Shown piece after piece: positions 1 through 64,000 of a stretch of 64,000 nt of DNA. Positions within the stretch are counted from its first letter, which is position 1; every line of letters starts with the position of its first letter. The notes under the pieces were generated by a model, which did not search any database, was not told the DNA's origin, and saw only the letters and a list, made by a program, of their open reading frames with translations. The DNA is from Archangium violaceum (GTDB taxonomy: Bacteria > Myxococcota > Myxococcia > Myxococcales > Myxococcaceae): positions 2,754,501 to 2,818,500 of the forward strand of contig NZ_CP069338.1 of the NCBI RefSeq assembly GCF_016859125.1, read 5' to 3'. Both the position numbers and the translations under genes were made by a program.

Positions 1-1
1 G

Positions 2-1543
2 CTCTACCTGCGCAACCTCCCCGCCCAGGCGCGCGCCTTCGACGCCGCCATCGCCGTGGACAAGGAGGGCTTGGGGCTCGCCGCCTCCTACGGCAAGGAG
101 GACCTGGGCAGCTTCTCCCACCGCGACTACTACGCCGGCGTGTTGAGCACCGGCGCCCCCTACGTCTCGCGCCCCTACGTCAGCCAGCTCGGCCTGCCCC
201 ACGTGGCCGTGGCCCTGCCCTTCAAACAGGATGGGAAGCTGGAGGGCATGCTCGTGGGCCTGTTGTCCCTCGAGCGCCTGTCGGCGGCGGTGACGCCCGC
301 GGCCCAGCGCTTCCGCGTCCAGGTGCTGGACAGACGCGGCCTGCTGCTCCTGCGCGACACCCAGCCCGGCGCCCCCCTGCTGAGCCAGGCCCTCCTGCCC
401 GGCGCCCTGCGCCTGCACCTGTCCAGCAACGACGAGGGCGTGGTGGAGACGTTCGGCCCGGACGACCAGCGGATCCTCCTGGCCGCGGACGCCCCCGTGC
501 CCGGCACCGAGTGGAGCGTCGTCGTCACCCAGGACATGGGCGTGGCCTATCGCGCCATCACCCGCACCAGCGTGGCCTTCATCGCCCTGCTCGCGCTCGG
601 CGTGCTGCTGCTCCTGGCCCTCTCCCAGTTCGTCGCGCGCGACATCATCCGCCGCCTGGAGACGCTGGTGGAGGCCACCGCCGCCATCGGCCGGGGCGAG
701 CTGTCCCGGCGCGTGCCCGAGGAGGAGGACGACGAGCTGGGCGAGCTGTGCCGGGGCTTCAACGAGATGGCCGCGCGCACCGAGGCCGCCCAGGCCGAGC
801 TGCGCGAGGCGGTGCGTCTGCGCGAGGAGTTCCTCTCCGTCGCCAGCCACGAGCTGCGCACCCCCCTCACCCCCCTCAAGGGCTTCGCCGCCCTCACCCT
901 CAACCGCATGGAGAAGGGCGGCGACTTCCCCGAGCGCGAGCGCACCCTCAAGGCCCTGCGCTCCATGGCCCGGCAGACGGACCGCCTCACCCGCCTGGTG
1001 GATGATCTGCTGGACACCTCGAGGATTCAGGCCGGCCGCTTCGAGCTGGAGCGCGCCCCGGTGGACCTGGTGCCCCTGGTGCGCGAGGTCATCGAGCGCT
1101 TCGAGCTGCGCGGCGACGAGGGGCTGCGCTTCTTCCTCGAGGCGCCCGAGGCGCCCGTGGAGGGCACCTGGGACGGGCCCCGCCTGGAGCAGGTGGTGAC
1201 CAACCTCCTGTCCAATGCCGTCCGCTACTCCCCGCAGGGTGGCACCGTGCGCGTCAGCTTCCACCTCACCGGGGACGCGGTGGAGCTGCGCGTGAGGGAC
1301 CAGGGCATCGGCATCCCCCCCGAGAGCGTCGCCCTCCTCTTCCAGCCCTTCGCTCGCGCCTCCAACGCCACCGCGCGCCACTTCGGCGGGCTCGGCCTGG
1401 GGCTCTTCATCTGCCGTGAAATCGTTCAGCGTCACGGTGGCACCATCTGGGCGGAGAGCCCCGGCGCCCAGCAGGGCAGCTGCTTCTACGTCCGCCTGCC
1501 CCGCGGGCAACCAGCCATCTCCCTGGCGGTCGCCGCGAGCTGA
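2..1543 (+). CDS. Cache-HAMP sensor histidine kinase, 5' end outside window
   Basis: The frame is open from base 2, so the gene begins upstream; 513 residues are visible. Order of parts: an extracytoplasmic Cache-like sensor region up to about base 535, one transmembrane helix (about 560-640), a HAMP linker (about 640-790), a HisKA domain with the motif SHELRTPLTP (phospho-accepting His at 848-850), and a C-terminal HATPase with an N-box (NLLSNAVRYS), G1 box (DQGIGIPP) and G2 box (GGLGLGLFI). This is a complete kinase core that senses an external ligand and should autophosphorylate to feed a response regulator. No partner regulator is visible; it may lie upstream. The next gene starts 130 nt downstream and is also a kinase. 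Ligand unknown. The family call is firm. Confidence 0.93.
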   Translation, partial: LYLRNLPAQARAFDAAIAVDKEGLGLAASYGKEDLGSFSHRDYYAGVLSTGAPYVSRPYVSQLGLPHVAVALPFKQDGKLEGMLVGLLSLERLSAAVTPAAQRFRVQVLDRRGLLLLRDTQPGAPLLSQALLPGALRLHLSSNDEGVVETFGPDDQRILLAADAPVPGTEWSVVVTQDMGVAYRAITRTSVAFIALLALGVLLLLALSQFVARDIIRRLETLVEATAAIGRGELSRRVPEEEDDELGELCRGFNEMAARTEAAQAELREAVRLREEFLSVASHELRTPLTPLKGFAALTLNRMEKGGDFPERERTLKALRSMARQTDRLTRLVDDLLDTSRIQAGRFELERAPVDLVPLVREVIERFELRGDEGLRFFLEAPEAPVEGTWDGPRLEQVVTNLLSNAVRYSPQGGTVRVSFHLTGDAVELRVRDQGIGIPPESVALLFQPFARASNATARHFGGLGLGLFICREIVQRHGGTIWAESPGAQQGSCFYVRLPRGQPAISLAVAAS

Positions 1544-1673
1544 CCTTCTTTCACGGGGAATACGCGTTTTCTTGGTGGAAGGTGCAGAAAAGGTGTAGGG
1601 CAGGCTATCGTAATTCTCCAGCAAGGCAGTTCCCCGGGTCTCCCCCAGCCCGAGGAACCGAAGCCGCCCACCC

Positions 1674-4517
1674 ATGCACCCGAAGCCCAAGCCGACCCAC
1701 CCTCACGCCCCCGCGCACGAGCAGCGCCACCGACTGGTCGTCGAGAACCTGCGGGACGTGGTGTTCCAGCTCGACGCGGACGGGCAGTGGACGTACCTGA
1801 ACCCGGCATGGACGGAGCTGACGGGCTTCACGGTCGAGGAGTGCCTGGGCCAGCACCACATGGACTTCGTCCACCCGGCCGATCAGCAGCTGAGCCAGGA
1901 GGCGCACCGCGCACTGGCGGTGGGGCAGCGGGAGAGCTGCGAACACGAGCTGCGCTACCGCACCCGGGAGGAAGGGTTCCGGTGGGTAGAGGTCTGCGTG
2001 CGGCCACTGCTGGCGGAAGACGGGACGTACCTGGGAGCGTGCGGCACCCTCCATGACATCACCGAGCGGCGGCGGGCGACGGACGCGTTGGCCCGGCGTG
2101 AGCGCTACCTCACCGCGGTGGTGGAGATCCAACAGCGGCTGCTGGCGGCCCCGCCCTCGGAGAGCTTCCTCGAGAAGCTGGTGGAGCCGCTGGGAGAGGC
2201 CTCGGGGGCCAGCCGCGCCTATATCTTCGAGGCGCACCGCGCACCGGATGGAGATCTGCTCTTCAGCCAGCGGGCCGAGTGGTGCGCCCCCGGGGTGAAG
2301 CCGGAGCTCGACAACCCGGCGCTGCAGAACATGCCCATGGAGCGGCTGATGCCGCGCCTGTACGAGCTGCTGTCGCGCGGGCAGAGCCTCTCCGGGCGGG
2401 TGAGGGACTTCCAGCCGGAGGAGCGGGCCATCCTCGAGCCGCAGCACATCCTCTCGCTGCTGACGCTGCCCCTGTGGGTGCACGGCACGCTGGCGGGCTT
2501 CATCGGCTTCGACAACTGCGACGAGGAGCGCGAGTGGGACAAGCTGGAGGTGGACCTGCTGAAGGCGGCGGCCGGGGCCATCGCGCTGGCCATGGAGCAG
2601 CGGCAGTCCCAGCGCTCGCTGCGTGAGCGGGAGCTGCGCTTCCGGCGCATCGCGGAGAACGCCTCGGACGTGCTGTACCGCTACCAGCTGGCGGGCACGC
2701 GCAGCTTCGCCTTCGTGAGCGGCGTGGTGACGAAGAACCTGGGCCTCACCCCCGAGGAGCACTACCGGGACCCCGAGCTGTGGCACCGCCAGGTGCACCC
2801 CGAGGACCGGGAGGTGCTCGAGCAGCTGCTGGTGGAGCCGGAGAAGCAGGACACGCCCGTGGTGGTGCGCTTCCAGCGGCGGGACGGACGCACGGTGTGG
2901 CTGCAGCACGTGGTGACGCCGGTGCTGGACGGCTCGGGGCTGTGCGTGGCGGTGGAGGGCATCGCCCGGGACATCACCGAGCGCCGCCAGTTCGAGGAGG
3001 CCCTCAAGCTGTCCGAGGCCAGCTTCCGCATCCTCATGGAGGGCGTGCCGGAGCCGGCCATCATCCAGCGCGACGGCACCATCATCTACGCCAACACCGC
3101 GCTGGTGTACGCGCTGGGCTTCGAGAGCCCGCGCGATGTGATGGGGCGCCGGCTGCAGGAGTTCCTGGTGGACGAGCCGCTGCCGCCCGAGGGCACGGTG
3201 TCGCTGGTGACGGGCGAGCGGCGCCTGTTGCGGCGCGACGGGAAGGTGCGGGTGGCGGAGTTCGCCTCGCTGCCGCTGCTCTTCGACGGAGAGCCGGCCG
3301 TGGTGTCCATCGCGCGCGACGTCACCGAGCAGCGGCAGTTGCAGTCGCGCCTGTCGCTGGCGGACCGCATGGCCTCCATGGGCACGCTGGCGGCGGGCAT
3401 CGCCCACGAAATCAACAACCCGCTGGCCTTCGTCATCTCCAACCTGGGCTTCCTCCTGGACGAGCTGCGCCGCATGCCCTCGGTGATTCCGGGGGGAATC
3501 GCGTCGCGCCCGGAGGTGGACGAGTGGCGCTCGGTGTTGATGGAGGCCCGCGAGGGCGCCGAGCGCGTGCGGCAGATCGTCCGCCAGCTCAAGTCCTTCT
3601 CCCGCCAGGACGAGGAGCGGCTGGAGGCGGTGGATCTGCACGCGGTGCTGGACTCGGCGGTGATGCTGGCGGCCAACGAAATCAAGCACCGGGCGAAGCT
3701 CAAGCGCGAGTACGGGCCGGTGCCCTCCGTCATCGGCAACGAGGGCCGGCTGTGCCAGGTGTTCCTCAACCTGGTGGTGAACGCGGCGCAGGCCATCCCC
3801 GAGGGCGCGGCGGACAAGAATGAGATTCGCGTGGTGACGCGCCTGGGCCCGGACGGGCGGGTGGTGGCGGAGGTGCAGGACACGGGCGCGGGCATCCCCG
3901 AGGAGGTCCTGGGGCGCATCTTCGATCCCTTCTTCACGACGAAGCCGGTGGGCGTGGGCACGGGCCTGGGCCTGTCCATCTGCCACGGCATCATCACCAG
4001 CCTGGGCGGAGACATCTCCGTGGAGAGCACGCCCGGCCGCGGCACCACGATGCGGGTGCTGCTGCCCGCGTCCGAGAAGGGCGCCCGGCCGGTGAAGCCC
4101 GCGGCGGCCACTCCGGCGCCGACCACGCTGCGCGGGCGGGTGCTCATCGTGGACGACGAGCCCGCCGTCGGACGCGCCCTGCGGCGCATTCTGCGCGAGC
4201 ACGACGTGGAGCTGGCCACCAGCGGACGGCAGGCGCTGGAGCGGCTGACGGCGGACACCCGCTTCCACGCCGTCCTGTGCGACGTGATGATGCCGGACCT
4301 GGGAGGCAAGGACCTGTACGAGGCCGTGCAGCAGGGCGGCTCGGGGCTGGAGCGGCGCTTCGTCTTCGTCTCCGGTGGCGCCTTCACCCAGGGGGCGCGG
4401 GACTTCCTGTCGCGGGTGCCCAACCCCACGCTGGAGAAGCCCTTCGACGAGACGGCGGTGCGACGCGTGGTGCGTGAGCTGGTGATGAGCCACACCCTGG
4501 TGGCGGCCGGGAACTGA
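1674..4517 (+). CDS. PAS/GAF hybrid histidine kinase with C-terminal receiver
   Basis: 947 residues without signal peptide or membrane helix, so cytosolic. Domains in order: PAS (about 20-135, ending in the PAC-type DITERRR), GAF (about 150-305), PAS (about 320-440, again ending DITERRQ), PAS (about 445-560), HisKA of the GIAHEINNPL type with His at about residue 578, HATPase (DTGAGIPEE, TGLGLSICHG) to about 800, then a receiver domain (VLIVDDEP, acceptor Asp of LCDVMMPDLGG near residue 870). The NPLA-type H box and C-terminal receiver mark a hybrid kinase that probably passes phosphate to itself and onward. Three PAS domains and a GAF suggest redox, gas or small-ligand sensing. The start has no strong ribosome site. 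Family call firm, signal unknown. Confidence 0.93.
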   Translation: MHPKPKPTHPHAPAHEQRHRLVVENLRDVVFQLDADGQWTYLNPAWTELTGFTVEECLGQHHMDFVHPADQQLSQEAHRALAVGQRESCEHELRYRTREEGFRWVEVCVRPLLAEDGTYLGACGTLHDITERRRATDALARRERYLTAVVEIQQRLLAAPPSESFLEKLVEPLGEASGASRAYIFEAHRAPDGDLLFSQRAEWCAPGVKPELDNPALQNMPMERLMPRLYELLSRGQSLSGRVRDFQPEERAILEPQHILSLLTLPLWVHGTLAGFIGFDNCDEEREWDKLEVDLLKAAAGAIALAMEQRQSQRSLRERELRFRRIAENASDVLYRYQLAGTRSFAFVSGVVTKNLGLTPEEHYRDPELWHRQVHPEDREVLEQLLVEPEKQDTPVVVRFQRRDGRTVWLQHVVTPVLDGSGLCVAVEGIARDITERRQFEEALKLSEASFRILMEGVPEPAIIQRDGTIIYANTALVYALGFESPRDVMGRRLQEFLVDEPLPPEGTVSLVTGERRLLRRDGKVRVAEFASLPLLFDGEPAVVSIARDVTEQRQLQSRLSLADRMASMGTLAAGIAHEINNPLAFVISNLGFLLDELRRMPSVIPGGIASRPEVDEWRSVLMEAREGAERVRQIVRQLKSFSRQDEERLEAVDLHAVLDSAVMLAANEIKHRAKLKREYGPVPSVIGNEGRLCQVFLNLVVNAAQAIPEGAADKNEIRVVTRLGPDGRVVAEVQDTGAGIPEEVLGRIFDPFFTTKPVGVGTGLGLSICHGIITSLGGDISVESTPGRGTTMRVLLPASEKGARPVKPAAATPAPTTLRGRVLIVDDEPAVGRALRRILREHDVELATSGRQALERLTADTRFHAVLCDVMMPDLGGKDLYEAVQQGGSGLERRFVFVSGGAFTQGARDFLSRVPNPTLEKPFDETAVRRVVRELVMSHTLVAAGN

Positions 4518-4621
4518 CGGCATCGGTCGGTTGTCCGACCTCCTCCGGGTGACGGATGGGGAGGACGGGGCACCTGGGAGAGGCTGGGTTCCCGCCTTCC
4601 CCCGCTCCCCGAGGCCTCCCG

Positions 4622-6025
4622 ATGAACCGGACACACCTGTTGCTGGCCACCGCCGCACTGCTCGCTCTCGCGGCGGTGGGGGTGGGCCCGCCCCGCCAGA
4701 AGGACACGAGCCACACCGTGGCCCGGCCCGACGAGGCCCCCACGGGCGTGGTGCTGCCCCCCGTCACCGCGAAGGACGGCGCGCTGACGCTGGAGGGCAA
4801 GCTGTCCGGGGCCTACCTCATGGCCGGGCCGAGCGAGGCCTTCGCCGCGCTGACGGTGCGCGCGGACGAGCGCCGCATGGAGAAGCGGATGCCGGTGAGC
4901 CTGGCGCTGGTCATCGACCGCTCGGGCTCCATGCGGGGCCAGAAGCTGGTGAACGCGAAGCTCGCGGCGTTGACGCTGGTGCGCAGCCTGAGCGCGGGAG
5001 ATCGGCTGGCGCTCGTGCACTACGGCACGGACGTGAGCGTCTTCCCCAGCCAGGAGGTGTCGGAGACGACGCGCCAGGAGATGCTGGCCTTCGTGGACGC
5101 CATCCAGGACGAGGGCTCCACCCACATCAGCGGGGGCCTGGAGGCGGCGGCGAAGGAGCTGCGGCCGTACGTGACGGACTTCCGGGTGAGCCGCATCCTC
5201 CTGCTGAGTGATGGCGAGCCCACCGTGGGGCTCACCCGGGAAGAGGACCTCCGGCGGCTGGCGGCCACGTACCAGCGGGAGGGAATGGCGGTGAGCGCGC
5301 TGGGAGTGGGCGAGGACATCAAGGAGCGGCTGATGCGGGGCCTGGCCGAGCAGGGCGGCGGCTTCTACGGCTACATCCAGGACCCGGAGCGGCTGGCGGA
5401 CATCTTCCAGCGCGAGCTGGAGCAGGCGGCGGGGACGCTGGCGCGCGGGGTGGAGCTGCGGCTGGAGCTGCCGGAGGGGGTGACGAACGCGGAGGCGATG
5501 GGCGTGTCGACGCGGCGCGAGGGCCGCACGCTGGTGGTGCCCCTGTACGACCTGGCCAGTGGGCAGAGCGCCCAGGTGGTGGTGAAGCTGACCCTGTCGC
5601 TGGAGGCCACCGAGGCGGCGCGCGGGGTGCTGGGGGCGCGGCTGCGCTACTTCGACGTGGAGGCCGAGCGGCAGGTGGAGGTGAAGCTGGACCTGTCGGC
5701 GAAGGTGACGGAGGACGAGGCGTTGGTGCGGGCGAACCTGGACCAGGAGGTGCGGGTGTACGCGGCGCGGGCGCTCGGAGCCAGGGAGATGCAGGCGGCG
5801 GCCGAGGAGATGAAGCGGGGCAACCGGGAGCGGGCCCTGGGCATGTTGGACAACGCACGTCGGCTGTTCGGCACCTCGGCGGAGGCGCTCTCGGGTGAGC
5901 TTGCGGACGTGGAGCAGACCCAGGCAGCCTATCGCAACGCACGGGATGAAACCTCCGTGAGGCGTGAGGCGTTACAGCTTCATCGCAAGTCGCTGAAGAC
6001 CTTCGGACAGAACAACGCCTACTGA
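4622..6025 (+). CDS. Exported VWA-domain protein
   Basis: 467 residues from the ATG at 4622; an earlier in-frame start exists but only this one places a signal peptide (MNRTHLLLATAALLALAAVG) at the N-terminus. The VWA domain carries a MIDAS motif, VIDRSGSM (DxSxS), near residues 98-105, followed by the rest of the Rossmann-like fold to about residue 290. After it comes a beta-rich region and a charged helical tail. The layout matches inter-alpha-trypsin-inhibitor-like or YfbK-like VWA proteins, which bind metal ions and protein partners outside the cytoplasm. The next gene starts 13 nt after its stop, so the two are probably co-transcribed. Exact partner unknown. Confidence 0.85.
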   Translation: MNRTHLLLATAALLALAAVGVGPPRQKDTSHTVARPDEAPTGVVLPPVTAKDGALTLEGKLSGAYLMAGPSEAFAALTVRADERRMEKRMPVSLALVIDRSGSMRGQKLVNAKLAALTLVRSLSAGDRLALVHYGTDVSVFPSQEVSETTRQEMLAFVDAIQDEGSTHISGGLEAAAKELRPYVTDFRVSRILLLSDGEPTVGLTREEDLRRLAATYQREGMAVSALGVGEDIKERLMRGLAEQGGGFYGYIQDPERLADIFQRELEQAAGTLARGVELRLELPEGVTNAEAMGVSTRREGRTLVVPLYDLASGQSAQVVVKLTLSLEATEAARGVLGARLRYFDVEAERQVEVKLDLSAKVTEDEALVRANLDQEVRVYAARALGAREMQAAAEEMKRGNRERALGMLDNARRLFGTSAEALSGELADVEQTQAAYRNARDETSVRREALQLHRKSLKTFGQNNAY

Positions 6026-6038
6026 GGAAAGGCCGGCC

Positions 6039-7133
6039 ATGCCCCTGTCGGTACAGCTGCGGGAACGCGAGGACTTCGAGGTGCGCACCCTGCGTGCGCT
6101 GGGTGGCGGAGCGCTCGCGGGCCTGCTGGCGGCGGTGGCCGCGCGGGTGCACCTGCACGTGGACCCGGGCTTCTTCGCGGTGGCGGGAGCGGCCCTGGCG
6201 GGCGCGCGGGTGGACTGGAAGGTGCGCCTGGGGATGCTGGTGGGCCTGCCGGTGCTGCTCAACATCCCCGATGTGTTGAACGTGCCAACGCCCTGGGCCG
6301 AGGCCTGCATGGGAGCGATGGCGGCGGGCCTGGTGGGAGCGCTGGGGACGGCGTGGCGGCCGAGAGCGCCGCAGGTGCTGGCCGGAGCGGTGGGCGCGGG
6401 GGCGATGGTGCCCCTGGGGCTGTACGTGAAGGCGGTGATGGACGCGCGCGTCTTCGACGGACGCCTGGGAGCGGTGGGTACGGTGCTGGGCCTCGCGGCG
6501 GTGGCGCTCTTCTGGAGCGTGGGCACGCTGGCGACGCACGTGTCGGTGCACGGCAACGCGGTGGAGGCGCACGGCTCGGCGCTGGAGAAGCAGCTGTCGG
6601 GCGAGGCCCGGGGCCTGGTGTCCCGCGCGGTGACGCTGTACCAGCAGTGCCAGAAGGAGGCGGCGCGGCTGTCCGCGGGCCCCGGGAAGACGGAGCTGGT
6701 GGGCGTGCTGGAGAAGATGGCGCGCGAGGTCTTCACCCTGGCCCAGACACACGCGGAGCTGGAGGCACAGCTCCGGGCGGTGCCGCAGGGAGAGCTGGAC
6801 ACCCAGGTCCAGGAGCTCCGCGCGAAGGCGGCCGCGACGACGGACGCGGTGGCGCGACGACAGCTCGAGCTGGCGGCCTCGTCCCTGGGCGAGGAGCTGA
6901 ACCACCTGGACATGCTGGGACGCAAGCGCGAGCGGCTGCTGGCGCAGCTGCACGCGCAGGTGGCGCTGCTGGAGCGGGCCCGGGTGTCGCTGGTGGGCGT
7001 GCAGGGCGGAGACGTGGCCTCCAAGGGCGCGCAGGCCGCGCAGCTCGCGCGCAAGCTGGCGGCGCTCGGTCAGGAGGACCCGGATTCACCGGCTCCGGCC
7101 CCTCGGCCCGAGTCCACCAGGGTGGTGGGCTGA
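6039..7133 (+). CDS. Membrane protein with C-terminal coiled coil, unknown function
   Basis: 364 residues. I do not recognise a named family. The first 170 residues hold four or five hydrophobic segments rich in Ala, Gly, Val and Leu; the remaining part is charged and helical, with heptad-like runs expected to form coiled coil (about 180-335), then a Pro-rich tail. A ribosome site (GAGGAAAGG) lies upstream of the ATG. It follows the VWA gene by 13 nt, so the pair is likely an operon, and the membrane protein may anchor or organise the VWA protein. That link is inference from position only. Confidence 0.7.
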   Translation: MPLSVQLREREDFEVRTLRALGGGALAGLLAAVAARVHLHVDPGFFAVAGAALAGARVDWKVRLGMLVGLPVLLNIPDVLNVPTPWAEACMGAMAAGLVGALGTAWRPRAPQVLAGAVGAGAMVPLGLYVKAVMDARVFDGRLGAVGTVLGLAAVALFWSVGTLATHVSVHGNAVEAHGSALEKQLSGEARGLVSRAVTLYQQCQKEAARLSAGPGKTELVGVLEKMAREVFTLAQTHAELEAQLRAVPQGELDTQVQELRAKAAATTDAVARRQLELAASSLGEELNHLDMLGRKRERLLAQLHAQVALLERARVSLVGVQGGDVASKGAQAAQLARKLAALGQEDPDSPAPAPRPESTRVVG

Positions 7134-7238
7134 GCCCGCAGCATTTCTGAATATTTCCGCACGCAACAGCACGGTGTAATTTTCCGATAAAACGAGAGTC
7201 CCTCTCGTCGCTCCCACTCCGGGGCAGGAAGTCACACC

Positions 7239-8948
7239 GTGCGCATGACAAGAAACTCCGCCAGTCACTCCCTCCGCGACGGCCGCCTGTTGGCGGCCGT
7301 CCTTTCCCTCCTGCTGGCGGCCTGTGGTGGCACGCCCCAGGACGAGTCCGGTGAGGACCTCCAGGGCACGCAGGAAGCCGGGCTCAACGTCCGGTTGCGA
7401 CTGGTGGCCGCCAACACCTCCAGCGGCAACTACCAGAGCTACGATCCGGGCCACGGCACCCGCATCTTCCAGGGCCTGGATCCGGACGTGGTGATGATCC
7501 AGGAGTTCAACTACGGGGACAACTCGGCGAGCGCCATCCGGAGCTTCGTGGATACCGCGTTCGGCACGGGCTTCCATTACTACCGCGAGGCCGGCGCGCA
7601 GATTCCGAACGGCGTCATCAGCCGCTACCCCATCATCGCCGCGGGCGAGTGGGATGACACGCAGGTGAGCAACCGGGACTTCGCGTGGGCGCGCATCGAC
7701 GTGCCGGGCCCGAAGGACCTCTGGGTCGTGAGCGTGCACCTGCTCACCACGAGCAGCACCGTGCGCAACACGGAGGCGACCAACCTGGTCAACTTCATCA
7801 AGGCCAACATCCCCACGGGGGACTACCTGGCCATCGGCGGTGACTTCAACACCGACAGCCGCGGCGAGTCCTGCTTCAGCACCTTCGCCCAGGTGGTGTC
7901 CACGGCCAGTCCCTACCCGGCGGATCGCAACGGCAACACCAACACCAACGCGGGCCGCACCAAGCCGTACGACCACGTCCTCATCGACAGTGACCTGCGC
8001 GCCTACCAGACGTCGGTGGTCATCGGCTCGAGCTCGTTCAGCGCGGGCCTGGTGGCGGACACGCGCGTGTACTCGCCCATCTCGGAGCTCTCCCCGGCGC
8101 TGAGCTCCGACAGCGGCGCCACCAACATGCAGCACATGGCCATCGTGAAGGACTTCCTCATCCCGTCGGACACCACCACCACGGGCATCACGGTGACCTC
8201 GCCCAACGGCGGCGAGAGCTGGGCGGGCGGCAGCACCCACGCCATCACCTGGACGGCCTCGGGCGTGACGAACGTGAAGGTGGAGTACACGCTCAACGGC
8301 TCCACCTGGACCACCCTCACCTCCAGCACCTCGGCCTCCACGGGCAGCTACACCTGGACGGTGCCGAGCAGCGCCACCACCACCGCCCGGGTCCGCGTGA
8401 GCGACGCCTCCAACTCCGCCACCACCGACACGAGCAACGCGGCCTTCACCATCACCACCTCCTCCGGCGGAGGCACCGCCGCGAACGTGTTCATCAACGA
8501 GATTCTCGCCAACGAGGCGGGCTCGACCGTGAGCGGCGAGTTCGTCGAGCTCGTCAACTCGGGAGGCACGGCCGCGGACCTCTCCGGCTGGACGGTGTCC
8601 GACAGCACGGGCGTGCGCCACACCTTCGCGAGCGGCACCACCCTGGGCGCGGGCGCGGCGATCGCCGTGTTCGGCAGCGCCTCGGGCATTCCCTCGGGTG
8701 TGACGAACGCGGTGGGCAGCTCCACGGGGTCGCTCGCCCTGGGCAACAGTGGCGACACCGTGACGCTGAAGAACGCGGCGGGGACGACGGTGAGCTCCAC
8801 CACCTATACCTCGTCACTCTCCGGCACGGACGGCGTGTCGATGAACCGCAGCCCGGATGCCTCCAGCGGCGGCTCCTTCGTGCTGCACACCACGCTCTCG
8901 AGCCTGTCGAGCTCGCCGGGCAAGCGCGTCAGCGGCTCCGCGTTCTGA
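7239..8948 (+). CDS. Secreted endonuclease/exonuclease/phosphatase-like lipoprotein with lamin-tail domain
   Basis: 569 residues from GTG at 7239 (AGGAAG just upstream; an ATG two codons later is possible). A lipoprotein signal ends in LLLAACGG, so Cys near residue 28 should be lipidated. Residues about 45-310 form an endonuclease/exonuclease/phosphatase fold: QEFNYGDNSAS (metal-binding Glu), GGDFNTDSRG, and the late DHVLIDSDL block. Residues about 315-410 match a Ser/Thr-rich beta domain of the GPI-anchored (Kre9-like) type, and about 415-565 a lamin-tail domain (VFINEILANEAG, GEFVELVN). Extracellular nucleases with this tail are common in myxobacteria and fit predatory DNA digestion, though a phosphodiesterase role is equally possible. 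Confidence 0.85.
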   Translation: MRMTRNSASHSLRDGRLLAAVLSLLLAACGGTPQDESGEDLQGTQEAGLNVRLRLVAANTSSGNYQSYDPGHGTRIFQGLDPDVVMIQEFNYGDNSASAIRSFVDTAFGTGFHYYREAGAQIPNGVISRYPIIAAGEWDDTQVSNRDFAWARIDVPGPKDLWVVSVHLLTTSSTVRNTEATNLVNFIKANIPTGDYLAIGGDFNTDSRGESCFSTFAQVVSTASPYPADRNGNTNTNAGRTKPYDHVLIDSDLRAYQTSVVIGSSSFSAGLVADTRVYSPISELSPALSSDSGATNMQHMAIVKDFLIPSDTTTTGITVTSPNGGESWAGGSTHAITWTASGVTNVKVEYTLNGSTWTTLTSSTSASTGSYTWTVPSSATTTARVRVSDASNSATTDTSNAAFTITTSSGGGTAANVFINEILANEAGSTVSGEFVELVNSGGTAADLSGWTVSDSTGVRHTFASGTTLGAGAAIAVFGSASGIPSGVTNAVGSSTGSLALGNSGDTVTLKNAAGTTVSSTTYTSSLSGTDGVSMNRSPDASSGGSFVLHTTLSSLSSSPGKRVSGSAF

Positions 8949-8977
8949 GCCGCAGAGCAAGAAGGCAATGGAGCCGG

Positions 8978-9012
8978 TCTCCAACTTGTCCAACTGTCGG
9001 ACGAGTTGGAGA
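8978..9012. terminator. Hairpin after the lamin-tail gene
   Basis: Outer arms tctccaact and agttggaga are perfectly complementary and the inner part (gtcc/ggac, with one G-U pair beside it) extends the stem to about 14 bp around a 7-nt loop. It lies 30 nt after the stop at 8948. There is no T-run, so it may be a terminator that needs help or a regulatory palindrome. Its core resembles the perfect palindrome at 28185-28211. Confidence 0.45.
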
Positions 9013-9157
9013 AAAGTGCGGCCGGAGGGCGGCGGGGAGGAGATCGTTGCTGGCGAACGGAGTGTGAAGGAGCTGACTCCGTTCGCCCGAGTTCCGGCTC
9101 CTGCGCCCGGGAGCTTCCGGCGAAGATGGGCCTCCCTTCGCCTGACCAGGGAGACCC

Positions 9158-9928
9158 ATGGAAACGACCGATCCCCGCATCACTCTCGACGTGCGTGGCC
9201 CCCTCGCCCTCATCGGCATCAACCGCCCCGAGAAGCGCAACGCCTTCGATCTCGCGATGCTGCGGGCCTTCTCCGCGGCGATGACGAGCGCGGACCGCAA
9301 CCCCGACGTGCGCTGCATGGTTGTCCTCGCCCAGGGGGACCACTTCTCCGCCGGCCTGGACCTGGCCAACGTGGCCCCCGCGCTCTACCCGGAAGGCGCC
9401 ATCGACCCGTGGGCCATCCATGGCGCGGTGCGAAGCAAACCGCTCGTCGTCGCGGTGCAGGGCCTGTGTCTCACGCTGTCCATCGAGCTCATCCTCGCGG
9501 CGGACATCACCGTCGCCGCGGAGGACGCACGCTTCGGGCAGATTGAAATCAAGCGCGGCATCTTCCCCTTCGGCGGCGCCACCCTGCGCTTCCCCCAGGT
9601 GGCCGGCTGGGGCAACGCCATGCGCTGGCTGCTCACCGGCGACGAGTTCGACGCGCGCGAGGCCTACCGCATCGGGCTCGTCCAGGATGTCGTTCCCCCT
9701 GGACAGCAGCACGAGCGCGCCCTGGCCCTCGCGGAGACCGTGGCGAAACAGGCGCCCCTGGGCGTGCAGGCGACACTCGCCTCGGCCCGGCAGACGCTGA
9801 CCGAGGGCCCCGAGGCCGCTGCGCGGGCACTGCTGCCCAAGCTGATGGAGCTCTCCACCACGGAGGATGCGCGCGAGGGTGTCCTCTCCTTCGTCGAGCG
9901 CCGCGAGGCCCGCTTCACCGGACGTTGA
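9158..9928 (+). CDS. Enoyl-CoA hydratase/isomerase (crotonase) family protein
   Basis: 256 residues, the usual length for a monofunctional crotonase. The N-terminus has the signature INRPEKRNAFDLAM. The first oxyanion-hole segment is DHFSAGLDLANV (near residues 62-73), and the second region is EIKRGIFPFGGATLRFPQ. The usual catalytic Glu positions of true hydratases are not clearly both present: the segment after the oxyanion loop reads GIFPFGGATL. The substrate, and even whether it hydrates or isomerises, is therefore open. It stands alone, with no fatty-acid genes around it. A crotonase fold is certain, the reaction is not. Confidence 0.88.
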   Translation: METTDPRITLDVRGPLALIGINRPEKRNAFDLAMLRAFSAAMTSADRNPDVRCMVVLAQGDHFSAGLDLANVAPALYPEGAIDPWAIHGAVRSKPLVVAVQGLCLTLSIELILAADITVAAEDARFGQIEIKRGIFPFGGATLRFPQVAGWGNAMRWLLTGDEFDAREAYRIGLVQDVVPPGQQHERALALAETVAKQAPLGVQATLASARQTLTEGPEAAARALLPKLMELSTTEDAREGVLSFVERREARFTGR

Positions 9929-10073
9929 CGGGTGCTCATCGCCGTCAGGTTCTCATCAATGAGGGACCGGGTGTCCGTTGGAGAGGACACACCCGCGCCA
10001 GGGGAACAGGTGTCACTTCGAGGACGCGGACCCACCGTGCAGCGCCCAGGTTGGTTGCTTCCCAGGAGGTGTC

Positions 10074-10925
10074 ATGGGAACCCGGTCCTTGTCTCCGTCT
10101 CCCTCCCTTCCGAGTCCCCTGACGGTCTCCACCCCTGACGCACCGATCGTGGCCCACGTCGGGCCCGCCCCGAGAGGGGGCTCCGGCCCGTTCGCCGCCC
10201 TCGCGAGCGCGTTCCTCGGCGTACTGAGGAACCTTGGGATGGCCGTGAAGTGCCTCGTGTTCGGGCTCGCGGGGCTCCTCGTGGGGAGATTCGCCCGAGG
10301 TGGGCGGAACCTGCGGCGCGCGGTGATGAAGCTCGTGCAGGTGCCCCTGGACGTGCTGCTGGGCCTGGGAGGACGGGTGCTGAGCGGACTCCAGACACCG
10401 CTCGGCCTGGAGCCCAGGGGATGCGCGCTCAGCGCGAAGCAGCTCACGGAGCTGCGCAAGGTATTCGGTGACGGCCTCGACTACGAGCGGGTGCGCCTCA
10501 AGGTCGGGAGGCTGGGACTGCTCGGGCTGCCGGGCCGGGCCTTCGTGCTCGGCAACACGCTCTATGTACCTCGAGACCTTCCCCGGTCGGCCGCGGGTGC
10601 GCTCCTGCTCCCCATGCACCTGCTGGTTCGCGGCATGGGGCACGTGTGGCAATACCAGGCGGGCGGCACGGACCCGGTGTGCGAGACCCTATGGGCCCGG
10701 TGGTTCGGGGACGGCACCGACTGGCGCACGGCGCTGGACGAGGGCCAGAGCTGGCGCGAGCTGGATCCCGAGCAGCAGGCCCGGTTCCTCCAGATGGCTT
10801 ATGCCCGCTCGGGCTATTTCCTGGCACCGGGCCAGCGGTTCGTCGATGAGGACACCGGCGTGGACTACACGAAGCAGCTCGAGGCCGCGCTCGAGCAGGT
10901 CCGCACGAGGCGGGGAGCCCCGTAA
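10074..10925 (+). CDS. DUF4157-like (Vgr-related) protein with degenerate metal site
   Basis: 283 residues. The start at 10074 is set by a strong ribosome site AGGAGGT at 10064-10070. The N-terminal 100 residues are low complexity and hydrophobic; the C-terminal half resembles proteins of the DUF4157/Vgr-related group, which often accompany secretion-system effectors. In those proteins a zincin motif of the HExxH type precedes a W-Q pair. Here the equivalent stretch reads LVRGMGHVWQYQ, so the first His and the Glu are replaced and peptidase activity is unlikely. It converges with the small basic gene at 10943. Function unknown; similarity is from motif recall. Confidence 0.55.
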   Translation: MGTRSLSPSPSLPSPLTVSTPDAPIVAHVGPAPRGGSGPFAALASAFLGVLRNLGMAVKCLVFGLAGLLVGRFARGGRNLRRAVMKLVQVPLDVLLGLGGRVLSGLQTPLGLEPRGCALSAKQLTELRKVFGDGLDYERVRLKVGRLGLLGLPGRAFVLGNTLYVPRDLPRSAAGALLLPMHLLVRGMGHVWQYQAGGTDPVCETLWARWFGDGTDWRTALDEGQSWRELDPEQQARFLQMAYARSGYFLAPGQRFVDEDTGVDYTKQLEAALEQVRTRRGAP

Positions 10926-10942
10926 GCCATGAGGGAAGGCGC

Positions 10943-11311
10943 CTACTTCGACGTCTTGGGCCGGCTCCTGTCCTCGCTCCTGGCGCGCAGCTCGGAGCTC
11001 AGGGGCCGCACCGTGCGCGGGCCCGTCGTCGCCGACAGCCGGGTGATGACCTGTCCGGGCGTGGCCGTGTCCTCCTCCTGCAGGCGCCGGTCGATTCGCT
11101 GCTCGATGTCCTCACGCATGCGCCGAGCCTCGACGAGGGCCGCTTCGATGTGCTCACGCACCTGCACGGAGTGCTCGTCCGCGGCAGCGCTGCGATAGGG
11201 GGCGGCATCTCGGCGCACCGCGATGCGCCCAGCGGCTCCTCCCGTCGTGCGGCGCCGCCTCACCACCGTCCGCTTCGCCTTCCCCGTTCCTTCCTTCTGC
11301 TTGTCCGCCAT
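10943..11311 (-). CDS. Small basic protein, unknown
   Basis: 122 residues. The ATG at 11311 is chosen because GGAGG lies just upstream on the minus strand. The N-terminal third is Lys/Arg rich (KRTVVRRRRTTGG), the middle is a charged helix (VREHIEAALVEARRMREDIE) and the C-terminus is polar. It looks like a nucleic-acid binding or structural protein, but I recognise no family. The stop is 17 nt from the stop of the convergent gene at 10925. Confidence 0.55.
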   Translation of the reverse strand: MADKQKEGTGKAKRTVVRRRRTTGGAAGRIAVRRDAAPYRSAAADEHSVQVREHIEAALVEARRMREDIEQRIDRRLQEEDTATPGQVITRLSATTGPRTVRPLSSELRARSEDRSRPKTSK

Positions 11312-11924
11312 CCGAGCCTCCTGAAGCACAATCCACCTCCCTCGAAGGTGGGGCGTGCACTCGTGGGCAGGAAGTCCCCCTCCCAGTGCAGTCTCCCTGC
11401 AGCCAGGCAGACAATCGGCGCGCGCGCCGCCCGCCTCTTCTCACGCGAGGATGCAGTCGAATTTCTCGATGGCGGCGCGGATCTCTTCGAGAGAGGCCTC
11501 GAGCCGTTCAGCGAGAACGGGGGCGTAGTAGGTCAGTGCCCTGGTCTGAGGCGGATGGGTGTGGAGATCATCCACGATGACGTCACCAACGAGGCCCGGC
11601 CACTTGACGCTGCGCAGCTCGGGGGCTCGCCCGATGGGGTCGAGGATGGTGAAGCAGGGCCACTTGGGAAAGCGGATGGTGGCGGGGTCAGAGCCCATGA
11701 TGCGGCAGGCATCCAGACGCGCCTCGGAGAAGTCGCAGTCCTCGATGGAGCCGTGCTGATACCAGGGCAGGCTCATGTATTCGGGCCAGCGCCCGAAGTC
11801 GCACCCCGTCAGCCGTCCCTTGAAGCGGCAGCCCTTGAGGGACGCGGCCACCCAGCTCTGGTAGTTCTTCAGCTCCTGCTTCACCTCGAAGGTGCAGTCG
11901 ATGAACCGGGGCTGCTTGAGGCTC

Positions 11925-13660
11925 AAGAGCGCTCGATAAATCCCAGGAAGTGAAAGCTGGGTGATCCAAAGGTGGGTGGGGAAGGCAAAGCCCCACCCCT
12001 GGGGTTCGGGTGCAAGAGGTACCATGTGAAGTAGGCAGGGGAGTGAGCCAGAAGAAAGCGCGGGCAGCAGAGGGAAGAGTCCGGACGAAAGAGCCGGACA
12101 GGTCGCAAGGCTGGCTGTTCAAGCAGATGCCGGAGCAGTTGGTGGAGCCGGAGCACCCGGTGCGGGTAGTGGCGGCGGCGGTGGAGGCGTTGGACCTGAG
12201 AGGTTTTCTGGCCGGGGCCAAGGCGGTGGAGGGACATGCGGGACGCCCGGTGACAAGTCCCCGGTTGCTGTTGGCGCTGTGGGTGTACGGGATTGAGCAG
12301 GGAGTGGGGACGGCGACGGAGCTGGCGCGCCGGTGCGAGGAGGACAGGGCGTACCAGTGGCTGGCCGGTGGAGTGAAGGTGAGCCACGACAAGCTGAGCC
12401 AGTTCCGGGTGGAGCACCTGGAGGTGTTGCAGCAGGTGTTTACCGACGTGCTCTCGGTGCTGTTGCAGCAGGGGCTGGTGAGTTTGGAGCAGGTGGCGCA
12501 GGACGGCACGCGGGTGAGGGCCAGTGCCTCGGCGCCTTCGTTCCGGCGAGAGCAGTCGCCGCGGGAGTGCCAGGAGCAGGCCGAGCTGCACTTGCAAGCG
12601 GTGCTGGCGCAGAAGGACGACCCGGAGCTGACGCGTGGGCAGCAGGCGACACGAGAGGCCAAGGCGCGTGACTACCAGGCGCGGGTGGACGCGGCGCTGG
12701 AGGCGATAAAGCAACAGCAGGCCAGGAAGAAGGGGGCGGACAAGGAGAAGGTGCGCGCCTCCGCCACGGATGCGGATGCACGGGTGATGAAGATGGCCGA
12801 TGGGGGTTTCCGACCCGCCTACAACCTGCAATTCGCGGTGGCTGGGGAGGCGCTGGGAGGGCCGCGAACGATTGTGGGAGTGGAAGTCACCAACCAGGGC
12901 AGCGACATGGGCAGCGTGAGCCCCAGGGTGGAGCAGATTGAGCAACGCACGGGCCAGGTGCCCGAGCGCGTGCTGGCCGATGGCGGCCATGCCACGTGCG
13001 CAGACGTGAAGCAGTGCTCGGCCAAGGGGGTTGAAGCGCTCATTTCGGTGCCCGAGCGCATGGCCCAGGCCGGGCAGCAGGGGGACCATTCCCCCGAGGT
13101 AGAGGCGTGGCGTGAGCGCATGCGCACCGACGAGGCCAAGGAGCAGTACAAGGCCCGCGCCGGCCTGGTGGAGAACGTCAACGCGCAGGTGAAGGGGCGC
13201 TATGGCCTGACGCAGGTGACGGTGCGGGGGCTGGACAAGGTGAAGTGTGTCGCCTTGCTGGTGGCCCTGGCGCACAACCTGGCCGCACACGGCCAGCCTC
13301 TGGTGGATGCGCTGCCGGCGCGCCAGAGCGCGCTTGCCGAGCCGGCTCACCTCCTCGAGCTGGCTCCAGGCAACGCGGCCTCTCTCGGTGGCGGCATCAG
13401 TCCGGTGCCGGTGGACCAGGTCACCGCCTTGCCTGCTGGCTTCTGACGGCCAGCCCCCTGCCGCGTGTGGTGTGACCGGGCCTCTCAGGCTCCAACCAGG
13501 CGATGAGCCCCCGGGCTGTGTGGTTGAATCCCGCTCTCGCCTGCTTCCACCTGTACAACCCCCCCTCCAACTCCGCGCCTCGGGATGGGCGATTACCTCC
13601 GCCCTCCCCTCCACTTCCTGATCGCGCTCTGCTCCCGCGAGGGATTTATCGACTGCTCTT
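11925..13660 (+). mobile_element. IS1182-family insertion sequence, 1736 bp
   Basis: The ends are imperfect 20-bp inverted repeats: aagagc, two differing bases, then tcgataaatccc at 11925-11944, and the reverse complement at 13641-13660. Inside is one transposase gene. No clear target duplication is seen beyond a single shared G. The element interrupts the pentapeptide-like immunity gene. The transposase frame is intact, so the insertion could be recent. Confidence 0.85.
12043..13446 (+). CDS. IS1182-family transposase
   Basis: 467 residues from the GTG at 12043 (a GTG at 12010 is an alternative). The N-terminus has the DUF772-type domain of this family (FKQMPEQLVEPEHPVRVV). Candidate DDE catalytic residues are the Asp in QDGTRVRASAS, the Asp in VLADGGHATCADVK and the Glu in GLVENVNAQVKGRYGL, in the expected order and spacing. 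The length is in the family range and there is no internal stop, so the enzyme may be active. It sits inside the 20-bp inverted repeats. Confidence 0.9.
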   Translation: MSQKKARAAEGRVRTKEPDRSQGWLFKQMPEQLVEPEHPVRVVAAAVEALDLRGFLAGAKAVEGHAGRPVTSPRLLLALWVYGIEQGVGTATELARRCEEDRAYQWLAGGVKVSHDKLSQFRVEHLEVLQQVFTDVLSVLLQQGLVSLEQVAQDGTRVRASASAPSFRREQSPRECQEQAELHLQAVLAQKDDPELTRGQQATREAKARDYQARVDAALEAIKQQQARKKGADKEKVRASATDADARVMKMADGGFRPAYNLQFAVAGEALGGPRTIVGVEVTNQGSDMGSVSPRVEQIEQRTGQVPERVLADGGHATCADVKQCSAKGVEALISVPERMAQAGQQGDHSPEVEAWRERMRTDEAKEQYKARAGLVENVNAQVKGRYGLTQVTVRGLDKVKCVALLVALAHNLAAHGQPLVDALPARQSALAEPAHLLELAPGNAASLGGGISPVPVDQVTALPAGF

Positions 13661-13821
13661 CAGGCGCCGAGCGGACACCTTCAGCACGAGGGTACAGTTC
13701 TTCAGCGTCAGGTTGGGGCCGAGGATGTAGTTCGCCTTGTTGTCCGTCAGCTCCAGCCGCTCGTTTGTGATTTCCCGGTCGTTGAAGACGATGTTCCCGA
13801 GCGAATCCATCGCCGCCCCTT

Positions 13822-14090
13822 TCAGAAGGTGAGCATCCGGAAGAACTCGCCCGCCATGCGCCGGCCATGCCGCGCCAGATTCGACGCCGTTCCGGAGAGA
13901 ATCTCGTACCGGGTGCCCGTTGCAGGGTCAACCACGTCGACGCCCTTGCTCAGGCTGAAGTCGTAGGCAACTCGTGGGCGGCTTCCCTTGGAGTCCTCCT
14001 TGGTCCCTGCGCTCCAGCCCGCCACACCTCAACAGGCCTTCCATATCCATACCAAGTCACATGATGGTGCCATGAGCAGCCTCCAGGCAT
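13822..14090 (-). pseudogene. Remnant of a polymorphic toxin C-terminal tip
   Basis: The last 67 codons (14025 down to 13822) are open and end with YEILSGTASNLARHG and a FFRMLTF terminus, a toxin-tip end I recall from myxobacteria. Farther upstream the sequence continues in another frame (WHHHVTWYGYGRPVEVW, from an ATG at 14090), so at least one frameshift near 14010 breaks it. No carrier domain remains. The stop is 11 nt before the start of the split immunity gene, the normal toxin-immunity order. The upper half could instead be unrelated sequence. Confidence 0.5.
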
Positions 14091-14345
14091 CACTGTCCGT
14101 ATTTTATTGGTGCTTCTGAAATACCTGGACTGAGCAATTCAGAACTGCTATCTCGCGCACCGTCGACGAGTGGACAACACCTCTCGTTGATGGGGGGACG
14201 ATGGCAGCCGGAATCCGGGCAACAACCAGACGGGCAGAAAGCAATGCCTCGTCATGCGGTACGCCCAGCCGAGTGCCGTCACGGCCGGTCTCATCCCCCG
14301 TGATTGCCAGGCGGCGCATCCGCCTGCGCCAAAGGAAAGACAGCT

Positions 14346-16004
14346 ATGCATCGTCGTACCTATGGACTGTTCAAGCTGGCCGTCTCGGTGCTCGCGAGCT
14401 CGTGGGCCCTGGGCTGTGGAGGTCCCGCCACCGAAGAATCGCAGCCCACCACCGGTGAGCGGTTCGCCTCGCGCAAGGATCCCTCGTACATCCACAACAG
14501 CAGCGCGTGGCCCATGAGCAATGGCGTGGCCAGCATCCCCGTATGCTGGGACAGCACCGGCTTCGACGTCGAGAAAGGCTGGGTGCGCAGCGTCGTCGAG
14601 TCGCGCTTCGAGGGGCAGCCGTTCTTCCACGTGAACTTCACCGGCTGGGGCCAGTGCGGCTTGTTCTCTTCGGGCATCCGTATCCAGATTTCCGACACCA
14701 CGTCCGACAACCACCCGCGAGTGAAGGCACTGGGCAAAGGGTTGGACGGCATGGCCAATGGCATGGTGCTCAACTTCACCTTCAACAACTGGAGCTACAA
14801 CAGCTGCAACGCGGCGGAGGTGGGAGATTCGAGGCGGCGCTACTGCATCGAGGCCATCGGCATGCACGAGTTCGGCCATGCCCTGAGTCTGGCCCACGAG
14901 CAGAACCGGGGAGACAAGCCGTCGAGCTGCACGGACTCGCCGCAGGGCTCCACCAACGGCGACATGTACGTGGGCAACTTCGACCAGGGCTCGCTCATGG
15001 CCTACTGCAACCCGACGTGGAACAACGGGGGCAATCTGAGCCAGGGTGACGTGGCCGGCCTGGCGCGCCTGTACGGCGGTGGCGGCGACGTCTTCGTGGG
15101 CAGTTCCACCGGCTCTGGCTTTTCCAGCGGCCAGGCCCGCCACGACGGCTTCTGCATCGGCAACGAGGTCTGCCTCACCGGTGACTTCAATGGTGACGGC
15201 CGGCAGGACCTGGTGACCTTCACGCGAGGCACTGCCCATGAGGTCTATGTCGCGCTCTCCACCGGCACCGGCTTCAACGGCAGCGGCTGGCTGTGGCACG
15301 ACGACTTCGCCTACGACGGCGAGACCCCGCGCGTGGGAGATGTCAACGGCGACGGCATGGATGACATCATCACCTTCACGCACAGCCCCGCCAATGACGT
15401 CTATGTCGCGCTCTCCACCGGCTCCAGCTTCGGCGGCGCCGGGCTGTGGCACGACGACTTCGCCTACTCTGGCGAGACGCCCGAGGTGGGAGACGTCAAC
15501 GGCGACGGCAAGGATGACATCATCACCTTCACGCACAGCCCCGCCAATGACGTCTATGTCGCGCTCTCCACCGGCTCCAGCTTCGGCGGCGCCGGGCTGT
15601 GGCACGACGACTTCGCCTACACTGGCGAGACGCCGAAGGTGGGCGACTTCAACGGTGACGGCCGCGACGACATCGTCACCTTCACCCATGGCTCCGCCAG
15701 TGACGTGTACGTGGCCCTGTCCACCGGCTCCAGCTTTGGCGGCGCCGGGCTGTGGCACAGCGACTTTGCCTACAACGGCGAGATTCCGGCTGTGAGCGAC
15801 GTGAATGGTGACGGCCGCGATGACATCGTCACCTTCGTGCGCGGCAGCCAGGGCACGGTGTACGCAGCCACCTCCAGCGGCTTGAGCTTCGACGGCTATA
15901 GCTGGCTGTGGAGCACCGGCATCTGCCTCGCGCAGGATGTGTGTGCGGTGGCGGACGTGACGGGTGACGGCCGCGCCGACGCCATCGGCTTCAAGCGTAA
16001 CTGA
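14346..16004 (+). CDS. Zinc metalloprotease lipoprotein with FG-GAP repeats
   Basis: 552 residues; ATG at 14346 with AGGAAAG upstream. A lipobox (WALGCGG) places the lipidated Cys at about residue 24. The catalytic motif [11 protein letters not shown] (His at about 174, 178 and 184) is the HExxHxxGxxH-type metzincin site with a Leu-Ala variation before the last His, as in matrixin/astacin-like myxobacterial proteases. Residues about 250-550 are repeats with Asp-rich calcium-like loops ([18 protein letters not shown]) of the FG-GAP/VCBS type. They have a 51-residue period and parts are identical at DNA level. Probably an exported protease used on prey or matrix. Confidence 0.85.
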
Positions 16005-16455
16005 GCCACCACGCTGGCCCGGCGTCCGGCCCCTGGACACTCGGCGAGAAGGGCCGTTGATGGGTGTCACCCGGGCTGCACGCCGGGCCAGTGCAGAGGC
16101 CATGCGGCCCCCTGGGGCACACGCCGGCCCGGGTGGCACCCCACAAGCCCGGAAGCGACTTCACCCGCGAAGCCACCTGTCCCAGTGTGTGCCCGCTGAG
16201 CGTAGCCACCGCGAGAATCAGGGCCCGTGCCGCGTCCTCGCCCAGCACCTTGCCGAAGTCCTCGCCCGCCGCGCGCAGTTCCTCGAAGGTGGTGGCGTGG
16301 TGTGCCATGTCGGCCATCAGGGGGCCACCAAGGCCTTGGTGGTCGGCTCGGGTACCACCCACACCATGCCTCCGGAAGCGATGCGACCTGAAAGCCGTCG
16401 CTCCGGAATCACGAGAGACCCTGGTACACCCGTCAAGCCCCCCGGGTTGGCCGAG
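16005..16455 (-). pseudogene. Gene-free stretch with a polymorphic-toxin remnant
   Basis: Read on the minus strand, about 16362-16140 encodes MADMAHHATTFEELRAAGED and then a hydrophobic stretch ending KSLPG. This is the middle segment of a common myxobacterial toxin architecture as I recall it. A preceding piece in another frame (MVWVVPEPTTKALVAP, from 16367) fits the same protein, so a frameshift separates them. There is no toxin tip or immunity gene beside it. The rest of the stretch shows nothing recognisable. Confidence 0.5.
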
Positions 16456-17343
16456 TCAGGCCTCCACCGGAGGAGGCACGCGGCGCGCGGTGAGCGCGGC
16501 CCCCGCGGACGCGGCGCTCACGAACACCAGCGCGAGCCACTGCGTCACCGTGAGCTGCTCGCGCAAGAACACCAGGCCAGCGAGCGCCGCGACCGCGGGC
16601 TCCAGACTCATCAGGATGCCAAAGGTGCGGCTCGGCAGGACTCGCAGCGCCATCATCTCCAACGTGTACGGCACCGCACTGGAGAGGAGCGCGACGGCCA
16701 GGCCGGCCGCGAACAACGGAGGCGTGAGGCGTACCGCGAGGCCCTCCGCGAATGAAAAGGGCAGCACCGTCAGGGCCCCGAACAACATTCCCGTCGCGAC
16801 GCTCTGCCCTCCCGGAAACACCCTGGACACGCGCCCGCCGAGCACGATGTACGCCGCCCAGCACGCACCCGCGAAGAGCGCCAGCAGCACACCCAGCACG
16901 TCGAGCGAGCCCACCCCCCCACGCCATGGGGTGATGAGGGCGATGCCCACCGCCGCGAGCAGCGCCCACAGGAAGTCCGAGGCGCGCCGCGACCCGAACA
17001 CCGCGAGCGCCAGGGGCCCCACGAACTCCAGCGTGACGGCCAGTCCCAGCGGGATGCGCTCGAGCGCCTTGTAGAAGCTCAAATTCATCGTGCCGAGCAC
17101 CACCCCATACGGGATGACCACGACCCACTGCGCGCGCGTGAGCCGAGCGAGCGGCGGACGGAACACCGTGAGCAGAATGAGCGCGGACAGCCCGATGCGC
17201 AGGCCCGCCGTGCCCGCCGAGCCGAGCACCGGGAACAGCTCCTTCGCGAAGGCGGCGCCACCCTGCACGCTCACCACGGCGAGGAGCACCGCCGGAATGG
17301 GAGGCAGGGTCAGGGGAGGACGAACCGAGGAGGCTTCACTCAT
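16456..17343 (-). CDS. EamA/DMT-family exporter (RhtA-like)
   Basis: 295 residues with about ten hydrophobic helices arranged as two EamA repeats, the standard size for this family. The N-terminal repeat starts around residue 13 (IPAVLLAVVSVQGGAAFAKE), and the second has the family-typical ending with LALVFVSAAS near residue 275. Members export amino acids such as threonine and homoserine, or metabolites; the substrate cannot be read from sequence. It is transcribed away from the lipoprotein gene at 17483, leaving a 139-nt shared upstream region. Confidence 0.88.
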   Translation of the reverse strand: MSEASSVRPPLTLPPIPAVLLAVVSVQGGAAFAKELFPVLGSAGTAGLRIGLSALILLTVFRPPLARLTRAQWVVVIPYGVVLGTMNLSFYKALERIPLGLAVTLEFVGPLALAVFGSRRASDFLWALLAAVGIALITPWRGGVGSLDVLGVLLALFAGACWAAYIVLGGRVSRVFPGGQSVATGMLFGALTVLPFSFAEGLAVRLTPPLFAAGLAVALLSSAVPYTLEMMALRVLPSRTFGILMSLEPAVAALAGLVFLREQLTVTQWLALVFVSAASAGAALTARRVPPPVEA

Positions 17344-17482
17344 GCGCGCACCCTAACCGCCCGGTGACGTCGAATGCAGTCACATCAGTTGATTGCAGCC
17401 ATACTGACGAGCATGGGTTCACTGGACGTAGCTCATCCCAAGAGCCGGCTGTGCGTGCGCCGTCCCGGTGTAGCGTCCGGTC

Positions 17483-18073
17483 ATGCTCCGACAGACCCCC
17501 TTCGTCCTCGTCCTCGCGGTCACCACCGTAGCCGGCATGTCCTCCTGCGCGTCCAGCGGCAATCGGAGTCCGGCCAACCCCCTGTGTGACGGGCCTCGTG
17601 GCACCCGGGCCCAACTCCAGACCCCCATCGGCGCCACGGAGGGCCCGAGGATCGACGAGCCGCTCGCGTGCACCAAGGGAGGCAGCGGCATGGATCGCGG
17701 CGCCTATATCCGCGTCCATGGACAGGGGACGCGCCGGCTCGTCATGGAGAGCGCGACTGGCGAGCAGATCTGCGTGCCTCCACCCCAGGCCGCGCCAGAC
17801 GTGTGCCCCCAGGTCCCCGCCGACGCCGTGGGCGCGGAGGTTGGAAGACGGCTCCAGGCGCGCGGAATCGACGTCAACGGAATGGGCGCGGGCGTGTGCG
17901 CCCAACCCGTCGGGCAGGACTTCGACACCTGGAACTACTCGGTCGGCATCACGGACTGGAAGGACGCCGATGCCGCCGTCGCCATCGTCGACGAGGTACT
18001 CCGCGAGTGGGGCATCGGCCACTACTTCGGAATTTCCGTGCGGGGAATCGACTGCACCGCCGTCCCCCTCTGA
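17483..18073 (+). CDS. Small lipoprotein, unknown
   Basis: 196 residues. The signal peptide ends in a lipobox GMSSC, so Cys at about residue 22 is expected to be lipidated. The mature part is polar with several Cys that could form disulfides. I recognise no family. The downstream BlaI-like unit begins after a clear promoter, so the two are probably not co-transcribed. Confidence 0.6.
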   Translation: MLRQTPFVLVLAVTTVAGMSSCASSGNRSPANPLCDGPRGTRAQLQTPIGATEGPRIDEPLACTKGGSGMDRGAYIRVHGQGTRRLVMESATGEQICVPPPQAAPDVCPQVPADAVGAEVGRRLQARGIDVNGMGAGVCAQPVGQDFDTWNYSVGITDWKDADAAVAIVDEVLREWGIGHYFGISVRGIDCTAVPL

Positions 18074-18108
18074 ACGGCGGCCCTTCCCGTCCGGGGCCCA
18101 CCCCATCT

Positions 18109-18149
18109 ACGAAGCCCTTCGTTGACATCTACGAATCGCTTCGTATATT
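18109..18149 (+). promoter_or_regulatory. Promoter with two BlaI-type operators
   Basis: A -35 box TTGACA (18122-18127) and a -10 box TATATT (18144-18149) are 16 nt apart. Palindrome tacgaatcgcttcgta (18130-18145) fills the spacer, and a second, acgaagcccttcgt (18109-18122), overlaps the -35 box. The layout is that of an autoregulated BlaI/MecI operator. It precedes the start at 18181 by about 31 nt. Confidence 0.85.
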
Positions 18150-18180
18150 TCTCCCATCGAAGCTGACGGGAGGGAGTGCG

Positions 18181-18573
18181 ATGAGTGAACCGAAGCTGCC
18201 GCGTCCGACGGACGCGGAGCTGGGCATCCTGCAGGTGTTGTGGGAGCGAGGCCCGCGCACGGTGCGCGAGGTGCACGAGGCCTTGAACAAGGGCCCGGAC
18301 GGCACGGGCTACACCACGGTGCTCAAGCTGATGCAGATCATGACCGACAAGGGGCTCGTGCAGCGCGATGAGTCCCAACGGGCGCACGTGTACACCGCGC
18401 GAGCCACGCAGCAGAAGACGCAGCGGCAGCTCGTGACGGAGCTGCTGGACCGGGCGTTCGGCGGCTCGCCCGCCCAGCTCGCCATGCAGGCGTTGTCGAC
18501 GAAGAAGGCCTCGGCCGAGGAGCTCGCCGAGCTGCGCAAGCTGCTGGACACCCTCGAGGAGGAGAAGCCATGA
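18181..18573 (+). CDS. BlaI/MecI/CopY-family repressor
   Basis: 130 residues, the family length. A winged helix fills residues about 8-80 (PTDAELGILQVLWERGPRTV, then TTVLKLMQIMTDKGLV), followed by a short helical dimerisation tail. GGGAGGGAG is just upstream of the ATG. The gene overlaps the following M56 peptidase gene by 4 nt (ATGA), giving a repressor-protease pair. In this family the partner peptidase or its signal removes the repressor from palindromes such as those at 18109-18145. That mechanism is family knowledge. Confidence 0.95.
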   Translation: MSEPKLPRPTDAELGILQVLWERGPRTVREVHEALNKGPDGTGYTTVLKLMQIMTDKGLVQRDESQRAHVYTARATQQKTQRQLVTELLDRAFGGSPAQLAMQALSTKKASAEELAELRKLLDTLEEEKP

Positions 18574-20606
18574 GCGGAGCCGTGTCGCAGTCCCTGGGCT
18601 GGGCGTTGCTGCATCTCCTCTGGCAGGGAGCACTCGTGGCAGGGGCGCTGGCCGTGGCCCTGCGCGTGCTCGATCGTCGCGCGGCCTCCGTGCGCTACCT
18701 GCTGGCCTGTGGCGCGCTGACGCTGATGCTCGTGCTGCCCGCGCTCACCGGCTGGCGGCACTACACCTCCCTCCAGAAGGAGGAGCCGCTCCCCGAGGCC
18801 TCCGCTCCGGTGATGCTCCACACCCGCGAGCCGGTGAGCGCTCCCGTCCCCACGCTGACGCCGCGCGCCGCCGAGCCCACGCCCGTGCTGGAGCGGGCGT
18901 TGTCGCGGGTGGGCGAGCACATGCACTGGCTGGTGCTCGCGTGGGGACTGGGCGTGGCCGTGTCGTCGCTGCGGCTGCTCTCGGGGTGGCTGAAGCTGCG
19001 CCGCCTGGTGCGTGAGGCCGAGCCCGCGCCCACCGAGTGGCAGGAGGCGCTGGAGAAGCTGTCCCAACGCCTCGGCCTGACGCGTCCGGTGCGGCTGCTG
19101 CGCTCGGCGGCGCTGGACGTGCCCGCGGCGGTGGGCTGGCTGCGGCCGGTGGTGCTGCTGCCGGTGACGGCGCTCACCGGGCTGTCGGCGCGTCAGCTCG
19201 AGATGGTGCTGGCGCACGAGCTGGCCCACATCCGCCGCCACGACTTCGTGGTGAACCTGGTGCAGACGCTGGTGGAGACGCTCCTCTTCTACCACCCGGC
19301 GGTGTGGTGGATGTCGCGCGTCATCCGCGTCGAGCGCGAGCACTGCTGCGACGACATCGCCGTGGGTACGAGCGGCAACGCGGTCTCCTACGCCCGCGCC
19401 CTCACCGCGCTGGAGTCCCTGCGCGTGATGCCCCTCGAGGCGTCGAGCCCGGCGATGTCCGCCCTGGGTGGCTCGCTCACGGACCGCGTCCGCCGGCTGG
19501 TGGTCGCCCCCGCGGCGCGCTGCTCCTCGCGGTGGGTGGCGGGCGCCTCGGTCGTCACGCTGATGAGCGGCGCGGCGGTGGCGGCGCCCCTGGCGGCCCT
19601 CGTCCTCCCCGAGCGTCCCGCGGCCACGGCCGAGGCTCCCGCGCCCCTGGCCCCCCCGAGCGCTCCGCTCGCGGCCAAGGGCCCCGCCTCCCTCCCGGCT
19701 TCCGAGCGGGAGGTGGAATCCTTCGCCCAGGGCGTGGTCGCCACCGTGGTGCCGGGCGTCCTGTCCGCGCTCTCCGCCCAGGGTCCGGCGCTGGCGCGGA
19801 ACATCCTCGCCCAGGCTCCGGCGCCCGCTCCGATTCCCGTGCCCGTGCCGAAGCCGGTGGGCGCCGGCAAGCGAGGCGACGACAAGGACGAGGACACCAC
19901 CCGCGTGGGCGACAAGCAGCTCTCGGTGGATCAGCTCGTCGCGCTCAAGGTGGCCGGTGTCACCCCGGAGCGCGTGAAGGAGCTGGAGTCGCTCGGCTAC
20001 GAGCCCACGGTGGAGAACCTGGTGCAGCTCGGCCACGCCCACGTGACGCCCGGGTTCGCCAGGGAGATGACGGGCCTGCTGGGCCGCAAGCCCACCGCCG
20101 ACGAGCTGGTGGAGATGCGGCACCTTGGCGTGACGACCGAGCGCGTGAAGGCACTCGGGGCGGCCGGGTACGGCAAGCTCTCCGCGGACGGACTCACGCA
20201 GGCGGCGGCGCTCGGCGTGGACGAGCGCTTCATCAACGAGCTGAAGGCCGCCGGCTACGACACGCTGTCCTTCGACGACCTCATCGAGCTGCGAGCCCTC
20301 GGGGTGAATGGCCCATTCGTCCAGGGGCTGAAGGCCGCGGGCTACGACAAGCTCCCGGCGGACGAGCTGGTGCAGTTCAAGGCGCTCGGCGTGACCCCGG
20401 AGTACCTCCGCTCGCTGCGCGAGGCCGGGCTGGACAAGCTCCCCGCGGAGGACGTGGTGCAACTGCGCGCGCTCGGCGTGGACGCGGGCTTCATCCGCAA
20501 GCTGCGCGACGAGGGGTTGGACAAGCTCTCCGTCGATGAGCTCGTCCGCCTGCGCACCAGTGGCGTGGACGCGGACTTCATCCGCGAGCTGCGCAAGAAG
20601 CAGTAA
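18570..20606 (+). CDS. M56 (BlaR1-like) membrane peptidase with C-terminal 29-residue repeats
   Basis: 678 residues. N-terminal helices (LGWALLHLLWQGALVAGALA and others) lead to the M56 zinc site HELAH at residues 216-220 and the downstream EREHCCDD. A Pro/Ala linker (about 350-430) precedes about 7.7 repeats of 29 residues, each of the pattern (L/V)(V/I)xL(+)xxGVTPxxVxxL near residues 450-678. The repeats probably bind a ligand or a partner outside the cytoplasm, replacing the penicillin-binding sensor of BlaR1. The start overlaps the stop of blaI-like gene. This is a sensor-protease rather than a beta-lactam receptor as far as can be seen. Confidence 0.88.
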   Translation: MSGAVSQSLGWALLHLLWQGALVAGALAVALRVLDRRAASVRYLLACGALTLMLVLPALTGWRHYTSLQKEEPLPEASAPVMLHTREPVSAPVPTLTPRAAEPTPVLERALSRVGEHMHWLVLAWGLGVAVSSLRLLSGWLKLRRLVREAEPAPTEWQEALEKLSQRLGLTRPVRLLRSAALDVPAAVGWLRPVVLLPVTALTGLSARQLEMVLAHELAHIRRHDFVVNLVQTLVETLLFYHPAVWWMSRVIRVEREHCCDDIAVGTSGNAVSYARALTALESLRVMPLEASSPAMSALGGSLTDRVRRLVVAPAARCSSRWVAGASVVTLMSGAAVAAPLAALVLPERPAATAEAPAPLAPPSAPLAAKGPASLPASEREVESFAQGVVATVVPGVLSALSAQGPALARNILAQAPAPAPIPVPVPKPVGAGKRGDDKDEDTTRVGDKQLSVDQLVALKVAGVTPERVKELESLGYEPTVENLVQLGHAHVTPGFAREMTGLLGRKPTADELVEMRHLGVTTERVKALGAAGYGKLSADGLTQAAALGVDERFINELKAAGYDTLSFDDLIELRALGVNGPFVQGLKAAGYDKLPADELVQFKALGVTPEYLRSLREAGLDKLPAEDVVQLRALGVDAGFIRKLRDEGLDKLSVDELVRLRTSGVDADFIRELRKKQ

Positions 20607-20695
20607 CCCGCCGTTCCCATCCCCTCACCTCCCACGGGCCCACGGCCGCGCTCCCCGCGCGCGCCGCCGGGCCTCCTTTTGCCCGAGATCGAACC

Positions 20696-21490
20696 ATGCG
20701 AATCCCCAGGAATCCCATTCCCCTCTTCGCCGCCGTGCTGCTGTGGACCCTCTCCGCGCTGGCCGCCTCGCCGAACACCGGCACGTGGACGGCCACGGCG
20801 CGCGAGGACAAGCTGAATCTGAGCTTCCGCTTCGAGGAGCGAAGCCAGATGGGCCTCACCGTTCCCCGCTCCGCCTTCCAGGGGTTGAACACCGCGGACG
20901 GGGCGGACACGAAGTTCCAGCTCGTGCGCGAGGCGGGCACGCTGAACTTCGAGGGCCGCTTCTCCGGCGGTGAGGGCGCGGGCCACTACCAGTTCGCCCC
21001 CAGTGCCTCGTACCGCCAGGAGATGGCGAAGCTCGGGTACACGGAGATTTCTCCGCTCGAGCAGCTCCAGCTCGCGATCTTCGACGTGGGGCCGGCCCGG
21101 GTGAAGGCGTTGGCGGAGCTCGGCTACACGAAGATGTCTCACGACCAGTTGCTCCAGGTGGCCATCTTCCAGGTGACGCCCGAGCACATCCGCGAGCTCG
21201 CCGGGTTGGGCTACCTCAAGCTGACCTTCGACGAGCTGCTGTCCACGCGCATCCACCGCATCACACCCCAGTTCATCAGTGAGGCAAAGGGCCTGGGGCT
21301 CGGCGAGCTCTCCCTGGAGGACCTGCTGACGATGCGCATCCACCGCGTCACCCCCGAGTACGTTCGGGAAATCCGGGAGGCCGGCTACCCGGACGTCACG
21401 CTCAAGCAACTCGTGGAGATGCGCATCCACGCAATCGACGCGAATTACGTCCGTTCCCTCTCCAGGAATAAGAATACGCGCGGGAAGTAA
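20696..21490 (+). CDS. Secreted protein with the same 29-residue repeats
   Basis: 264 residues with a signal peptide (PIPLFAAVLLWTLSALAAS). After a short N-terminal domain of about 70 residues, roughly five 29-residue repeats (such as VTPEHIRELAGLGYLKLTFD) fill the rest. They resemble those at the C-terminus of the upstream M56 protein, so the two likely act together or bind the same thing. It follows by 89 nt in the same direction, perhaps in the same operon. No enzyme motif is visible. Confidence 0.7.
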   Translation: MRIPRNPIPLFAAVLLWTLSALAASPNTGTWTATAREDKLNLSFRFEERSQMGLTVPRSAFQGLNTADGADTKFQLVREAGTLNFEGRFSGGEGAGHYQFAPSASYRQEMAKLGYTEISPLEQLQLAIFDVGPARVKALAELGYTKMSHDQLLQVAIFQVTPEHIRELAGLGYLKLTFDELLSTRIHRITPQFISEAKGLGLGELSLEDLLTMRIHRVTPEYVREIREAGYPDVTLKQLVEMRIHAIDANYVRSLSRNKNTRGK

Positions 21491-21524
21491 TAGCGGCCCG
21501 ACGCTCCGGAGGGGGGTCTCTCAC

Positions 21525-24092
21525 ATGCTGCGCGAATGGACATTGATAACCGGAGTCGTGTGGGCGGGGATGGCGTCGGCGGCCGTCGAGGGACCGGGCC
21601 GCAACCAGTTCATCCACGCGGCGCGGACGAGCGGTCCGGTGGTGGTGGACGGCCGGCTGGACGAGGACACCTGGGCGAAGGCGCCCGTCTTCGACGGCTT
21701 CGTGCAGCGCTTCCCCGAGGCGGGCAAGGCCCCCAGCGAGCGCACCGAACTGCGCGTCCTCCACGATGACCGCAACCTCTACGTCGCCATCACCTGCCAC
21801 GACTCCGAGCCCGCGCTCCTCAACCGCAACCTGGGGCGCCGGGACAGCGATCTGTACTCGGACCGGGTGAAGGTGCTGGTGGATCCAACGCATGATCACC
21901 GCACGGCCTACGTCTTCACGGTGAACGCGGGAGGGGTGCAGTCGGATGGCCTCTACTACGACGATCGCAATTACACCGAGGACTGGGATGGGGTGTGGGA
22001 CGCGGCGGTGGGCACTACCGGGAAGGGCTGGGTGGCCGAGCTCGCGATTCCCCTGTCGCTGCTGCGATTCCCCGAGACCCCCGTGCAGACGTGGGGGTTC
22101 TCGGTGCGCCGGGACATCGCGCGCCGCAACGAGGAACTGGAGACGGTGCTCAACCCGCGCACCAGCAACGCGGTGGTGTCGCGCCTGGGACACCTGACGG
22201 GGATGGAGAACCTGCGGCCCCAGAGAGCGGTGGAGCTGGTGCCGTACCTGGCGGCGCGCACGCTGGCCCGGCCCCAGTTCTCCGACGCGGAGAGACCCTG
22301 GCCCCGGCTGGTGGACCCGTCGATGGACCTGGGGTTGGACTTCCGCCTGGCCCTCACCAGCAACCTGGCGCTGACGGGCACCGTCAACCCGGACTTCGGC
22401 CAGGTGGAGGCGGACGAGCTCATCCTCAACCTGTCCACCTTCGAGACCTTCTTCCCGGAGAAACGCACCTTCTTCACGCAGGGGATGGAGCTGTTCAACC
22501 AGGTGGGCGGAGAGGGGATGCCGCAGACGCTCTTCTACTCGCGGCGCATCGGGCTGGGGACGCCCATCCTCGGCGCGGCGAAGCTGACGGGCACGGTGGC
22601 CGAGGGCGTGGAGGTGGGCCTGCTGGACGCGGTCGTCACCGGCCCCTGGCAACGGGACGTGGACGAGGCGCGACCGGACCGGAACGTGGGCCTGTACCTG
22701 ACGCGTCCGCTGCACCTGGGCCCCAACAACGCGCTGCCCACGAAGCCGGAGGTGCCCATGAACTACCTGGCCGCGGTGGTGCGCGGAAAGGTGGGCGCGA
22801 GCTCGCGCGTGGGGGGCATGGTGACGATGGCCACGCCCCTCATCGGTGGCTGCACGCGGGAGGACGCGGCGCTCGACGAGGACGAGCAACCGGTCCCGTG
22901 CCTGGCCCGGGGCGGAAACGCCGCGGCGGTGGACTTCGACCTGAAGACGGCGGACGGGAAGTACGGGCTGATGGGGCAGGTGGACGGCTCGCAGGTGGTG
23001 GGAGGCCTGCCCGAGCGCACGCTGCGGGATGGCACCGTGCTGCGCCGGGGGGACATGGGCTTCGGTGGCTACGTGCGAGCGGGGAAGTACGGAGGCGAGG
23101 GCTTCCGCTGGGACGTGGGCTACGACTTCACCTCGCCCCGGCTGGACCTCAATCCCAGCGGCTTCCTGCGCACGCAGAACGAGCACGCGCCGCGCGCCGC
23201 GCTGCACTACCAGCGCCCCGATGGCATGGGGCCACTGAAGTCCTACTCCGCCCACCTCTCCGGAGGCTCGCGCTGGACGACGGATGGACGGAACCTCGAG
23301 CGGGGAAGCTGGATCAACTTCAACACGGTCGCGCAGCTGCCGAGCTTCGACTCCGTCGGACTGGAGATGGGCGCGGACTTCGGCGGATGGAACGTGCGCG
23401 AGCTGGAGGGCTCGGGCGTGCCGCTGGAGAACGAGGACATGGCCTTCCTGGCGCTCATCGTGGAGAGCAACGAGAACCGGCCGGTGTCGGCGGGAGGCTA
23501 CGTGTTGGCGGCGCGCCACTTCCAGGCGGGCCCGGTGGCTCCGTCCTGGGGCTGGACGACGGAGCTGTATGGGACGGTGCGGCCACACCCGGCGCTGGAG
23601 ACGCGGCTGGAGCTGCTCCTGGATCGCACCACCACCGCGCCGCGCTTCATCGAGGACAGGGGTGACGACCGCTTCCTGCTGAGCCCCTTGCTGTCGGACA
23701 CGCTGTCGCTGACGCTGCGGCAGCAGTGGGTGGTGACTCCGCGGCTGACGCTCCAGGCCTACGCGCAGCTCTTCACGGCCTATGGCGCCTACGGCACGTA
23801 TTACGAGGGCGTGTCCGACGCGAGGCGCTCGCCCATCCGCTTCAGCAGCCTGGTGCCGGTGGAGCACGAAAACACGGACGACTTCCACGACGTGGGGCTG
23901 AACCTGAACGTGGTGCTGCGCTGGGAGTACCGGTTGGGCTCGACGCTGTACGTGGTGTACACGCACGGACAGCAGCGCCTGCCGGTGGCGGACGGCGTGC
24001 GGCCACCGCACTCTCTGATGCCACACGGGTTGCTGGCGGGCGCGGCCAACGACGCGCTGATGTTGAAATGGTCCTGGTACTGGGGCGCGTGA
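21525..24092 (+). CDS. DUF5916 protein with CBM9-like N-terminal domain
   Basis: 855 residues with a signal peptide (LITGVVWAGMASAA). Residues about 20-200 match the family-9-like carbohydrate-binding domain of DUF5916 proteins (VVDGRLDEDTWAKAPVFDGF, RTELRVLHDDRNLYVAITCH). The rest is a large beta-rich region of the DUF5916 type that is predicted to be an outer-membrane barrel. In other bacteria these proteins sit in the outer membrane; the ligand is unknown. GGAGGGGGG lies upstream of the start. Confidence 0.82.
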   Translation: MLREWTLITGVVWAGMASAAVEGPGRNQFIHAARTSGPVVVDGRLDEDTWAKAPVFDGFVQRFPEAGKAPSERTELRVLHDDRNLYVAITCHDSEPALLNRNLGRRDSDLYSDRVKVLVDPTHDHRTAYVFTVNAGGVQSDGLYYDDRNYTEDWDGVWDAAVGTTGKGWVAELAIPLSLLRFPETPVQTWGFSVRRDIARRNEELETVLNPRTSNAVVSRLGHLTGMENLRPQRAVELVPYLAARTLARPQFSDAERPWPRLVDPSMDLGLDFRLALTSNLALTGTVNPDFGQVEADELILNLSTFETFFPEKRTFFTQGMELFNQVGGEGMPQTLFYSRRIGLGTPILGAAKLTGTVAEGVEVGLLDAVVTGPWQRDVDEARPDRNVGLYLTRPLHLGPNNALPTKPEVPMNYLAAVVRGKVGASSRVGGMVTMATPLIGGCTREDAALDEDEQPVPCLARGGNAAAVDFDLKTADGKYGLMGQVDGSQVVGGLPERTLRDGTVLRRGDMGFGGYVRAGKYGGEGFRWDVGYDFTSPRLDLNPSGFLRTQNEHAPRAALHYQRPDGMGPLKSYSAHLSGGSRWTTDGRNLERGSWINFNTVAQLPSFDSVGLEMGADFGGWNVRELEGSGVPLENEDMAFLALIVESNENRPVSAGGYVLAARHFQAGPVAPSWGWTTELYGTVRPHPALETRLELLLDRTTTAPRFIEDRGDDRFLLSPLLSDTLSLTLRQQWVVTPRLTLQAYAQLFTAYGAYGTYYEGVSDARRSPIRFSSLVPVEHENTDDFHDVGLNLNVVLRWEYRLGSTLYVVYTHGQQRLPVADGVRPPHSLMPHGLLAGAANDALMLKWSWYWGA

Positions 24093-24210
24093 GCCCGGCT
24101 GGACGAGGTGCGGGCAGCGCGGCATGCCATGTGTCGACCGTGAAAACTCTCGGTGAACAGGGGCGTCATGTCACGGCGCCGTCACATGCGCTGCCTAGGT
24201 TGGCTCAAGT

Positions 24211-25200
24211 ATGGGACCATCGACCTCCAAGTCCGTCCTCGCCGCCATCGACGTGGGAACCAATGCCGTTCGCCTGGAGCTGGCGCGGCCTGTCGATGGC
24301 GCCCTGGAGAGATTGCACAAGGAGCGCGACCCCATCCGCCCGGGAGAGGGCGTCTTCACCAGCGGGAGGATGTCGCGGGAGACGACGGATCGGCTGGTCT
24401 CCACCTTGCGGCGCTATGCGGTGCTGTGCCAGCGGCACGAGGCCCGGGTGCGAGCGGTGGCCACCAGCGCCATGCGGGATGCCAGGAACCAGGCGGAAGT
24501 CGTCCAGCGGGTCCATGACGAGACGGGGCTGAAGCTGGAGGTGGTGAGCGGCGAGGAGGAAGCGCGCCTCATCTGCCTGGGCGTGCTGCATCGCACGCCG
24601 CCGAGGACGCGCTCGCTGCTGGTGGACATGGGTGGAGGCTCCACGGAGGTGGCCCTCGCCACCGGGGAGCGGCCCGATGAGCTGTGGAGCCTGCCGTTGG
24701 GCGCGGTGCGGCTGACGGAGCTCTTCGAGACCTCCGGGAAGGTGTCGCCCGAGCGGCTGCGGCTGATGCGCGGCTACGTGGAGGAGGCGCTGCGCGAGAC
24801 CCTCCCCAGGAACGTCCCCCAGCTGCCTCGGGTGGCGCTGGGCTCCTCTGGCACCATCAAGGCCGTGGTGGGCTTCGCGGCCAGCCGGGGCGGCTCGCAC
24901 GCGTCCGTGAACCAGCTCACGCGCGCGGTGGAGCTGCTGGCGGAGATGACGCCGGAAGAGCGGCACGAGCACTTCGAGCCCCGGCGCGCGGACATCATCG
25001 TCGCGGGCGCCACCCTGCTCGAGTGTGTGCTCCGGTACCTGGGCGTGGAGGGCGTCATCGCCGTCAAGCAGGGCCTGCGCAAGGGCATCCTCGTGGACCT
25101 GCTCTACCGACAGGACGCCGCGAACGAGGCCACCCCGCTGACGGGCGCGGTGCTGGCCGCGAACCAGCGCCGCGCCTTCGACGAGAAGCACGCGCCTTGA
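24211..25200 (+). CDS. Ppx/GppA-family phosphatase
   Basis: 329 residues, the length of a short Ppx/GppA. It has the ASKHA nucleotide-binding signatures AAIDVGTNAVRLE at the N-terminus and VDMGGGSTEVAL near residue 140, plus VSGEEEARLI. Members hydrolyse exopolyphosphate or (p)ppGpp, and many myxobacterial copies are unassigned. It is the left neighbour of the duplicated toxin locus: a 158-nt piece of this gene recurs at 28023-28180, so it was one end of the duplicated segment. Confidence 0.9.
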   Translation: MGPSTSKSVLAAIDVGTNAVRLELARPVDGALERLHKERDPIRPGEGVFTSGRMSRETTDRLVSTLRRYAVLCQRHEARVRAVATSAMRDARNQAEVVQRVHDETGLKLEVVSGEEEARLICLGVLHRTPPRTRSLLVDMGGGSTEVALATGERPDELWSLPLGAVRLTELFETSGKVSPERLRLMRGYVEEALRETLPRNVPQLPRVALGSSGTIKAVVGFAASRGGSHASVNQLTRAVELLAEMTPEERHEHFEPRRADIIVAGATLLECVLRYLGVEGVIAVKQGLRKGILVDLLYRQDAANEATPLTGAVLAANQRRAFDEKHAP

Positions 25201-25255
25201 TGGGCCCGTGAGGCCGAGCAATCCCTGGCAGGCTGACGCCACCCTGCGATGGGGA

Positions 25256-26911
25256 ATGGCGCGAACCGCGGGGTGCATGTGGCTCCTGGCCCTGGTGCTC
25301 CAGGCCTGCGCGACGACGGGAGCGATGGACTCCCTCGACTCCGAGGAGGACCTTCCCGCGAGCGCGGAAAGGGAGGACCTGCGTCCACCATGGGAGTCAC
25401 GCAACGAGGAGGCGGACGAAGAAGCGCGCCAGGCCGAGACCGCGGCAGCCTTGTCGGGAATGCGCGGAGTGCTCGGCCAGGTCGAGGAAGCAGGGGTTGA
25501 GCTGACCTTCCGCTTCTGGGCGCAGAACGGAGCCCTGACGCTGCTGTCCTGGAAGCGAGCAACCGGAGAGACGGGCCTCGCGGAGAAGGTGGACGCGTTC
25601 GTTCCCGGCTTCGAGAAACACCTGCCCACCTACGTGGGGACTCGCACCGGAGAGGTGGTCCTCACCTTGCGCCGGGAGCGACGAGGTTGGGCGCTGCGGT
25701 CCTTCACCACTGCCGAGGGCTCCAAGCCCCTGGAGGCCAGAACGTTGCCTGTGCGGGGCACGGGTGTGACTGCAGATACCCTCGCTCAGGCTCGTGCCGT
25801 GGCTTCCCAACTCAGCAGAGGACTGCGTGTCCCCGAGGGAAGCCGTGCGACTCTGTTGGCGGACGTCTCGTTGGATGACGACCGGCTCCTCAGCGCGACC
25901 ACCATTCGCTACGAGTCCCGGGGTGGCTCGCCCGTTCGAGAGCCCTCGCCGAATCTGGTCGAGCAAATCACCCGGGCGCTCCTGCCATTCACCCACGGCA
26001 TCGGACCGCGCACGGTGCGGTTGAGCCTGGAGGCGGAGCATCACGAGACGGAGCGGCATGCGCGCTGGCGCGTGAGGGAGGCCGGGACACTGCGCGCGGA
26101 CCCGCGAGCCCCACCCAACCTTGTCGCCGAGCACTACGCGCTCTACGAGCGCATTCTTCGCGAGTGGAGGGAGGAGACAAAGGACGCCTTCATCCAGGCG
26201 GGAATCTCCAGCACGGAGTTCCTCGCCACCTGGTTCGTCAGCAGCCTCGCGGTGCGCGGTGGACTCGCGCTCTTCGAGGCGGTGGCCCCCAGACTCGCCC
26301 CCATCCTGGCCCGCGGTGGCTCGGAGGCCATGGCGTGGTTCCGCTCCTTCCTCGCCCGGGTACGCCCGGCGGAGCGGGAGCAGTTCCACCGCCTATGGAC
26401 GAAGGCCCAGACGCAGGGACTGTCTGCAGCGGAGAAGGAACAGTTCCGCAAGCTCATGGCCCGCTTCGAGAAACTCCTCGATACCAAGCTTGACCGCTAT
26501 GAGAGCAGTGAGCTCAGGCGGATGGCGCACGAAGACTTCTACGAAAAGCTCCATTACGACCTGGCGAAGCTCCTGATCGACGACAACGGATTTCGCTACC
26601 CTGTGCACCACCGCATTCCCCTGGAGTACGCTCATCTCTTCCAGCGGTTGAACATCAATGCCCGCGAAAACCTGTGGGGCGTACACAAACGCGTGCACGA
26701 GGGAATCAACAATGTCTGGACGGCCTTCCGGCGGGCGAAAGGCAGGGCCACCGCGGAAGACGTGCAGAAAGTGGCGGCCATCGTCGACCGGCACTTTGGC
26801 CGCTGGCTCAACCAACGGTATGAAGTGGGCCGCTCCGCGTCCGCACTCGCCAGAGCCGAGGCGGATGCACTCGACGAAGTGAAGGTACTGGTAGACCTCC
26901 TCCTGAAGTGA
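25256..26911 (+). CDS. SitA-like lipoprotein toxin, copy 1, HNH-type tip
   Basis: 551 residues from ATG at 25256; an in-frame GTG at 25208 is less likely, because copy 2 keeps only the inner start. The lipoprotein signal ends in VLQAC (Cys 18). The carrier region (about 19-410) ends in a long amphipathic helical segment after residue 290 (FLATWFVSSLAVRGGLALFE). The tip, from about 411, carries YPVHHRIPLEYAHLF (His pair at 451-452), then ARENLWGVHKRVH, the pattern of an HNH/EndoVII-like nuclease. Lipoproteins of this shape are delivered between myxobacterial cells by outer-membrane exchange; I assign it to that group, closest to the SitA6 type, from memory. The immunity gene overlaps its stop. 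Confidence 0.7.
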   Translation: MARTAGCMWLLALVLQACATTGAMDSLDSEEDLPASAEREDLRPPWESRNEEADEEARQAETAAALSGMRGVLGQVEEAGVELTFRFWAQNGALTLLSWKRATGETGLAEKVDAFVPGFEKHLPTYVGTRTGEVVLTLRRERRGWALRSFTTAEGSKPLEARTLPVRGTGVTADTLAQARAVASQLSRGLRVPEGSRATLLADVSLDDDRLLSATTIRYESRGGSPVREPSPNLVEQITRALLPFTHGIGPRTVRLSLEAEHHETERHARWRVREAGTLRADPRAPPNLVAEHYALYERILREWREETKDAFIQAGISSTEFLATWFVSSLAVRGGLALFEAVAPRLAPILARGGSEAMAWFRSFLARVRPAEREQFHRLWTKAQTQGLSAAEKEQFRKLMARFEKLLDTKLDRYESSELRRMAHEDFYEKLHYDLAKLLIDDNGFRYPVHHRIPLEYAHLFQRLNINARENLWGVHKRVHEGINNVWTAFRRAKGRATAEDVQKVAAIVDRHFGRWLNQRYEVGRSASALARAEADALDEVKVLVDLLLK

Positions 26912-27579
26912 GCATGACCATGAAGGCTGATATTCCACTGCCTGGACTCGATCGGCTGATGGAGGTGTACCGGAAGCACGGACTGCACATGGAAACCCTT
27001 CCGCCAGGACGATCCCCGCCTGAAGCGGGAGCACTCGTCGCGGGCTACCCCTTCGACCCTGTACTCGCGGCCGTCTACAGAAGACTTGGCAGAGCTGATT
27101 TTGGAGGAGAGTTCGGGGGGCAGCTCTTCCTCAACCGGGTCGATGACCAGCGAAACGGAATCGCGCTGGACACTGAGGGATTTCGCCGCCCGGAGGAGCC
27201 CTTCCACTCCTCCGTCATCTTCGGGAACGTCCCCGGGCTTGCCCACTACTACGCCGTGGTGCCCAAGCTGGCTGACGAGCGGGGCCGCCAGCCCGTCATC
27301 TTCATCGATGCCTATATGGACAGGTACGTCCTGCCCATCGCATCGGACGTGGATCGCTTCTTCGACACTCTCTCGCGCTACGTCGAACTGCTCGTACAGG
27401 ACGAGGGCTTCCGGTCGGGTGGCAGGCGAGACGTTGAGTTCCCGGATAGCGTGCCCGAGCTCATCGCCCGCGACCGGCGGCTCGTCGAGATGATCCACAC
27501 CGGTCGCTTCGACTTCATCATGAACCTGGGCGATGAGTTCCAGGACTGGCTCGCCCGGGTGAAGTCGGCCTGCAAGTAG
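26908..27579 (+). CDS. Putative immunity protein for toxin copy 1
   Basis: 223 residues. The GTG start at 26908 overlaps the toxin stop (GTGA), so translation is probably coupled. No signal peptide or membrane helix, so it would act in the cytoplasm, where a nuclease tip acts. I recognise no named domain. It pairs with the copy-2 protein at 29927, which is also 223 residues and diverged over most of its length, but nearly identical at the C-terminus (NLGDEFQDWLARVKSACK). Position, coupling and co-divergence with the tip support an immunity role. Confidence 0.7.
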   Translation: MSMTMKADIPLPGLDRLMEVYRKHGLHMETLPPGRSPPEAGALVAGYPFDPVLAAVYRRLGRADFGGEFGGQLFLNRVDDQRNGIALDTEGFRRPEEPFHSSVIFGNVPGLAHYYAVVPKLADERGRQPVIFIDAYMDRYVLPIASDVDRFFDTLSRYVELLVQDEGFRSGGRRDVEFPDSVPELIARDRRLVEMIHTGRFDFIMNLGDEFQDWLARVKSACK

Positions 27580-27583
27580 CTCC

Positions 27584-28022
27584 TCACTCCAACGAGGGCC
27601 CCGTATCCCCGGGCATCAACGCCTGCCGCGCGAGCGACACCGGCAGCCCGAGTTGCAGGAACCGGTCGTGGAAGTCTCGCAGCGAGAACGTCTGTCCGCG
27701 CGCCTCCAGGTAGCGCTTGTAGTCCTCGCGCAGCTTCAGAATCTGCATCCGCCCCAGCGCGTAGTAGAGGTACGTCGGGTTGAACGTGCCGCGCTGCACC
27801 TCGCGCAGCGCCGGGAAGGGCTCGAAGTACGCGATCTCCGCGTAGCGCTTCGCCGCGCCCTCCACCGACGCACCGAAGGCGTGCATCGACAGCCCCGCGT
27901 GCCACCGCGCGTGCCGTTGCAGCGCTCGCCGCAACTGCCCCAGCCGCACCGCCGGGTCTCCCCCGCCGAGGCCCTCGTCCACCATCATCTGCTCCACGTA
28001 GTGCGCCCAGCCCTCCACCAGC
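27584..28022 (-). pseudogene. Truncated 3' copy of the DUF885 gene
   Basis: This 439-nt minus-strand segment is nearly identical to 30603-31041, the 3' end of the intact DUF885 gene, with the same stop. It breaks off after [12 protein letters not shown] at 28022 and runs into a piece of gppA. It is the left-hand copy of a duplicated flank and lacks the rest of the gene, including the start and the HEAMPGH motif. Confidence 0.9.
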
Positions 28023-28180
28023 CGAGACCCTCCCCAGGAACATCCCCCAACTGCCCCGGGTGGCGCTGGGCTCCTCTGGCACCATCAAGGCCGTGGTGGG
28101 CTTCGCGGCCAGCCGGGCGGCTCGCACGCGTCCGTGTACCAGTTCACGCGCGCGGTGGAACCCCTGGCGGAGATGACACC
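28023..28180 (+). pseudogene. Internal fragment of the Ppx/GppA gene
   Basis: 158 nt matching 24795-24953, the region around [20 protein letters not shown]. One base is missing relative to the intact gene, and it has no start or stop of its own. Its left edge joins the DUF885 fragment directly at 28022/28023, which marks the duplication joint. Confidence 0.9.
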
Positions 28181-28184
28181 GCAC

Positions 28185-28211
28185 CGACTTGTCCGACAAT
28201 CGGACAAGTCG
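28185..28211. repeat. Perfect 12-bp palindrome before toxin copy 2
   Basis: Arms cgacttgtccga and tcggacaagtcg flank a 3-nt loop. It lies between the gppA fragment and the start of toxin copy 2, where the matching stretch before copy 1 has no such palindrome. The core resembles the stem at 8978-9012. It could be a terminator, an operator or a scar. Confidence 0.6.
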
Positions 28212-28274
28212 CCGAGGCTCAAGGTCCCTGCTCTCGCTTGAGTCCTGGCAAGCTGGCACGACATGAGACGGGGA

Positions 28275-29930
28275 ATGGCGCGAACCGCGGGGTGCATGTG
28301 GCTCCTGGCCCTGGTGCTCCAGGCCTGCGCGACGACGGGAGCGATGGACTCCCTCGACTCCGAGGAGGACCTTCCCGCGAGCGCGGAAAGGGAGGACCTG
28401 CGTCCACCATGGGAGTCACGCAACGAGGAGGCGGACGAAGAAGCGCGCCAGGCCGAGACCGCGGCAGCCTTGTCGGGAATGCGCGGAGTGCTCGGCCAGG
28501 TCGAGGAAGCAGGGGTTGAGCTGACCTTCCGCTTCTGGGCGCAGAACGGAGCCCTGACGCTGCTGTCCTGGAAGCGAGCAACCGGAGAGACGGGCCTCGC
28601 GGAGAAGGTGGACGCGTTCGTTCCCGGCTTCGAGAAACACCTGCCCACCTACGTGGGGACTCGCACCGGAGAGGTGGTCCTCACCTTGCGCCGGGAGCGA
28701 CGAGGTTGGGCGCTGCGGTCCTTCACCACTGCCGAGGGCTCCAAGCCCCTGGAGGCCAGAACGTTGCCTGTGCGGGGCACGGGTGTGACTGCAGATACCC
28801 TCGCTCAGGCTCGTGCCGTGGCTTCCCAACTCAGCAGAGGACTGCGTGTCCCCGAGGGAAGCCGTGCGACTCTGTTGGCGGACGTCTCGTTGGATGACGA
28901 CCGGCTCCTCAGCGCGACGACCGTTCGCTACGAGTCCCGGGGCGGCTCGCCCGTTCGAGTGCCCTCGCCGAATCTGGTCGAGCAAATCACCCGGGCGCTC
29001 CTGCCATTCACCCACGGCATCGGACCGCGCACGGTGCGGTTGAGCCTGGAGGCGGAGCATCACGAGACGGAGCGGCATGCGCGCTGGCGCGTGAGGGAGG
29101 CCGGGACCCTGCGCCCGGACCCGCGAGCCCCACCCAACCTTGTCGCCGGGCACTACGCGCTCTACGAGCGCATCCTTCGCGAGTGGAGGGAGGAGACAAA
29201 GGACGCCTTCATCCAGGCGGGGATCTCCAGCACGGAGTTCCTCGCCACCTGGTTCGTCAGCAGCCTCGCGGTGCGCGGTGGACTCGCGCTCTTCGAGGCG
29301 GTGGCCCCCAGACTCGCCCCCATCCTGGCCCGCGGTGGCTCGGAGGCCGTGGCGTGGTTCCGCTCCTTCCTCGCCCGGGTACGCCCGGCGGAGCGGGAGC
29401 AGTTCCACCGCCTATGGACGAAGGCCCAGACGCAGGGACTGTCTGCAGCGGAGAAGGAACAGTTCCGCAAGCTCATGGCCCGCTTCGAGAAACTCCTCGA
29501 TACCAAGCTGGACCGAGATATGAGCAAGGATCTCAGGAGGATGGCGCAAACCGACTTCTACGAGAAGCTCCATACCGACCTGGCGAAGATCCTGCTGGAT
29601 GAACGTGGGAAATACTACCCCGTGCATCATCGTATTCCCCTCGAATACGCTCATCTGTTCGAGCGGTTGAATATCAATGCACGGGAGAATCTTTGGGGGG
29701 TGCATGATCTCGTGCACACGAAGATCAACAAGGTCTGGGCGTCGTTCCGGCGAGCGAAGAGCAAAGCCACCTCGAAGGACGTGCGAAAAGTGGCGACCCT
29801 CGTTGACCGGCACTTTGGCCGCTGGCTCAATCAACGTTATGAGGCGGGTCGCTCCGCATCCGAGCTCGCCAGAGCCGAGGCGGACGCCCTCGAAGAAGTA
29901 AATGCCCTGGTAGACTTCCTCCTGAAATGA
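28275..29930 (+). CDS. SitA-like lipoprotein toxin, copy 2, diverged HNH-type tip
   Basis: 551 residues from ATG at 28275 (an ATG at 28263 is also in frame). It is offset by exactly 3019 bp from copy 1 throughout. Over residues 1-410 I counted only about ten nucleotide differences, so the lipoprotein signal and carrier are essentially the same. From about residue 412 the tip diverges (DRDMSKDLRRMAQTDFYEKL against DRYESSELRRMAHEDFYEKL) but keeps the nuclease signature YPVHHRIPLEYAHLF. Both tips should therefore be nucleases of one fold with separate immunity specificity. The immunity gene overlaps its stop (ATGA). Confidence 0.72.
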   Translation: MARTAGCMWLLALVLQACATTGAMDSLDSEEDLPASAEREDLRPPWESRNEEADEEARQAETAAALSGMRGVLGQVEEAGVELTFRFWAQNGALTLLSWKRATGETGLAEKVDAFVPGFEKHLPTYVGTRTGEVVLTLRRERRGWALRSFTTAEGSKPLEARTLPVRGTGVTADTLAQARAVASQLSRGLRVPEGSRATLLADVSLDDDRLLSATTVRYESRGGSPVRVPSPNLVEQITRALLPFTHGIGPRTVRLSLEAEHHETERHARWRVREAGTLRPDPRAPPNLVAGHYALYERILREWREETKDAFIQAGISSTEFLATWFVSSLAVRGGLALFEAVAPRLAPILARGGSEAVAWFRSFLARVRPAEREQFHRLWTKAQTQGLSAAEKEQFRKLMARFEKLLDTKLDRDMSKDLRRMAQTDFYEKLHTDLAKILLDERGKYYPVHHRIPLEYAHLFERLNINARENLWGVHDLVHTKINKVWASFRRAKSKATSKDVRKVATLVDRHFGRWLNQRYEAGRSASELARAEADALEEVNALVDFLLK

Positions 29931-30598
29931 GCACGACCATGAACGCGGAGATTCCACTACCTGGGCTCGACCGGCTGATAGAGGTGTACCGAAAGCACGG
30001 GCTGCCTATGAAAATCTGGCCGCCGGGACGCACGCCCCCCTTAGCTGGAGAACTCGTGGCCGGACACCCCTTCGACCCCGTGCTCGCAGCCATCTACAAG
30101 CGTCTTGGCAGGGCAGATTTCGGAGAGAAGCTCCTGAGAGAACTCGACCTCGACCAGGTCGATGACCAGTTGAACGGAGTCGTACTGAGAACCGAGGGAC
30201 TACGCGACGAGGAAGAGCCCTTCCGCTCCTCCGTCATCTTCGGGTCCGTCCCTGAGCTCGCCTATTACTACGCCGTGGTGCCAAGGTTGGCCGATGAGCA
30301 GGGACGCCAACCGGTCGTCTATATCAATGCGTACATGGACAGGTACGTCCTGCCCATTGCCTCGGACGTGGATCGCTTCTTAGACACCTTCTCGCGCTAC
30401 ATCGAAATACTGGTGAAGAGCGATGACTATTTGTTGGATGGGGTACGGGAAATTGAATTTCCCGAGAGCACCCCCGAGCTCATCGCCCGGGACCGGCGGC
30501 TGGTCGAGATGATCGTCACCGGGCGCTTCGACTCCATCATGAACCTGGGGGACGAGTACCAGGACTGGCTCGCCCGGGTGAAGTCGGCCTGCAAGTAG
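29927..30598 (+). CDS. Putative immunity protein for toxin copy 2
   Basis: 223 residues; the ATG at 29927 overlaps the toxin stop by 4 nt. It is related to the copy-1 immunity protein but differs across much of its length, for example IKRLGRADFG region and the segment around residue 175. The C-terminal 40 codons return to near identity with copy 1. No recognised domain, no signal peptide. Confidence 0.7.
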   Translation: MSTTMNAEIPLPGLDRLIEVYRKHGLPMKIWPPGRTPPLAGELVAGHPFDPVLAAIYKRLGRADFGEKLLRELDLDQVDDQLNGVVLRTEGLRDEEEPFRSSVIFGSVPELAYYYAVVPRLADEQGRQPVVYINAYMDRYVLPIASDVDRFLDTFSRYIEILVKSDDYLLDGVREIEFPESTPELIARDRRLVEMIVTGRFDSIMNLGDEYQDWLARVKSACK

Positions 30599-30602
30599 CT
30601 CC

Positions 30603-32381
30603 TCACTCCAACGAGGGCCCCGTATCCCCGGGCATCAACGCCTGCCGCGCGAGCGACACCGGCAGCCCGAGTTGCAGGAACCGGTCGTGGAAGTCTCGCA
30701 GCGAGAACGTCTGTCCGCGCGCCTCCAGGTAGCGCTTGTAGTCCTCGCGCAGCTTCAGAATCTGCATCCGTCCCAGCGCGTAGTAGAGGTACGTCGGGTT
30801 GAACGTGCCGCGCTGCACCTCGCGCAACGCCGGGAAGGGCTCGAAGTACGCGATCTCCGCGTAGCGCTTCGCCGCCCCCTCCACCGTCTCTCCGAAGGCG
30901 TGCATCGACAGGCCCGCGTGCCACCGCGCGTGCCGTTGCAGCGCTCGTCGCAACTGCCCCAGCCGCACCGCCGGGTCTCCCCCGCCGAGGCCCTCGTCCA
31001 CCATCATCTGCTCCACGTAGTGCGCCCAGCCCTCCACCAGCGACGCGGGCGTGAACACCTTGCGCACCTCCGTGGGAATCCGGGCCTCGTACAGCAACTG
31101 CACGAAGTGTCCCGGCATCGCCTCGTGCACCGTGATGCCCAGCAGCCCCGCGTGGTTGAAGTACGTCAGGTGCTGCGCCTTCTGCTCCTCCGTCCACCCC
31201 GGCTCCACGTTGGTGATGTTGTAGAAGGCCTCCGTCGCCCGCGTCTCGAATGGCCCCGGCGTGTCCATCGACGCGAAGCCCATCCGCGCGTATGGCGGCG
31301 TCTCGCGCACCGTCGGCAGCCGCTCCGAGGGCAGCGTCATCAACCCCTTCTCCAGCACGAACCGCTGGCACGCCTCCAATTGCTTGCGCGCCGTCGGAAT
31401 GAGCTCCTCGGCCGTCGGGTGGTCGTGCACCAGCGCGTCCATCACCGCCACCGGTGACTTCGTCGCGTCCACCCGCGCCGCCTCCGACGCCACCTTCGCC
31501 TGGTACTCGCGGATGGCCCGCTCGTTGATGTCCCGGAGCTGCTCGGCCGTCAGCGCCACGTGCTCCTCCAGCGCCAGCTTCCGCTCGAAGAGCTCCCGCC
31601 CCAGCCGGAAGTCCCCGTTCGCCTTCGGCAACAGCTCCTGCTCCTGCCACCGAGCGAAGCCCTCCACCTCGGCCGTGGCCTTCGCCAGGGCGTCGGAGAA
31701 TTCCCGCCGCAGCCCGGCGTCCACCCGCTCCAGCCCCTGTGCCTTCAGCGCCTCCGGCAGGTCCGTGCGCAGGAAGCCCACCGTGCCCCGCGTGTCCCGC
31801 AGGCCCTGCTCGGCCCACGGCTTCGGCACGTCGCGCAGGTTCGCCTTCGCCGCGGCCACCACCTCGGGAATCCGCTCCATCCGCGCCATCAGGCTTCGCA
31901 TCCGCTCCTCCACCGGCGCGAACTCCCGCTGCGACAGCGACGAGAGGCCACTCGCGAGGGTGGAGTTGTAGAGCATCGGGTCGCGCTGCCAGCCACGCGC
32001 CTCCTCCAGCTCCAGCAGCTCCGCGCGGATGGCGTTCTCCAGGATGCGCACGTCGAACACCGCGTCTCCGGTCAGCGCCGCCCGGTCCAGCCGCTCCAGC
32101 CGCGCGAGCCATCCGCGCAGTTCCCCGGCCCGGCGCTGGAAGGCCCCGGCCGACATGTCCGGCAGCCGCGCGTCGTACGCGTGCAGGCCCAGGTTCGTCG
32201 CGCGGACCGGGTGGGCGGCGTAGTACCAGTCGAGGTACTCGCGGGCGAAACGGTTGTACTCGGCATCGGCGGGCGTGGCGGCCATGGCGGACGTGGCGGC
32301 GGCTGGCCCGGCTCCCGTGCGAGGGGCACACGCGGACGCCAGGAGCAGGGCGGCACAACAGAGGGGAGTGCGAAGAATCAC
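30603..32381 (-). CDS. DUF885 family lipoprotein (putative metallopeptidase-like)
   Basis: 592 residues from GTG at 32381, chosen because it gives a lipoprotein signal ending in LLLASAC. An upstream in-frame start at 32531 would bury that signal. The family signature HEAMPGHFVQLLYEA is present, a HExxxGH arrangement consistent with metal binding, and VEGWAHY follows. It is the right-hand neighbour of the toxin duplication; its 3' end recurs at 27584-28022. Enzyme activity of DUF885 proteins is mostly untested. Confidence 0.88.
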   Translation of the reverse strand: MILRTPLCCAALLLASACAPRTGAGPAAATSAMAATPADAEYNRFAREYLDWYYAAHPVRATNLGLHAYDARLPDMSAGAFQRRAGELRGWLARLERLDRAALTGDAVFDVRILENAIRAELLELEEARGWQRDPMLYNSTLASGLSSLSQREFAPVEERMRSLMARMERIPEVVAAAKANLRDVPKPWAEQGLRDTRGTVGFLRTDLPEALKAQGLERVDAGLRREFSDALAKATAEVEGFARWQEQELLPKANGDFRLGRELFERKLALEEHVALTAEQLRDINERAIREYQAKVASEAARVDATKSPVAVMDALVHDHPTAEELIPTARKQLEACQRFVLEKGLMTLPSERLPTVRETPPYARMGFASMDTPGPFETRATEAFYNITNVEPGWTEEQKAQHLTYFNHAGLLGITVHEAMPGHFVQLLYEARIPTEVRKVFTPASLVEGWAHYVEQMMVDEGLGGGDPAVRLGQLRRALQRHARWHAGLSMHAFGETVEGAAKRYAEIAYFEPFPALREVQRGTFNPTYLYYALGRMQILKLREDYKRYLEARGQTFSLRDFHDRFLQLGLPVSLARQALMPGDTGPSLE

Positions 32382-32655
32382 GGTGTCTCGGACGAAAGGT
32401 GGAGCCCCCAGTGTCCCCCCGCCACCCGGCACTCGCAACCCGGGCAGCCAGGCGGACGTGCCTCGGGGGCCACGATGCATATCCACATCCCCGTGGCGTC
32501 CAGGTCCCTGAATGCCATCTTCAACATCCAATCCTCAGCACCCGTGCACACGGAACGTGCGGGATGGGTCCTCCTGGGCTATGGGTCCCTCCTGCATGCC
32601 AGTCCGGGCTCCGCGAAACCCATCGAGGCCCGCTCGCTGGAGGAGGTAGCGAGTC

Positions 32656-35355
32656 ATGTCCGAACAGCTCCCCAACAAGAAGAAGCGCTGGCCCTATGTC
32701 CTGGGCGGCATCGTCCTGCTCCTGGTCGTCGTGGTCGCCGTCGCCCTGTGGCGTCTCGATGCCTTCCTGCTCCAGCGCGCCCGCCTCGAGGCCACGAAGC
32801 TCTCGCAGACACTCGGCCGGCCCGTGGAGATTGGCGACATCGACACGCAGCTCTTCCCCCACGTGGGCGTCGAGGTGGAGAACGTGGTGGTGGGCTCCGC
32901 CGAGGGTGAGCAGGTGCCACTGGCGGAGCTGAAGCGGCTCGACGTGTCCGTGGCGCTCTGGCCCGCGCTGACCTCGCGGGGCCAGGACATCCAGGTGAAG
33001 AACGCCGAGGCCACCGGGCTCACCGTCAACGTCGTCCGGCTGCCGGATGGCACCACCAACGTCTCGCGGCTGATGGAGAAGCTCGACCAGCAACAGCCCC
33101 AGGAGGAGCAGCCCCCCGCCGAGGAGCAGCCGACGGACCTGTCCGCGGTGCGCGTGGACCGGGCGGCGCTCACCGACGCCACCATCCGCCTCATCGACCG
33201 GAGCGGGGCGCAGGCGCGCGAGCTGGCCATCTCCGACCTCGACGTGGAGGTGAAGGACCTGCGCGCGGGCAAGCCGCTGGAGGCGGTGCTCCACGCCGCG
33301 GTGCTGGCACAGCAGCAGAACTTCCACCTCACGTTGAAGACGACGCCCCTGCCCCCCTCGCTCATCCCGGTGCCCGAGCGCGTGGTGCTCAAGTCCGAGC
33401 CCATCGACCTCTCGCCGCTGGGGCCCTTCCTCGGCCCGGACGTGGGGCTGCAGGCGGGCACGCTGAGCGCGGACTGGTCGGCGGAGCTCGGCGCGGCGGT
33501 GCCCGGTGGCGACGGGCCCACGAAGCTCCAGGGCGGCCTGCGCGCGCAGGGCCTGCGCTTCGCCGGGGCCGAGGGCGGCAAGGCGCTCGACCTCCTGCTG
33601 GACACCGACGTGACGGGCGACATGAAGACGGGAGACCTGACGCTGGGCAAGCTGCTGATGGAGCTCGGCCCCGCGCGCCTCACCGGAAAGGGCCAGGTGA
33701 AGGGGCTGCTCACCGAGACGCCCTCGGTGCAGGACTTCGAGCTGGTGGGCCAGAACCTCGACCCGGCGCTGCTGGCCGAGTACTACCCGCCCCTGCGCAA
33801 GCAACTCGCCAACCAGATCTCGGGCCCCATCGGCCTGGTGGTGAAGGGCGGAGGAACGCAGGAGTCGCAGGCGCTCACGGCGGAGGTGGACCTGACGCCG
33901 GTGCGGCTGCGCATCCCCGAGCAGCTCTCCAAGGAGGCGGGCACGCCCATGCGGCTGACGGCCCGGCTCACCGGCGCCGCGGCCAGCGGGGGCGCGCTGC
34001 GCTTCGACGCGAAGGCGGACCTCGCGGGCGTGGACATGCGGCCGGGACTGCTGCTGGACAAGCGTCCGGGACAGACCTTCACGGTGGACACGGTGGGCAC
34101 CTACCAGCCGGAGCGTGGCAAGCAGCCGCTGAAGGTGGACCTGAGCCGGCTGAACGTGGCGCTGCTCGACTCCACGCTGTCGGGCAGGGCCTCCGTGGCC
34201 ATGGCGGGCGAGGGCGCGAAGCAGACGACGACGTTCTCCCTGGCGCTCAAGAGCCCCCGGCTCAACGCGGACGAGCTGTTGATGACGGACGAGGAGGTCG
34301 CCGCCGTGGCCGGCCCCGCGGGCCAGCAGGAGGAGGCGCCCGAGGATCCCAAGCGCTTCAACGGCATGCGCGGGGACATGCTCTTCGAGATCGGCGCGCT
34401 GCGGATGAACGAGATGGACCTGTCCAACATGGTGGCCGAGCTGAAGATGGTGGACGACCTCATCACGGTGGAGCGCTTCACCACGAGCGTGTACGGCGGC
34501 ACGGTGTCGGCGGGAGGCAGCTCGGTGCGGCTGGGGCCTCCGGCGGAGCAGCGGCCCTTCGAGCTGAAGGCGGAGGTGCGCGGCATGAACGTGGCGCAGG
34601 CGCTGTCCGACCGGGTGCCGCGCAAGGTGCTGGAGGGGACGTTCGACGGCCAGATGAGCCTGTCGGGCGTGGGCTACGAGATGGAGAGCCTGAAGGAGCG
34701 GCTCGTCGGGGCCATCGATGGCAACCTGCTGGGCGGGGCGTTCGTTGGCATGGACATTCCGGCGGCGGTGTCCGGGCCCCTGGTGAAGGCTCTGCCATTC
34801 GCGGGCAAGGCGCTGAGCAGTGACGGGGTGACGCAGCTGGCGGAGCAGCTGCCGTTCGGGGTGACCATCAAGAACGGCGTGGCGCAGCTCTCCAAGCCCA
34901 TCACCTGGACGCGGCCGGAGGCGGCGATGAGCTTCGATGGAGGCATCCGGCTGGACGGGACCCTGGACCTGGCGGGTAAGGTGAGCCTCGGGCCACCGCT
35001 GGTGCAGAAGATGACGCTGGGCCGGGCGACGCCGACCGAGCCCATCCCGGTGGCGCTGAAGCTGACGGGCAAGGCGTGGAGCCCGGAGGTGACGGGGCTG
35101 GACGTAAAGCCGGCGGCGTTGGCCATCGCGAAGATGGCGGCGGCGGGCGCGGCGACGGAGCTGCTGGGGGACAAGGGCAAGGAAGTGGGGAAGATCATCA
35201 CCGGCGGCACGGACGCGGCGAAGCAGGCGGCGCAGGCCGAGGCGGAGAAGCGCAAGCGCGAGCTGGAGGAGAAGGCGAAGCAGGAAGCGGAGGCCGCGCG
35301 CAAGAAGGCGGAAGAAGAGGCGAAGAAGCGCCTCAAGGGCATCTTCGGGCGCTAA
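32656..35355 (+). CDS. AsmA-family outer-membrane assembly/lipid-transport protein
   Basis: 899 residues, with a single N-terminal membrane anchor (YVLGGIVLLLVVVVAVALWR) followed by the AsmA N-domain, a long region of beta-rich repeats typical of bridge-like lipid-transfer proteins, and a charged coiled-coil tail from about residue 860. GGAGGAGG precedes the ATG at 32656. AsmA-like proteins sit in the periplasm and affect phospholipid transport to the outer membrane. It stands alone and ends at a hairpin. Confidence 0.88.
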   Translation: MSEQLPNKKKRWPYVLGGIVLLLVVVVAVALWRLDAFLLQRARLEATKLSQTLGRPVEIGDIDTQLFPHVGVEVENVVVGSAEGEQVPLAELKRLDVSVALWPALTSRGQDIQVKNAEATGLTVNVVRLPDGTTNVSRLMEKLDQQQPQEEQPPAEEQPTDLSAVRVDRAALTDATIRLIDRSGAQARELAISDLDVEVKDLRAGKPLEAVLHAAVLAQQQNFHLTLKTTPLPPSLIPVPERVVLKSEPIDLSPLGPFLGPDVGLQAGTLSADWSAELGAAVPGGDGPTKLQGGLRAQGLRFAGAEGGKALDLLLDTDVTGDMKTGDLTLGKLLMELGPARLTGKGQVKGLLTETPSVQDFELVGQNLDPALLAEYYPPLRKQLANQISGPIGLVVKGGGTQESQALTAEVDLTPVRLRIPEQLSKEAGTPMRLTARLTGAAASGGALRFDAKADLAGVDMRPGLLLDKRPGQTFTVDTVGTYQPERGKQPLKVDLSRLNVALLDSTLSGRASVAMAGEGAKQTTTFSLALKSPRLNADELLMTDEEVAAVAGPAGQQEEAPEDPKRFNGMRGDMLFEIGALRMNEMDLSNMVAELKMVDDLITVERFTTSVYGGTVSAGGSSVRLGPPAEQRPFELKAEVRGMNVAQALSDRVPRKVLEGTFDGQMSLSGVGYEMESLKERLVGAIDGNLLGGAFVGMDIPAAVSGPLVKALPFAGKALSSDGVTQLAEQLPFGVTIKNGVAQLSKPITWTRPEAAMSFDGGIRLDGTLDLAGKVSLGPPLVQKMTLGRATPTEPIPVALKLTGKAWSPEVTGLDVKPAALAIAKMAAAGAATELLGDKGKEVGKIITGGTDAAKQAAQAEAEKRKRELEEKAKQEAEAARKKAEEEAKKRLKGIFGR

Positions 35356-35358
35356 TCC

Positions 35359-35379
35359 CCCTCTCCCCCTGGGAGAGGG
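35359..35379. terminator. Hairpin between convergent genes
   Basis: Arms ccctctcc and ggagaggg close a 5-nt loop, 3 nt after the AsmA stop and 45 nt from the stop of the minus-strand gene at 35425. It may stop transcription from both sides. The surrounding pyrimidine-rich motif resembles a dispersed repeat of related genomes. Confidence 0.55.
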
Positions 35380-35424
35380 CCGGGGTGAGGGTATGTGCCC
35401 CCGTCTTCTCCCCGAGCACCCCAC

Positions 35425-36066
35425 TCACGGAGCCACGGAGGACTCGCGGAGGCCATGCGCCCCCGGAGCCACGGGCCCGCGCCGCCGGGACACGAACTGC
35501 CGGATGACCTCGGCCTTCGGCGCGGTGCGAACGAACACATCCCTCGGTGCATCGCGCAGCAGGCCCACGTTGAGCACGTGCTTGCAGTAGCCCCAGTGCC
35601 CCGTCTCCCAATACGGGATGCGCTCGTCGTAGACGCCGCGTCCCCACTCTCCGGGGCTCAGCCGGAACAGCTCCTCGTGACGCTCGCCCCGGGACGGACC
35701 GCTCCACTCGAGCCGTCCGGGCGTTCCCATCTGGCCATGGTCGAGCAGCACCCGGACGCCCTCCTCCGAGCGCTCGATGTAGAAGGCCTCCACCTCGACG
35801 AAGGACCTGCCCTTGCGCACCTCCGTCCAATCCCGGGGAAGGAACCGCCGTTGCTCGGAGAAGTACACCTGGTGGAGCAGGAAGGCCGAGTCCTCGGCGC
35901 CGCTCCATGCGTCCGGGAGCACCCAGGAGGCGGGAGTGGCGTTGTGCCGCTGCGCCCCCGGGCTTCCCCGCGACTCCGTGGTCCACTCGGTCGTGAGCAG
36001 TTGGATGAACAGCCCGGAGACTCGCGTGTCCGTGCGGGGAGTGCGTCTGCTTTGGTGCCGGACCAT
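35425..36066 (-). CDS. Uncharacterised protein
   Basis: 213 residues from ATG at 36066 (upstream in-frame codons to 36141 are less likely). No signal peptide or membrane helix. It is polar and contains several Trp (LPDAWSGAED, GPSRGERHEELFRLSPGEW). I do not recognise a family. It follows the reductase gene on the minus strand after a gap of 233 nt that contains hairpins, so it probably has its own promoter. Confidence 0.55.
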   Translation of the reverse strand: MVRHQSRRTPRTDTRVSGLFIQLLTTEWTTESRGSPGAQRHNATPASWVLPDAWSGAEDSAFLLHQVYFSEQRRFLPRDWTEVRKGRSFVEVEAFYIERSEEGVRVLLDHGQMGTPGRLEWSGPSRGERHEELFRLSPGEWGRGVYDERIPYWETGHWGYCKHVLNVGLLRDAPRDVFVRTAPKAEVIRQFVSRRRGPVAPGAHGLRESSVAP

Positions 36067-36204
36067 GGTGTGGATTCCAAACGGGGCGTGTACCCGGAAT
36101 GGACGAGAGGCCCCCTGCCCTCGAGCTTCCCCGGGGCTCACCCACCCGGCCCTCCCCTAGGGCCAGATAATCAGCAACACATGCAATCCCGGCAATACCG
36201 CCAG

Positions 36205-36292
36205 GTCCTGTCCTGGACGAAGCGGGAGCGCAGCGTTGGAGAACCAACACTGCGTCCGCCAGGAGCAGGACGCTCCCTGAGGGAGGGAGCGA
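36205..36292 (-). terminator. Structured region after the reductase gene
   Basis: Three nested or adjacent stems: gtcctgtcctgg with ccaggagcaggac (36205-36271, imperfect), inside it cgcagcgttgg and ccaacactgcg (36229-36254, one mismatch, 4-nt loop), and gctccct with agggagc just below the reductase stop at 36299. Together they could terminate the minus-strand transcript or form a small RNA. Confidence 0.45.
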
Positions 36293-36298
36293 GCGGGC

Positions 36299-37297
36299 TC
36301 AGTGACGCGTGACGCCGGGGGCGGGGGCCAGCATGCGGGGGCCGAGCCGGTCCCTGTCGTGCTGCGCGAGCAGGTCGATGTAGGGCCCCATCGGGACGAT
36401 GCGCGAGGGGTTCACCGAGTCCTGGCTCCAGTAGTAGTGCACCTTGATGTGGTCGATGTTGGTCGTCTCGGCGAAGCCGGGCGTCTGGTACAGGTCGAGC
36501 AGGTAGTTCCACAGGTTGTGGAAGTCCTGCAGACGCGCCAGGTTGCATTTGAAGTGCGAGTAATAGACGAGGTCGAAGCGCACCAGCGTCGTGTAGAAGC
36601 AGATGTCCGCCTCGGTGAGCACGTCGCCGCACAGGTAGCGCTGCCGCTCCAACACCCGCTCCCAGTGCTCCAGCGCGGTGAACAGCTCACGGCACGCCAG
36701 CTCGTAGGCGCCCTGGCTCGTCGCGAAGCCCGCCTTGTACACGCCGTTGTTCACCGGCTCGTAGAGCGCGTCGATCGTCGCGTCCACCCGCTCGCGCAGC
36801 GCCTCGGGCCACAGCGTCACCGGGTGCTCGGCGAAGGCGTCGAACTCGGTGTCCAGCATCCGCAGCAGCTCGCGCGACTCGTTGTTGACGAGCGTCCGCT
36901 CGCGCGTGTCCCACAGGAGGGGCACCGTCACCCGTCCCGTGTAGTGCGGATCCGCCATGAGGTAGAGGTCCCTCAGGTAGCGCGCGCCGTTGAGCGTGTC
37001 CTCGTCCGAGCGCGGATAGCACCCGAAGCCCCACCCGTTGCGCCCCATGCGAGGGTCCACCACGGTGACGCCCACCGCCTTCTCCAGCCCCTTGAGCTTG
37101 CGGATGATGAGCGTGCGCGACGCCCACGGGCAGGCATAGGAGACATAGAGATGGTAGCGGCCCGCCTCCGCCGGGAAGCGCCCTTCCCCGCTCGCGGACA
37201 CCCTGTCATGAAAGCGCGTTCGCGGACGCACGAAGCGTCCGGCCTCGTCCGGGGCGTACCAGTCCGTACGCCACTCTCCGTCCACCAACATTCCCAC
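36299..37297 (-). CDS. Glutathionyl-hydroquinone reductase/ECM4-like GST
   Basis: 332 residues from GTG at 37297, backed by GGAGGTGA just upstream; an ATG at 37291 is possible. The thioredoxin-like N-domain has the catalytic motif YACPWA (Cys near residue 55), and the C-terminal helical domain is of the GST type, with the family-typical start RFVRPRTRFHDRVSASGEG. Members reduce glutathionyl-hydroquinones and similar quinone adducts with glutathione. Myxobacterial function is untested. Family call firm. Confidence 0.9.
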   Translation of the reverse strand: MGMLVDGEWRTDWYAPDEAGRFVRPRTRFHDRVSASGEGRFPAEAGRYHLYVSYACPWASRTLIIRKLKGLEKAVGVTVVDPRMGRNGWGFGCYPRSDEDTLNGARYLRDLYLMADPHYTGRVTVPLLWDTRERTLVNNESRELLRMLDTEFDAFAEHPVTLWPEALRERVDATIDALYEPVNNGVYKAGFATSQGAYELACRELFTALEHWERVLERQRYLCGDVLTEADICFYTTLVRFDLVYYSHFKCNLARLQDFHNLWNYLLDLYQTPGFAETTNIDHIKVHYYWSQDSVNPSRIVPMGPYIDLLAQHDRDRLGPRMLAPAPGVTRH

Positions 37298-37372
37298 GAG
37301 AGCTCACCTCCGATGGGTGAACACTCCGCATGCCGCGCTCGGAGGACAACCTCCTGGGCTTGCGGAAGGACT

Positions 37373-37400
37373 GGAGCGAGCCCGCTCGTCCCCTCTCCCG
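37373..37400 (+). repeat. Short GC-rich repeat, copy near 45547
   Basis: The stretch beginning ggagcgagcccgctcgtccc and ending ctctcccg has a close match at 45547-45575 with only a few differences. The start contains partially palindromic sequence. It may be a REP-like element. Confidence 0.45.
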
Positions 37401-37524
37401 AAGCAGGGAGGCGGGCGAGCACCTCCAGCGCTATCGCTCCTGCGCACCAGCCCTGCCCCATCAACTGGTGGTGTCCGCTCCTTCTTCGGCGCCGCTCCCG
37501 CTCGAGGGAACGCAGCGGAGCCAG

Positions 37525-38535
37525 CTAGGGGCAGTTCACCGGCTGCACGGTGTAGCGGATGGGGTTGGTCAGTCCTGGCGCGGTGATGGTCACCGCATAG
37601 GTATGGCCAGCCTGTGTGGTCCAGCCCTGTGGGTTGAAACGGATGGCGTAGGCGGAGCCATAATTCGCGAGCAACTGCGTCACGGTGACCGGAGCGGGCT
37701 GTCCGTTGTCCGTGACCGTGACCTGCGCGCTCCCGAGGTTGTAGCTGGACGCGTAGGTCTGTACGGACCACCCGGTGACATCGACCGAGGTCTTCCCCGG
37801 GATGTGGATGGCTCCGAGGGGGACGGGGCCCGGCGGTGGCCAGGCGGTCCAGGCGCGGTTGGCACTCCCGCTGCCGCCAATGACCCAGTGACAGGAGCCT
37901 CCTGTCGTTCCTCCAATTCCCACCGGCCCGAGCTGATTGGAGAGGAACCAGCGGCGATGGCCGAGCGTGGTCGCGTTGCCGGAGTCCGACATGTACAGGT
38001 CGATGCAGTCCACGGCCCGGCCCGAGCAGATGTTGCTCCTGCCAGCGGCCTCCGCGCCACCGGAGGAGTAGCAACTCCAGCTGGTGGGCGGGCTGTGATT
38101 CAGGCTGTTGTTGGCGTCCATCATGAGCGCGCACTCCTGGGCCTTCTGATTGCGCACCGCATCGGTGGTCACCGCGGGCAGCTCGGCGAGAAAACGGTAG
38201 AGGTTGATGAGCCGCAGCGCGTTGGCGCGGGCGCTCGCCCCCAGGTCGCCCGCGATGCACCCGTTCACGGCTCCGCTCCAGGTGCCTTCGGAGAGGTCCG
38301 CGCGGTCACACTTCCAGCGCAGACACACCTGGGTGGAGCGATCGCCGGTGATATTCGAGCAGGAGGGGGGCCCCGCATCCGGAGTCTCCGAGCCCGGCCC
38401 CGCATCTCCGGACGCGTTGACTCCGCCGTCCACCTCGTCGCCTTCCCGGACTTCCCCCGCGCAGGCGGATGCCTGCAATGCGGCGGCGACGAGGCACAAC
38501 ATTCGCAATGGGCTCAGACCTGGGAGGTGGCGCAT
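37525..38535 (-). CDS. CAP-domain (SCP-like) lipoprotein
   Basis: 336 residues from ATG at 38535; the longer open frame upstream runs through a repeat and is not coding. The lipobox is ALQASAC. A CAP/SCP domain fills the middle and is recognisable by NALRLINLYRFLAELP, by the His in DANNSLNHSPP, and by GHRRWFLSNQLG. Fold members are secreted and have varied, mostly unknown roles; a Cys-rich C-terminal beta-domain follows. Stand-alone gene. Confidence 0.85.
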   Translation of the reverse strand: MRHLPGLSPLRMLCLVAAALQASACAGEVREGDEVDGGVNASGDAGPGSETPDAGPPSCSNITGDRSTQVCLRWKCDRADLSEGTWSGAVNGCIAGDLGASARANALRLINLYRFLAELPAVTTDAVRNQKAQECALMMDANNSLNHSPPTSWSCYSSGGAEAAGRSNICSGRAVDCIDLYMSDSGNATTLGHRRWFLSNQLGPVGIGGTTGGSCHWVIGGSGSANRAWTAWPPPGPVPLGAIHIPGKTSVDVTGWSVQTYASSYNLGSAQVTVTDNGQPAPVTVTQLLANYGSAYAIRFNPQGWTTQAGHTYAVTITAPGLTNPIRYTVQPVNCP

Positions 38536-38903
38536 GGAGTCAGGATATTCGAAATCAGGAGTGCCAGGCGGCGGCTTCGATTCCCGCCGCTTCCAATAGA
38601 GGTTGCCCGCCGCCTTGAGTCGAACCCACTTCGAAAGAGGAGACGCGGCTCGCATGAGGGGACCAAATCGGTTCTTGTCGGACCAAATTTGGACCAAATC
38701 CAGAGGCGTACAGAAGGGTGGAGGAGGGTTGAGGTAGTGGGTTGGTGCAGAGTGGCCGAGGAGGGCAGCTGACGGGTGCCGCCCGGTGTGGTAGGCGCGT
38801 GGTGTACACCGCGCGCTCCCGTCCCGGGGACCCCCCGGCCTACCCGGCCCAGAGCCTTCTCACGCGTTGTTCGTGGACGCCAATACGCACGTGAGCGGCT
38901 CCC
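38536..38903. other. Gene-free stretch with repeat and iteron-like sites
   Basis: Holds the tRNA-end repeat above and three copies of gaccaaat at 38661, 38681 and 38692, two preceded by an extra g. Such repeats resemble integrase arm sites beside tRNA-targeted att sites. No gene is supported here. Confidence 0.5.
38571..38622 (+). repeat. tRNA 3'-end-like direct repeat, left copy
   Basis: A 52-bp block with five mismatches to 43792-43843 in the same orientation. Bases 38575-38595 read like the T-arm and acceptor end of a tRNA (ttcgattcccgc followed by cgcttcca). There is no complete tRNA gene here. This fits the attachment site of an integrase that targets a tRNA 3' end. Confidence 0.6.
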
Positions 38904-39671
38904 TCACTTGAGGTAGCGGAAGCTTCCATCGAAGCCCTCGGGTTGGCTCCAGTCGAACAAGCAGGCATCACTTGCCGGACCCCAGGGGTTGGCGTCCAGC
39001 AGCCAGACCCCAACAGACGCACCGTCACCCGCTCCGGAGTCACACAGCACGTCGAAGACCGCGCTGCCAAGGTGACTGACTTGCGCCACCCTGACGAAGA
39101 AATCTCGCAGAGTTCGGGCAATTTCCTCCGCCCTGGGTGCGAGCGAGTAATCGGGCGTGTCGCCCCAATGGGCGAGTTGGGAGATGCCCACCAACCGGCG
39201 GTTATGCATGAAACAGCGAAACTCCTGCCACGGAGGGATTTGCATCCAATGCCGCACGAAGAGATGGACGGGATGACCCAGTTCCAGGAAGCGCGATAGA
39301 TGAGCCCGCGTGCGGGGAGATGTCTGGAGGAACTTGAGCGCCATCATCGGGGTCCGGGCACACCCGCCATGGTCACGGAAGAGCGCCGAGTCCTTCGGGC
39401 TTCCAGAGCCGAGACGCACGAACACCCCCTGCTCGGCCCCCTCAAGCACTTTCTGGAGTCTCGCGGCGATTGAATGCAGGCCCTCCGGGTCCAAGGCGAC
39501 GAGCCGCTCTCTCCAGAGCGGAGGAGTCACCGAGAGCGCTCGTGCCTCCACCAGCGTCAGTGGAAGGTGGACTTGCGAAACGGCCAGGGCCCTCAGGTCC
39601 TTTGTCCAGGACTCCAAGAACGTGGGTCGGATGCGCTCGAAGTACGCGCGAGACCAGGACACGTAGCTCAT
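38904..39671 (-). CDS. Cdc123/D123-like ATP-grasp protein
   Basis: 255 residues. The pattern FVRLGSGSPKDS, EFRCFMHNRRLVGISQ and LLDANPWGPASDACLFDW matches the D123 family, an ATP-grasp fold known in eukaryotes as the eIF2-assembly factor Cdc123, with bacterial homologues of unknown role. The Asp/Asn residues of the last block are expected to bind Mg-ATP. It ends the module toxin - SMI1 immunity - D123, starting 16 nt after the SMI1 stop, so it is likely co-transcribed and may modify the toxin, its target or the immunity complex. The role is inference. Confidence 0.72.
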   Translation of the reverse strand: MSYVSWSRAYFERIRPTFLESWTKDLRALAVSQVHLPLTLVEARALSVTPPLWRERLVALDPEGLHSIAARLQKVLEGAEQGVFVRLGSGSPKDSALFRDHGGCARTPMMALKFLQTSPRTRAHLSRFLELGHPVHLFVRHWMQIPPWQEFRCFMHNRRLVGISQLAHWGDTPDYSLAPRAEEIARTLRDFFVRVAQVSHLGSAVFDVLCDSGAGDGASVGVWLLDANPWGPASDACLFDWSQPEGFDGSFRYLK

Positions 39672-39687
39672 CGTTGTCCGCGCGGAC

Positions 39688-40251
39688 TTAATCGAGGGTC
39701 TTGAATCGGATCTTCGAGATGAAGTCGGAGAAGGTCGGCGCGATGAACCCGATGTTGTGGAAGGGCTCCTTCTCCAGGTGGCTGGCGTCGAACCAGTCGC
39801 GGGCCCAGAACCAGACGGAGCCAGGCCGTTTTCCGCTCACGTCGAGCAGGAACAGGCTGCCTCCGGGATCGGAACCAATGGGAATGAACCCGCGTGCAAT
39901 GCGTGGCTCCTCTTGGACGAACTCCCGATAGGCGCCGGCCAACGTCAGGCTCTCACTCCGTTCCTCTTCGTAGATGCCCACCCAGTCCTCGGCGTTGAAC
40001 AGGTAGTCCACGATCACTTCATCCAGAGTTCCCTTGGGCGGACGGCCCTGCCAGTCCACCGCGACCACGGGGTACTCGTCCGGGTTGCGTGCTGTGGGGT
40101 GGATGGGCCTGCCGCCATTCACATCCACCAGGAACTGGTGATGATCGGCCGACAGGCGGGCTCCACTGAGTTGCTCGAACTGCTGGATTCGCGAGCGCTG
40201 GCCGGGCCGCGTGGCCGAGGACTCGAACTTCATCTGCTCCCAGGGCTTCAT
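39688..40251 (-). CDS. SMI1/KNR4-family immunity protein
   Basis: 187 residues; its ATG overlaps the last base of the upstream nuclease stop (TGATG). The family signature is visible: an N-terminal block around FEQLSGARLSADHHQFLVDV, NGGRP, and the late FIPIGSDPGGSLFLLDV. SMI1/KNR4 proteins are widespread immunity partners of polymorphic nucleases. The gene is intact although the toxin upstream is broken, so it may protect against toxins from sister cells. Confidence 0.85.
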   Translation of the reverse strand: MKPWEQMKFESSATRPGQRSRIQQFEQLSGARLSADHHQFLVDVNGGRPIHPTARNPDEYPVVAVDWQGRPPKGTLDEVIVDYLFNAEDWVGIYEEERSESLTLAGAYREFVQEEPRIARGFIPIGSDPGGSLFLLDVSGKRPGSVWFWARDWFDASHLEKEPFHNIGFIAPTFSDFISKIRFKTLD

Positions 40252-41040
40252 CAGAACTCCGGAGATTTGGCGATGCTCGCACCGCCAGAGTGAGCAGCGC
40301 CGCTGCCTCCTCTCGCGATGGATTTGTCATGGACATCCCTACGGACCAACACCATCGTGGTGCCATCTTCACTGTGGTGCCATGTGTAACCTGCGGGACG
40401 TTTCCAGTCACTGCCGTGCTGCTCCCGCATGGCCTTGTCCGCTTGAGTGAAGTCTTTCGAGGTGTTCCCGCCCATGTCCATTTCGATCTCGACCTTGCCC
40501 TTGACGATGGGCGAGCCCACCGGACCCGTGGCCGTGGTGAAGTCCGGATAGCCTTCCTTGTACTGTACCGAGTACTTGCCATCCTCCGAGGTCCAGGTGC
40601 CATGACCCTTGGAGTTTGGTGGATTCCATGAGCCTGTGGTCGGCAACTGGACATCATCGCCCCACTTCCCCTTCGCGGCGCATTCCTCTTCCGAAGTAGT
40701 TGGAACAAAATCCCCGACACTGCTGCTCACTCTCATTGGCTTTCGAGAAGCAAACGGCACGTGTCGCGGTTTTTTCGATGTCGTTGCAGAAGTTGATGAA
40801 GACCGAGCCACCAGCGGCACACGAATCGAGACAACGACTCAGATTGACCGGGCGCTTCCGCGGCTCCTCTTCCTTTCCTGGAGACTTGGGTTTCTCCTCC
40901 TTCTTCCTTGGAGGCCTACGCGGTCCCCCTCTTCCTGGACCAGATGAGAGGAGGGGTCGCTGAAGCCATGGGGGCTCTGCCAGAAAATCGAATCCTGGCA
41001 GAGTACAGGCCGTAATAAGAACCTGTTTCGGTAGGAGCCT
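40251..41040 (-). pseudogene. WHH-nuclease lipoprotein toxin relic with frameshift
   Basis: Codons 40820-40251 end in a WHH-type nuclease domain (AGYTWHHSEDGTTMVLV, then DVHDK) after a linker. In the next frame upstream, about 40850-40700 encodes a Cys-rich carrier (RCLDSCAAGGSVFINFC, CRGFCSNYF), followed by a stop. The two parts would join near EEECAAKGKWGDD if one base were restored. Farther upstream the sequence reads LITACTLPGFDF, a lipobox without a start codon. I read it as one broken lipoprotein toxin. The intact nuclease frame could still make a truncated protein. Confidence 0.65.
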
Positions 41041-41336
41041 ACCGGACCAGCGAGCGGCGGAGGGAGCATCGGGGCATGGTCAGCCCCCGGTGACCGAAGA
41101 TGTAGGATGGAAGACCTGACTTCGGGAGTTCTCTCCAGTGGAGCTTGCCCGGTGGCAAGAGGCGCCCATTCCCGCGAATGGGGCCGGTGCCGTCGTGGTG
41201 GGCATCAAGGGGGAGCGCGCGCAGTTCGGCTGCCCCTGTACCCTCAAGCAGTGGGAAGCACAGGGGCCCCGCACCGTCCCCCTTGGGAGCGTCACGTTCC
41301 CGGTGAGCCAGAAGGCGGGGCCCGCCGTGCCAGGTC
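41041..41336. other. Gene-free stretch
   Basis: No gene can be supported. The stretch starts with a perfect inverted repeat, cggtagg and cctaccg (41030-41045). Confidence 0.4.
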
Positions 41337-42092
41337 TCAAGGGGCTGCGCGCCCGCCAATCTCCGGGAAGCGCTCGTAGGCCCGTTTGAGCGCCTCCAGG
41401 TGAGCGGGGTCGTCCAGGTCGAGCGGCGCATCGGTGAGCCGGACGACCCACCCGCCCGTCGCGGTGCGCCGTGAGCGCGACAGCAGCTCCGCGTCGCGGG
41501 CGGGGTCCGGAAAGCCGATGGCCCGTGCGGCAGCGGCCGACCAGTAATTCAGCCACCCGAGGCGATGCGGAATCTCAGGCGTGGGGATTTTCTCTGGGAG
41601 CTTGAGGGCGGGCAGCCCCCGGGGAGGAACCCCTGGCTTATGCACCGGATCGATTGTTTGCCGTGCGATCTCCACCCCCGCGCGGAACGGTGTCGCATGC
41701 CCCCACAGCGCACGCGCGGCCTCTGCCATGGCTTCAAGCACATCCGCCGCCGCTGAGAGGCCAACGGCATCCAGCGGCAACTCTGCATGCACTTCAAACT
41801 GGGCCTGACCGCCTGGGCTGAAGAGTCCCGATGTTCCCCTTCCCCAAACTGTCACGGGGTAACTCTCGTCCCCGCTGCACACGAGAGGAAATCCCCCGTC
41901 CTCAATCCTTTCTACGAGCCACGCGTCGCGCTGCGGCAATGCGTTGAGGCGCCCATCTTCAGAAACCTCCCACTCCATGCGTAAACCCGGGAGCGCCCGT
42001 TCCATCTCCTGGACAATAGCGAGCGTGCGTCGGTCGTTGGCCACCAGTGCAGGCGCATAAACGATAATGCCGAGTTTCTTTCGCGTAGTCAT
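41337..42092 (-). CDS. DUF5953 family immunity protein
   Basis: 251 residues from ATG at 42092, whose first bases overlap the toxin stop (ATGA). The blocks LGIIVYAPALVANDRRTLAI, GGFPLVCSGDESYPVTVWG and IPHRLGWLNYWSAAAAR are those of DUF5953, a family I recall as toxin partner in myxobacteria. The protein has no signal peptide. Immunity is inferred from overlap and family association; the target is the DUF6310 protein upstream. Confidence 0.82.
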   Translation of the reverse strand: MTTRKKLGIIVYAPALVANDRRTLAIVQEMERALPGLRMEWEVSEDGRLNALPQRDAWLVERIEDGGFPLVCSGDESYPVTVWGRGTSGLFSPGGQAQFEVHAELPLDAVGLSAAADVLEAMAEAARALWGHATPFRAGVEIARQTIDPVHKPGVPPRGLPALKLPEKIPTPEIPHRLGWLNYWSAAAARAIGFPDPARDAELLSRSRRTATGGWVVRLTDAPLDLDDPAHLEALKRAYERFPEIGGRAAP

Positions 42093-43009
42093 CGCTTGCA
42101 CCCCGTTACGACGATCTTGAGTTCGGGCGCCTGGAACTCCAGTGCTTCTTTGTGTTCTTCAGTGCCAACCCCAACGACGAAGTCATATCCGCAGTCTCGC
42201 GCAGCTTTTCGTTGCTTGTCCAATTGCTTGATTTCCTTCTCAATCTCCCGCCTTTGGATGAAGTCAGGGTATGTGTCAAACCGATGGGTCTTGATTTCCC
42301 ACAGCACACGCACGCCGACTTGCAGTGCATCGAAGCTCACACCGCCCACGAGCACATCCATTCCGGGATAACGATTAGGCGGAAACTGATCGGCGCACTT
42401 GTTATGCGCGTCATCCTCGCCCGCGTGCGGTTCCGGGATGGGTTCGCACCAGCGGCGGTCTCGCTCCGTGACTTCGACCGGGCCAATGGGAGGTAAATCC
42501 GGCCCTTTGGGCTCCGGCTTGGGCCTTGTCTTCGGCGAGGGGTTCTGCGGGGAAGGCGCTGTTTCAGACATGGGCCGAGTTTCAGGCGCGGGCCTTACCT
42601 CGGGGCGCCCCATATCCAGAGCATACGCATCCAGCGCCTCTTTGATAGCGAATCCCACCACCACCACGCCCGCGACGATTACTGCTCCCACGATGATCTC
42701 CGGCGCCGCCAAGACACAGAGTCCGACGCCCACTGCCGCACCTGCGGAAGCGACGGCGCATTTGCCCGTGATGTCCCGAAACCGAACCCTTTCATGGTCC
42801 AGAGCGTGGTAGCACCTCTCCGCCAGCACGGGCCAGGGCTCAGAAGCTTCGCGGACGGCGCAAGCCCCCCCGTCCGTCCAGGGCAGCATCGCCGCTCGCT
42901 GGAGGTTGGCGAGCCTCGGGTCCCGGGCCGCTGGTTGTGATGGGGTGGGCGCTGACGTAGCGCAGGCTGAGACATAGAGCAGAAGTGCGATGCACGCTCG
43001 GAAACGCAT
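42089..43009 (-). CDS. DUF6310 lipoprotein toxin candidate
   Basis: 306 residues from ATG at 43009, with GGAAG just upstream; an ATG at 43024 is an alternative. The lipobox is LLLYVSAC (Cys 16). A hydrophobic hairpin follows (about 90-135), then a Pro-rich linker, then a C-terminal block NRYPGMDVLVGGVSFDALQV, with VLWEIKTH and FVVGVG, that resembles a restriction-endonuclease-like PD-(D/E)xK fold: the candidate residues are Asp of MDVLV, Glu and Lys of WEIKT. That placement fits a nuclease. It overlaps the immunity gene by 4 nt. Confidence 0.75.
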   Translation of the reverse strand: MRFRACIALLLYVSACATSAPTPSQPAARDPRLANLQRAAMLPWTDGGACAVREASEPWPVLAERCYHALDHERVRFRDITGKCAVASAGAAVGVGLCVLAAPEIIVGAVIVAGVVVVGFAIKEALDAYALDMGRPEVRPAPETRPMSETAPSPQNPSPKTRPKPEPKGPDLPPIGPVEVTERDRRWCEPIPEPHAGEDDAHNKCADQFPPNRYPGMDVLVGGVSFDALQVGVRVLWEIKTHRFDTYPDFIQRREIEKEIKQLDKQRKAARDCGYDFVVGVGTEEHKEALEFQAPELKIVVTGCKR

Positions 43010-44068
43010 GGTCTGGTCTTCCATTGGAGCTAGGACTTGGCGGGTCCTGGCGGGGCCGCCCGGAGTATGACAGCGCGCCCCGACAGCCACGAACGCCCGC
43101 GAGGGGAGCGGCAGGGGGCCAGGGTGCAGCAGCAGCTCGGGGCCATGGTGAGGCACCAACGCAGCGCGCAGCCCATGCTGGGCATGGTACAGGCCCTGCG
43201 CGAGCGTGCACGCCCTGCCTCCCCCGGCCGACGGGACGGTGAGACGCGAACCTGTGACGCGTTAGAGTGCTTCAGGGGGGCGGCTGCTGCGGGTCGGGTT
43301 GGTCGAGGGGATGAGCAGGGCAGCGGCTGCTCGGTCCTATGGATGGCTCCCAGGGAGCTAGCCATGCCAGTGGGCGCGCGCTCGCAGTGAGTGCCGGGAG
43401 AGGGACCGCTTGCCCGTGACTGGAGGGATGTCGGGTATCTAGGCCGCTCGCGCCTCGACCGGCCCCAGCGGTATCGCCCTGGTTGAGCCCTCGCAGTAGT
43501 TAGAGCCGATGCCCCCTGCCGCAGCGGCTCCGGCACAGGAACCCAGCAGCGGGAGCGAGCTGCACGTTCAGGACGGCCACGGGAGCGGCGAGCCACACAG
43601 CCCGGGATGTCTGTCTCTAGCCGCGGGAGGTGGGCAAGCCCCCGCCATGTTGCGTCTATGTCGCGTGAGCCTGCGGAATGGGCCGGAGTGGGGCGGGACA
43701 GGAGGGGACGCGGCGGGATATCGACTCCCAAGCATTCCGGGCGGTTGCGAGGTAAGGGCGCGATTCTGCTGGGAGTTTCGCACCGCCCGGCGCGGCTTCG
43801 ATTCCCGCCGCTTCCAGTAGAAGTTGCCCGCCGCTCTGAGCCGGGCCTGCCCCCACACCTGGCACAGGCGAAGACGTCCAGCGGGCAGAGTCGCGAGTAG
43901 CGCTTGCCAAACGCGGGACTCAAGTCACGCAACGAGCGCGCACCGGACACGCCTGTCTTGGGGCACGGGTCGTGCGTGCACAGCACCCGCATACCCGGCC
44001 CGAACACTTCAAGCGTAGCCCGCAGCCGTTGGGGCATGCCTGAAAGGTTCAGCTTCCGGAATGGACAA
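43010..44068. other. Gene-free stretch with relics
   Basis: Contains the right tRNA-end repeat (43792-43843). Minus-strand codons around 43885-43845 read LDVFACARCGG, like the zinc-ribbon end of an IS91-type transposase, preceded by an otherwise unrecognised stretch to about 44040. No intact gene is supported. Confidence 0.5.
43792..43843 (+). repeat. tRNA 3'-end-like direct repeat, right copy
   Basis: Matches 38571-38622 with five mismatches and the same orientation. The tRNA-like portion is identical. The two copies bracket the toxin genes of 38.9-43.0 kb, which is why an integration scar is suspected. Confidence 0.6.
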
Positions 44069-44881
44069 TCACCTGCTCCGCGCCTTCTCCTGCGCTGCGA
44101 TTCTCTCCTGCTCCCTCCGCCAGCCTTCCAAGATGGAGATGGGGTGCAGCGAGCGGTAATCGATTTTCTTGTGATACAGCGCGAGATGGTGCTCGCCCGC
44201 GATCTGCACGAAGACCGACAGGGGCGGAACAGGGTGACCCTTCCACCAGACCGCTGCCTCTGCGAGGGTGTCGAACGAGGCCACCGAGGCAGGCAACCCG
44301 CGTGACGTGACGGCCTCGATGAATCGTTCCAGTGCGTAATCACGTCGGAGGGCACGCACGTCCCTCTCACGAGAATAGAAGACCTCCAGATAGTCATTCC
44401 CTACCAGGATATATGCGCTGCTGGGCGGCTCGGGGAGGTTCCTCAACCAGGTCTCCGCCTCGTCGCGCGTCTCGAATCGGGCAACGACTGGAGGAGGATT
44501 GCGGTAGAAGGTCTTCAAGTAGTCGTGAAACTCCTCGCATTGGCCTGTTGAAGCAATGAATTCGAGCTGAGCCCTGGCGACCTGGATGAGCTTCTTCTTC
44601 TTCGCGGAGCGCAGGGTGTCGCCGATTCGAGAGAGCGTCTGCCAGGCCCCGCTTGCCTCCTCGCCATTCTCGCCACGCCAGGAGGTTCTCACATCGACAG
44701 CACGGTCCGCCGAGGGGCGTGCGAGATAGTCCTCGAAGCGATAGAGCTGGCCTGTTCGCCAGATGAAGAAGCCTGCCTCTCTCAGGAGACGGTATGCCTG
44801 GGAGTCGCCGGGCGGCTGGAGCTTCTGCCACTGGTCGGCAACCCGTGCTTCCGATGCGGAGAGCAGTTGGGCGATCGTCAC
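44069..44881 (-). CDS. Uncharacterised protein, putative immunity partner
   Basis: 270 residues from GTG at 44881, whose second to fourth bases form the stop of the upstream gene (GTGA). No signal peptide. Two similar halves are visible: FETRDEAETWLRNLPEPPSS with an aromatic strand after it, and FDTLAEAAVWWKGHPVPPLS with ISILEGWRREQE at the end. The halves look like an internal repeat. I recognise no family. Coupling to the membrane-hairpin gene upstream, within a toxin island, suggests an immunity role; this is inference. Confidence 0.6.
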   Translation of the reverse strand: MTIAQLLSASEARVADQWQKLQPPGDSQAYRLLREAGFFIWRTGQLYRFEDYLARPSADRAVDVRTSWRGENGEEASGAWQTLSRIGDTLRSAKKKKLIQVARAQLEFIASTGQCEEFHDYLKTFYRNPPPVVARFETRDEAETWLRNLPEPPSSAYILVGNDYLEVFYSRERDVRALRRDYALERFIEAVTSRGLPASVASFDTLAEAAVWWKGHPVPPLSVFVQIAGEHHLALYHKKIDYRSLHPISILEGWRREQERIAAQEKARSR

Positions 44882-45402
44882 AGTGTCTCCAGCATCAGCT
44901 CGAACCCCGAGGGGTTGCCCGAGGAAGCCACCAACACGACCGGTACGAAGACGAGCGCAGCCCCACCTGAAGCTCCGACTACAGCAATGAAGGCGACGCC
45001 GGCAATGACGATGACCGTACCAGCCAGGATCTTGGTTCGATGCCGCTTGACCCAATCAATCGCTGTGTCCATGGCTTCGAAGCGCACAGGACTGACCTCC
45101 GCCTGTGCGAGGCACATGGCGAGTTGCTTCATGCATGCCTCCGGGCAGTACCGCTTCTTCCCGGTCCTCCACTGACCATATTGACTTGAATCGTATACAT
45201 ACTTGTCGACTTGGAGGATTCTGGTGCTTGCAAGACAGTTGAATGCCCAGTGGCGTCCGAGTGCCTGTCCGAAGCAGCGCGTGATGACGCCGAGGTGCAG
45301 CGCCTCCAGGTCCGGTGCGCGCTCGCCAGCTTTGAGTTCCCCCAGGAAGTCGGTCAACGCGGGAAGGCTGGCGAGTTCCTTGGTGTCGAAGCCCTCAGTC
45401 AT
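44878..45402 (-). CDS. Membrane-hairpin protein, putative toxin
   Basis: 174 residues from ATG at 45402. A Cys-containing middle (YCPEACMKQLAMCLAQAEVS) leads to a hydrophobic pair of helices (TKILAGTVIVIAGVAFIAVV and following) at the C-terminus. I recognise no family; a pore-forming or membrane-active role is possible. Upstream codons in a shifted frame, from an ATG at 45473 (MELPVAVKALS), would join after QALQLGITVYEAV if one base were added near 45441, so the N-terminus may be frameshifted. The stop overlaps the next gene. Confidence 0.55.
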   Translation of the reverse strand: MTEGFDTKELASLPALTDFLGELKAGERAPDLEALHLGVITRCFGQALGRHWAFNCLASTRILQVDKYVYDSSQYGQWRTGKKRYCPEACMKQLAMCLAQAEVSPVRFEAMDTAIDWVKRHRTKILAGTVIVIAGVAFIAVVGASGGAALVFVPVVLVASSGNPSGFELMLETL

Positions 45403-45723
45403 GACGGCCTCGTACACCGTGATTCCGAGCTGCAGCGCTTGCTCAGCGCCTTGACCGCGACGGGAAGCTCCATACCCGATTCTACATCGGTCCCCTTTCA
45501 GGGCTCTCTTCCCCGGCAGCCACTTCGGCTGGGAGCTCGTGCGCGGGTAGGACGGGAGCGAGCCCGTTCGTCCCCTCACCGGGGGCCCGGCACTACCCTC
45601 CAGGGCAGTTCCACCGTGAAGGTGGCCCCCTGTCCCGGCGTGGCCCCCAACCTCCTCGAGCGCAACCCTTCCCCCGGCCAGCCCTAGGGCGAGCACCCCG
45701 TCGGGTGCCGTCAGGGAGCCCGC
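45403..45723. other. Gene-free stretch with a histidine-kinase fragment
   Basis: A 47-nt block at 45596-45642 matches 53955-54001 with about one difference, on the minus strand. It encodes the C-terminal end GQGATFTVELPWR of a histidine kinase. Also present is a short GC-rich repeat copy at 45547-45575. No intact gene is supported. Confidence 0.6.
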
Positions 45724-46206
45724 TCAGGGCTCGCAGAATCCGCCGCGCACCCACTCGTTGGCGATGTCCCGGGTGAACTTGAAGGTCACGGGCACGTGAT
45801 GCTTCGCGACGGTCGCGCCAGCGTCGTCGATGGCCGAGAGCAGCGCGTGGGGCTCATACTCATCGGCCACGATCTCGAGCCGAACCTCGTACCAGCGGCC
45901 CTCCCAGGCGATGGAGAGCTTCCGGGTCAGGGCCTGGTCGCGCTGTCGCGCGGAGCGATCAAGGACCTCCGAGGCCGTCTTCACGAAGGTGGCGAACGCC
46001 GCCGCATCGAAGGGCTTGGGGTTCTTCTTGTCGCGGCCCATCACCCACGGGCTGATGAGGACGGGCTCGGAGAGCCCCTGCTTGCGGATCTCCACGGCCC
46101 AGCCGTCGTCCTCCTCGTTCTTGATGACCCTGGCCGCCCAGCCGTTCTTCCGCCAGAACGTGGGCTCCATGACTTCGGGCTCGGCAGGCGTGCGCTCGGC
46201 GCTCAT
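45724..46206 (-). CDS. Conserved small protein, unknown
   Basis: 160 residues from ATG at 46206. No signal peptide or membrane helix. A Trp-rich N-terminal part (EPTFWRKNGWAARVIKNEED) and a hydrophilic body suggest a compact cytosolic protein. I do not recognise a family. It is isolated: the neighbours on both sides are gene-free stretches. Confidence 0.6.
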   Translation of the reverse strand: MSAERTPAEPEVMEPTFWRKNGWAARVIKNEEDDGWAVEIRKQGLSEPVLISPWVMGRDKKNPKPFDAAAFATFVKTASEVLDRSARQRDQALTRKLSIAWEGRWYEVRLEIVADEYEPHALLSAIDDAGATVAKHHVPVTFKFTRDIANEWVRGGFCEP

Positions 46207-46591
46207 GGGCGTTCCTCATCCCCGCAGGTTGCCATTCGCCAAGGAAGTATCCGCTGCCTGAACAAAAGTCCAGCCCGCGCTTGAGGGTGAGCGGGGCCGG
46301 TGGGTGAGCGCTCAGGGTAATCGGCGGGCCCGGGTAGAAGCAGCCGGAGGTGGATGGGCTGCGCGCTGGACCCAGGGGGTCAGCGTTGGTGGCGCGAGGG
46401 GGTTCGTTTCCGCTGTCGCTCTACACCCGGTAGATGAGGGCAGGAGGCCCATGACAAGCGCGTCCGCGGGGAAGTCCCGCGCGTGCCAACCCTGGCACGT
46501 TCCTCCAGGCCGCCCGGCGCCTCCCGGAGCGCTCCGGTCCCCAACCCCCCGGGACCACTGGCCAACACTCGCTTCCAGCGCTCGTCTACTA
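46207..46591. other. Gene-free stretch
   Basis: I see no gene, repeat or regulatory element that stands out here. Confidence 0.5.
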
Positions 46592-47368
46592 CTACCTCCC
46601 CTTCTGAGCTGGAGGGTGGCCGCTGGAACCACCCCCGGAGGAGCTCCGCGGCGCGCGCTCCTCGGGCGTGAAGACGAGCCCGTCCAGCACGCCATAGGCA
46701 TAGAGCGCCGCGAAGGCGTACGCCCCCACCAGGTAGGAGACGTTGAGCACCCGGGCCGTGGCCGCGTCCTCGGCGGTGTATTTGCCGTCGGAGCCACGCA
46801 GCGCCAGCGCCGTGCCGAGCGAGGCCGCGGACACGACGAAGGCACTCCCCTGCGTCACCGCCATCACGGTGCCTTTCGTCTCCCGCTGGTGCACGAAATG
46901 ACCCACGCCAAAGGGCATCAGGTACCAACCCCTCGAGGGCGCGGGGGGCCGTGGTCGCGACACCCACTCCACCCGCACGGGCTCGGGACGCTCCGGAGGG
47001 ATGAGCACGGGACGGCGGCGCTGCTCGGCCCGCTCGGAGATGCTCGCGGCGCGCTGGGTGCGCACCCGCTCCACGAAGGCGACGAAGTCCGGCGGGTACA
47101 GCAGTGGATCCAGCTTCGCACCGGGGCTCGCCGCCAGTCCCTCCACGACCTCGCGCTCCGCCCGGCCCGGGTCTTCCTCGGCGTGGTACGTAGCGGCCAG
47201 CAGCAGGTGGGCCTCGGCTTCCCGTGCGGCGTCGCTCAACCGCAACGGGTAGAGGAGCGATTCCAGCTCGGTACGAGCCTTGGCCAGTTCCCCGGCCTGG
47301 TACGCCTCGCGAGCGGGCTCCAGCTCCGGGAAGGAGGACAGCAGCACGGCCATCACGAGCGCCATCAT
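46592..47368 (-). CDS. TPR-like membrane protein at the end of the kinase operon
   Basis: 258 residues; its ATG overlaps the kinase stop (ATGA). A helical TPR-like N-terminus (AREAYQAGELAKARTELESL) is followed by a Pro-rich stretch and then two hydrophobic segments (VMAVTQGSAFVVSAASLGTA and SYLVGAYAFAALYAYGVLDG). The protein may be the kinase's partner or substrate. Inference from coupling. Confidence 0.65.
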   Translation of the reverse strand: MMALVMAVLLSSFPELEPAREAYQAGELAKARTELESLLYPLRLSDAAREAEAHLLLAATYHAEEDPGRAEREVVEGLAASPGAKLDPLLYPPDFVAFVERVRTQRAASISERAEQRRRPVLIPPERPEPVRVEWVSRPRPPAPSRGWYLMPFGVGHFVHQRETKGTVMAVTQGSAFVVSAASLGTALALRGSDGKYTAEDAATARVLNVSYLVGAYAFAALYAYGVLDGLVFTPEERAPRSSSGGGSSGHPPAQKGR

Positions 47369-49191
47369 GGCGAGGACCTCAACACCACCTCGGTCCGCGC
47401 TCCCGCCACCACGTTCACTTCGCGTCGCAGGAAGCCTCCGCCTGGAACCCGCGCCGAGAACACATGCCCGCCGTGCTCCACCGTCACCGGCCCCGGCAGT
47501 GGCGCCACACCCAGCTCGGTCCCATCGACGAGGATGAGAGCTCCCACGGGCGCGACGATGCGCACCTCGGCCTTGCGCACCCGCAGGGTGAGCTCGCGCG
47601 ACACCGACTCGCCCGGGGACACCTGGAGGATCTCCTCGATCGGGTCACACAACGGATTGTCGAAGCGCAGCCGGTGCGTGCCCGGCGACAGGCGCAGCTC
47701 TCGCACGCGGGGCGTATAGCCCCGGCTCTGCCCGTCCACGAACACCTCGGCCCAGGGTCGCGTCACCACCTGCAACGTCGCGGGCTCCTGCGACTTTGGC
47801 GAGGGCGTTTCAGCGACGGCGACAGGAGGCGCCTCCACCCGGAGTGGCTCCACGGGGTGGACGGCCGGGGGCTCCGTCCTCTTCTTCGACGGCACCGGGC
47901 GAGGCGTCCGCGTCCGCGTGGCACGAGGGACCGGCTCCGAGTCCACGGGCGCGGTCGCCTCCTGCTCCCGAACCAGCTCCGGGGCAGGTTCTTGAACCGG
48001 CGCCGCAACGGGCTCCGGAGGAGGTGAGGTCGCCGGAAGGACCGGGGCCGTCACCACGGCCTCTGGCGCTCCCGGGTGTCGCGCCCAGACCCAGACGCCC
48101 AGGGCCACGAGAAGGCACGCCAGCACGGCGCCGCCCACGAGGGCCCTCGAGCGGCGCACGGGCGGTCGCGCGCGCAGCAACTCGCGCACCTCGGCGGAGT
48201 CCGGACGGAGCGACAGGGCCGCGTTGAGCAGCTTCGCCGCCCGGGCTCCCTCCCCCTTGGAGAGCAGCGCCCCCCCCTCCTCCAGCAACCGTTGGAAGTG
48301 GACCTCGCGCCACTTCGCGCATCCGGCCTCCGGCTCCTGGAAGAAGCCACGGGAGACCTCGGCGGGAGGTCCGGCGAGGCGTCCCACCACCCCCTCCAGG
48401 AGCGAAGCCAGCTCCGCGCCATTCCGTGGCCGGGCGCGCGCGTCCCGGGCGAGGCATCGGGCCACCAGTTCAGCCAGCGGCTCGGGCGTGCCGGGCACCA
48501 CCTCATCGAGCCGTGGCGCGTCCCGCGTCATCACCGCGGTCACCAGGTGCCCGCTCCCCTTGCCCGCGTGCGGCGTCGTCCCGGCGACCAGCTCGAAGAG
48601 GAGCACACCCACCGCGTAGACGTCCGAGGCCGGGGAGAAGGCCCCCGTATCCAGCCGCTCGGGTGCCATGTACGCGAGCGAACCCGTGACGGTGCCGGTG
48701 CTCGTCAGCCGCTCGTCGTCCGCCAACGCGGCGAGGCCGAAGTCCGCCAGCTTCAACGTCCCGCTCCGCGACAGGAGCACGTTCTCCGGCTTCACGTCCC
48801 GGTGCACCACACCGTGCGCGTGCGCCTCCCCCAGCGCCCGCGCCAGCGTCCAGCCCAGCACCGCCGCCACCACGGGCGGCACGGGCGCGAGCCGGTGGGC
48901 CAGCGCGCGCAGATCCTCGCCCTGCACCCACTCGCACACGAGGAAGGGCCCCCGGCGGGCGTCCTCACCGAAGTCGTGAACCTCCAGCACGTGGGGGTGT
49001 TTGATGGAGGCCGCCAGCTCGGCCTCCCGGCGGAAGCGCTCGGCGCGGCGCCCATCCTCGCCCGGATGCATCACCTTCACCGCCACCCGGCGCGCCAGCC
49101 GGGTGTCCCGGGCCAGGAAGACCGTGGCCATGCCGCCTCGCCCCAGCTCCTGCTCCAACTGGTAGCGGCCGGCCAGCAATTCGTCCGTCAT
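47365..49191 (-). CDS. Ser/Thr protein kinase with PEGA domains
   Basis: 608 residues. The kinase domain (about 1-275) is complete: glycine loop LGRGGMATVFLA, VAVKVMHPG with the ATP Lys, catalytic loop VVHRDVKPENVLL, and DFGLA. A single membrane helix near residue 345 (LVGGAVLACLLVALGVWVWA) exports the C-terminus. The latter carries PEGA-type domains (RPWAEVFVDGQSRGYTPRVR, then GALILVDGTELGVAPLPG). The layout is a transmembrane kinase with an outer ligand-binding part, of the kind common in myxobacteria. It overlaps the downstream gene by 4 nt. Confidence 0.93.
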   Translation of the reverse strand: MTDELLAGRYQLEQELGRGGMATVFLARDTRLARRVAVKVMHPGEDGRRAERFRREAELAASIKHPHVLEVHDFGEDARRGPFLVCEWVQGEDLRALAHRLAPVPPVVAAVLGWTLARALGEAHAHGVVHRDVKPENVLLSRSGTLKLADFGLAALADDERLTSTGTVTGSLAYMAPERLDTGAFSPASDVYAVGVLLFELVAGTTPHAGKGSGHLVTAVMTRDAPRLDEVVPGTPEPLAELVARCLARDARARPRNGAELASLLEGVVGRLAGPPAEVSRGFFQEPEAGCAKWREVHFQRLLEEGGALLSKGEGARAAKLLNAALSLRPDSAEVRELLRARPPVRRSRALVGGAVLACLLVALGVWVWARHPGAPEAVVTAPVLPATSPPPEPVAAPVQEPAPELVREQEATAPVDSEPVPRATRTRTPRPVPSKKRTEPPAVHPVEPLRVEAPPVAVAETPSPKSQEPATLQVVTRPWAEVFVDGQSRGYTPRVRELRLSPGTHRLRFDNPLCDPIEEILQVSPGESVSRELTLRVRKAEVRIVAPVGALILVDGTELGVAPLPGPVTVEHGGHVFSARVPGGGFLRREVNVVAGARTEVVLRSSP

Positions 49192-49229
49192 TCCGTGCCC
49201 ATTCTAGAAAGCCCCTTCCACCCGGGCAA

Positions 49230-49787
49230 TCACCCCGGCCGGCAGACGCGCGCCGATTTCCCCGGCGCCACCAACACACACGTCCCCGGTGCGCCTTCAG
49301 GGCACTGCGCGTCGGCGGTGCAGGGTTGATGGCATTGTTTCTCTCCGCCCCCCAGGGCCACGCAGAAGCCACAGCGGCCGCACTCGGTGGAGCTTTTGCA
49401 CCAGGCCCCCAGGTTCGAGGGAGGCCCCTCGGTGCATGCCTCGACGCATTCAAAATCCGGAGCGCACTGGTAGCCGAGCCGGCAGGGGATCCCCAGGCAG
49501 CCCTCCTCACAACGGCCCTCGTCGCAGAAGACCCCGTAGGAGCACGTGCCATAGCCTCCACACGGCTGGGTGACCCGGGGGCCCTTCTCACAATGGTTGT
49601 CCTCGCTGGCGTCATCGCAGCGCTGTCCGTCCGGACAGTCCTGGTCCTTCACGCACGCCCACGGTCCCGCGTCGGTGACGGTGTCCGGCTCCCGGACGTC
49701 GATGTCGAGAGGGCAGCCCAGCACGGTCACCAGGGCGAGCGGCGCGAGGAGTCGGACGGGTCGGGACATGGATGCACGGGAATACAT
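49230..49787 (-). CDS. Cys-rich lipoprotein
   Basis: 185 residues from ATG at 49787, directly after the sigma54-activator stop (TGAATG) and after GAGGAG. A lipobox LVTVLGC is followed by about 20 Cys, often as CxxxxxC pairs (DQDCPDGQRC, CGGYGTCSYGVFC), expected to form disulfides outside the cytoplasm. EGF-like spacing is possible, but no family is firm. It sits between a regulator and a kinase, so it may be their sensor. Confidence 0.6.
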   Translation of the reverse strand: MYSRASMSRPVRLLAPLALVTVLGCPLDIDVREPDTVTDAGPWACVKDQDCPDGQRCDDASEDNHCEKGPRVTQPCGGYGTCSYGVFCDEGRCEEGCLGIPCRLGYQCAPDFECVEACTEGPPSNLGAWCKSSTECGRCGFCVALGGGEKQCHQPCTADAQCPEGAPGTCVLVAPGKSARVCRPG

Positions 49788-51524
49788 TCAGGGCTCCTCG
49801 CCCAGGTAGCGGAAGATGGAGCGCAGCCCGATCCCGAGCGCCTGCGCCGCGTCCTTCTTGCTGCCGCCGCTCCGGGCGATGGCCTCGCGCACGTAGCGCT
49901 GCACGAAGGCCTCGCGCGCCTCCTCCAGCGGCACCAGCGGCGCCGCGTCCGCCCCCAGCTCCAGGTCCTCGGGGCCGATGAGCTCTCCCGGGGCGAGGAT
50001 CGCCGCGCGCCGCACCCGCGACACCAGCTCGCGCACGTTGCCCGGAAAGGGATGGCCGCGCAGGGCCCCGGTGGCCTTCTGGGTGAAGCCCCGCGCGCGC
50101 CGGGCCTCGCGGCTCAGCACGTGGTGGGCGATGAGCAGCACGTCGTCCCCGCGCTCGCGCAGGGGCGGCACCTCCACGCGGACCTCGTCCAGGCGGAAGA
50201 GCAGATCCCCTCGGAAGCGGCCCTCCTCCACCAGCGCCTTCAGGGGCCGGTGCGTGGCGGCCACCACGCGCATGTCCACCTTGCGTGGATGGTTCTCCCC
50301 CAGCCGCGTCACCTCGCGCTCCTGCACCACGCGCAACAGGCGGGACTGGAGCGACAGCGGCATGTCGCCCACCTCATCCAGGAAGAGCGTGCCCCCGTCC
50401 GCGGCCTCCACCAGCCCGGGCCGATCCGTCCCCGCCCCCGAGAAGGCACCCTTCACGTGGCCGAACAGCTCCCGCTCGATGAGCGACTCGGGCAGGGCCG
50501 CGCAGTTGATGGCCACCAGCCGCCCGCGCCTTCCACTGCGCCGGTGCAGCGCCCGCGCCACCTCCTCCTTGCCCGTGCCCGTCTCGCCCTGGATGAGCAC
50601 GTGGAGCGAGGTGGGCGCCAGCCGCTCCACCAGCCGGTACATCGCGCGCATCGCGTGTGACTCGCCGATGAGCCCCTCGAAGGTGGCCGCTTCGATGCGC
50701 TGGGTGAGGCTGTCCACCCGCGTGCGCAGCTCCATCAACTCGCGCGAGGTGGCCAGCAGCAACGCCGCGAGCGAGGACAGGGCCATGGCCTCTTCCAGCT
50801 CCCGCGGGGAGAACGGCGGGCGGCCCCCACGCCGTCCGAGGTACACGATGGACAGCGGCGCCGTTCCCCCGCGCAGGGGCAGCACCAGGGCGGAGGTGAG
50901 GCGCAGGGCCACGACACTGGGCGCCCCGGCCAGCGCCGCGTCCGCGGCCACGTCCGCCACGAGCACGGGAGCGCCCGAGGCCACCACCTGATCCACCAGG
51001 CTGTCCACGACCGCCGCCTCTGGCACCGGCCCGGTGGAACATATGACGTGGCGCCGCGGCCCCTCCACCGACACGAGGAAGCCCACGTCCGCGTCCGCCA
51101 CCTCCGCGAGCCCGCGCATGGCCACGTCCAGGAGCTCCACGGGGGGCCGCTGCACCATCAGCCGCGAGGCGAAGCCCGTCAACACCGCCAACAGCCGTCC
51201 CGCCGGTGCCGCCTCCGGCGCGGAGTCCACGACCGGCCGGGCCGCTTCGGAGGAGAGCAGGGTGAGGGAGATGCGTCCCACGGAGAAGGACTCTCCCGGA
51301 GCGAGCGGCGCCACTTCCACGCGCTTGTTGCGCACGCGCACCTCGCAGCCCCTGGCCGCGGCGGACACCGTCCAGCCCCGCGCGTCCTGGAAGAGCAGCG
51401 CATGGCTGGGCTTCACGCCTGGCGCCTGGAGGACGACGTCACACGCGGCATCGGAGCCCACGGACACCACGGGTTTCTCCAGGACTACATGACGGCCATC
51501 GGGCAGGGCGAGCACGTGCGGCAT
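49788..51524 (-). CDS. FHA-GAF sigma54-dependent transcriptional activator
   Basis: 578 residues from ATG at 51524, where the FHA domain starts. FHA (about 1-100, with VSVGSDAACDVVL), GAF (about 120-280), then the AAA+ domain (GETGTGKEE Walker A, GAFSGAGTDRP sigma54 loop, and the GGTLFLDEVGD Walker B), and a C-terminal Fis-type helix-turn-helix (KKDAAQALGIGLRSIFRYL). FHA domains read phosphothreonine, so a Ser/Thr kinase such as the one at 47365 may signal to it. It starts the operon. Confidence 0.92.
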   Translation of the reverse strand: MPHVLALPDGRHVVLEKPVVSVGSDAACDVVLQAPGVKPSHALLFQDARGWTVSAAARGCEVRVRNKRVEVAPLAPGESFSVGRISLTLLSSEAARPVVDSAPEAAPAGRLLAVLTGFASRLMVQRPPVELLDVAMRGLAEVADADVGFLVSVEGPRRHVICSTGPVPEAAVVDSLVDQVVASGAPVLVADVAADAALAGAPSVVALRLTSALVLPLRGGTAPLSIVYLGRRGGRPPFSPRELEEAMALSSLAALLLATSRELMELRTRVDSLTQRIEAATFEGLIGESHAMRAMYRLVERLAPTSLHVLIQGETGTGKEEVARALHRRSGRRGRLVAINCAALPESLIERELFGHVKGAFSGAGTDRPGLVEAADGGTLFLDEVGDMPLSLQSRLLRVVQEREVTRLGENHPRKVDMRVVAATHRPLKALVEEGRFRGDLLFRLDEVRVEVPPLRERGDDVLLIAHHVLSREARRARGFTQKATGALRGHPFPGNVRELVSRVRRAAILAPGELIGPEDLELGADAAPLVPLEEAREAFVQRYVREAIARSGGSKKDAAQALGIGLRSIFRYLGEEP

Positions 51525-51999
51525 GGGCGGAGGGAGATGGTATGGTCCCGCCGCGAATCCCGATAGGGAACCGGAGTGGCAACGAACACGCGTGCGTGGC
51601 GCTGGAGGCCTTTGCTGTCCGTGATGGTGGGGGCCCTTTCCTCCGTGCACTGCATCGACCTTCCCAGGACGTCCTTCTCCTGCTCGACGGACGAAGACCG
51701 CAGCGTATCGAGCGGGCCTTCGCGCAGAACGTACATCCCCAAGGCAGACGGGCGGCAAAGACCGCCTGGCATCGCCTCGAAAGAGGACCTGCGGGAGCGG
51801 GTGCGCAAGTTCAAGCTGCTGCGCTCCCCCAAGCAGGAGTGGAGGAGGCGAACGAGGCGCCCCAGGCAGCGGCCAGCAAGGAGCCGCTGAAGGAGAGGAG
51901 GGCGCGAGTGGACCAGGCCGAGCTGCGCAGGAGGACGTTCGACATCGACGTGTCCGCCTGCGTGAGGTGTGGAGGCAGCCGTCCTGTCATGGCGTTGCG
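51525..51999 (+). pseudogene. IS91-like transposase C-terminal relic
   Basis: Near 51730-51995 the plus strand reads, in one frame, LRRRTFDIDVSACVRCGGSR, the zinc-ribbon end of IS91-type transposases (normally RRTFxIDVxACxxCGGRMR). It is preceded by an Ala-rich tract and degraded sequence. The stretch has no intact gene. The relic ends at the stop of the next minus-strand gene. Confidence 0.55.
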
Positions 52000-53100
52000 T
52001 CACAGGCTCCGAGCCTCCGCCGAGGGGAGCACGGCCATCCGCCGGCCCGCCTCCGAAGCCTCCACGAGGGTGTCGAGCAGCCGGTGCAGCTCGAGGGCGT
52101 CATGGAAGGTCGGCGCGAGCCGGGTGCCCTCGGTGAGGTCGCGAGCGAACGCGGCATACAGGTGCGCGACCTCCAGGGCCTCCCCGCTCAGCCCCGACTC
52201 CGGGAGCCACAGGTAGCGCTCGGGCGTGGGCAGCGTCTCCAGCGGAGTGCCCTCCCCTCGCGTCCCCGCCACAGTCAGGTCCCCGCGCAGGACCAGGTCT
52301 CCCTCCGTGCCGGTGAGGGTGATGCCGATGTCCCCACCACTGCGCTTCCCTGCCTCGAAGTGGGCGGAGAGCACCGCCCCATTCCGAAGCGTCCCGCTGA
52401 GCAGGACCTGGTCGGGTGACGTCACCGGCACGGCCTCGCCACTCTCGATGAGGACCGTGTGGTCGAACTGCCGGGCCACGACGGCGGACACGTCGCGAAT
52501 CCCGCCGACCACCGCCAGCAGCGTGTCCAGGTAGTGCGCCGCGAGGATGGTGAGCGCGTTCACCCCGTTCGCGGCATCGGCGGTATAGGCGGCCGCCGCC
52601 GGGCGCCGGGCCCCCATCAATGGAAGGGCCACGCGCAGCGTCGCCGAGCGCACCCGGCCCACGTAGCCGTCGGCGACCAGGTCCTTCAGGTAGCGCACGC
52701 CGGGGGCCAGCCGCCGCTGCAGCCCCACGACATGGCGCACGCCGGCGACCTCGGCCCGCGCCAGCATCGCGGCCGTCTGCGCCGTCGAGGTGCCGGCGGG
52801 CCACTCGCAGAGGACGTGCTTTCCCGCGTCCACGGCCGCCCGGACGAGCCGCTCGTGGTCCGGCCCCCGGACGGAGACGACCACCAGGTCGACCTCGGGA
52901 TGGGCCACGAGCGCCTCCGCCCGGTCGAAGGCGTGCGGAACCCCGAAGCGGCGCGCCGTCTCCTCGGCGCTCTCCCGCCGCGTCGTGCTGACCGCGGTGA
53001 CCTCGTACCGAGGCAGCGCCTTCAGCGCCGGCAGATGCATCTGCGTGGCCCAGCCACCGCGAGTGCTCGCTCCAATGACTCCCACCCGAATCCGGCGCAT
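52000..53100 (-). CDS. Gfo/Idh/MocA family oxidoreductase
   Basis: 366 residues from ATG at 53100, backed by GGGAGGAC upstream; longer in-frame starts are not supported. The N-terminal Rossmann fold has the dinucleotide motif VGVIGASTRGGWATQMHLPA, and the EWP motif CEWPAGTS replaces the usual EKP (Lys lost to Trp-Pro), which affects the catalytic Lys. Substrate unknown. It diverges from the TetR gene with a palindrome between, so that regulator probably controls it. Confidence 0.85.
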   Translation of the reverse strand: MRRIRVGVIGASTRGGWATQMHLPALKALPRYEVTAVSTTRRESAEETARRFGVPHAFDRAEALVAHPEVDLVVVSVRGPDHERLVRAAVDAGKHVLCEWPAGTSTAQTAAMLARAEVAGVRHVVGLQRRLAPGVRYLKDLVADGYVGRVRSATLRVALPLMGARRPAAAAYTADAANGVNALTILAAHYLDTLLAVVGGIRDVSAVVARQFDHTVLIESGEAVPVTSPDQVLLSGTLRNGAVLSAHFEAGKRSGGDIGITLTGTEGDLVLRGDLTVAGTRGEGTPLETLPTPERYLWLPESGLSGEALEVAHLYAAFARDLTEGTRLAPTFHDALELHRLLDTLVEASEAGRRMAVLPSAEARSL

Positions 53101-53135
53101 GTGTCCTCCCGAGTCCCACCGCGAAATACACATCA

Positions 53136-53179
53136 CAAGCGGAGGGTTGCTCCGTTTATATACGGAGGCATCCTCCGCT
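53136..53179. promoter_or_regulatory. Nested palindromic operator between divergent genes
   Basis: Outer arms aagcggagg (53136-53144) and cctccgctt (53171-53179) are perfect. Inside is tccgtttatatacgga (53150-53165), whose 5-bp arms are also complementary and whose A/T-rich centre could hold a -10 box. The position, between the oxidoreductase and TetR genes, fits a TetR-type operator that controls both. Confidence 0.65.
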
Positions 53180-53200
53180 TCGCAACACGAGGTTCGCGCC

Positions 53201-53797
53201 ATGGCCCGTTCTCCAGGAAGACCCACCCCGGAAGCAGAGCGACCGCTGCGCGCGGATGCACGGCGCAACCGCGAGCAGCTCCTGGTGGCCGCGCACGAGG
53301 CCTTCACCGAGTACGGCGCGGACGCCTCGCTCGACGACATCGCGCGGCGCGCGGGGGTGGGTATCGGGACGCTCTACCGCCACTTCCCGGACCGCGACGC
53401 GCTCCTGGTCGCGACGTTGGAGGAGCGACTGGTGGCGCTCCGCGACAAGGGACGGGCCCTGCTCGAAACCCCGGATGCGGTGGACGCCGTGGTGGCGTGG
53501 ATGAAGGTCCTCATCAAGCACCTCACCACGTACCAGGGCATGGTCGGCACCATCCGCGCGGGGCTGCATGGTGTGTCCACGGCGTGTGAGCAGGTGAAGG
53601 AAGCCGGGGCAGCGCTCCTCTCTCGCGCCCAGACGGCCGGAGAAATCCGGAGTGACATCGACCACGACGACCTGGAGGCCCTGGCCGTGGCGGTGGCGTT
53701 CACCGGGCAGCAGCCCGCGTCGGAGCCGGCCCGCGCACGGCGGATGCTCACGGTCATCATCGACGGGCTGCGGGTCCGCGCACCCGGGACGAAGTAG
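53201..53797 (+). CDS. TetR-family transcriptional regulator
   Basis: 198 residues from ATG at 53201. The helix-turn-helix is clear (FTEYGADASLDDIARRAGVG, then IGTLYRHFPDRDALL), followed by a ligand-binding helical domain of the usual size. The gene diverges from the Gfo/Idh/MocA gene and should act on the palindrome between them. The effector is unknown; the oxidoreductase substrate is a candidate. Confidence 0.93.
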   Translation: MARSPGRPTPEAERPLRADARRNREQLLVAAHEAFTEYGADASLDDIARRAGVGIGTLYRHFPDRDALLVATLEERLVALRDKGRALLETPDAVDAVVAWMKVLIKHLTTYQGMVGTIRAGLHGVSTACEQVKEAGAALLSRAQTAGEIRSDIDHDDLEALAVAVAFTGQQPASEPARARRMLTVIIDGLRVRAPGTK

Positions 53798-53931
53798 CGC
53801 GCCCGAGCAGGCAGCCGAGGTCGCCTGGGGGAGTTCCTGAGATGTCCGGCCCCTGACATAGGGTGCGCGCCCGCCCCGCCTCCGGAGCAGTGCGCCAGGA
53901 GCGCCAGTCAGGAGCAGGAAGGAGGGCGAGG

Positions 53932-56304
53932 TCAGGCTTCCGCGCCCGGGTTTTCCCTCCAGGGCAGCTCCACCGTGAAGGTGGCCCCCTGTCCCGGCGT
54001 GCTCTCCACGCGGATGGAGCCCCCCAGGGCGGTGACGATCTCCCGGGAAATCCACAACCCCATCCCCAGGCCGCCGTAGTTCCGGTCGCTCACCGCGCGC
54101 TCGAAGCGCTCGAAGATGCGCTCCTGCTGGGTGGGAGCGATGCCGATGCCCTCGTCGCGCACCTGGAGGAGGACCCGCATCCCGGAGACGTGCAGCGACA
54201 CCTCCACCGGATGGCCCGCTCCGTACTTGAGCGCATTGGACAGGAGGTTGCTCAGCACCTGCTCCAGGCGCAGCCGGTCCCACCAGGACACCACCGGCCC
54301 GGGCACCTGGAGACGCAGCTCACAGCCGGACCGGTCGGCCTCGGGCCGGATGCGCCCCACCACCTCCCGGACGAGCTCGGCCAGGTCCATCTCCTCCGGG
54401 TGCAGCACCAGCCGGCCCGAGGTGATGCGGGACACATCGAGCAGCTCGTCCACCAGCACGCCCAGTCGGCCCACCCCCCGCTCCATCCCCGTCAGCCGTG
54501 CCATGAGCCGCTCGGACCAGGCCTCCTCCCGGCGCGCGCAGTTGAGCAGCACCTGCGCGTTGAGCTTCAGCGAGGTGACGGGCGTGCGCAGCTCGTGCGC
54601 GGCCACCTGGAGGAAGCCCTCGCGCAGCTCGATGGCCTTCCTCGCCTCGCGGTAGAGCAGTGCGTTGTCCACCGCGAGGGCCGCCCGGCGCGCGAGGTCC
54701 TCGGCCAGACGCAGCTCCTCCTGCCCATACCGAAGGCCGGACTCGGCGCGCACGAGCGTGAGCGTGCCCAGCACCCGCTCGCGCGAGCGCAGCGGCACGA
54801 TGAGCAGGGAGCGCAGCCCCAGCCCGCGCAGGTAGCGCAGGTGCTCCGCGTCCTTCGCATAGCGGGCGAGCATCTCGTCGGAGATCTCCTCCGCCAGCAC
54901 CGGCTCTCCGGTGCGCAGCACCGAGAGGGGGCCGGAGGTATCCTCCTGTTCCTGGGGATAGCGCTGGTGCATCTCATTGCCCAGACGCACCTTCTCCGGA
55001 TCACTGTGGAAGGTGATGAGCCGGCGCAACCGCCCCTGCTCCTCCACCATGTCCACCGAGCACCAGTCTGCGAGCACGGGCACGGCCAACGAAGCCACGC
55101 GCCGCAGGGTGCTCTCGTAGTCGAGCGAAGCGGCCAGCATCTCGCTCGCCTGGGCGAGGAAGCGCAGGTTGTCCTCCAGGCGCCGGCGCTCGGTGACGTC
55201 CATCACCGTGCCGAGGAGGCTCACGGCCCTTCCCTGCGCATCGAAGAAGGCACGGCCTCGAGAAGCAATCCACCGCTCCACGCCATCGGAGACTCTTCGG
55301 ACACGGAACTCGTCGCGGAACTCCCCGCCACCGCCGAGCACGAGCGATTGCTGGACCAGGGCGTCCACCCGCGGCCGATCCTCCGGGTGGAGGGCGGCGG
55401 TGAAGGCGGCGTAATCCACCGCAGCATCCGCTGGCAGCCCGAAGAGGGCCTTGCACCGCGCGTCCCAGCGCAGCTCGCCCGTGCCAGGGTCCAGGTCCCA
55501 GGTCCCCAGCTCGGCCGAATCCAACGCGAGCCGCAGATGCGTCTCGCTCTCCCGCAGCGCGTGGGCCTGCCGGCGCAGGGTCTCCGAGAGGACCTCCGCG
55601 CGGTGGCCCGCCTCCGCCGCCTCGAGCAGTTGACGCTCGCGCTGCTCCCGCTCGCCGCGCACCCGCTCGCCGTAGCTGGCGAAGAAGCTCCCCAGCCGGG
55701 GCTCCTCCCGGAGCAGGGGGCCCAGGTGCTCCCGGGCGCGCTGGTCCGCCTCGTAGGACAGCTCCGGATGGGCCTCCACCCACAGATGACACGACTTCAC
55801 GTAGGCGAGGAACAGGGTCAGGTGCGCGTAGAGCACGGGGCCGAGCAGCCGGCGTACCCGCTCCCGGCACCGCTCCGCATGGGCCTGTTGGACGAAGAGG
55901 AAGACGCAGCAGCGGAACAGGTCCTCCTCCTGCGCCGAGCCGGACTCGGGCCAGGCGCCGGGTTCCCCTCCCATGGCCTCCATGCGGGCGAGCGTCTCAT
56001 CGATGGCCCCGTGCGCGGGCGGAAGGGCCTCCAGCAGCTCCAGCACCTCCGAGGCCTTCATCCCCAGGGGCCTCAGCGCGCACGAGTGGCACACCAGGCA
56101 ATAGGGCACCTCGCAGTAGCGCGACAGATAGGCGAAGAGCCTCTCGCGGAAGAGGACCGGGAGGGGACTTTGCAGGTAGGCATGGATCGTCTGCTGCCAC
56201 AGGTTCTCCAACACCTGGGGATCGCTCTCTGCGGGCTCGAAGAAGGGAGGGAAGAACCCGAAGCGTGTCTCGATTTCCTTCCGAATTTCCCGAGCAGTGC
56301 GCAT
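53932..56304 (-). CDS. Sensor histidine kinase with AhpD-like N-terminal domain, PAS and GAF
   Basis: 790 residues. The first 200 residues resemble the all-helical AhpD/carboxymuconolactone decarboxylase-like fold, with CLVCHSC (a CxxC pair) in the active-site position. Then a PAS domain (about 255-375, ending DVTERRRLED), a GAF domain (about 385-530), HisKA (AAHELRTPVTSLKL) and HATPase (NLLSNALKYG, DEGIGIAP, GGLGMGLWISRE). The fusion suggests redox or peroxide sensing through the Cys pair. No membrane helix, so cytosolic. A single-domain regulator was not found beside it. Confidence 0.85.
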   Translation of the reverse strand: MRTAREIRKEIETRFGFFPPFFEPAESDPQVLENLWQQTIHAYLQSPLPVLFRERLFAYLSRYCEVPYCLVCHSCALRPLGMKASEVLELLEALPPAHGAIDETLARMEAMGGEPGAWPESGSAQEEDLFRCCVFLFVQQAHAERCRERVRRLLGPVLYAHLTLFLAYVKSCHLWVEAHPELSYEADQRAREHLGPLLREEPRLGSFFASYGERVRGEREQRERQLLEAAEAGHRAEVLSETLRRQAHALRESETHLRLALDSAELGTWDLDPGTGELRWDARCKALFGLPADAAVDYAAFTAALHPEDRPRVDALVQQSLVLGGGGEFRDEFRVRRVSDGVERWIASRGRAFFDAQGRAVSLLGTVMDVTERRRLEDNLRFLAQASEMLAASLDYESTLRRVASLAVPVLADWCSVDMVEEQGRLRRLITFHSDPEKVRLGNEMHQRYPQEQEDTSGPLSVLRTGEPVLAEEISDEMLARYAKDAEHLRYLRGLGLRSLLIVPLRSRERVLGTLTLVRAESGLRYGQEELRLAEDLARRAALAVDNALLYREARKAIELREGFLQVAAHELRTPVTSLKLNAQVLLNCARREEAWSERLMARLTGMERGVGRLGVLVDELLDVSRITSGRLVLHPEEMDLAELVREVVGRIRPEADRSGCELRLQVPGPVVSWWDRLRLEQVLSNLLSNALKYGAGHPVEVSLHVSGMRVLLQVRDEGIGIAPTQQERIFERFERAVSDRNYGGLGMGLWISREIVTALGGSIRVESTPGQGATFTVELPWRENPGAEA

Positions 56305-56491
56305 CCCTGGACCGCGGTGGACAGTGGAGTGGACGATGACCTGAGAGCCTCATGGTGTAACAGAGCGGATGTCCGGGGCACCAGTTCCGGACCGCCCGCC
56401 TGGAGCGTATCCAGGAGTCCCAGTGCGCACATTTCCGTCTCCCGTGCTTGCGGCCCCCCAGGGGGGCGCTCATCATCGACGCTTCGACATC

Positions 56492-57943
56492 ATGATGCGC
56501 TCGGGTCTCGCGACAGCCTGTCTCCTGCTGGCGGTCCTCCTGGCGAGCTCCGCCGCGGGGGAGGAGCCACGCGCCCTGGAGCGCATCCAGAGCTCCGGCG
56601 TGCTACGGGTGGCCATCGACGCCACCTACCCGCCCATGGAGTACCTGGAGAACGGCCAGCCCGTGGGCTTCGATGTGGATCTCTCCCGGGAGCTCGCGCG
56701 CCGGCTCGGCGTCACCGCGCAGTTCATCGTCATGGATTGGGACGGCATCCTGGCCGGGCTCACCTCGGGCCGCTACGACATCATCGTCTCGTCGATGAAC
56801 ATCACCCCCGAGCGCCAGCAGCAGGTCGACTTCGTCGAGTACGCGCGCATGTCCCAGGTGTTCGTCACCACCCGGGGCCGGAGCATCCGCACCGAGGAGG
56901 AGCTCGCGGGCCAGCGCGTGGCGGTGCAGACCAACACCACCTCGCAGCGGTGGGTGGAGCAGCGCGTGGCGCGAGGCATCGCCATCCGGGAGCTCCAGGC
57001 CTTCCCGGGTGCCATCGAGTGCTTCACCGCGCTGAAGTCGGGCCAGGCCGACGTCATCGTCATCGACGAGCCCGTGGGCCTGTTCTTCTCCCGGCGGGAT
57101 GACACCTTCGTCGTCACCGGACGGGCGCTCGAGGCGGAGCCCATCGGCATCGCCATCAACAAGACGGACCCGGACCTGACCGCCGCCATCACCCGGGCGT
57201 TCGAGGACATCCGGCGCGGTGGGGAGCTGAAGCGGCTCTCGGAGCACTGGTTCGGAGGGGAGCTCGGACAGGCCCGGAAGCCCCAGGGGTTCTGGACGTT
57301 CTCCCGCGAGGTGGTGCTGCCCCGGATGCTTCAGGGGATGGGCGTGACACTCCAGCTCACGCTCGGCTCCGGGGTGCTCGGCCTCGCCCTGGGGCTGCTC
57401 GTGTCGCTGGCGCGCATCTCCCGCCGCTCGGCCCTCCGCGGCGTGGCCACGGCCTACATCACCCTGTTCCGCGGGACACCGCTGCTCCTGCAGCTCCTCT
57501 TCATCTTCTTCGCGCTGCCGTTGATGGTGGGCATCCGGCTGGGGCCCATGGCCGCGGGGCTCGCCGCGCTGTCGCTCAACGCCGCGGCCTACATCGCGGA
57601 GATCTTCCGGGCCGCCATCGAGTCCATCGACAAGGGACAGATGGAGGCGGCGCGAGCGCTGGGAATGAGCCACGAGCTGGCCATGCGCCGGGTCATCCTG
57701 CCGCAGACGTTCCGCCGCCTCATCCCGCCCCTCGTCAACGAGCTGGCGGCGCTCTCCAAGGACACCTCGTTGGTGATGGTCATCGCCCTGCCCGAGCTGC
57801 TCTACGAGACGCGGCAGCTGGCGGGGACGTACCTGCGCCCGGAGGTGTATGCCTGGGCGGCGGTCGGCTACCTCCTCATCGTCGTGGCGCTGACGGCGCT
57901 GGCCCAGCGGCTGGAGCGCCGGCTGGAGGCGCGAGGCACATGA
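56492..57943 (+). CDS. Polar amino-acid ABC importer, fused binding protein and permease
   Basis: 483 residues with a signal peptide ([20 protein letters not shown]); ATG at 56492 or 56495. Residues about 30-260 form a periplasmic substrate-binding domain ([20 protein letters not shown], then [20 protein letters not shown]). Residues about 270-480 form an HisM-type permease with the EAA-like loop [20 protein letters not shown]. Such fusions are known for glutamine-type importers. The ATPase gene overlaps its stop by 4 nt. Substrate is probably a polar or acidic amino acid. Confidence 0.9.
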
Positions 57944-58728
57944 GCGCGCCCATCATCCGCGTGGAGGGGCTGCGCAAGTCCTTCGGCGAGCGCGAGGTGC
58001 TCCGGGGCATCGACCTGGAGGTGGCCACGGGCGAGGTCGTCGTCGTCATCGGGCCGAGCGGCTGTGGCAAGTCCACGCTGCTGCGCTGCCTCAATCACCT
58101 GGAAGCGCCCACCGAGGGACGCATCTGGCTGCGCGGCGAGCTGCTGGGACTCGCGGAGAAGAACGGACGGCTCGTGCCCCGCCCCGAGGCCGAGGTGGAT
58201 CGCCAGCGGACCCACATCGGCATGGTCTTCCAGCGCTTCAACCTGTTCCCCCACATGACGGCCCTGGGCAACATCATCGAGGCGCCCATGCGGGTGAAGG
58301 GCCTGACGCGCGCCCAGGCGGAGGAGCGGGGATTGCGGCTGCTCGAGCGCGTGGGGCTGCTCGACAGGAAGGACGAGTACCCGGCGCGCCTCTCGGGAGG
58401 CCAGCAGCAGCGGGTGGCCATCGCCCGGGCGCTCGCCATGGAGCCGGAGGTGATGCTCTTCGACGAGGCCACCTCCGCGCTCGACCCCGAGCTGGCCGAC
58501 GAGGTACTCCAGGTGATGCAGGACCTGGCGCGCGAGGGCATGACCATGATGGTCGTCACCCACGAAATGGGGTTCGCGCGGGAGGTGGCCCACCGGGTGC
58601 TCGTCATGGACGCGGGCACCGTCCTGGAGCAGGGCCCGCCCTCGGTCATCTTCACCCGGCCCACGCAGCCGCGCACCCGGGAGTTCCTCCGCAAGGTCCT
58701 GCACGTGCGGCCCGACGACGCGGAATGA
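57940..58728 (+). CDS. Polar amino-acid ABC importer ATPase
   Basis: 262 residues. Walker [10 protein letters not shown]-loop around [13 protein letters not shown], signature [15 protein letters not shown], Walker [21 protein letters not shown] and the switch His (VTHEMGFA) are all intact. The ATG overlaps the fused binding protein-permease stop (ATGA), giving a two-gene importer. The stop directly abuts that of the convergent kinase gene (TGATCA). Confidence 0.95.
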
Positions 58729-61700
58729 TCATCCGCACGAGAGGGTGCGCTCGCAGTCCGCCAGCAGCGCCCGCGCCTCCTCGAGATCGCGGCACTCGCC
58801 CTCCCCCGCGAACCGGCCATACACCCGCTCCAGCATCCGCCGCGCCGCCTCCGGCCGTCCCCTGTCCCGCAGCAGCCGGCACAGGCTCACCGTCGCGCGC
58901 AGCTCGTACAGGCCGGCCCCCTGCTCACGCGCGATCGCGATGGCGCGGATGAAGCTGGCACTCGCCGCCTCCTCCCGTCCCAATCGCCGCAGCGCCTCGC
59001 CCCGGAGCTGGTGTAGCCAGGCATCGGAGATGTTCATTCCCGTCGCCTCGCTCTCGACCAGCGCTTCATCGAGCGCCGCCAACGCCTCCTGGACCTGCCC
59101 CAATTCCAGATGGAGCTGCGCGATCACCCCCAGGCAGTAGGAGACCCCGTCACGAATGCCGCGCGAGCGCCAGGACTCGAGGACCCTCCGTGCGAGCACG
59201 AGACCTTCACGCGGCCGCCCCAGCTCGGCCAGGGCATGGCCTCGAAGGAGCGTCTCCCAGGTGGGCCACTGCACGAAGCCGCCGCGCCCACTCACGAAGG
59301 CGAGGTGCCGCTCCGCCAGCTTCAGCGCCTCCCGTGCATCCCGGCGAATCATGCAGGCAATGAGCGTATAGACCTGCACGAAGAGCAGGGTCTGGGGATG
59401 CTTGATGCGACCGGCCAACTCCAGCGCCTCCCGAGCCCACCGCCGCGACGCCTCCACGTGGCCAAGCATCGCCTGCACCATGGCGCCACACGCCAGCGCC
59501 AGCGGGCGGGGAGCGCCCCAATACTGGAGGGACGGCGCCCGCGGCTCCTCGAGGAGGACGTCCGAGTTACCCAGGAGGCGCTCCAGCTCCCGTGCGGCCT
59601 CCCGCGGCCGTCCCCAGAAGAAGAGGATGATCCCCCGCGTCCAGAGCCCCTGGCTCCACAGCCCCGGCTGCCCATGGCGCTGCCCCAGGTCCACGAACCG
59701 CTCCGCCAACTCCATGACCCGTTGGTAGTCGGAGCGAGACCGGCAGTAGGCGAAGAGACCCCAGAGGGACAGACCGATCCGCGGCAGTGCCTCACCTATC
59801 TGGTGGAGGAGCTCCCAGACGCGGGCGAACATCCGCTCCACCTCGGGTGATTCGAAGCCATGCACCCGCAGCATCGCGAGGCCCAGGGCCATGCGGATCC
59901 TCAGCTCGGACTGAAGGCGCGGAAGGCCCTCCTCCAGGGCGGGCAAGAGTTCCAGGGCCCGGGACAGATGCCCCCACGCCTCGAAGCTGTCCAGACGCTC
60001 GAGGGCGAGCTGGCCGGCCCGCGCCCAGTAGTCGAGGGCTCGCGCATCCTCCCCCGCTTCCAGGAGGTGGTGCGCGAGGACCTCGGGCCGCTTGTCCACC
60101 ACCTGGGGGAAGTGCTCCTCCAGCACCCGCGCGACACGCCGGTGATGGCGCCGCCGCGCGCTCCGGGACAGCGACTGGTACGCCGCCTCCTGGAGCAGCG
60201 CGTGCCGGAACTGGTACGCCCGCCCATCCATCCCCTCCTGCTCTTGCAGGAGCCCCGCCTCCATCAACCCGGAGAGCTCCCTCCGCAGGAAGGCTTCCTC
60301 CCGCTCGGCGACCGCCACGAGCAGCGCGTGCGAGAACTCGCGCCCCACCACCGCGCACAGCTGCGCCAGGGCCTTCTGGCGCGAGGGCAGCATGTCCAGC
60401 CGGGCCAGGAGCAGCTCGTGCAGGGTGAGCGGGATGGACGCCGCCGCCCCGCCCTCCAACACCATGCGCGTCATCTCCTCGATGAAGAGCGGGACACCAT
60501 CCGTCCTCTCCACCAGCGCCTGGACCGTCCCCACCGACAGCTCGCGCTTCCCGGCGGCCACTTCCCGCACCAGGTCCGCGGAGGACCCGGCCGGCAGCCG
60601 CTCCAATACGAGCCGGTGGAACCCGGCGCGCCGGGACCAGTCCGGCTGGAACTCCGGCCGCGCGCTGAGCACGATGAGGAACCCCGCGCTCCCGACCCGC
60701 TCCAGGAGGTAACCCAGCAGCTCCAAGAGCGAGGAGTCCGCCCAGTGCAGATCCTCGACGACCAGGAGCTTCGGCGGAGCATCACAAGGACAGCGCAGCA
60801 GGATGCTCCCGAGGGACGCGAAGGTCCTCTCCCTGAGCCGCTCGGGCGTGAGCTGGAGCACGGGTAGGTCCCTGGGGACGGGCAGGGCCAGCAGCAGCGC
60901 CAGCAGGTGCGTGTCCTCCTGGGGCATGCGCAGCTGCCGCATCCGCTCCTCCAGCTTCCGCAGGCGCAGCGCGGGAGCATCCTCCGGCCGGATGCCCACC
61001 GCGGACTGAAGCATCTCGATGATGGGATGCAGGGCGTAGGTGCTGTACCGCGACCAGCACTGCACACGAATCAGCGAGGACGACTCCGCCGCCCGCTCGC
61101 ACAGCGCCTCGATGAGACGGGACTTGCCAATACCCGCCTCGCCGCTCACCAGGACGGCGGAGCCCTGTCCCCGCCGTGCCTGCTCCCAGAGCTCCAGCAA
61201 TTGCCCCAGCTCGCGCTCCCGTCCCACCAGGGGCGAGAGGCCTCGGGCCACGCGCGCCCGCTCGAACCGGAAGACCACCTCCCGCTCGCCCAGCACCCGG
61301 TGGGCCTCCATGCGCACGCTGCCCGAGAGCCCCTCGAAGGACCAGGCACCGAGCGGCTCGTGGAGGAAGGCACCACGCACCAGCGTCCAGGTGCTCTCGC
61401 TGATGACCACGCCACCGGGCCCGGCCCGCCGAGCGAGCCACGCGGCCACATTCGGGGCTTCGCCCTGCAACCGAGTGCCCACCGCCATCAACTCCGTGTG
61501 GACGCCGCCGCGCACGCACAGGCCCGAGAGGGGCAGGTGCGGCAACCGGCGCTGGAGCCTGTCCCGCAGCTCCCCGGTGAGCTGGAGCGCCGCGCGCACC
61601 GCCCGCTCCGAGTCGTCCTCCCGCGCCTGCGTCCAACCGAAGCTCGCCAGCACCTCTCCGCCCACGGACAGGGCCACGGAGCCACCGTGCCGCTCGACGA

Positions 61701-62835
61701 GCTCCACACAGGCCTCGTGGAAGGCCAGCTCCAGCTCACCCACGTCCTCGGCGTCGAGCGCCGCTCCGCCCTCGGCGAGTCCTCCGAGCTGACAGGACAC
61801 CAGCGTCACCTGCCGCCTCTGGGGCTCGGCGGCGGCTTCCCGCTCCGGACGCCCGGCACCGAAGAGACGCCCGCGCAGCTCCCGCAGCTCCTCCCGCAGC
61901 TCCAGCGCGGAAGCGAAGCGCCGGGCCGGCTCCTTGGCCAGCGCGGTGGCCAGCAACACTTCCACCTGCCGCGGCACCTCCGGGTGGCGCATGCGCACCA
62001 GCGGCGCGGGCTCCGGTGAGGTCACCCGCTTGCGCAGCTCCCCCATCGTGGCCGCCAGGAAGGGCGGCTCGCCGGTGAGCATCTCGTAGAGCACCACGCC
62101 GGCCGCCCAGATGTCCGTGCGAGCGTCCTGCACCTCGCCCCGCCACTGCTCCGGCGCCATGTAGGCCGGGGTTCCTCCGGCGGGTTGGAGCTCGGAGCCG
62201 ACCGGCTCCACGGCCAGGTGCGACAGGCCGAAGTCCAGCAGCTTCACCGTACCTTCCCTCGTGAGGAAGACATTGCCCGGCTTGAGGTCGCGGTGGACGA
62301 TGCCCCGCTCGTGCGCGTGCGCCAGGCCCGAGGCGATGGCCTCCAGCAGCTCCAGCGCTCGCCGGAGCGTCGGACGTTCGCGCACGAGCAGCGCGGCGAG
62401 CGACTCGCCCTCCAGGCACTCCATCACCAGGAAGGGCACCCGGTCCTTTCCCGGTGTCCGGCTCCACTCCGCCACGTCGAAGATGCGGACGATGTTCTCG
62501 TGGTCCAGCCGGGCCACCACGCGCGCCTCGGCGAGCGCCAGCTCCTCGAAGCCCGGACGCGGCAGCAGGAACTTGAGCGCTACCTCGCGCCGCAACGTCT
62601 CGTCGCGCGCGCGGAACACCTGCCCCATTCCCCCGCGCCCCATCGGCGCCAATATCTCGAAGCGCCCGCCCTCCGGGCCCCCGAGCCTCTCCCCGGGGAC
62701 CGGCAGTCTCGACGACGGCTCGACCTGGAGCACCTCCTTCAGGAAGGAGTCACCGGACTCGGATGCACCGGAGAGTCCTCGCATGCCCAGGGACGTCCAC
62801 GCATGCACGTCCTCCCGAAGAGCATCCTTGCTCAT
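58729..62835 (-). CDS. PknK-like Ser/Thr kinase - cyclase-like - AAA ATPase - TPR protein
   Basis: 1368 residues from ATG at 62835 (GGGAGGTGAG upstream). Kinase domain (about 50-310) with VALKFLLPR, IVHRDLKPGNVFL and DFGLS. Residues about 345-540 resemble class-III nucleotide cyclases but lack the metal-binding Asp residues, so this part is probably a sensor only. An AAA ATPase follows (about 550-900) with Walker A SGEAGIGKSRL, then TPR-type helices (about 1000-1360). The architecture recalls PknK and LuxR-type large regulators (here without a DNA-binding tail). Likely a signalling switch; the input is unknown. Confidence 0.9.
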   Translation of the reverse strand: MSKDALREDVHAWTSLGMRGLSGASESGDSFLKEVLQVEPSSRLPVPGERLGGPEGGRFEILAPMGRGGMGQVFRARDETLRREVALKFLLPRPGFEELALAEARVVARLDHENIVRIFDVAEWSRTPGKDRVPFLVMECLEGESLAALLVRERPTLRRALELLEAIASGLAHAHERGIVHRDLKPGNVFLTREGTVKLLDFGLSHLAVEPVGSELQPAGGTPAYMAPEQWRGEVQDARTDIWAAGVVLYEMLTGEPPFLAATMGELRKRVTSPEPAPLVRMRHPEVPRQVEVLLATALAKEPARRFASALELREELRELRGRLFGAGRPEREAAAEPQRRQVTLVSCQLGGLAEGGAALDAEDVGELELAFHEACVELVERHGGSVALSVGGEVLASFGWTQAREDDSERAVRAALQLTGELRDRLQRRLPHLPLSGLCVRGGVHTELMAVGTRLQGEAPNVAAWLARRAGPGGVVISESTWTLVRGAFLHEPLGAWSFEGLSGSVRMEAHRVLGEREVVFRFERARVARGLSPLVGRERELGQLLELWEQARRGQGSAVLVSGEAGIGKSRLIEALCERAAESSSLIRVQCWSRYSTYALHPIIEMLQSAVGIRPEDAPALRLRKLEERMRQLRMPQEDTHLLALLLALPVPRDLPVLQLTPERLRERTFASLGSILLRCPCDAPPKLLVVEDLHWADSSLLELLGYLLERVGSAGFLIVLSARPEFQPDWSRRAGFHRLVLERLPAGSSADLVREVAAGKRELSVGTVQALVERTDGVPLFIEEMTRMVLEGGAAASIPLTLHELLLARLDMLPSRQKALAQLCAVVGREFSHALLVAVAEREEAFLRRELSGLMEAGLLQEQEGMDGRAYQFRHALLQEAAYQSLSRSARRRHHRRVARVLEEHFPQVVDKRPEVLAHHLLEAGEDARALDYWARAGQLALERLDSFEAWGHLSRALELLPALEEGLPRLQSELRIRMALGLAMLRVHGFESPEVERMFARVWELLHQIGEALPRIGLSLWGLFAYCRSRSDYQRVMELAERFVDLGQRHGQPGLWSQGLWTRGIILFFWGRPREAARELERLLGNSDVLLEEPRAPSLQYWGAPRPLALACGAMVQAMLGHVEASRRWAREALELAGRIKHPQTLLFVQVYTLIACMIRRDAREALKLAERHLAFVSGRGGFVQWPTWETLLRGHALAELGRPREGLVLARRVLESWRSRGIRDGVSYCLGVIAQLHLELGQVQEALAALDEALVESEATGMNISDAWLHQLRGEALRRLGREEAASASFIRAIAIAREQGAGLYELRATVSLCRLLRDRGRPEAARRMLERVYGRFAGEGECRDLEEARALLADCERTLSCG

Positions 62836-63167
62836 CTCACCTCCCCTGGCCTCGCGGCCACACCTCTCCCGGGAGAAGGAGGGGCTCACTCCAGGAAGTT
62901 AGGGAGTCGGGTGGTGCCGCGAGGGGTGCCGGCCGCCCTCCAGGAAAGCACGAGGGCCCCCCTCCCCGGCCGGGTGTCTCCAGCTGACGGATGAAACACC
63001 GTGAAACACTTTCGCGACCATCCGCTCGCCACGGGACCTCTCGAATGCCGGGCGTCGAACGCTGGCACGCGGACTGCACAAATCCGCGTGAAGCCAACCG
63101 GGCTCCAGTGAGAGGGAGTCGGGTGTTTCACGAAACATGGGCTGCCCCTCGGGGGCGGGAGGCCGAG
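62836..63167. promoter_or_regulatory. Divergent upstream region with TGAAACAC repeats
   Basis: Between the kinase and the oxidoreductase, two direct TGAAACAC copies begin at 62992 and 63002 (10 bp apart). A palindrome tgtttcacgaaaca lies at 63124-63137, and its left arm extended by one base (gtgtttca) is the inverse of the same motif. This fits an operator for a regulator of the oxidoreductase. No gene is supported in this stretch. Confidence 0.5.
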
Positions 63168-64000
63168 ATGAGTGAAGTGGTGACCGAGCAGGTGTGCAGG
63201 GATCCAGTGATGGTACCGGTGGCTCGGGTTCCGGGGACCGAGCGGCACCGGGTCCTCATCATCGGAGGAGGAACGGCGGGCATCTCCGTGGCGGCCCGGC
63301 TGGCGCACGCCGGGCAGAGGGACGTGGCCATCCTCGAGCCCAGCACGCACCACTACTACCAGCCGCTCTGGACGCTGGTGGGCGCTGGCGAGGCCCGCGT
63401 CGAGGACACCGTCCGCGACGAGGCGAGCTACATTCCCCGGGGCGTGACGTGGCTCCAGGACTGGGCCGAGGAGGTGGATCCGGTCGCCCGCGTGGTGAGC
63501 ACCCGGGGTGGCAAGCGCATCGAGTACGACTTCCTCGTGGTGGCGCCCGGCATCCAGCTCGACTGGGACAAGGTGAAGGGCCTGCGCGAGGCGCTGGAGC
63601 TGAGGCCCAACGTCTCCAGCAACTACGACGTGCGCTACGCCCCCAGGACGTGGGACATGATTCGCGCGTTCCGGGGTGGCACGGCCCTCTTCACGCACCC
63701 GGCCACGCCGGTGAAGTGCGCGGGGGCGCCGCAGAAGATCATGTACCTGGCCGCGGACCACTTCCGGAAGCAGGGCCTCGCGGACAAGTCGCACGTCATG
63801 TTCGCCTCGGCGGGCAAGGCCATCTTCGGGGTGAAGGAATTCGCGGAGGTGCTGGAGCAGGTGGTGAAGCGCTACGGCATCGACACGCGCTTCCAGCACG
63901 ACCTCACCGAGGTCCGCGGTGACAAGAACGAGGCCGTCTTCACGCGCACCCTGGCGGACGGGAGCACCGAGGAGGTGGTCATCCCCTACGACATCCTCCA
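63168..64000 (+). CDS. Sulfide:quinone oxidoreductase-like flavoprotein, 3' end outside window
   Basis: At least 277 residues, open to the window end. ATG at 63168 with GGGAGG upstream. The FAD-binding motif VLIIGGGTAGISVAARLAHA is near residues 30-49, followed by the SQR-type blocks TWLQDWAEEVDP, DFLVVAPGIQLDWDKVKGLR and PATPVKCAGAPQKIMYLAAD, the last with the catalytic Cys region. It should oxidise sulfide and pass electrons to quinone, although related type II NADH-dehydrogenase-like enzymes share the fold. Control may run through the TGAAACAC repeats upstream. Confidence 0.85.
   Translation, partial: MSEVVTEQVCRDPVMVPVARVPGTERHRVLIIGGGTAGISVAARLAHAGQRDVAILEPSTHHYYQPLWTLVGAGEARVEDTVRDEASYIPRGVTWLQDWAEEVDPVARVVSTRGGKRIEYDFLVVAPGIQLDWDKVKGLREALELRPNVSSNYDVRYAPRTWDMIRAFRGGTALFTHPATPVKCAGAPQKIMYLAADHFRKQGLADKSHVMFASAGKAIFGVKEFAEVLEQVVKRYGIDTRFQHDLTEVRGDKNEAVFTRTLADGSTEEVVIPYDIL

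Follow-up and report, generated by a model that had tools for sequence, protein, structure and literature searches.

We propose, with a probability that we put at roughly 55%, that Archangium violaceum encodes a BlaI/BlaR1-type proteolytic switch in which a helical solenoid serves as the sensor and controls a secreted protein that carries the same solenoid and probably binds the same ligand. The locus, with genes for a BlaI repressor, an M56 membrane protease and the secreted protein, occupies positions 18108-21490 on the forward strand of the 64,000-nucleotide stretch of DNA analysed here (the window). It looks like a relative of the penicillin-resistance switches with a different sensor, and both solenoid proteins are apparently induced together by one repressor.

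The first gene (18181-18573) encodes a BlaI/CopY-family repressor of 130 aa (Pfam Penicillinase_R, E 1.1e-27; 97 bits against a curated cut-off of 22.6) that matches solved penicillinase repressors. Its stop overlaps by 4 nt the start of a gene (18570-20606) for a 678-aa membrane metalloprotease of the M56 (BlaR1) type (Peptidase_M56, E 5.7e-33; 114.8 bits against a cut-off of 31). The HELAH zinc motif (19215-19229) supplies H216, E217 and H220, with E257 further on, and all four residues are invariant in an alignment of 35 sequences. The structure model of the protease superposes on the BlaR1 cryo-EM structure (8exs_A; Z 21.2, rmsd 4.0, 256 residues), and membrane topology was assigned by homology. 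Beyond the last predicted membrane helix (aa 321-344, 19530-19601; structure model and hydropathy), an Ala/Pro-rich linker that appears disordered (aa 344-436, 19599-19877; model pLDDT below 50) leads to a solenoid of eight 29-residue repeats (aa 451-678, 19920-20603; model pLDDT about 97). This C-terminus is modelled as all-helical and does not resemble a class D-like sensor. No penicillin-binding domain was found in the protein (Pfam/NCBIfam, E up to 0.1), and it scores 85 bits with the blaR1_generic model, below the cut-off of 400. The suggestion of a first, sequence-only reading that repeats replace the beta-lactam sensor is thus confirmed.

The third gene (20696-21490) encodes a 264-aa secreted protein. 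That reading had described it as built of the sensor's repeats, which holds for five 29-residue repeats at residues 118-257; the first 117 or so residues are instead a signal peptide (about 1-23, assigned by hydropathy) and a six-stranded beta domain (24-103; model pLDDT 92.3). We claim no known fold for the beta domain, for which the best structural match was the FI domain of RpfR (VIA Z 5.9, 73 residues, rmsd 2.8). A Foldseek search with the secreted-protein model returned nothing at or below 1e-3; this search bears on the beta domain and barely covers the solenoid. The repeats of the two proteins match each other with an E of 4.5e-19, and they were not found in any other protein of the 12.7-Mb genome (E up to 10). 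No Pfam or NCBIfam model exceeds its cut-off across the repeat regions of either protein, nor elsewhere in the secreted protein. The unit continues in the window, after a gap of 34 nt, with a gene (21525-24092) for a DUF5916 protein with a CBM9-like domain at its N-terminus. Rfam gave no match in 17300-24400; a hairpin in the gap after the M56 gene, before the secreted gene, is strong when sequences are taken singly, and we do not claim it as a functional RNA (weak covariation term of -0.07, 16 sequences).

Upstream of blaI lie two candidate BlaI operators of the pattern TACGAANNNNTTCGTA set 22 bp apart, TACGAAGCCCTTCGTT (18108-18123, one mismatch to a palindrome) and TACGAATCGCTTCGTA (18130-18145, a perfect palindrome). 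Both overlap a predicted promoter, TTGACA-16-TATATT (18122-18149, 11 of 12 matches), as had been proposed. It is the sole promoter-like site on both strands of 17900-24400, where shuffled sequences give 0.2. The promoter of the bla system likewise lies under paired dyads. The exact pattern occurs at two places in the 12.68-Mb genome, each within a double operator, and the double-operator pattern was found at these 2 places and nowhere in the reversed control. Five single sites with one mismatch elsewhere in the genome (L085-L089; 1 in the reversed control) may include real operators, and the exact operator is absent at the three further BlaI homologues that the genome encodes.

Similar arrangements recur in other bacteria. 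Among the 80 loci kept from a genome scan, 54 retain the trio of BlaI, repeat-bearing M56 and secreted repeat protein in the same order and strand, in hosts from Myxococcota, Acidobacteriota and other groups. M. xanthus AM003 carries the trio (L095). The genomes of the family are related, so that counts of loci and genomes are not independent. The repeat-bearing M56 and the secreted gene occur together in five further loci, two lack a separate secreted ORF (L130, L131), eight have short flanks (in L094, L105, L108 and L170 an upstream repeat ORF is cut by, or lies near, the contig edge) and in 11 the secreted gene stands by itself, with at least 3.4 kb of sequence upstream. Downstream genes vary outside the myxobacteria, many being on the opposite strand (by a longest-ORF rule), and the core therefore comprises three genes. 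Since the trio recurs in such distantly related bacteria, it looks like a real, unstudied signalling unit.

The operator accompanies the trio. Allowing at most one mismatch, 48 of 52 full loci have it in the 250 bp that precede the BlaI domain, 46 of them with two sites; the exceptions are L116, L117, L134 and L161, and two of the 54 loci (L096, L126) were left out as too close to a contig end. A perfect site was present in 82 of 4000 random stretches, a control that overstates the background because some stretches overlap true operators. The 22-bp spacing is kept in 13 of the 15 Myxococcota loci with BlaI and a repeat-bearing M56 that were read, the window included (the spacing is 21 bp in L042, and L043 has a single operator). 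Where the secreted gene lies downstream in the unit, no operator was found within 220 nt upstream of it (0 of 54). The same operator also lies upstream of a BlaI-M56 pair that lacks these repeats (G020, L084), and it therefore marks BlaI rather than the repeat pairing.

Relocated genes provide natural tests. The secreted gene is present in 60 of 96 family genomes, and in 49 of these a double operator lies 2.2-2.9 kb upstream of it, the length of one BlaI-M56 pair. Five genomes from two genera (G032, G091, G092, G093 and G094) carry the gene apart from BlaI-M56, and there it has its own double operator 45-49 nt upstream; the sites in G032 and G091 differ from those in G093 and G094 and have unrelated flanks. 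In three of the remaining genomes the gene and the operator are split between contigs, and another three lack the exact pattern. The DUF5916 gene, too, stands under its own double operator in three genomes (G021, G075 and G103; relocated loci L082, L223 and L224), and a secreted PF00144 serine hydrolase joins the putative regulon in two genomes of the genus of the window. The relocated copies support co-regulation of the secreted gene with BlaI-M56 and, together with the conserved gene order and operator, give good sequence support to the earlier proposal of a BlaI/BlaR1-like switch that controls the secreted gene.

From these features we infer the following scheme. BlaI dimers on both operators would repress their own unit by blocking its promoter. 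A periplasmic solenoid of helical hairpins, held there by the last membrane helix and the long linker, would take the place of the beta-lactam-binding sensor. Binding of an envelope or extracellular ligand to it would release the M56 protease, which would cleave BlaI and derepress the unit. The main product, the secreted solenoid and beta-domain protein, could capture or otherwise act on the ligand of the sensor, and in some myxobacteria the CBM9/DUF5916 protein, and in two genomes the PF00144 hydrolase, would have been added to the regulon. The secreted protein would stand to the sensor much as a class D beta-lactamase stands to the sensor of BlaR1.

The BlaI-BlaR1-BlaZ and MecI-MecR1 systems of Staphylococcus aureus and Bacillus licheniformis share with this unit a BlaI-family repressor, an M56 HExxH protease, a C-terminal extracytoplasmic sensor and the relationship of that sensor to a secreted protein family; the BlaR1 sensor is described as related to class D beta-lactamases (PMC9834060). 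In contrast to these systems, the unit has a solenoid in place of the penicillin-binding domain, a solenoid protein rather than a known enzyme as its product, the operator TACGAANNNNTTCGTA and mainly Gram-negative hosts. The RsgI/SigI biomass sensors of Clostridium thermocellum also share an extracytoplasmic sensing module with secreted proteins (that of RsgI6, a GH10 module, is reported to be 57% identical to Xyn10D; PMC4711584), but they are anti-sigma factor systems rather than M56 and BlaI, and we claim no sequence relation. BlaI-M56 pairs of another kind have the same repressor and protease core, and in G020 the operator, but carry other or short C-terminal domains, and that at L084 adjoins no matching secreted protein. 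In a literature search on BlaI, BlaR1, M56 and DUF5916, which mostly did not extend to subscription journals, no match listed describes such a unit in its title or the start of its abstract.

With the same regulation, the secreted solenoid could instead dock on that of the sensor, either to inhibit it by feedback or to deliver the ligand as a co-receptor. We regard this as a possible but clearly less probable arrangement. It would suit the shared repeats, a topology that would place both in the same compartment, the tight linkage and an operator in common even after relocation, and feedback through an induced homologous protein would be simple wiring. However, as expected of an effector, no repeat-bearing M56 was found in 10 of 11 examined genomes with a stand-alone secreted protein. 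The signature His of the secreted repeats, the conserved His of their RIHG motif, is kept in 8 of these 11 proteins (exceptions L113, L141 and L146); conversely, G019 and G033 have the M56 with repeats and no secreted gene was found there. Unit identity between partner repeats is not clearly higher within than between genomes (0.354 versus 0.338; 54 pairs, with the window pair added and L147 excluded for masked letters), and we see no clear signal of concerted evolution or co-evolution. Nor is there charge complementarity, both solenoids being mildly acidic on average and opposite in sign in 9 of 54 pairs. Against our main proposal speak G019 and G033 as well, and also the weak correlation between the repeat numbers of sensor and secreted protein (r 0.32, 59 pairs). 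Our repeat profile picks up between 3 and 9 units in a protein and undercounts (3 of 5 in the secreted protein of the window). The first reading had offered binding of the two proteins to each other or to one ligand. Because the secreted protein exists without a repeat-bearing M56 and mostly keeps its signature, we lean towards one ligand common to both solenoids over obligatory docking.

It is less probable still that the secreted protein is mere cargo of the switch, the sensor domain having been captured once from a secreted protein and now differing in recognition. The repeats do differ systematically: the secreted protein has I (93%) and H (83%) at positions 10-11 (319 units), where the sensor varies (H 10%; 369 units), so that identical ligand contacts of the two solenoids are not guaranteed. 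Other M56 C-termini elsewhere appear, by eye, transglycosylase-like, HEAT-like or TonB-C-like, and domain exchange therefore looks common. Yet the pairing persists across phyla, and the operator is retained after relocation.

A speculative and rather improbable elaboration is that the length-variable secreted solenoid reads a linear polymer one unit at a time, for example a strand of glycan or peptidoglycan, and that the M56-tethered copy reports it by destroying BlaI; receptor and decoy would be the same reader, in a widespread unnamed class. Lastly, kinship with the DNA-binding TALE/mTERF repeats, with nucleic acid bound outside the cytoplasm, is very improbable: in the solenoids as in these repeats, units of about 30 residues fold into two short helices and build a superhelix, the M56 model matches TALE/BurrH chains (VIA Z 6-7) and an mTERF-like chain of 7odr (5.8), and the secreted-protein profile matches TALE repeats (E 1e-8 to 1e-5), but a Z below 13 between repeat proteins may reflect a common arrangement alone (rmsd 9-12 Å), the M56 profile also matches IcmE and designed PPR repeats, as is typical of chance between repeat proteins, and both solenoids are net acidic on average. 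TALE-like repeats have 33-35 residues with a base-reading loop; the present ones have 29 and are secreted. We treat this likeness as a weak lead, too weak for homology.

The unit proposed here, a switch with one solenoid in both sensor and secreted product, would extend to a repeat protein, found mainly in Gram-negative bacteria and across phyla, the BlaR1 rule that sensor domain and secreted product are homologous. Its repeats are new to the Pfam and NCBIfam models at their cut-offs, its regulon provides natural relocation experiments, and its uniform operator offers a handle for a reporter-based hunt for the signal.

The genome that contains the window is 12.68 Mb in one contig. Three co-directional genes in the window lie behind one promoter, and encode a BlaI-family repressor (130 aa), an M56 protease (678 aa) whose start lies 4 nt before the repressor stop, and a secreted protein (264 aa) with a signal peptide, called by hydropathy, 89 nt after the M56 gene. 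Membership in the BlaI and M56 families is assigned by profile. A DUF5916/CBM9 gene (21525-24092) starts 34 nt past the secreted gene. Between 17900 and 24400, both strands together hold a single promoter-like site, TTGACA-16-TATATT (18122-18149); a terminator-like site was not found on the + strand of this interval. As the sequence-only reading had proposed, operators overlay this promoter: two BlaI-type palindromes 22 bp apart (18108-18145) sit over it. A strong GC-rich hairpin (20636-20674) separates the M56 and secreted genes and may have a role in mRNA processing or stability; similar hairpins occur in other myxobacterial copies, with weak covariation. Upstream are a small ORF (17483-18073), secreted- or lipoprotein-like and matching no Pfam family at E of 0.1 or below, and an ORF (14304-16004) whose translation, by eye, has an HExxH-type zinc-protease motif and FG-GAP-like repeats.

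The M56 part retains H216, E217, H220 and E257 in 35/35 aligned proteins, and its modelled structure can be overlaid on BlaR1 (Z 21.2 over 256 residues). In the structure model a membrane helix (321-344) is followed by a disordered Ala/Pro linker and a confident solenoid with two short helices per repeat. Family searches did not find the defining beta-lactam sensor domain in this protein; thus, it does not count as a beta-lactam sensor of the BlaR1 kind, and 29-residue repeats stand in that place, as anticipated. For the secreted protein, a high-confidence model (pLDDT 92.3) shows a six-strand beta domain and, after it, a solenoid of the same kind. That sensor and secreted neighbour carry matching repeats is borne out by their alignment at E 4.5e-19, and no third repeat-bearing protein was found in this genome in searches at E up to 10. 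By homology with BlaR1, the sensor probably lies on the non-cytoplasmic side of the membrane, which would bring the two solenoids together in the periplasm or further out. The two sets of repeats can be distinguished by repeat position 11, which is His in 83% of 319 secreted units vs 10% of 369 sensor units.

Across the entire genome, exact copies of the palindrome are confined to two places, both within double operators; single sites with one mismatch number five more, vs one in a reversed control. The second of these (stretch L080, 8309-9805; G000 C1, about 3005308) precedes the gene for a secreted serine hydrolase of the PF00144 family (E 2.1e-83; beta-lactamase/DD-peptidase family), an arrangement also present in another genome, G003. 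Further double operators occur in G075 (C9, 119815) and in G021 (L083, 7859-7896), where the following ORF has what looks like a signal peptide and runs into a DEAD-box helicase frame.

Our genome scan (one genome per species, 13 secreted proteins as queries) confirmed 102 stretches, of which 80 loci were kept. By our profiles, 54/80 encode all three of BlaI, repeat-bearing M56 and the secreted protein, five lack only a detected BlaI, and in 11 the secreted gene stands by itself with 3.4 kb or more of sequence available upstream; flanking sequence is short in eight others, and the remaining two lack a separate secreted ORF. As labelled in the records, the full trio occurs in Myxococcota, Acidobacteriota, Latescibacterota, Eisenbacteria, Rhodothermia and Sphingomonadaceae, and the secreted gene alone in both Gemmatimonadota loci and the single Actinomadura locus. 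The latter (L135, 9.5 Mb record) encodes a secreted-type repeat protein in which our rule found no signal peptide, in a genome with no M56 match at 1e-10; horizontal transfer is a possible origin. A record labelled Comamonas (L112) bears the unit in its typical myxobacterial form and is probably mislabelled or contaminated. We drew 119 genomes from the phylum to which G064, an Acidobacteria MAG, belongs; the secreted profile matched 16 of them at 1e-20, in some cases through repeats alone. Of 52 full loci, 48 have an operator with at most one mismatch in the 250 bp that precede the BlaI domain, the site being perfect in 43 and doubled in 46; none was found there in L116, L117, L134 and L161.

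Across 96 family genomes, which are related so that co-occurrence counts are not independent, the double operator is present in 61, the repeat profile in 62 and both in 59; G020 and G071 have the operator without repeats, and G012, G016 and G085 the reverse. Judged by distance, the operator lies 2.2-2.9 kb upstream of the secreted gene, one BlaI-M56 length, in 49 of the 60 genomes that have this gene; in 3/60 the two are on different contigs, and in 3/60 the exact operator pattern is absent. In three genomes of one genus (G032, G091, G092) and two of another (G093, G094), the secreted gene is separated from BlaI-M56, being on a different contig or megabases distant, and a double operator of its own precedes the match by 45-49 nt. 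Flanks are common to G032 and G091 and to G093 and G094 and differ between these groups, indicating at least two locations for the relocated gene. In G064 (L127), one secreted gene sits beside M56 with repeats, and another, located elsewhere, has two operators of its own. Independent expression of the secreted gene, named beforehand as a refuting observation, is thus spoken against by the sequence, since after separation the operator is found with both genes. In the window, the unit is adjoined by the DUF5916 gene; the same holds for nine fetched loci, all Myxococcota, which come to eight besides the window because L091 and L037 are the same, and for L227 and L228. In G021, G075 and G103, a DUF5916 gene follows a double operator of its own at a distance of ~130-320 nt.

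The two solenoids could dock with each other or bind one ligand. In 10 of the 11 genomes with stand-alone secreted genes, no M56 with these repeats was found; eight M56 ORFs, examined in seven such genomes, bear other C-termini, and three genomes have no M56 match at 1e-10. The signature His is kept in at least some units by 8/11 stand-alone proteins, counting L127 (50/67 units overall), and L113, L141 and L146 have IF in place of IH. Neither charges nor within-genome repeat similarity gave a partner signal. Because the secreted protein occurs, mostly keeping its His, where no repeat-bearing M56 was found, and such a signal was not seen, we favor, with modest confidence, a ligand common to both solenoids over docking. 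In one locus (L130), the M56 protein's own repeats show the secreted-type IH signature, and a separate secreted gene was not detected alongside.

BlaR1 cleaves BlaI directly, and its sensor shares ancestry with the class D beta-lactamases (PMC9834060); RsgI6 of C. thermocellum has a GH10 module 57% identical to Xyn10D (PMC4711584). The M56 protein of the window belongs to the same protease family as BlaR1, but the beta-lactam sensor domain was not found in it. The system probably works like BlaR1 and RsgI6. M56 proteins of other genomes (L173, L187, L176, L190) have different C-terminal domains, by eye transglycosylase-like, HEAT-like and TonB-C-like, which suggests that M56 serves as a general scaffold on which sensors can be exchanged.
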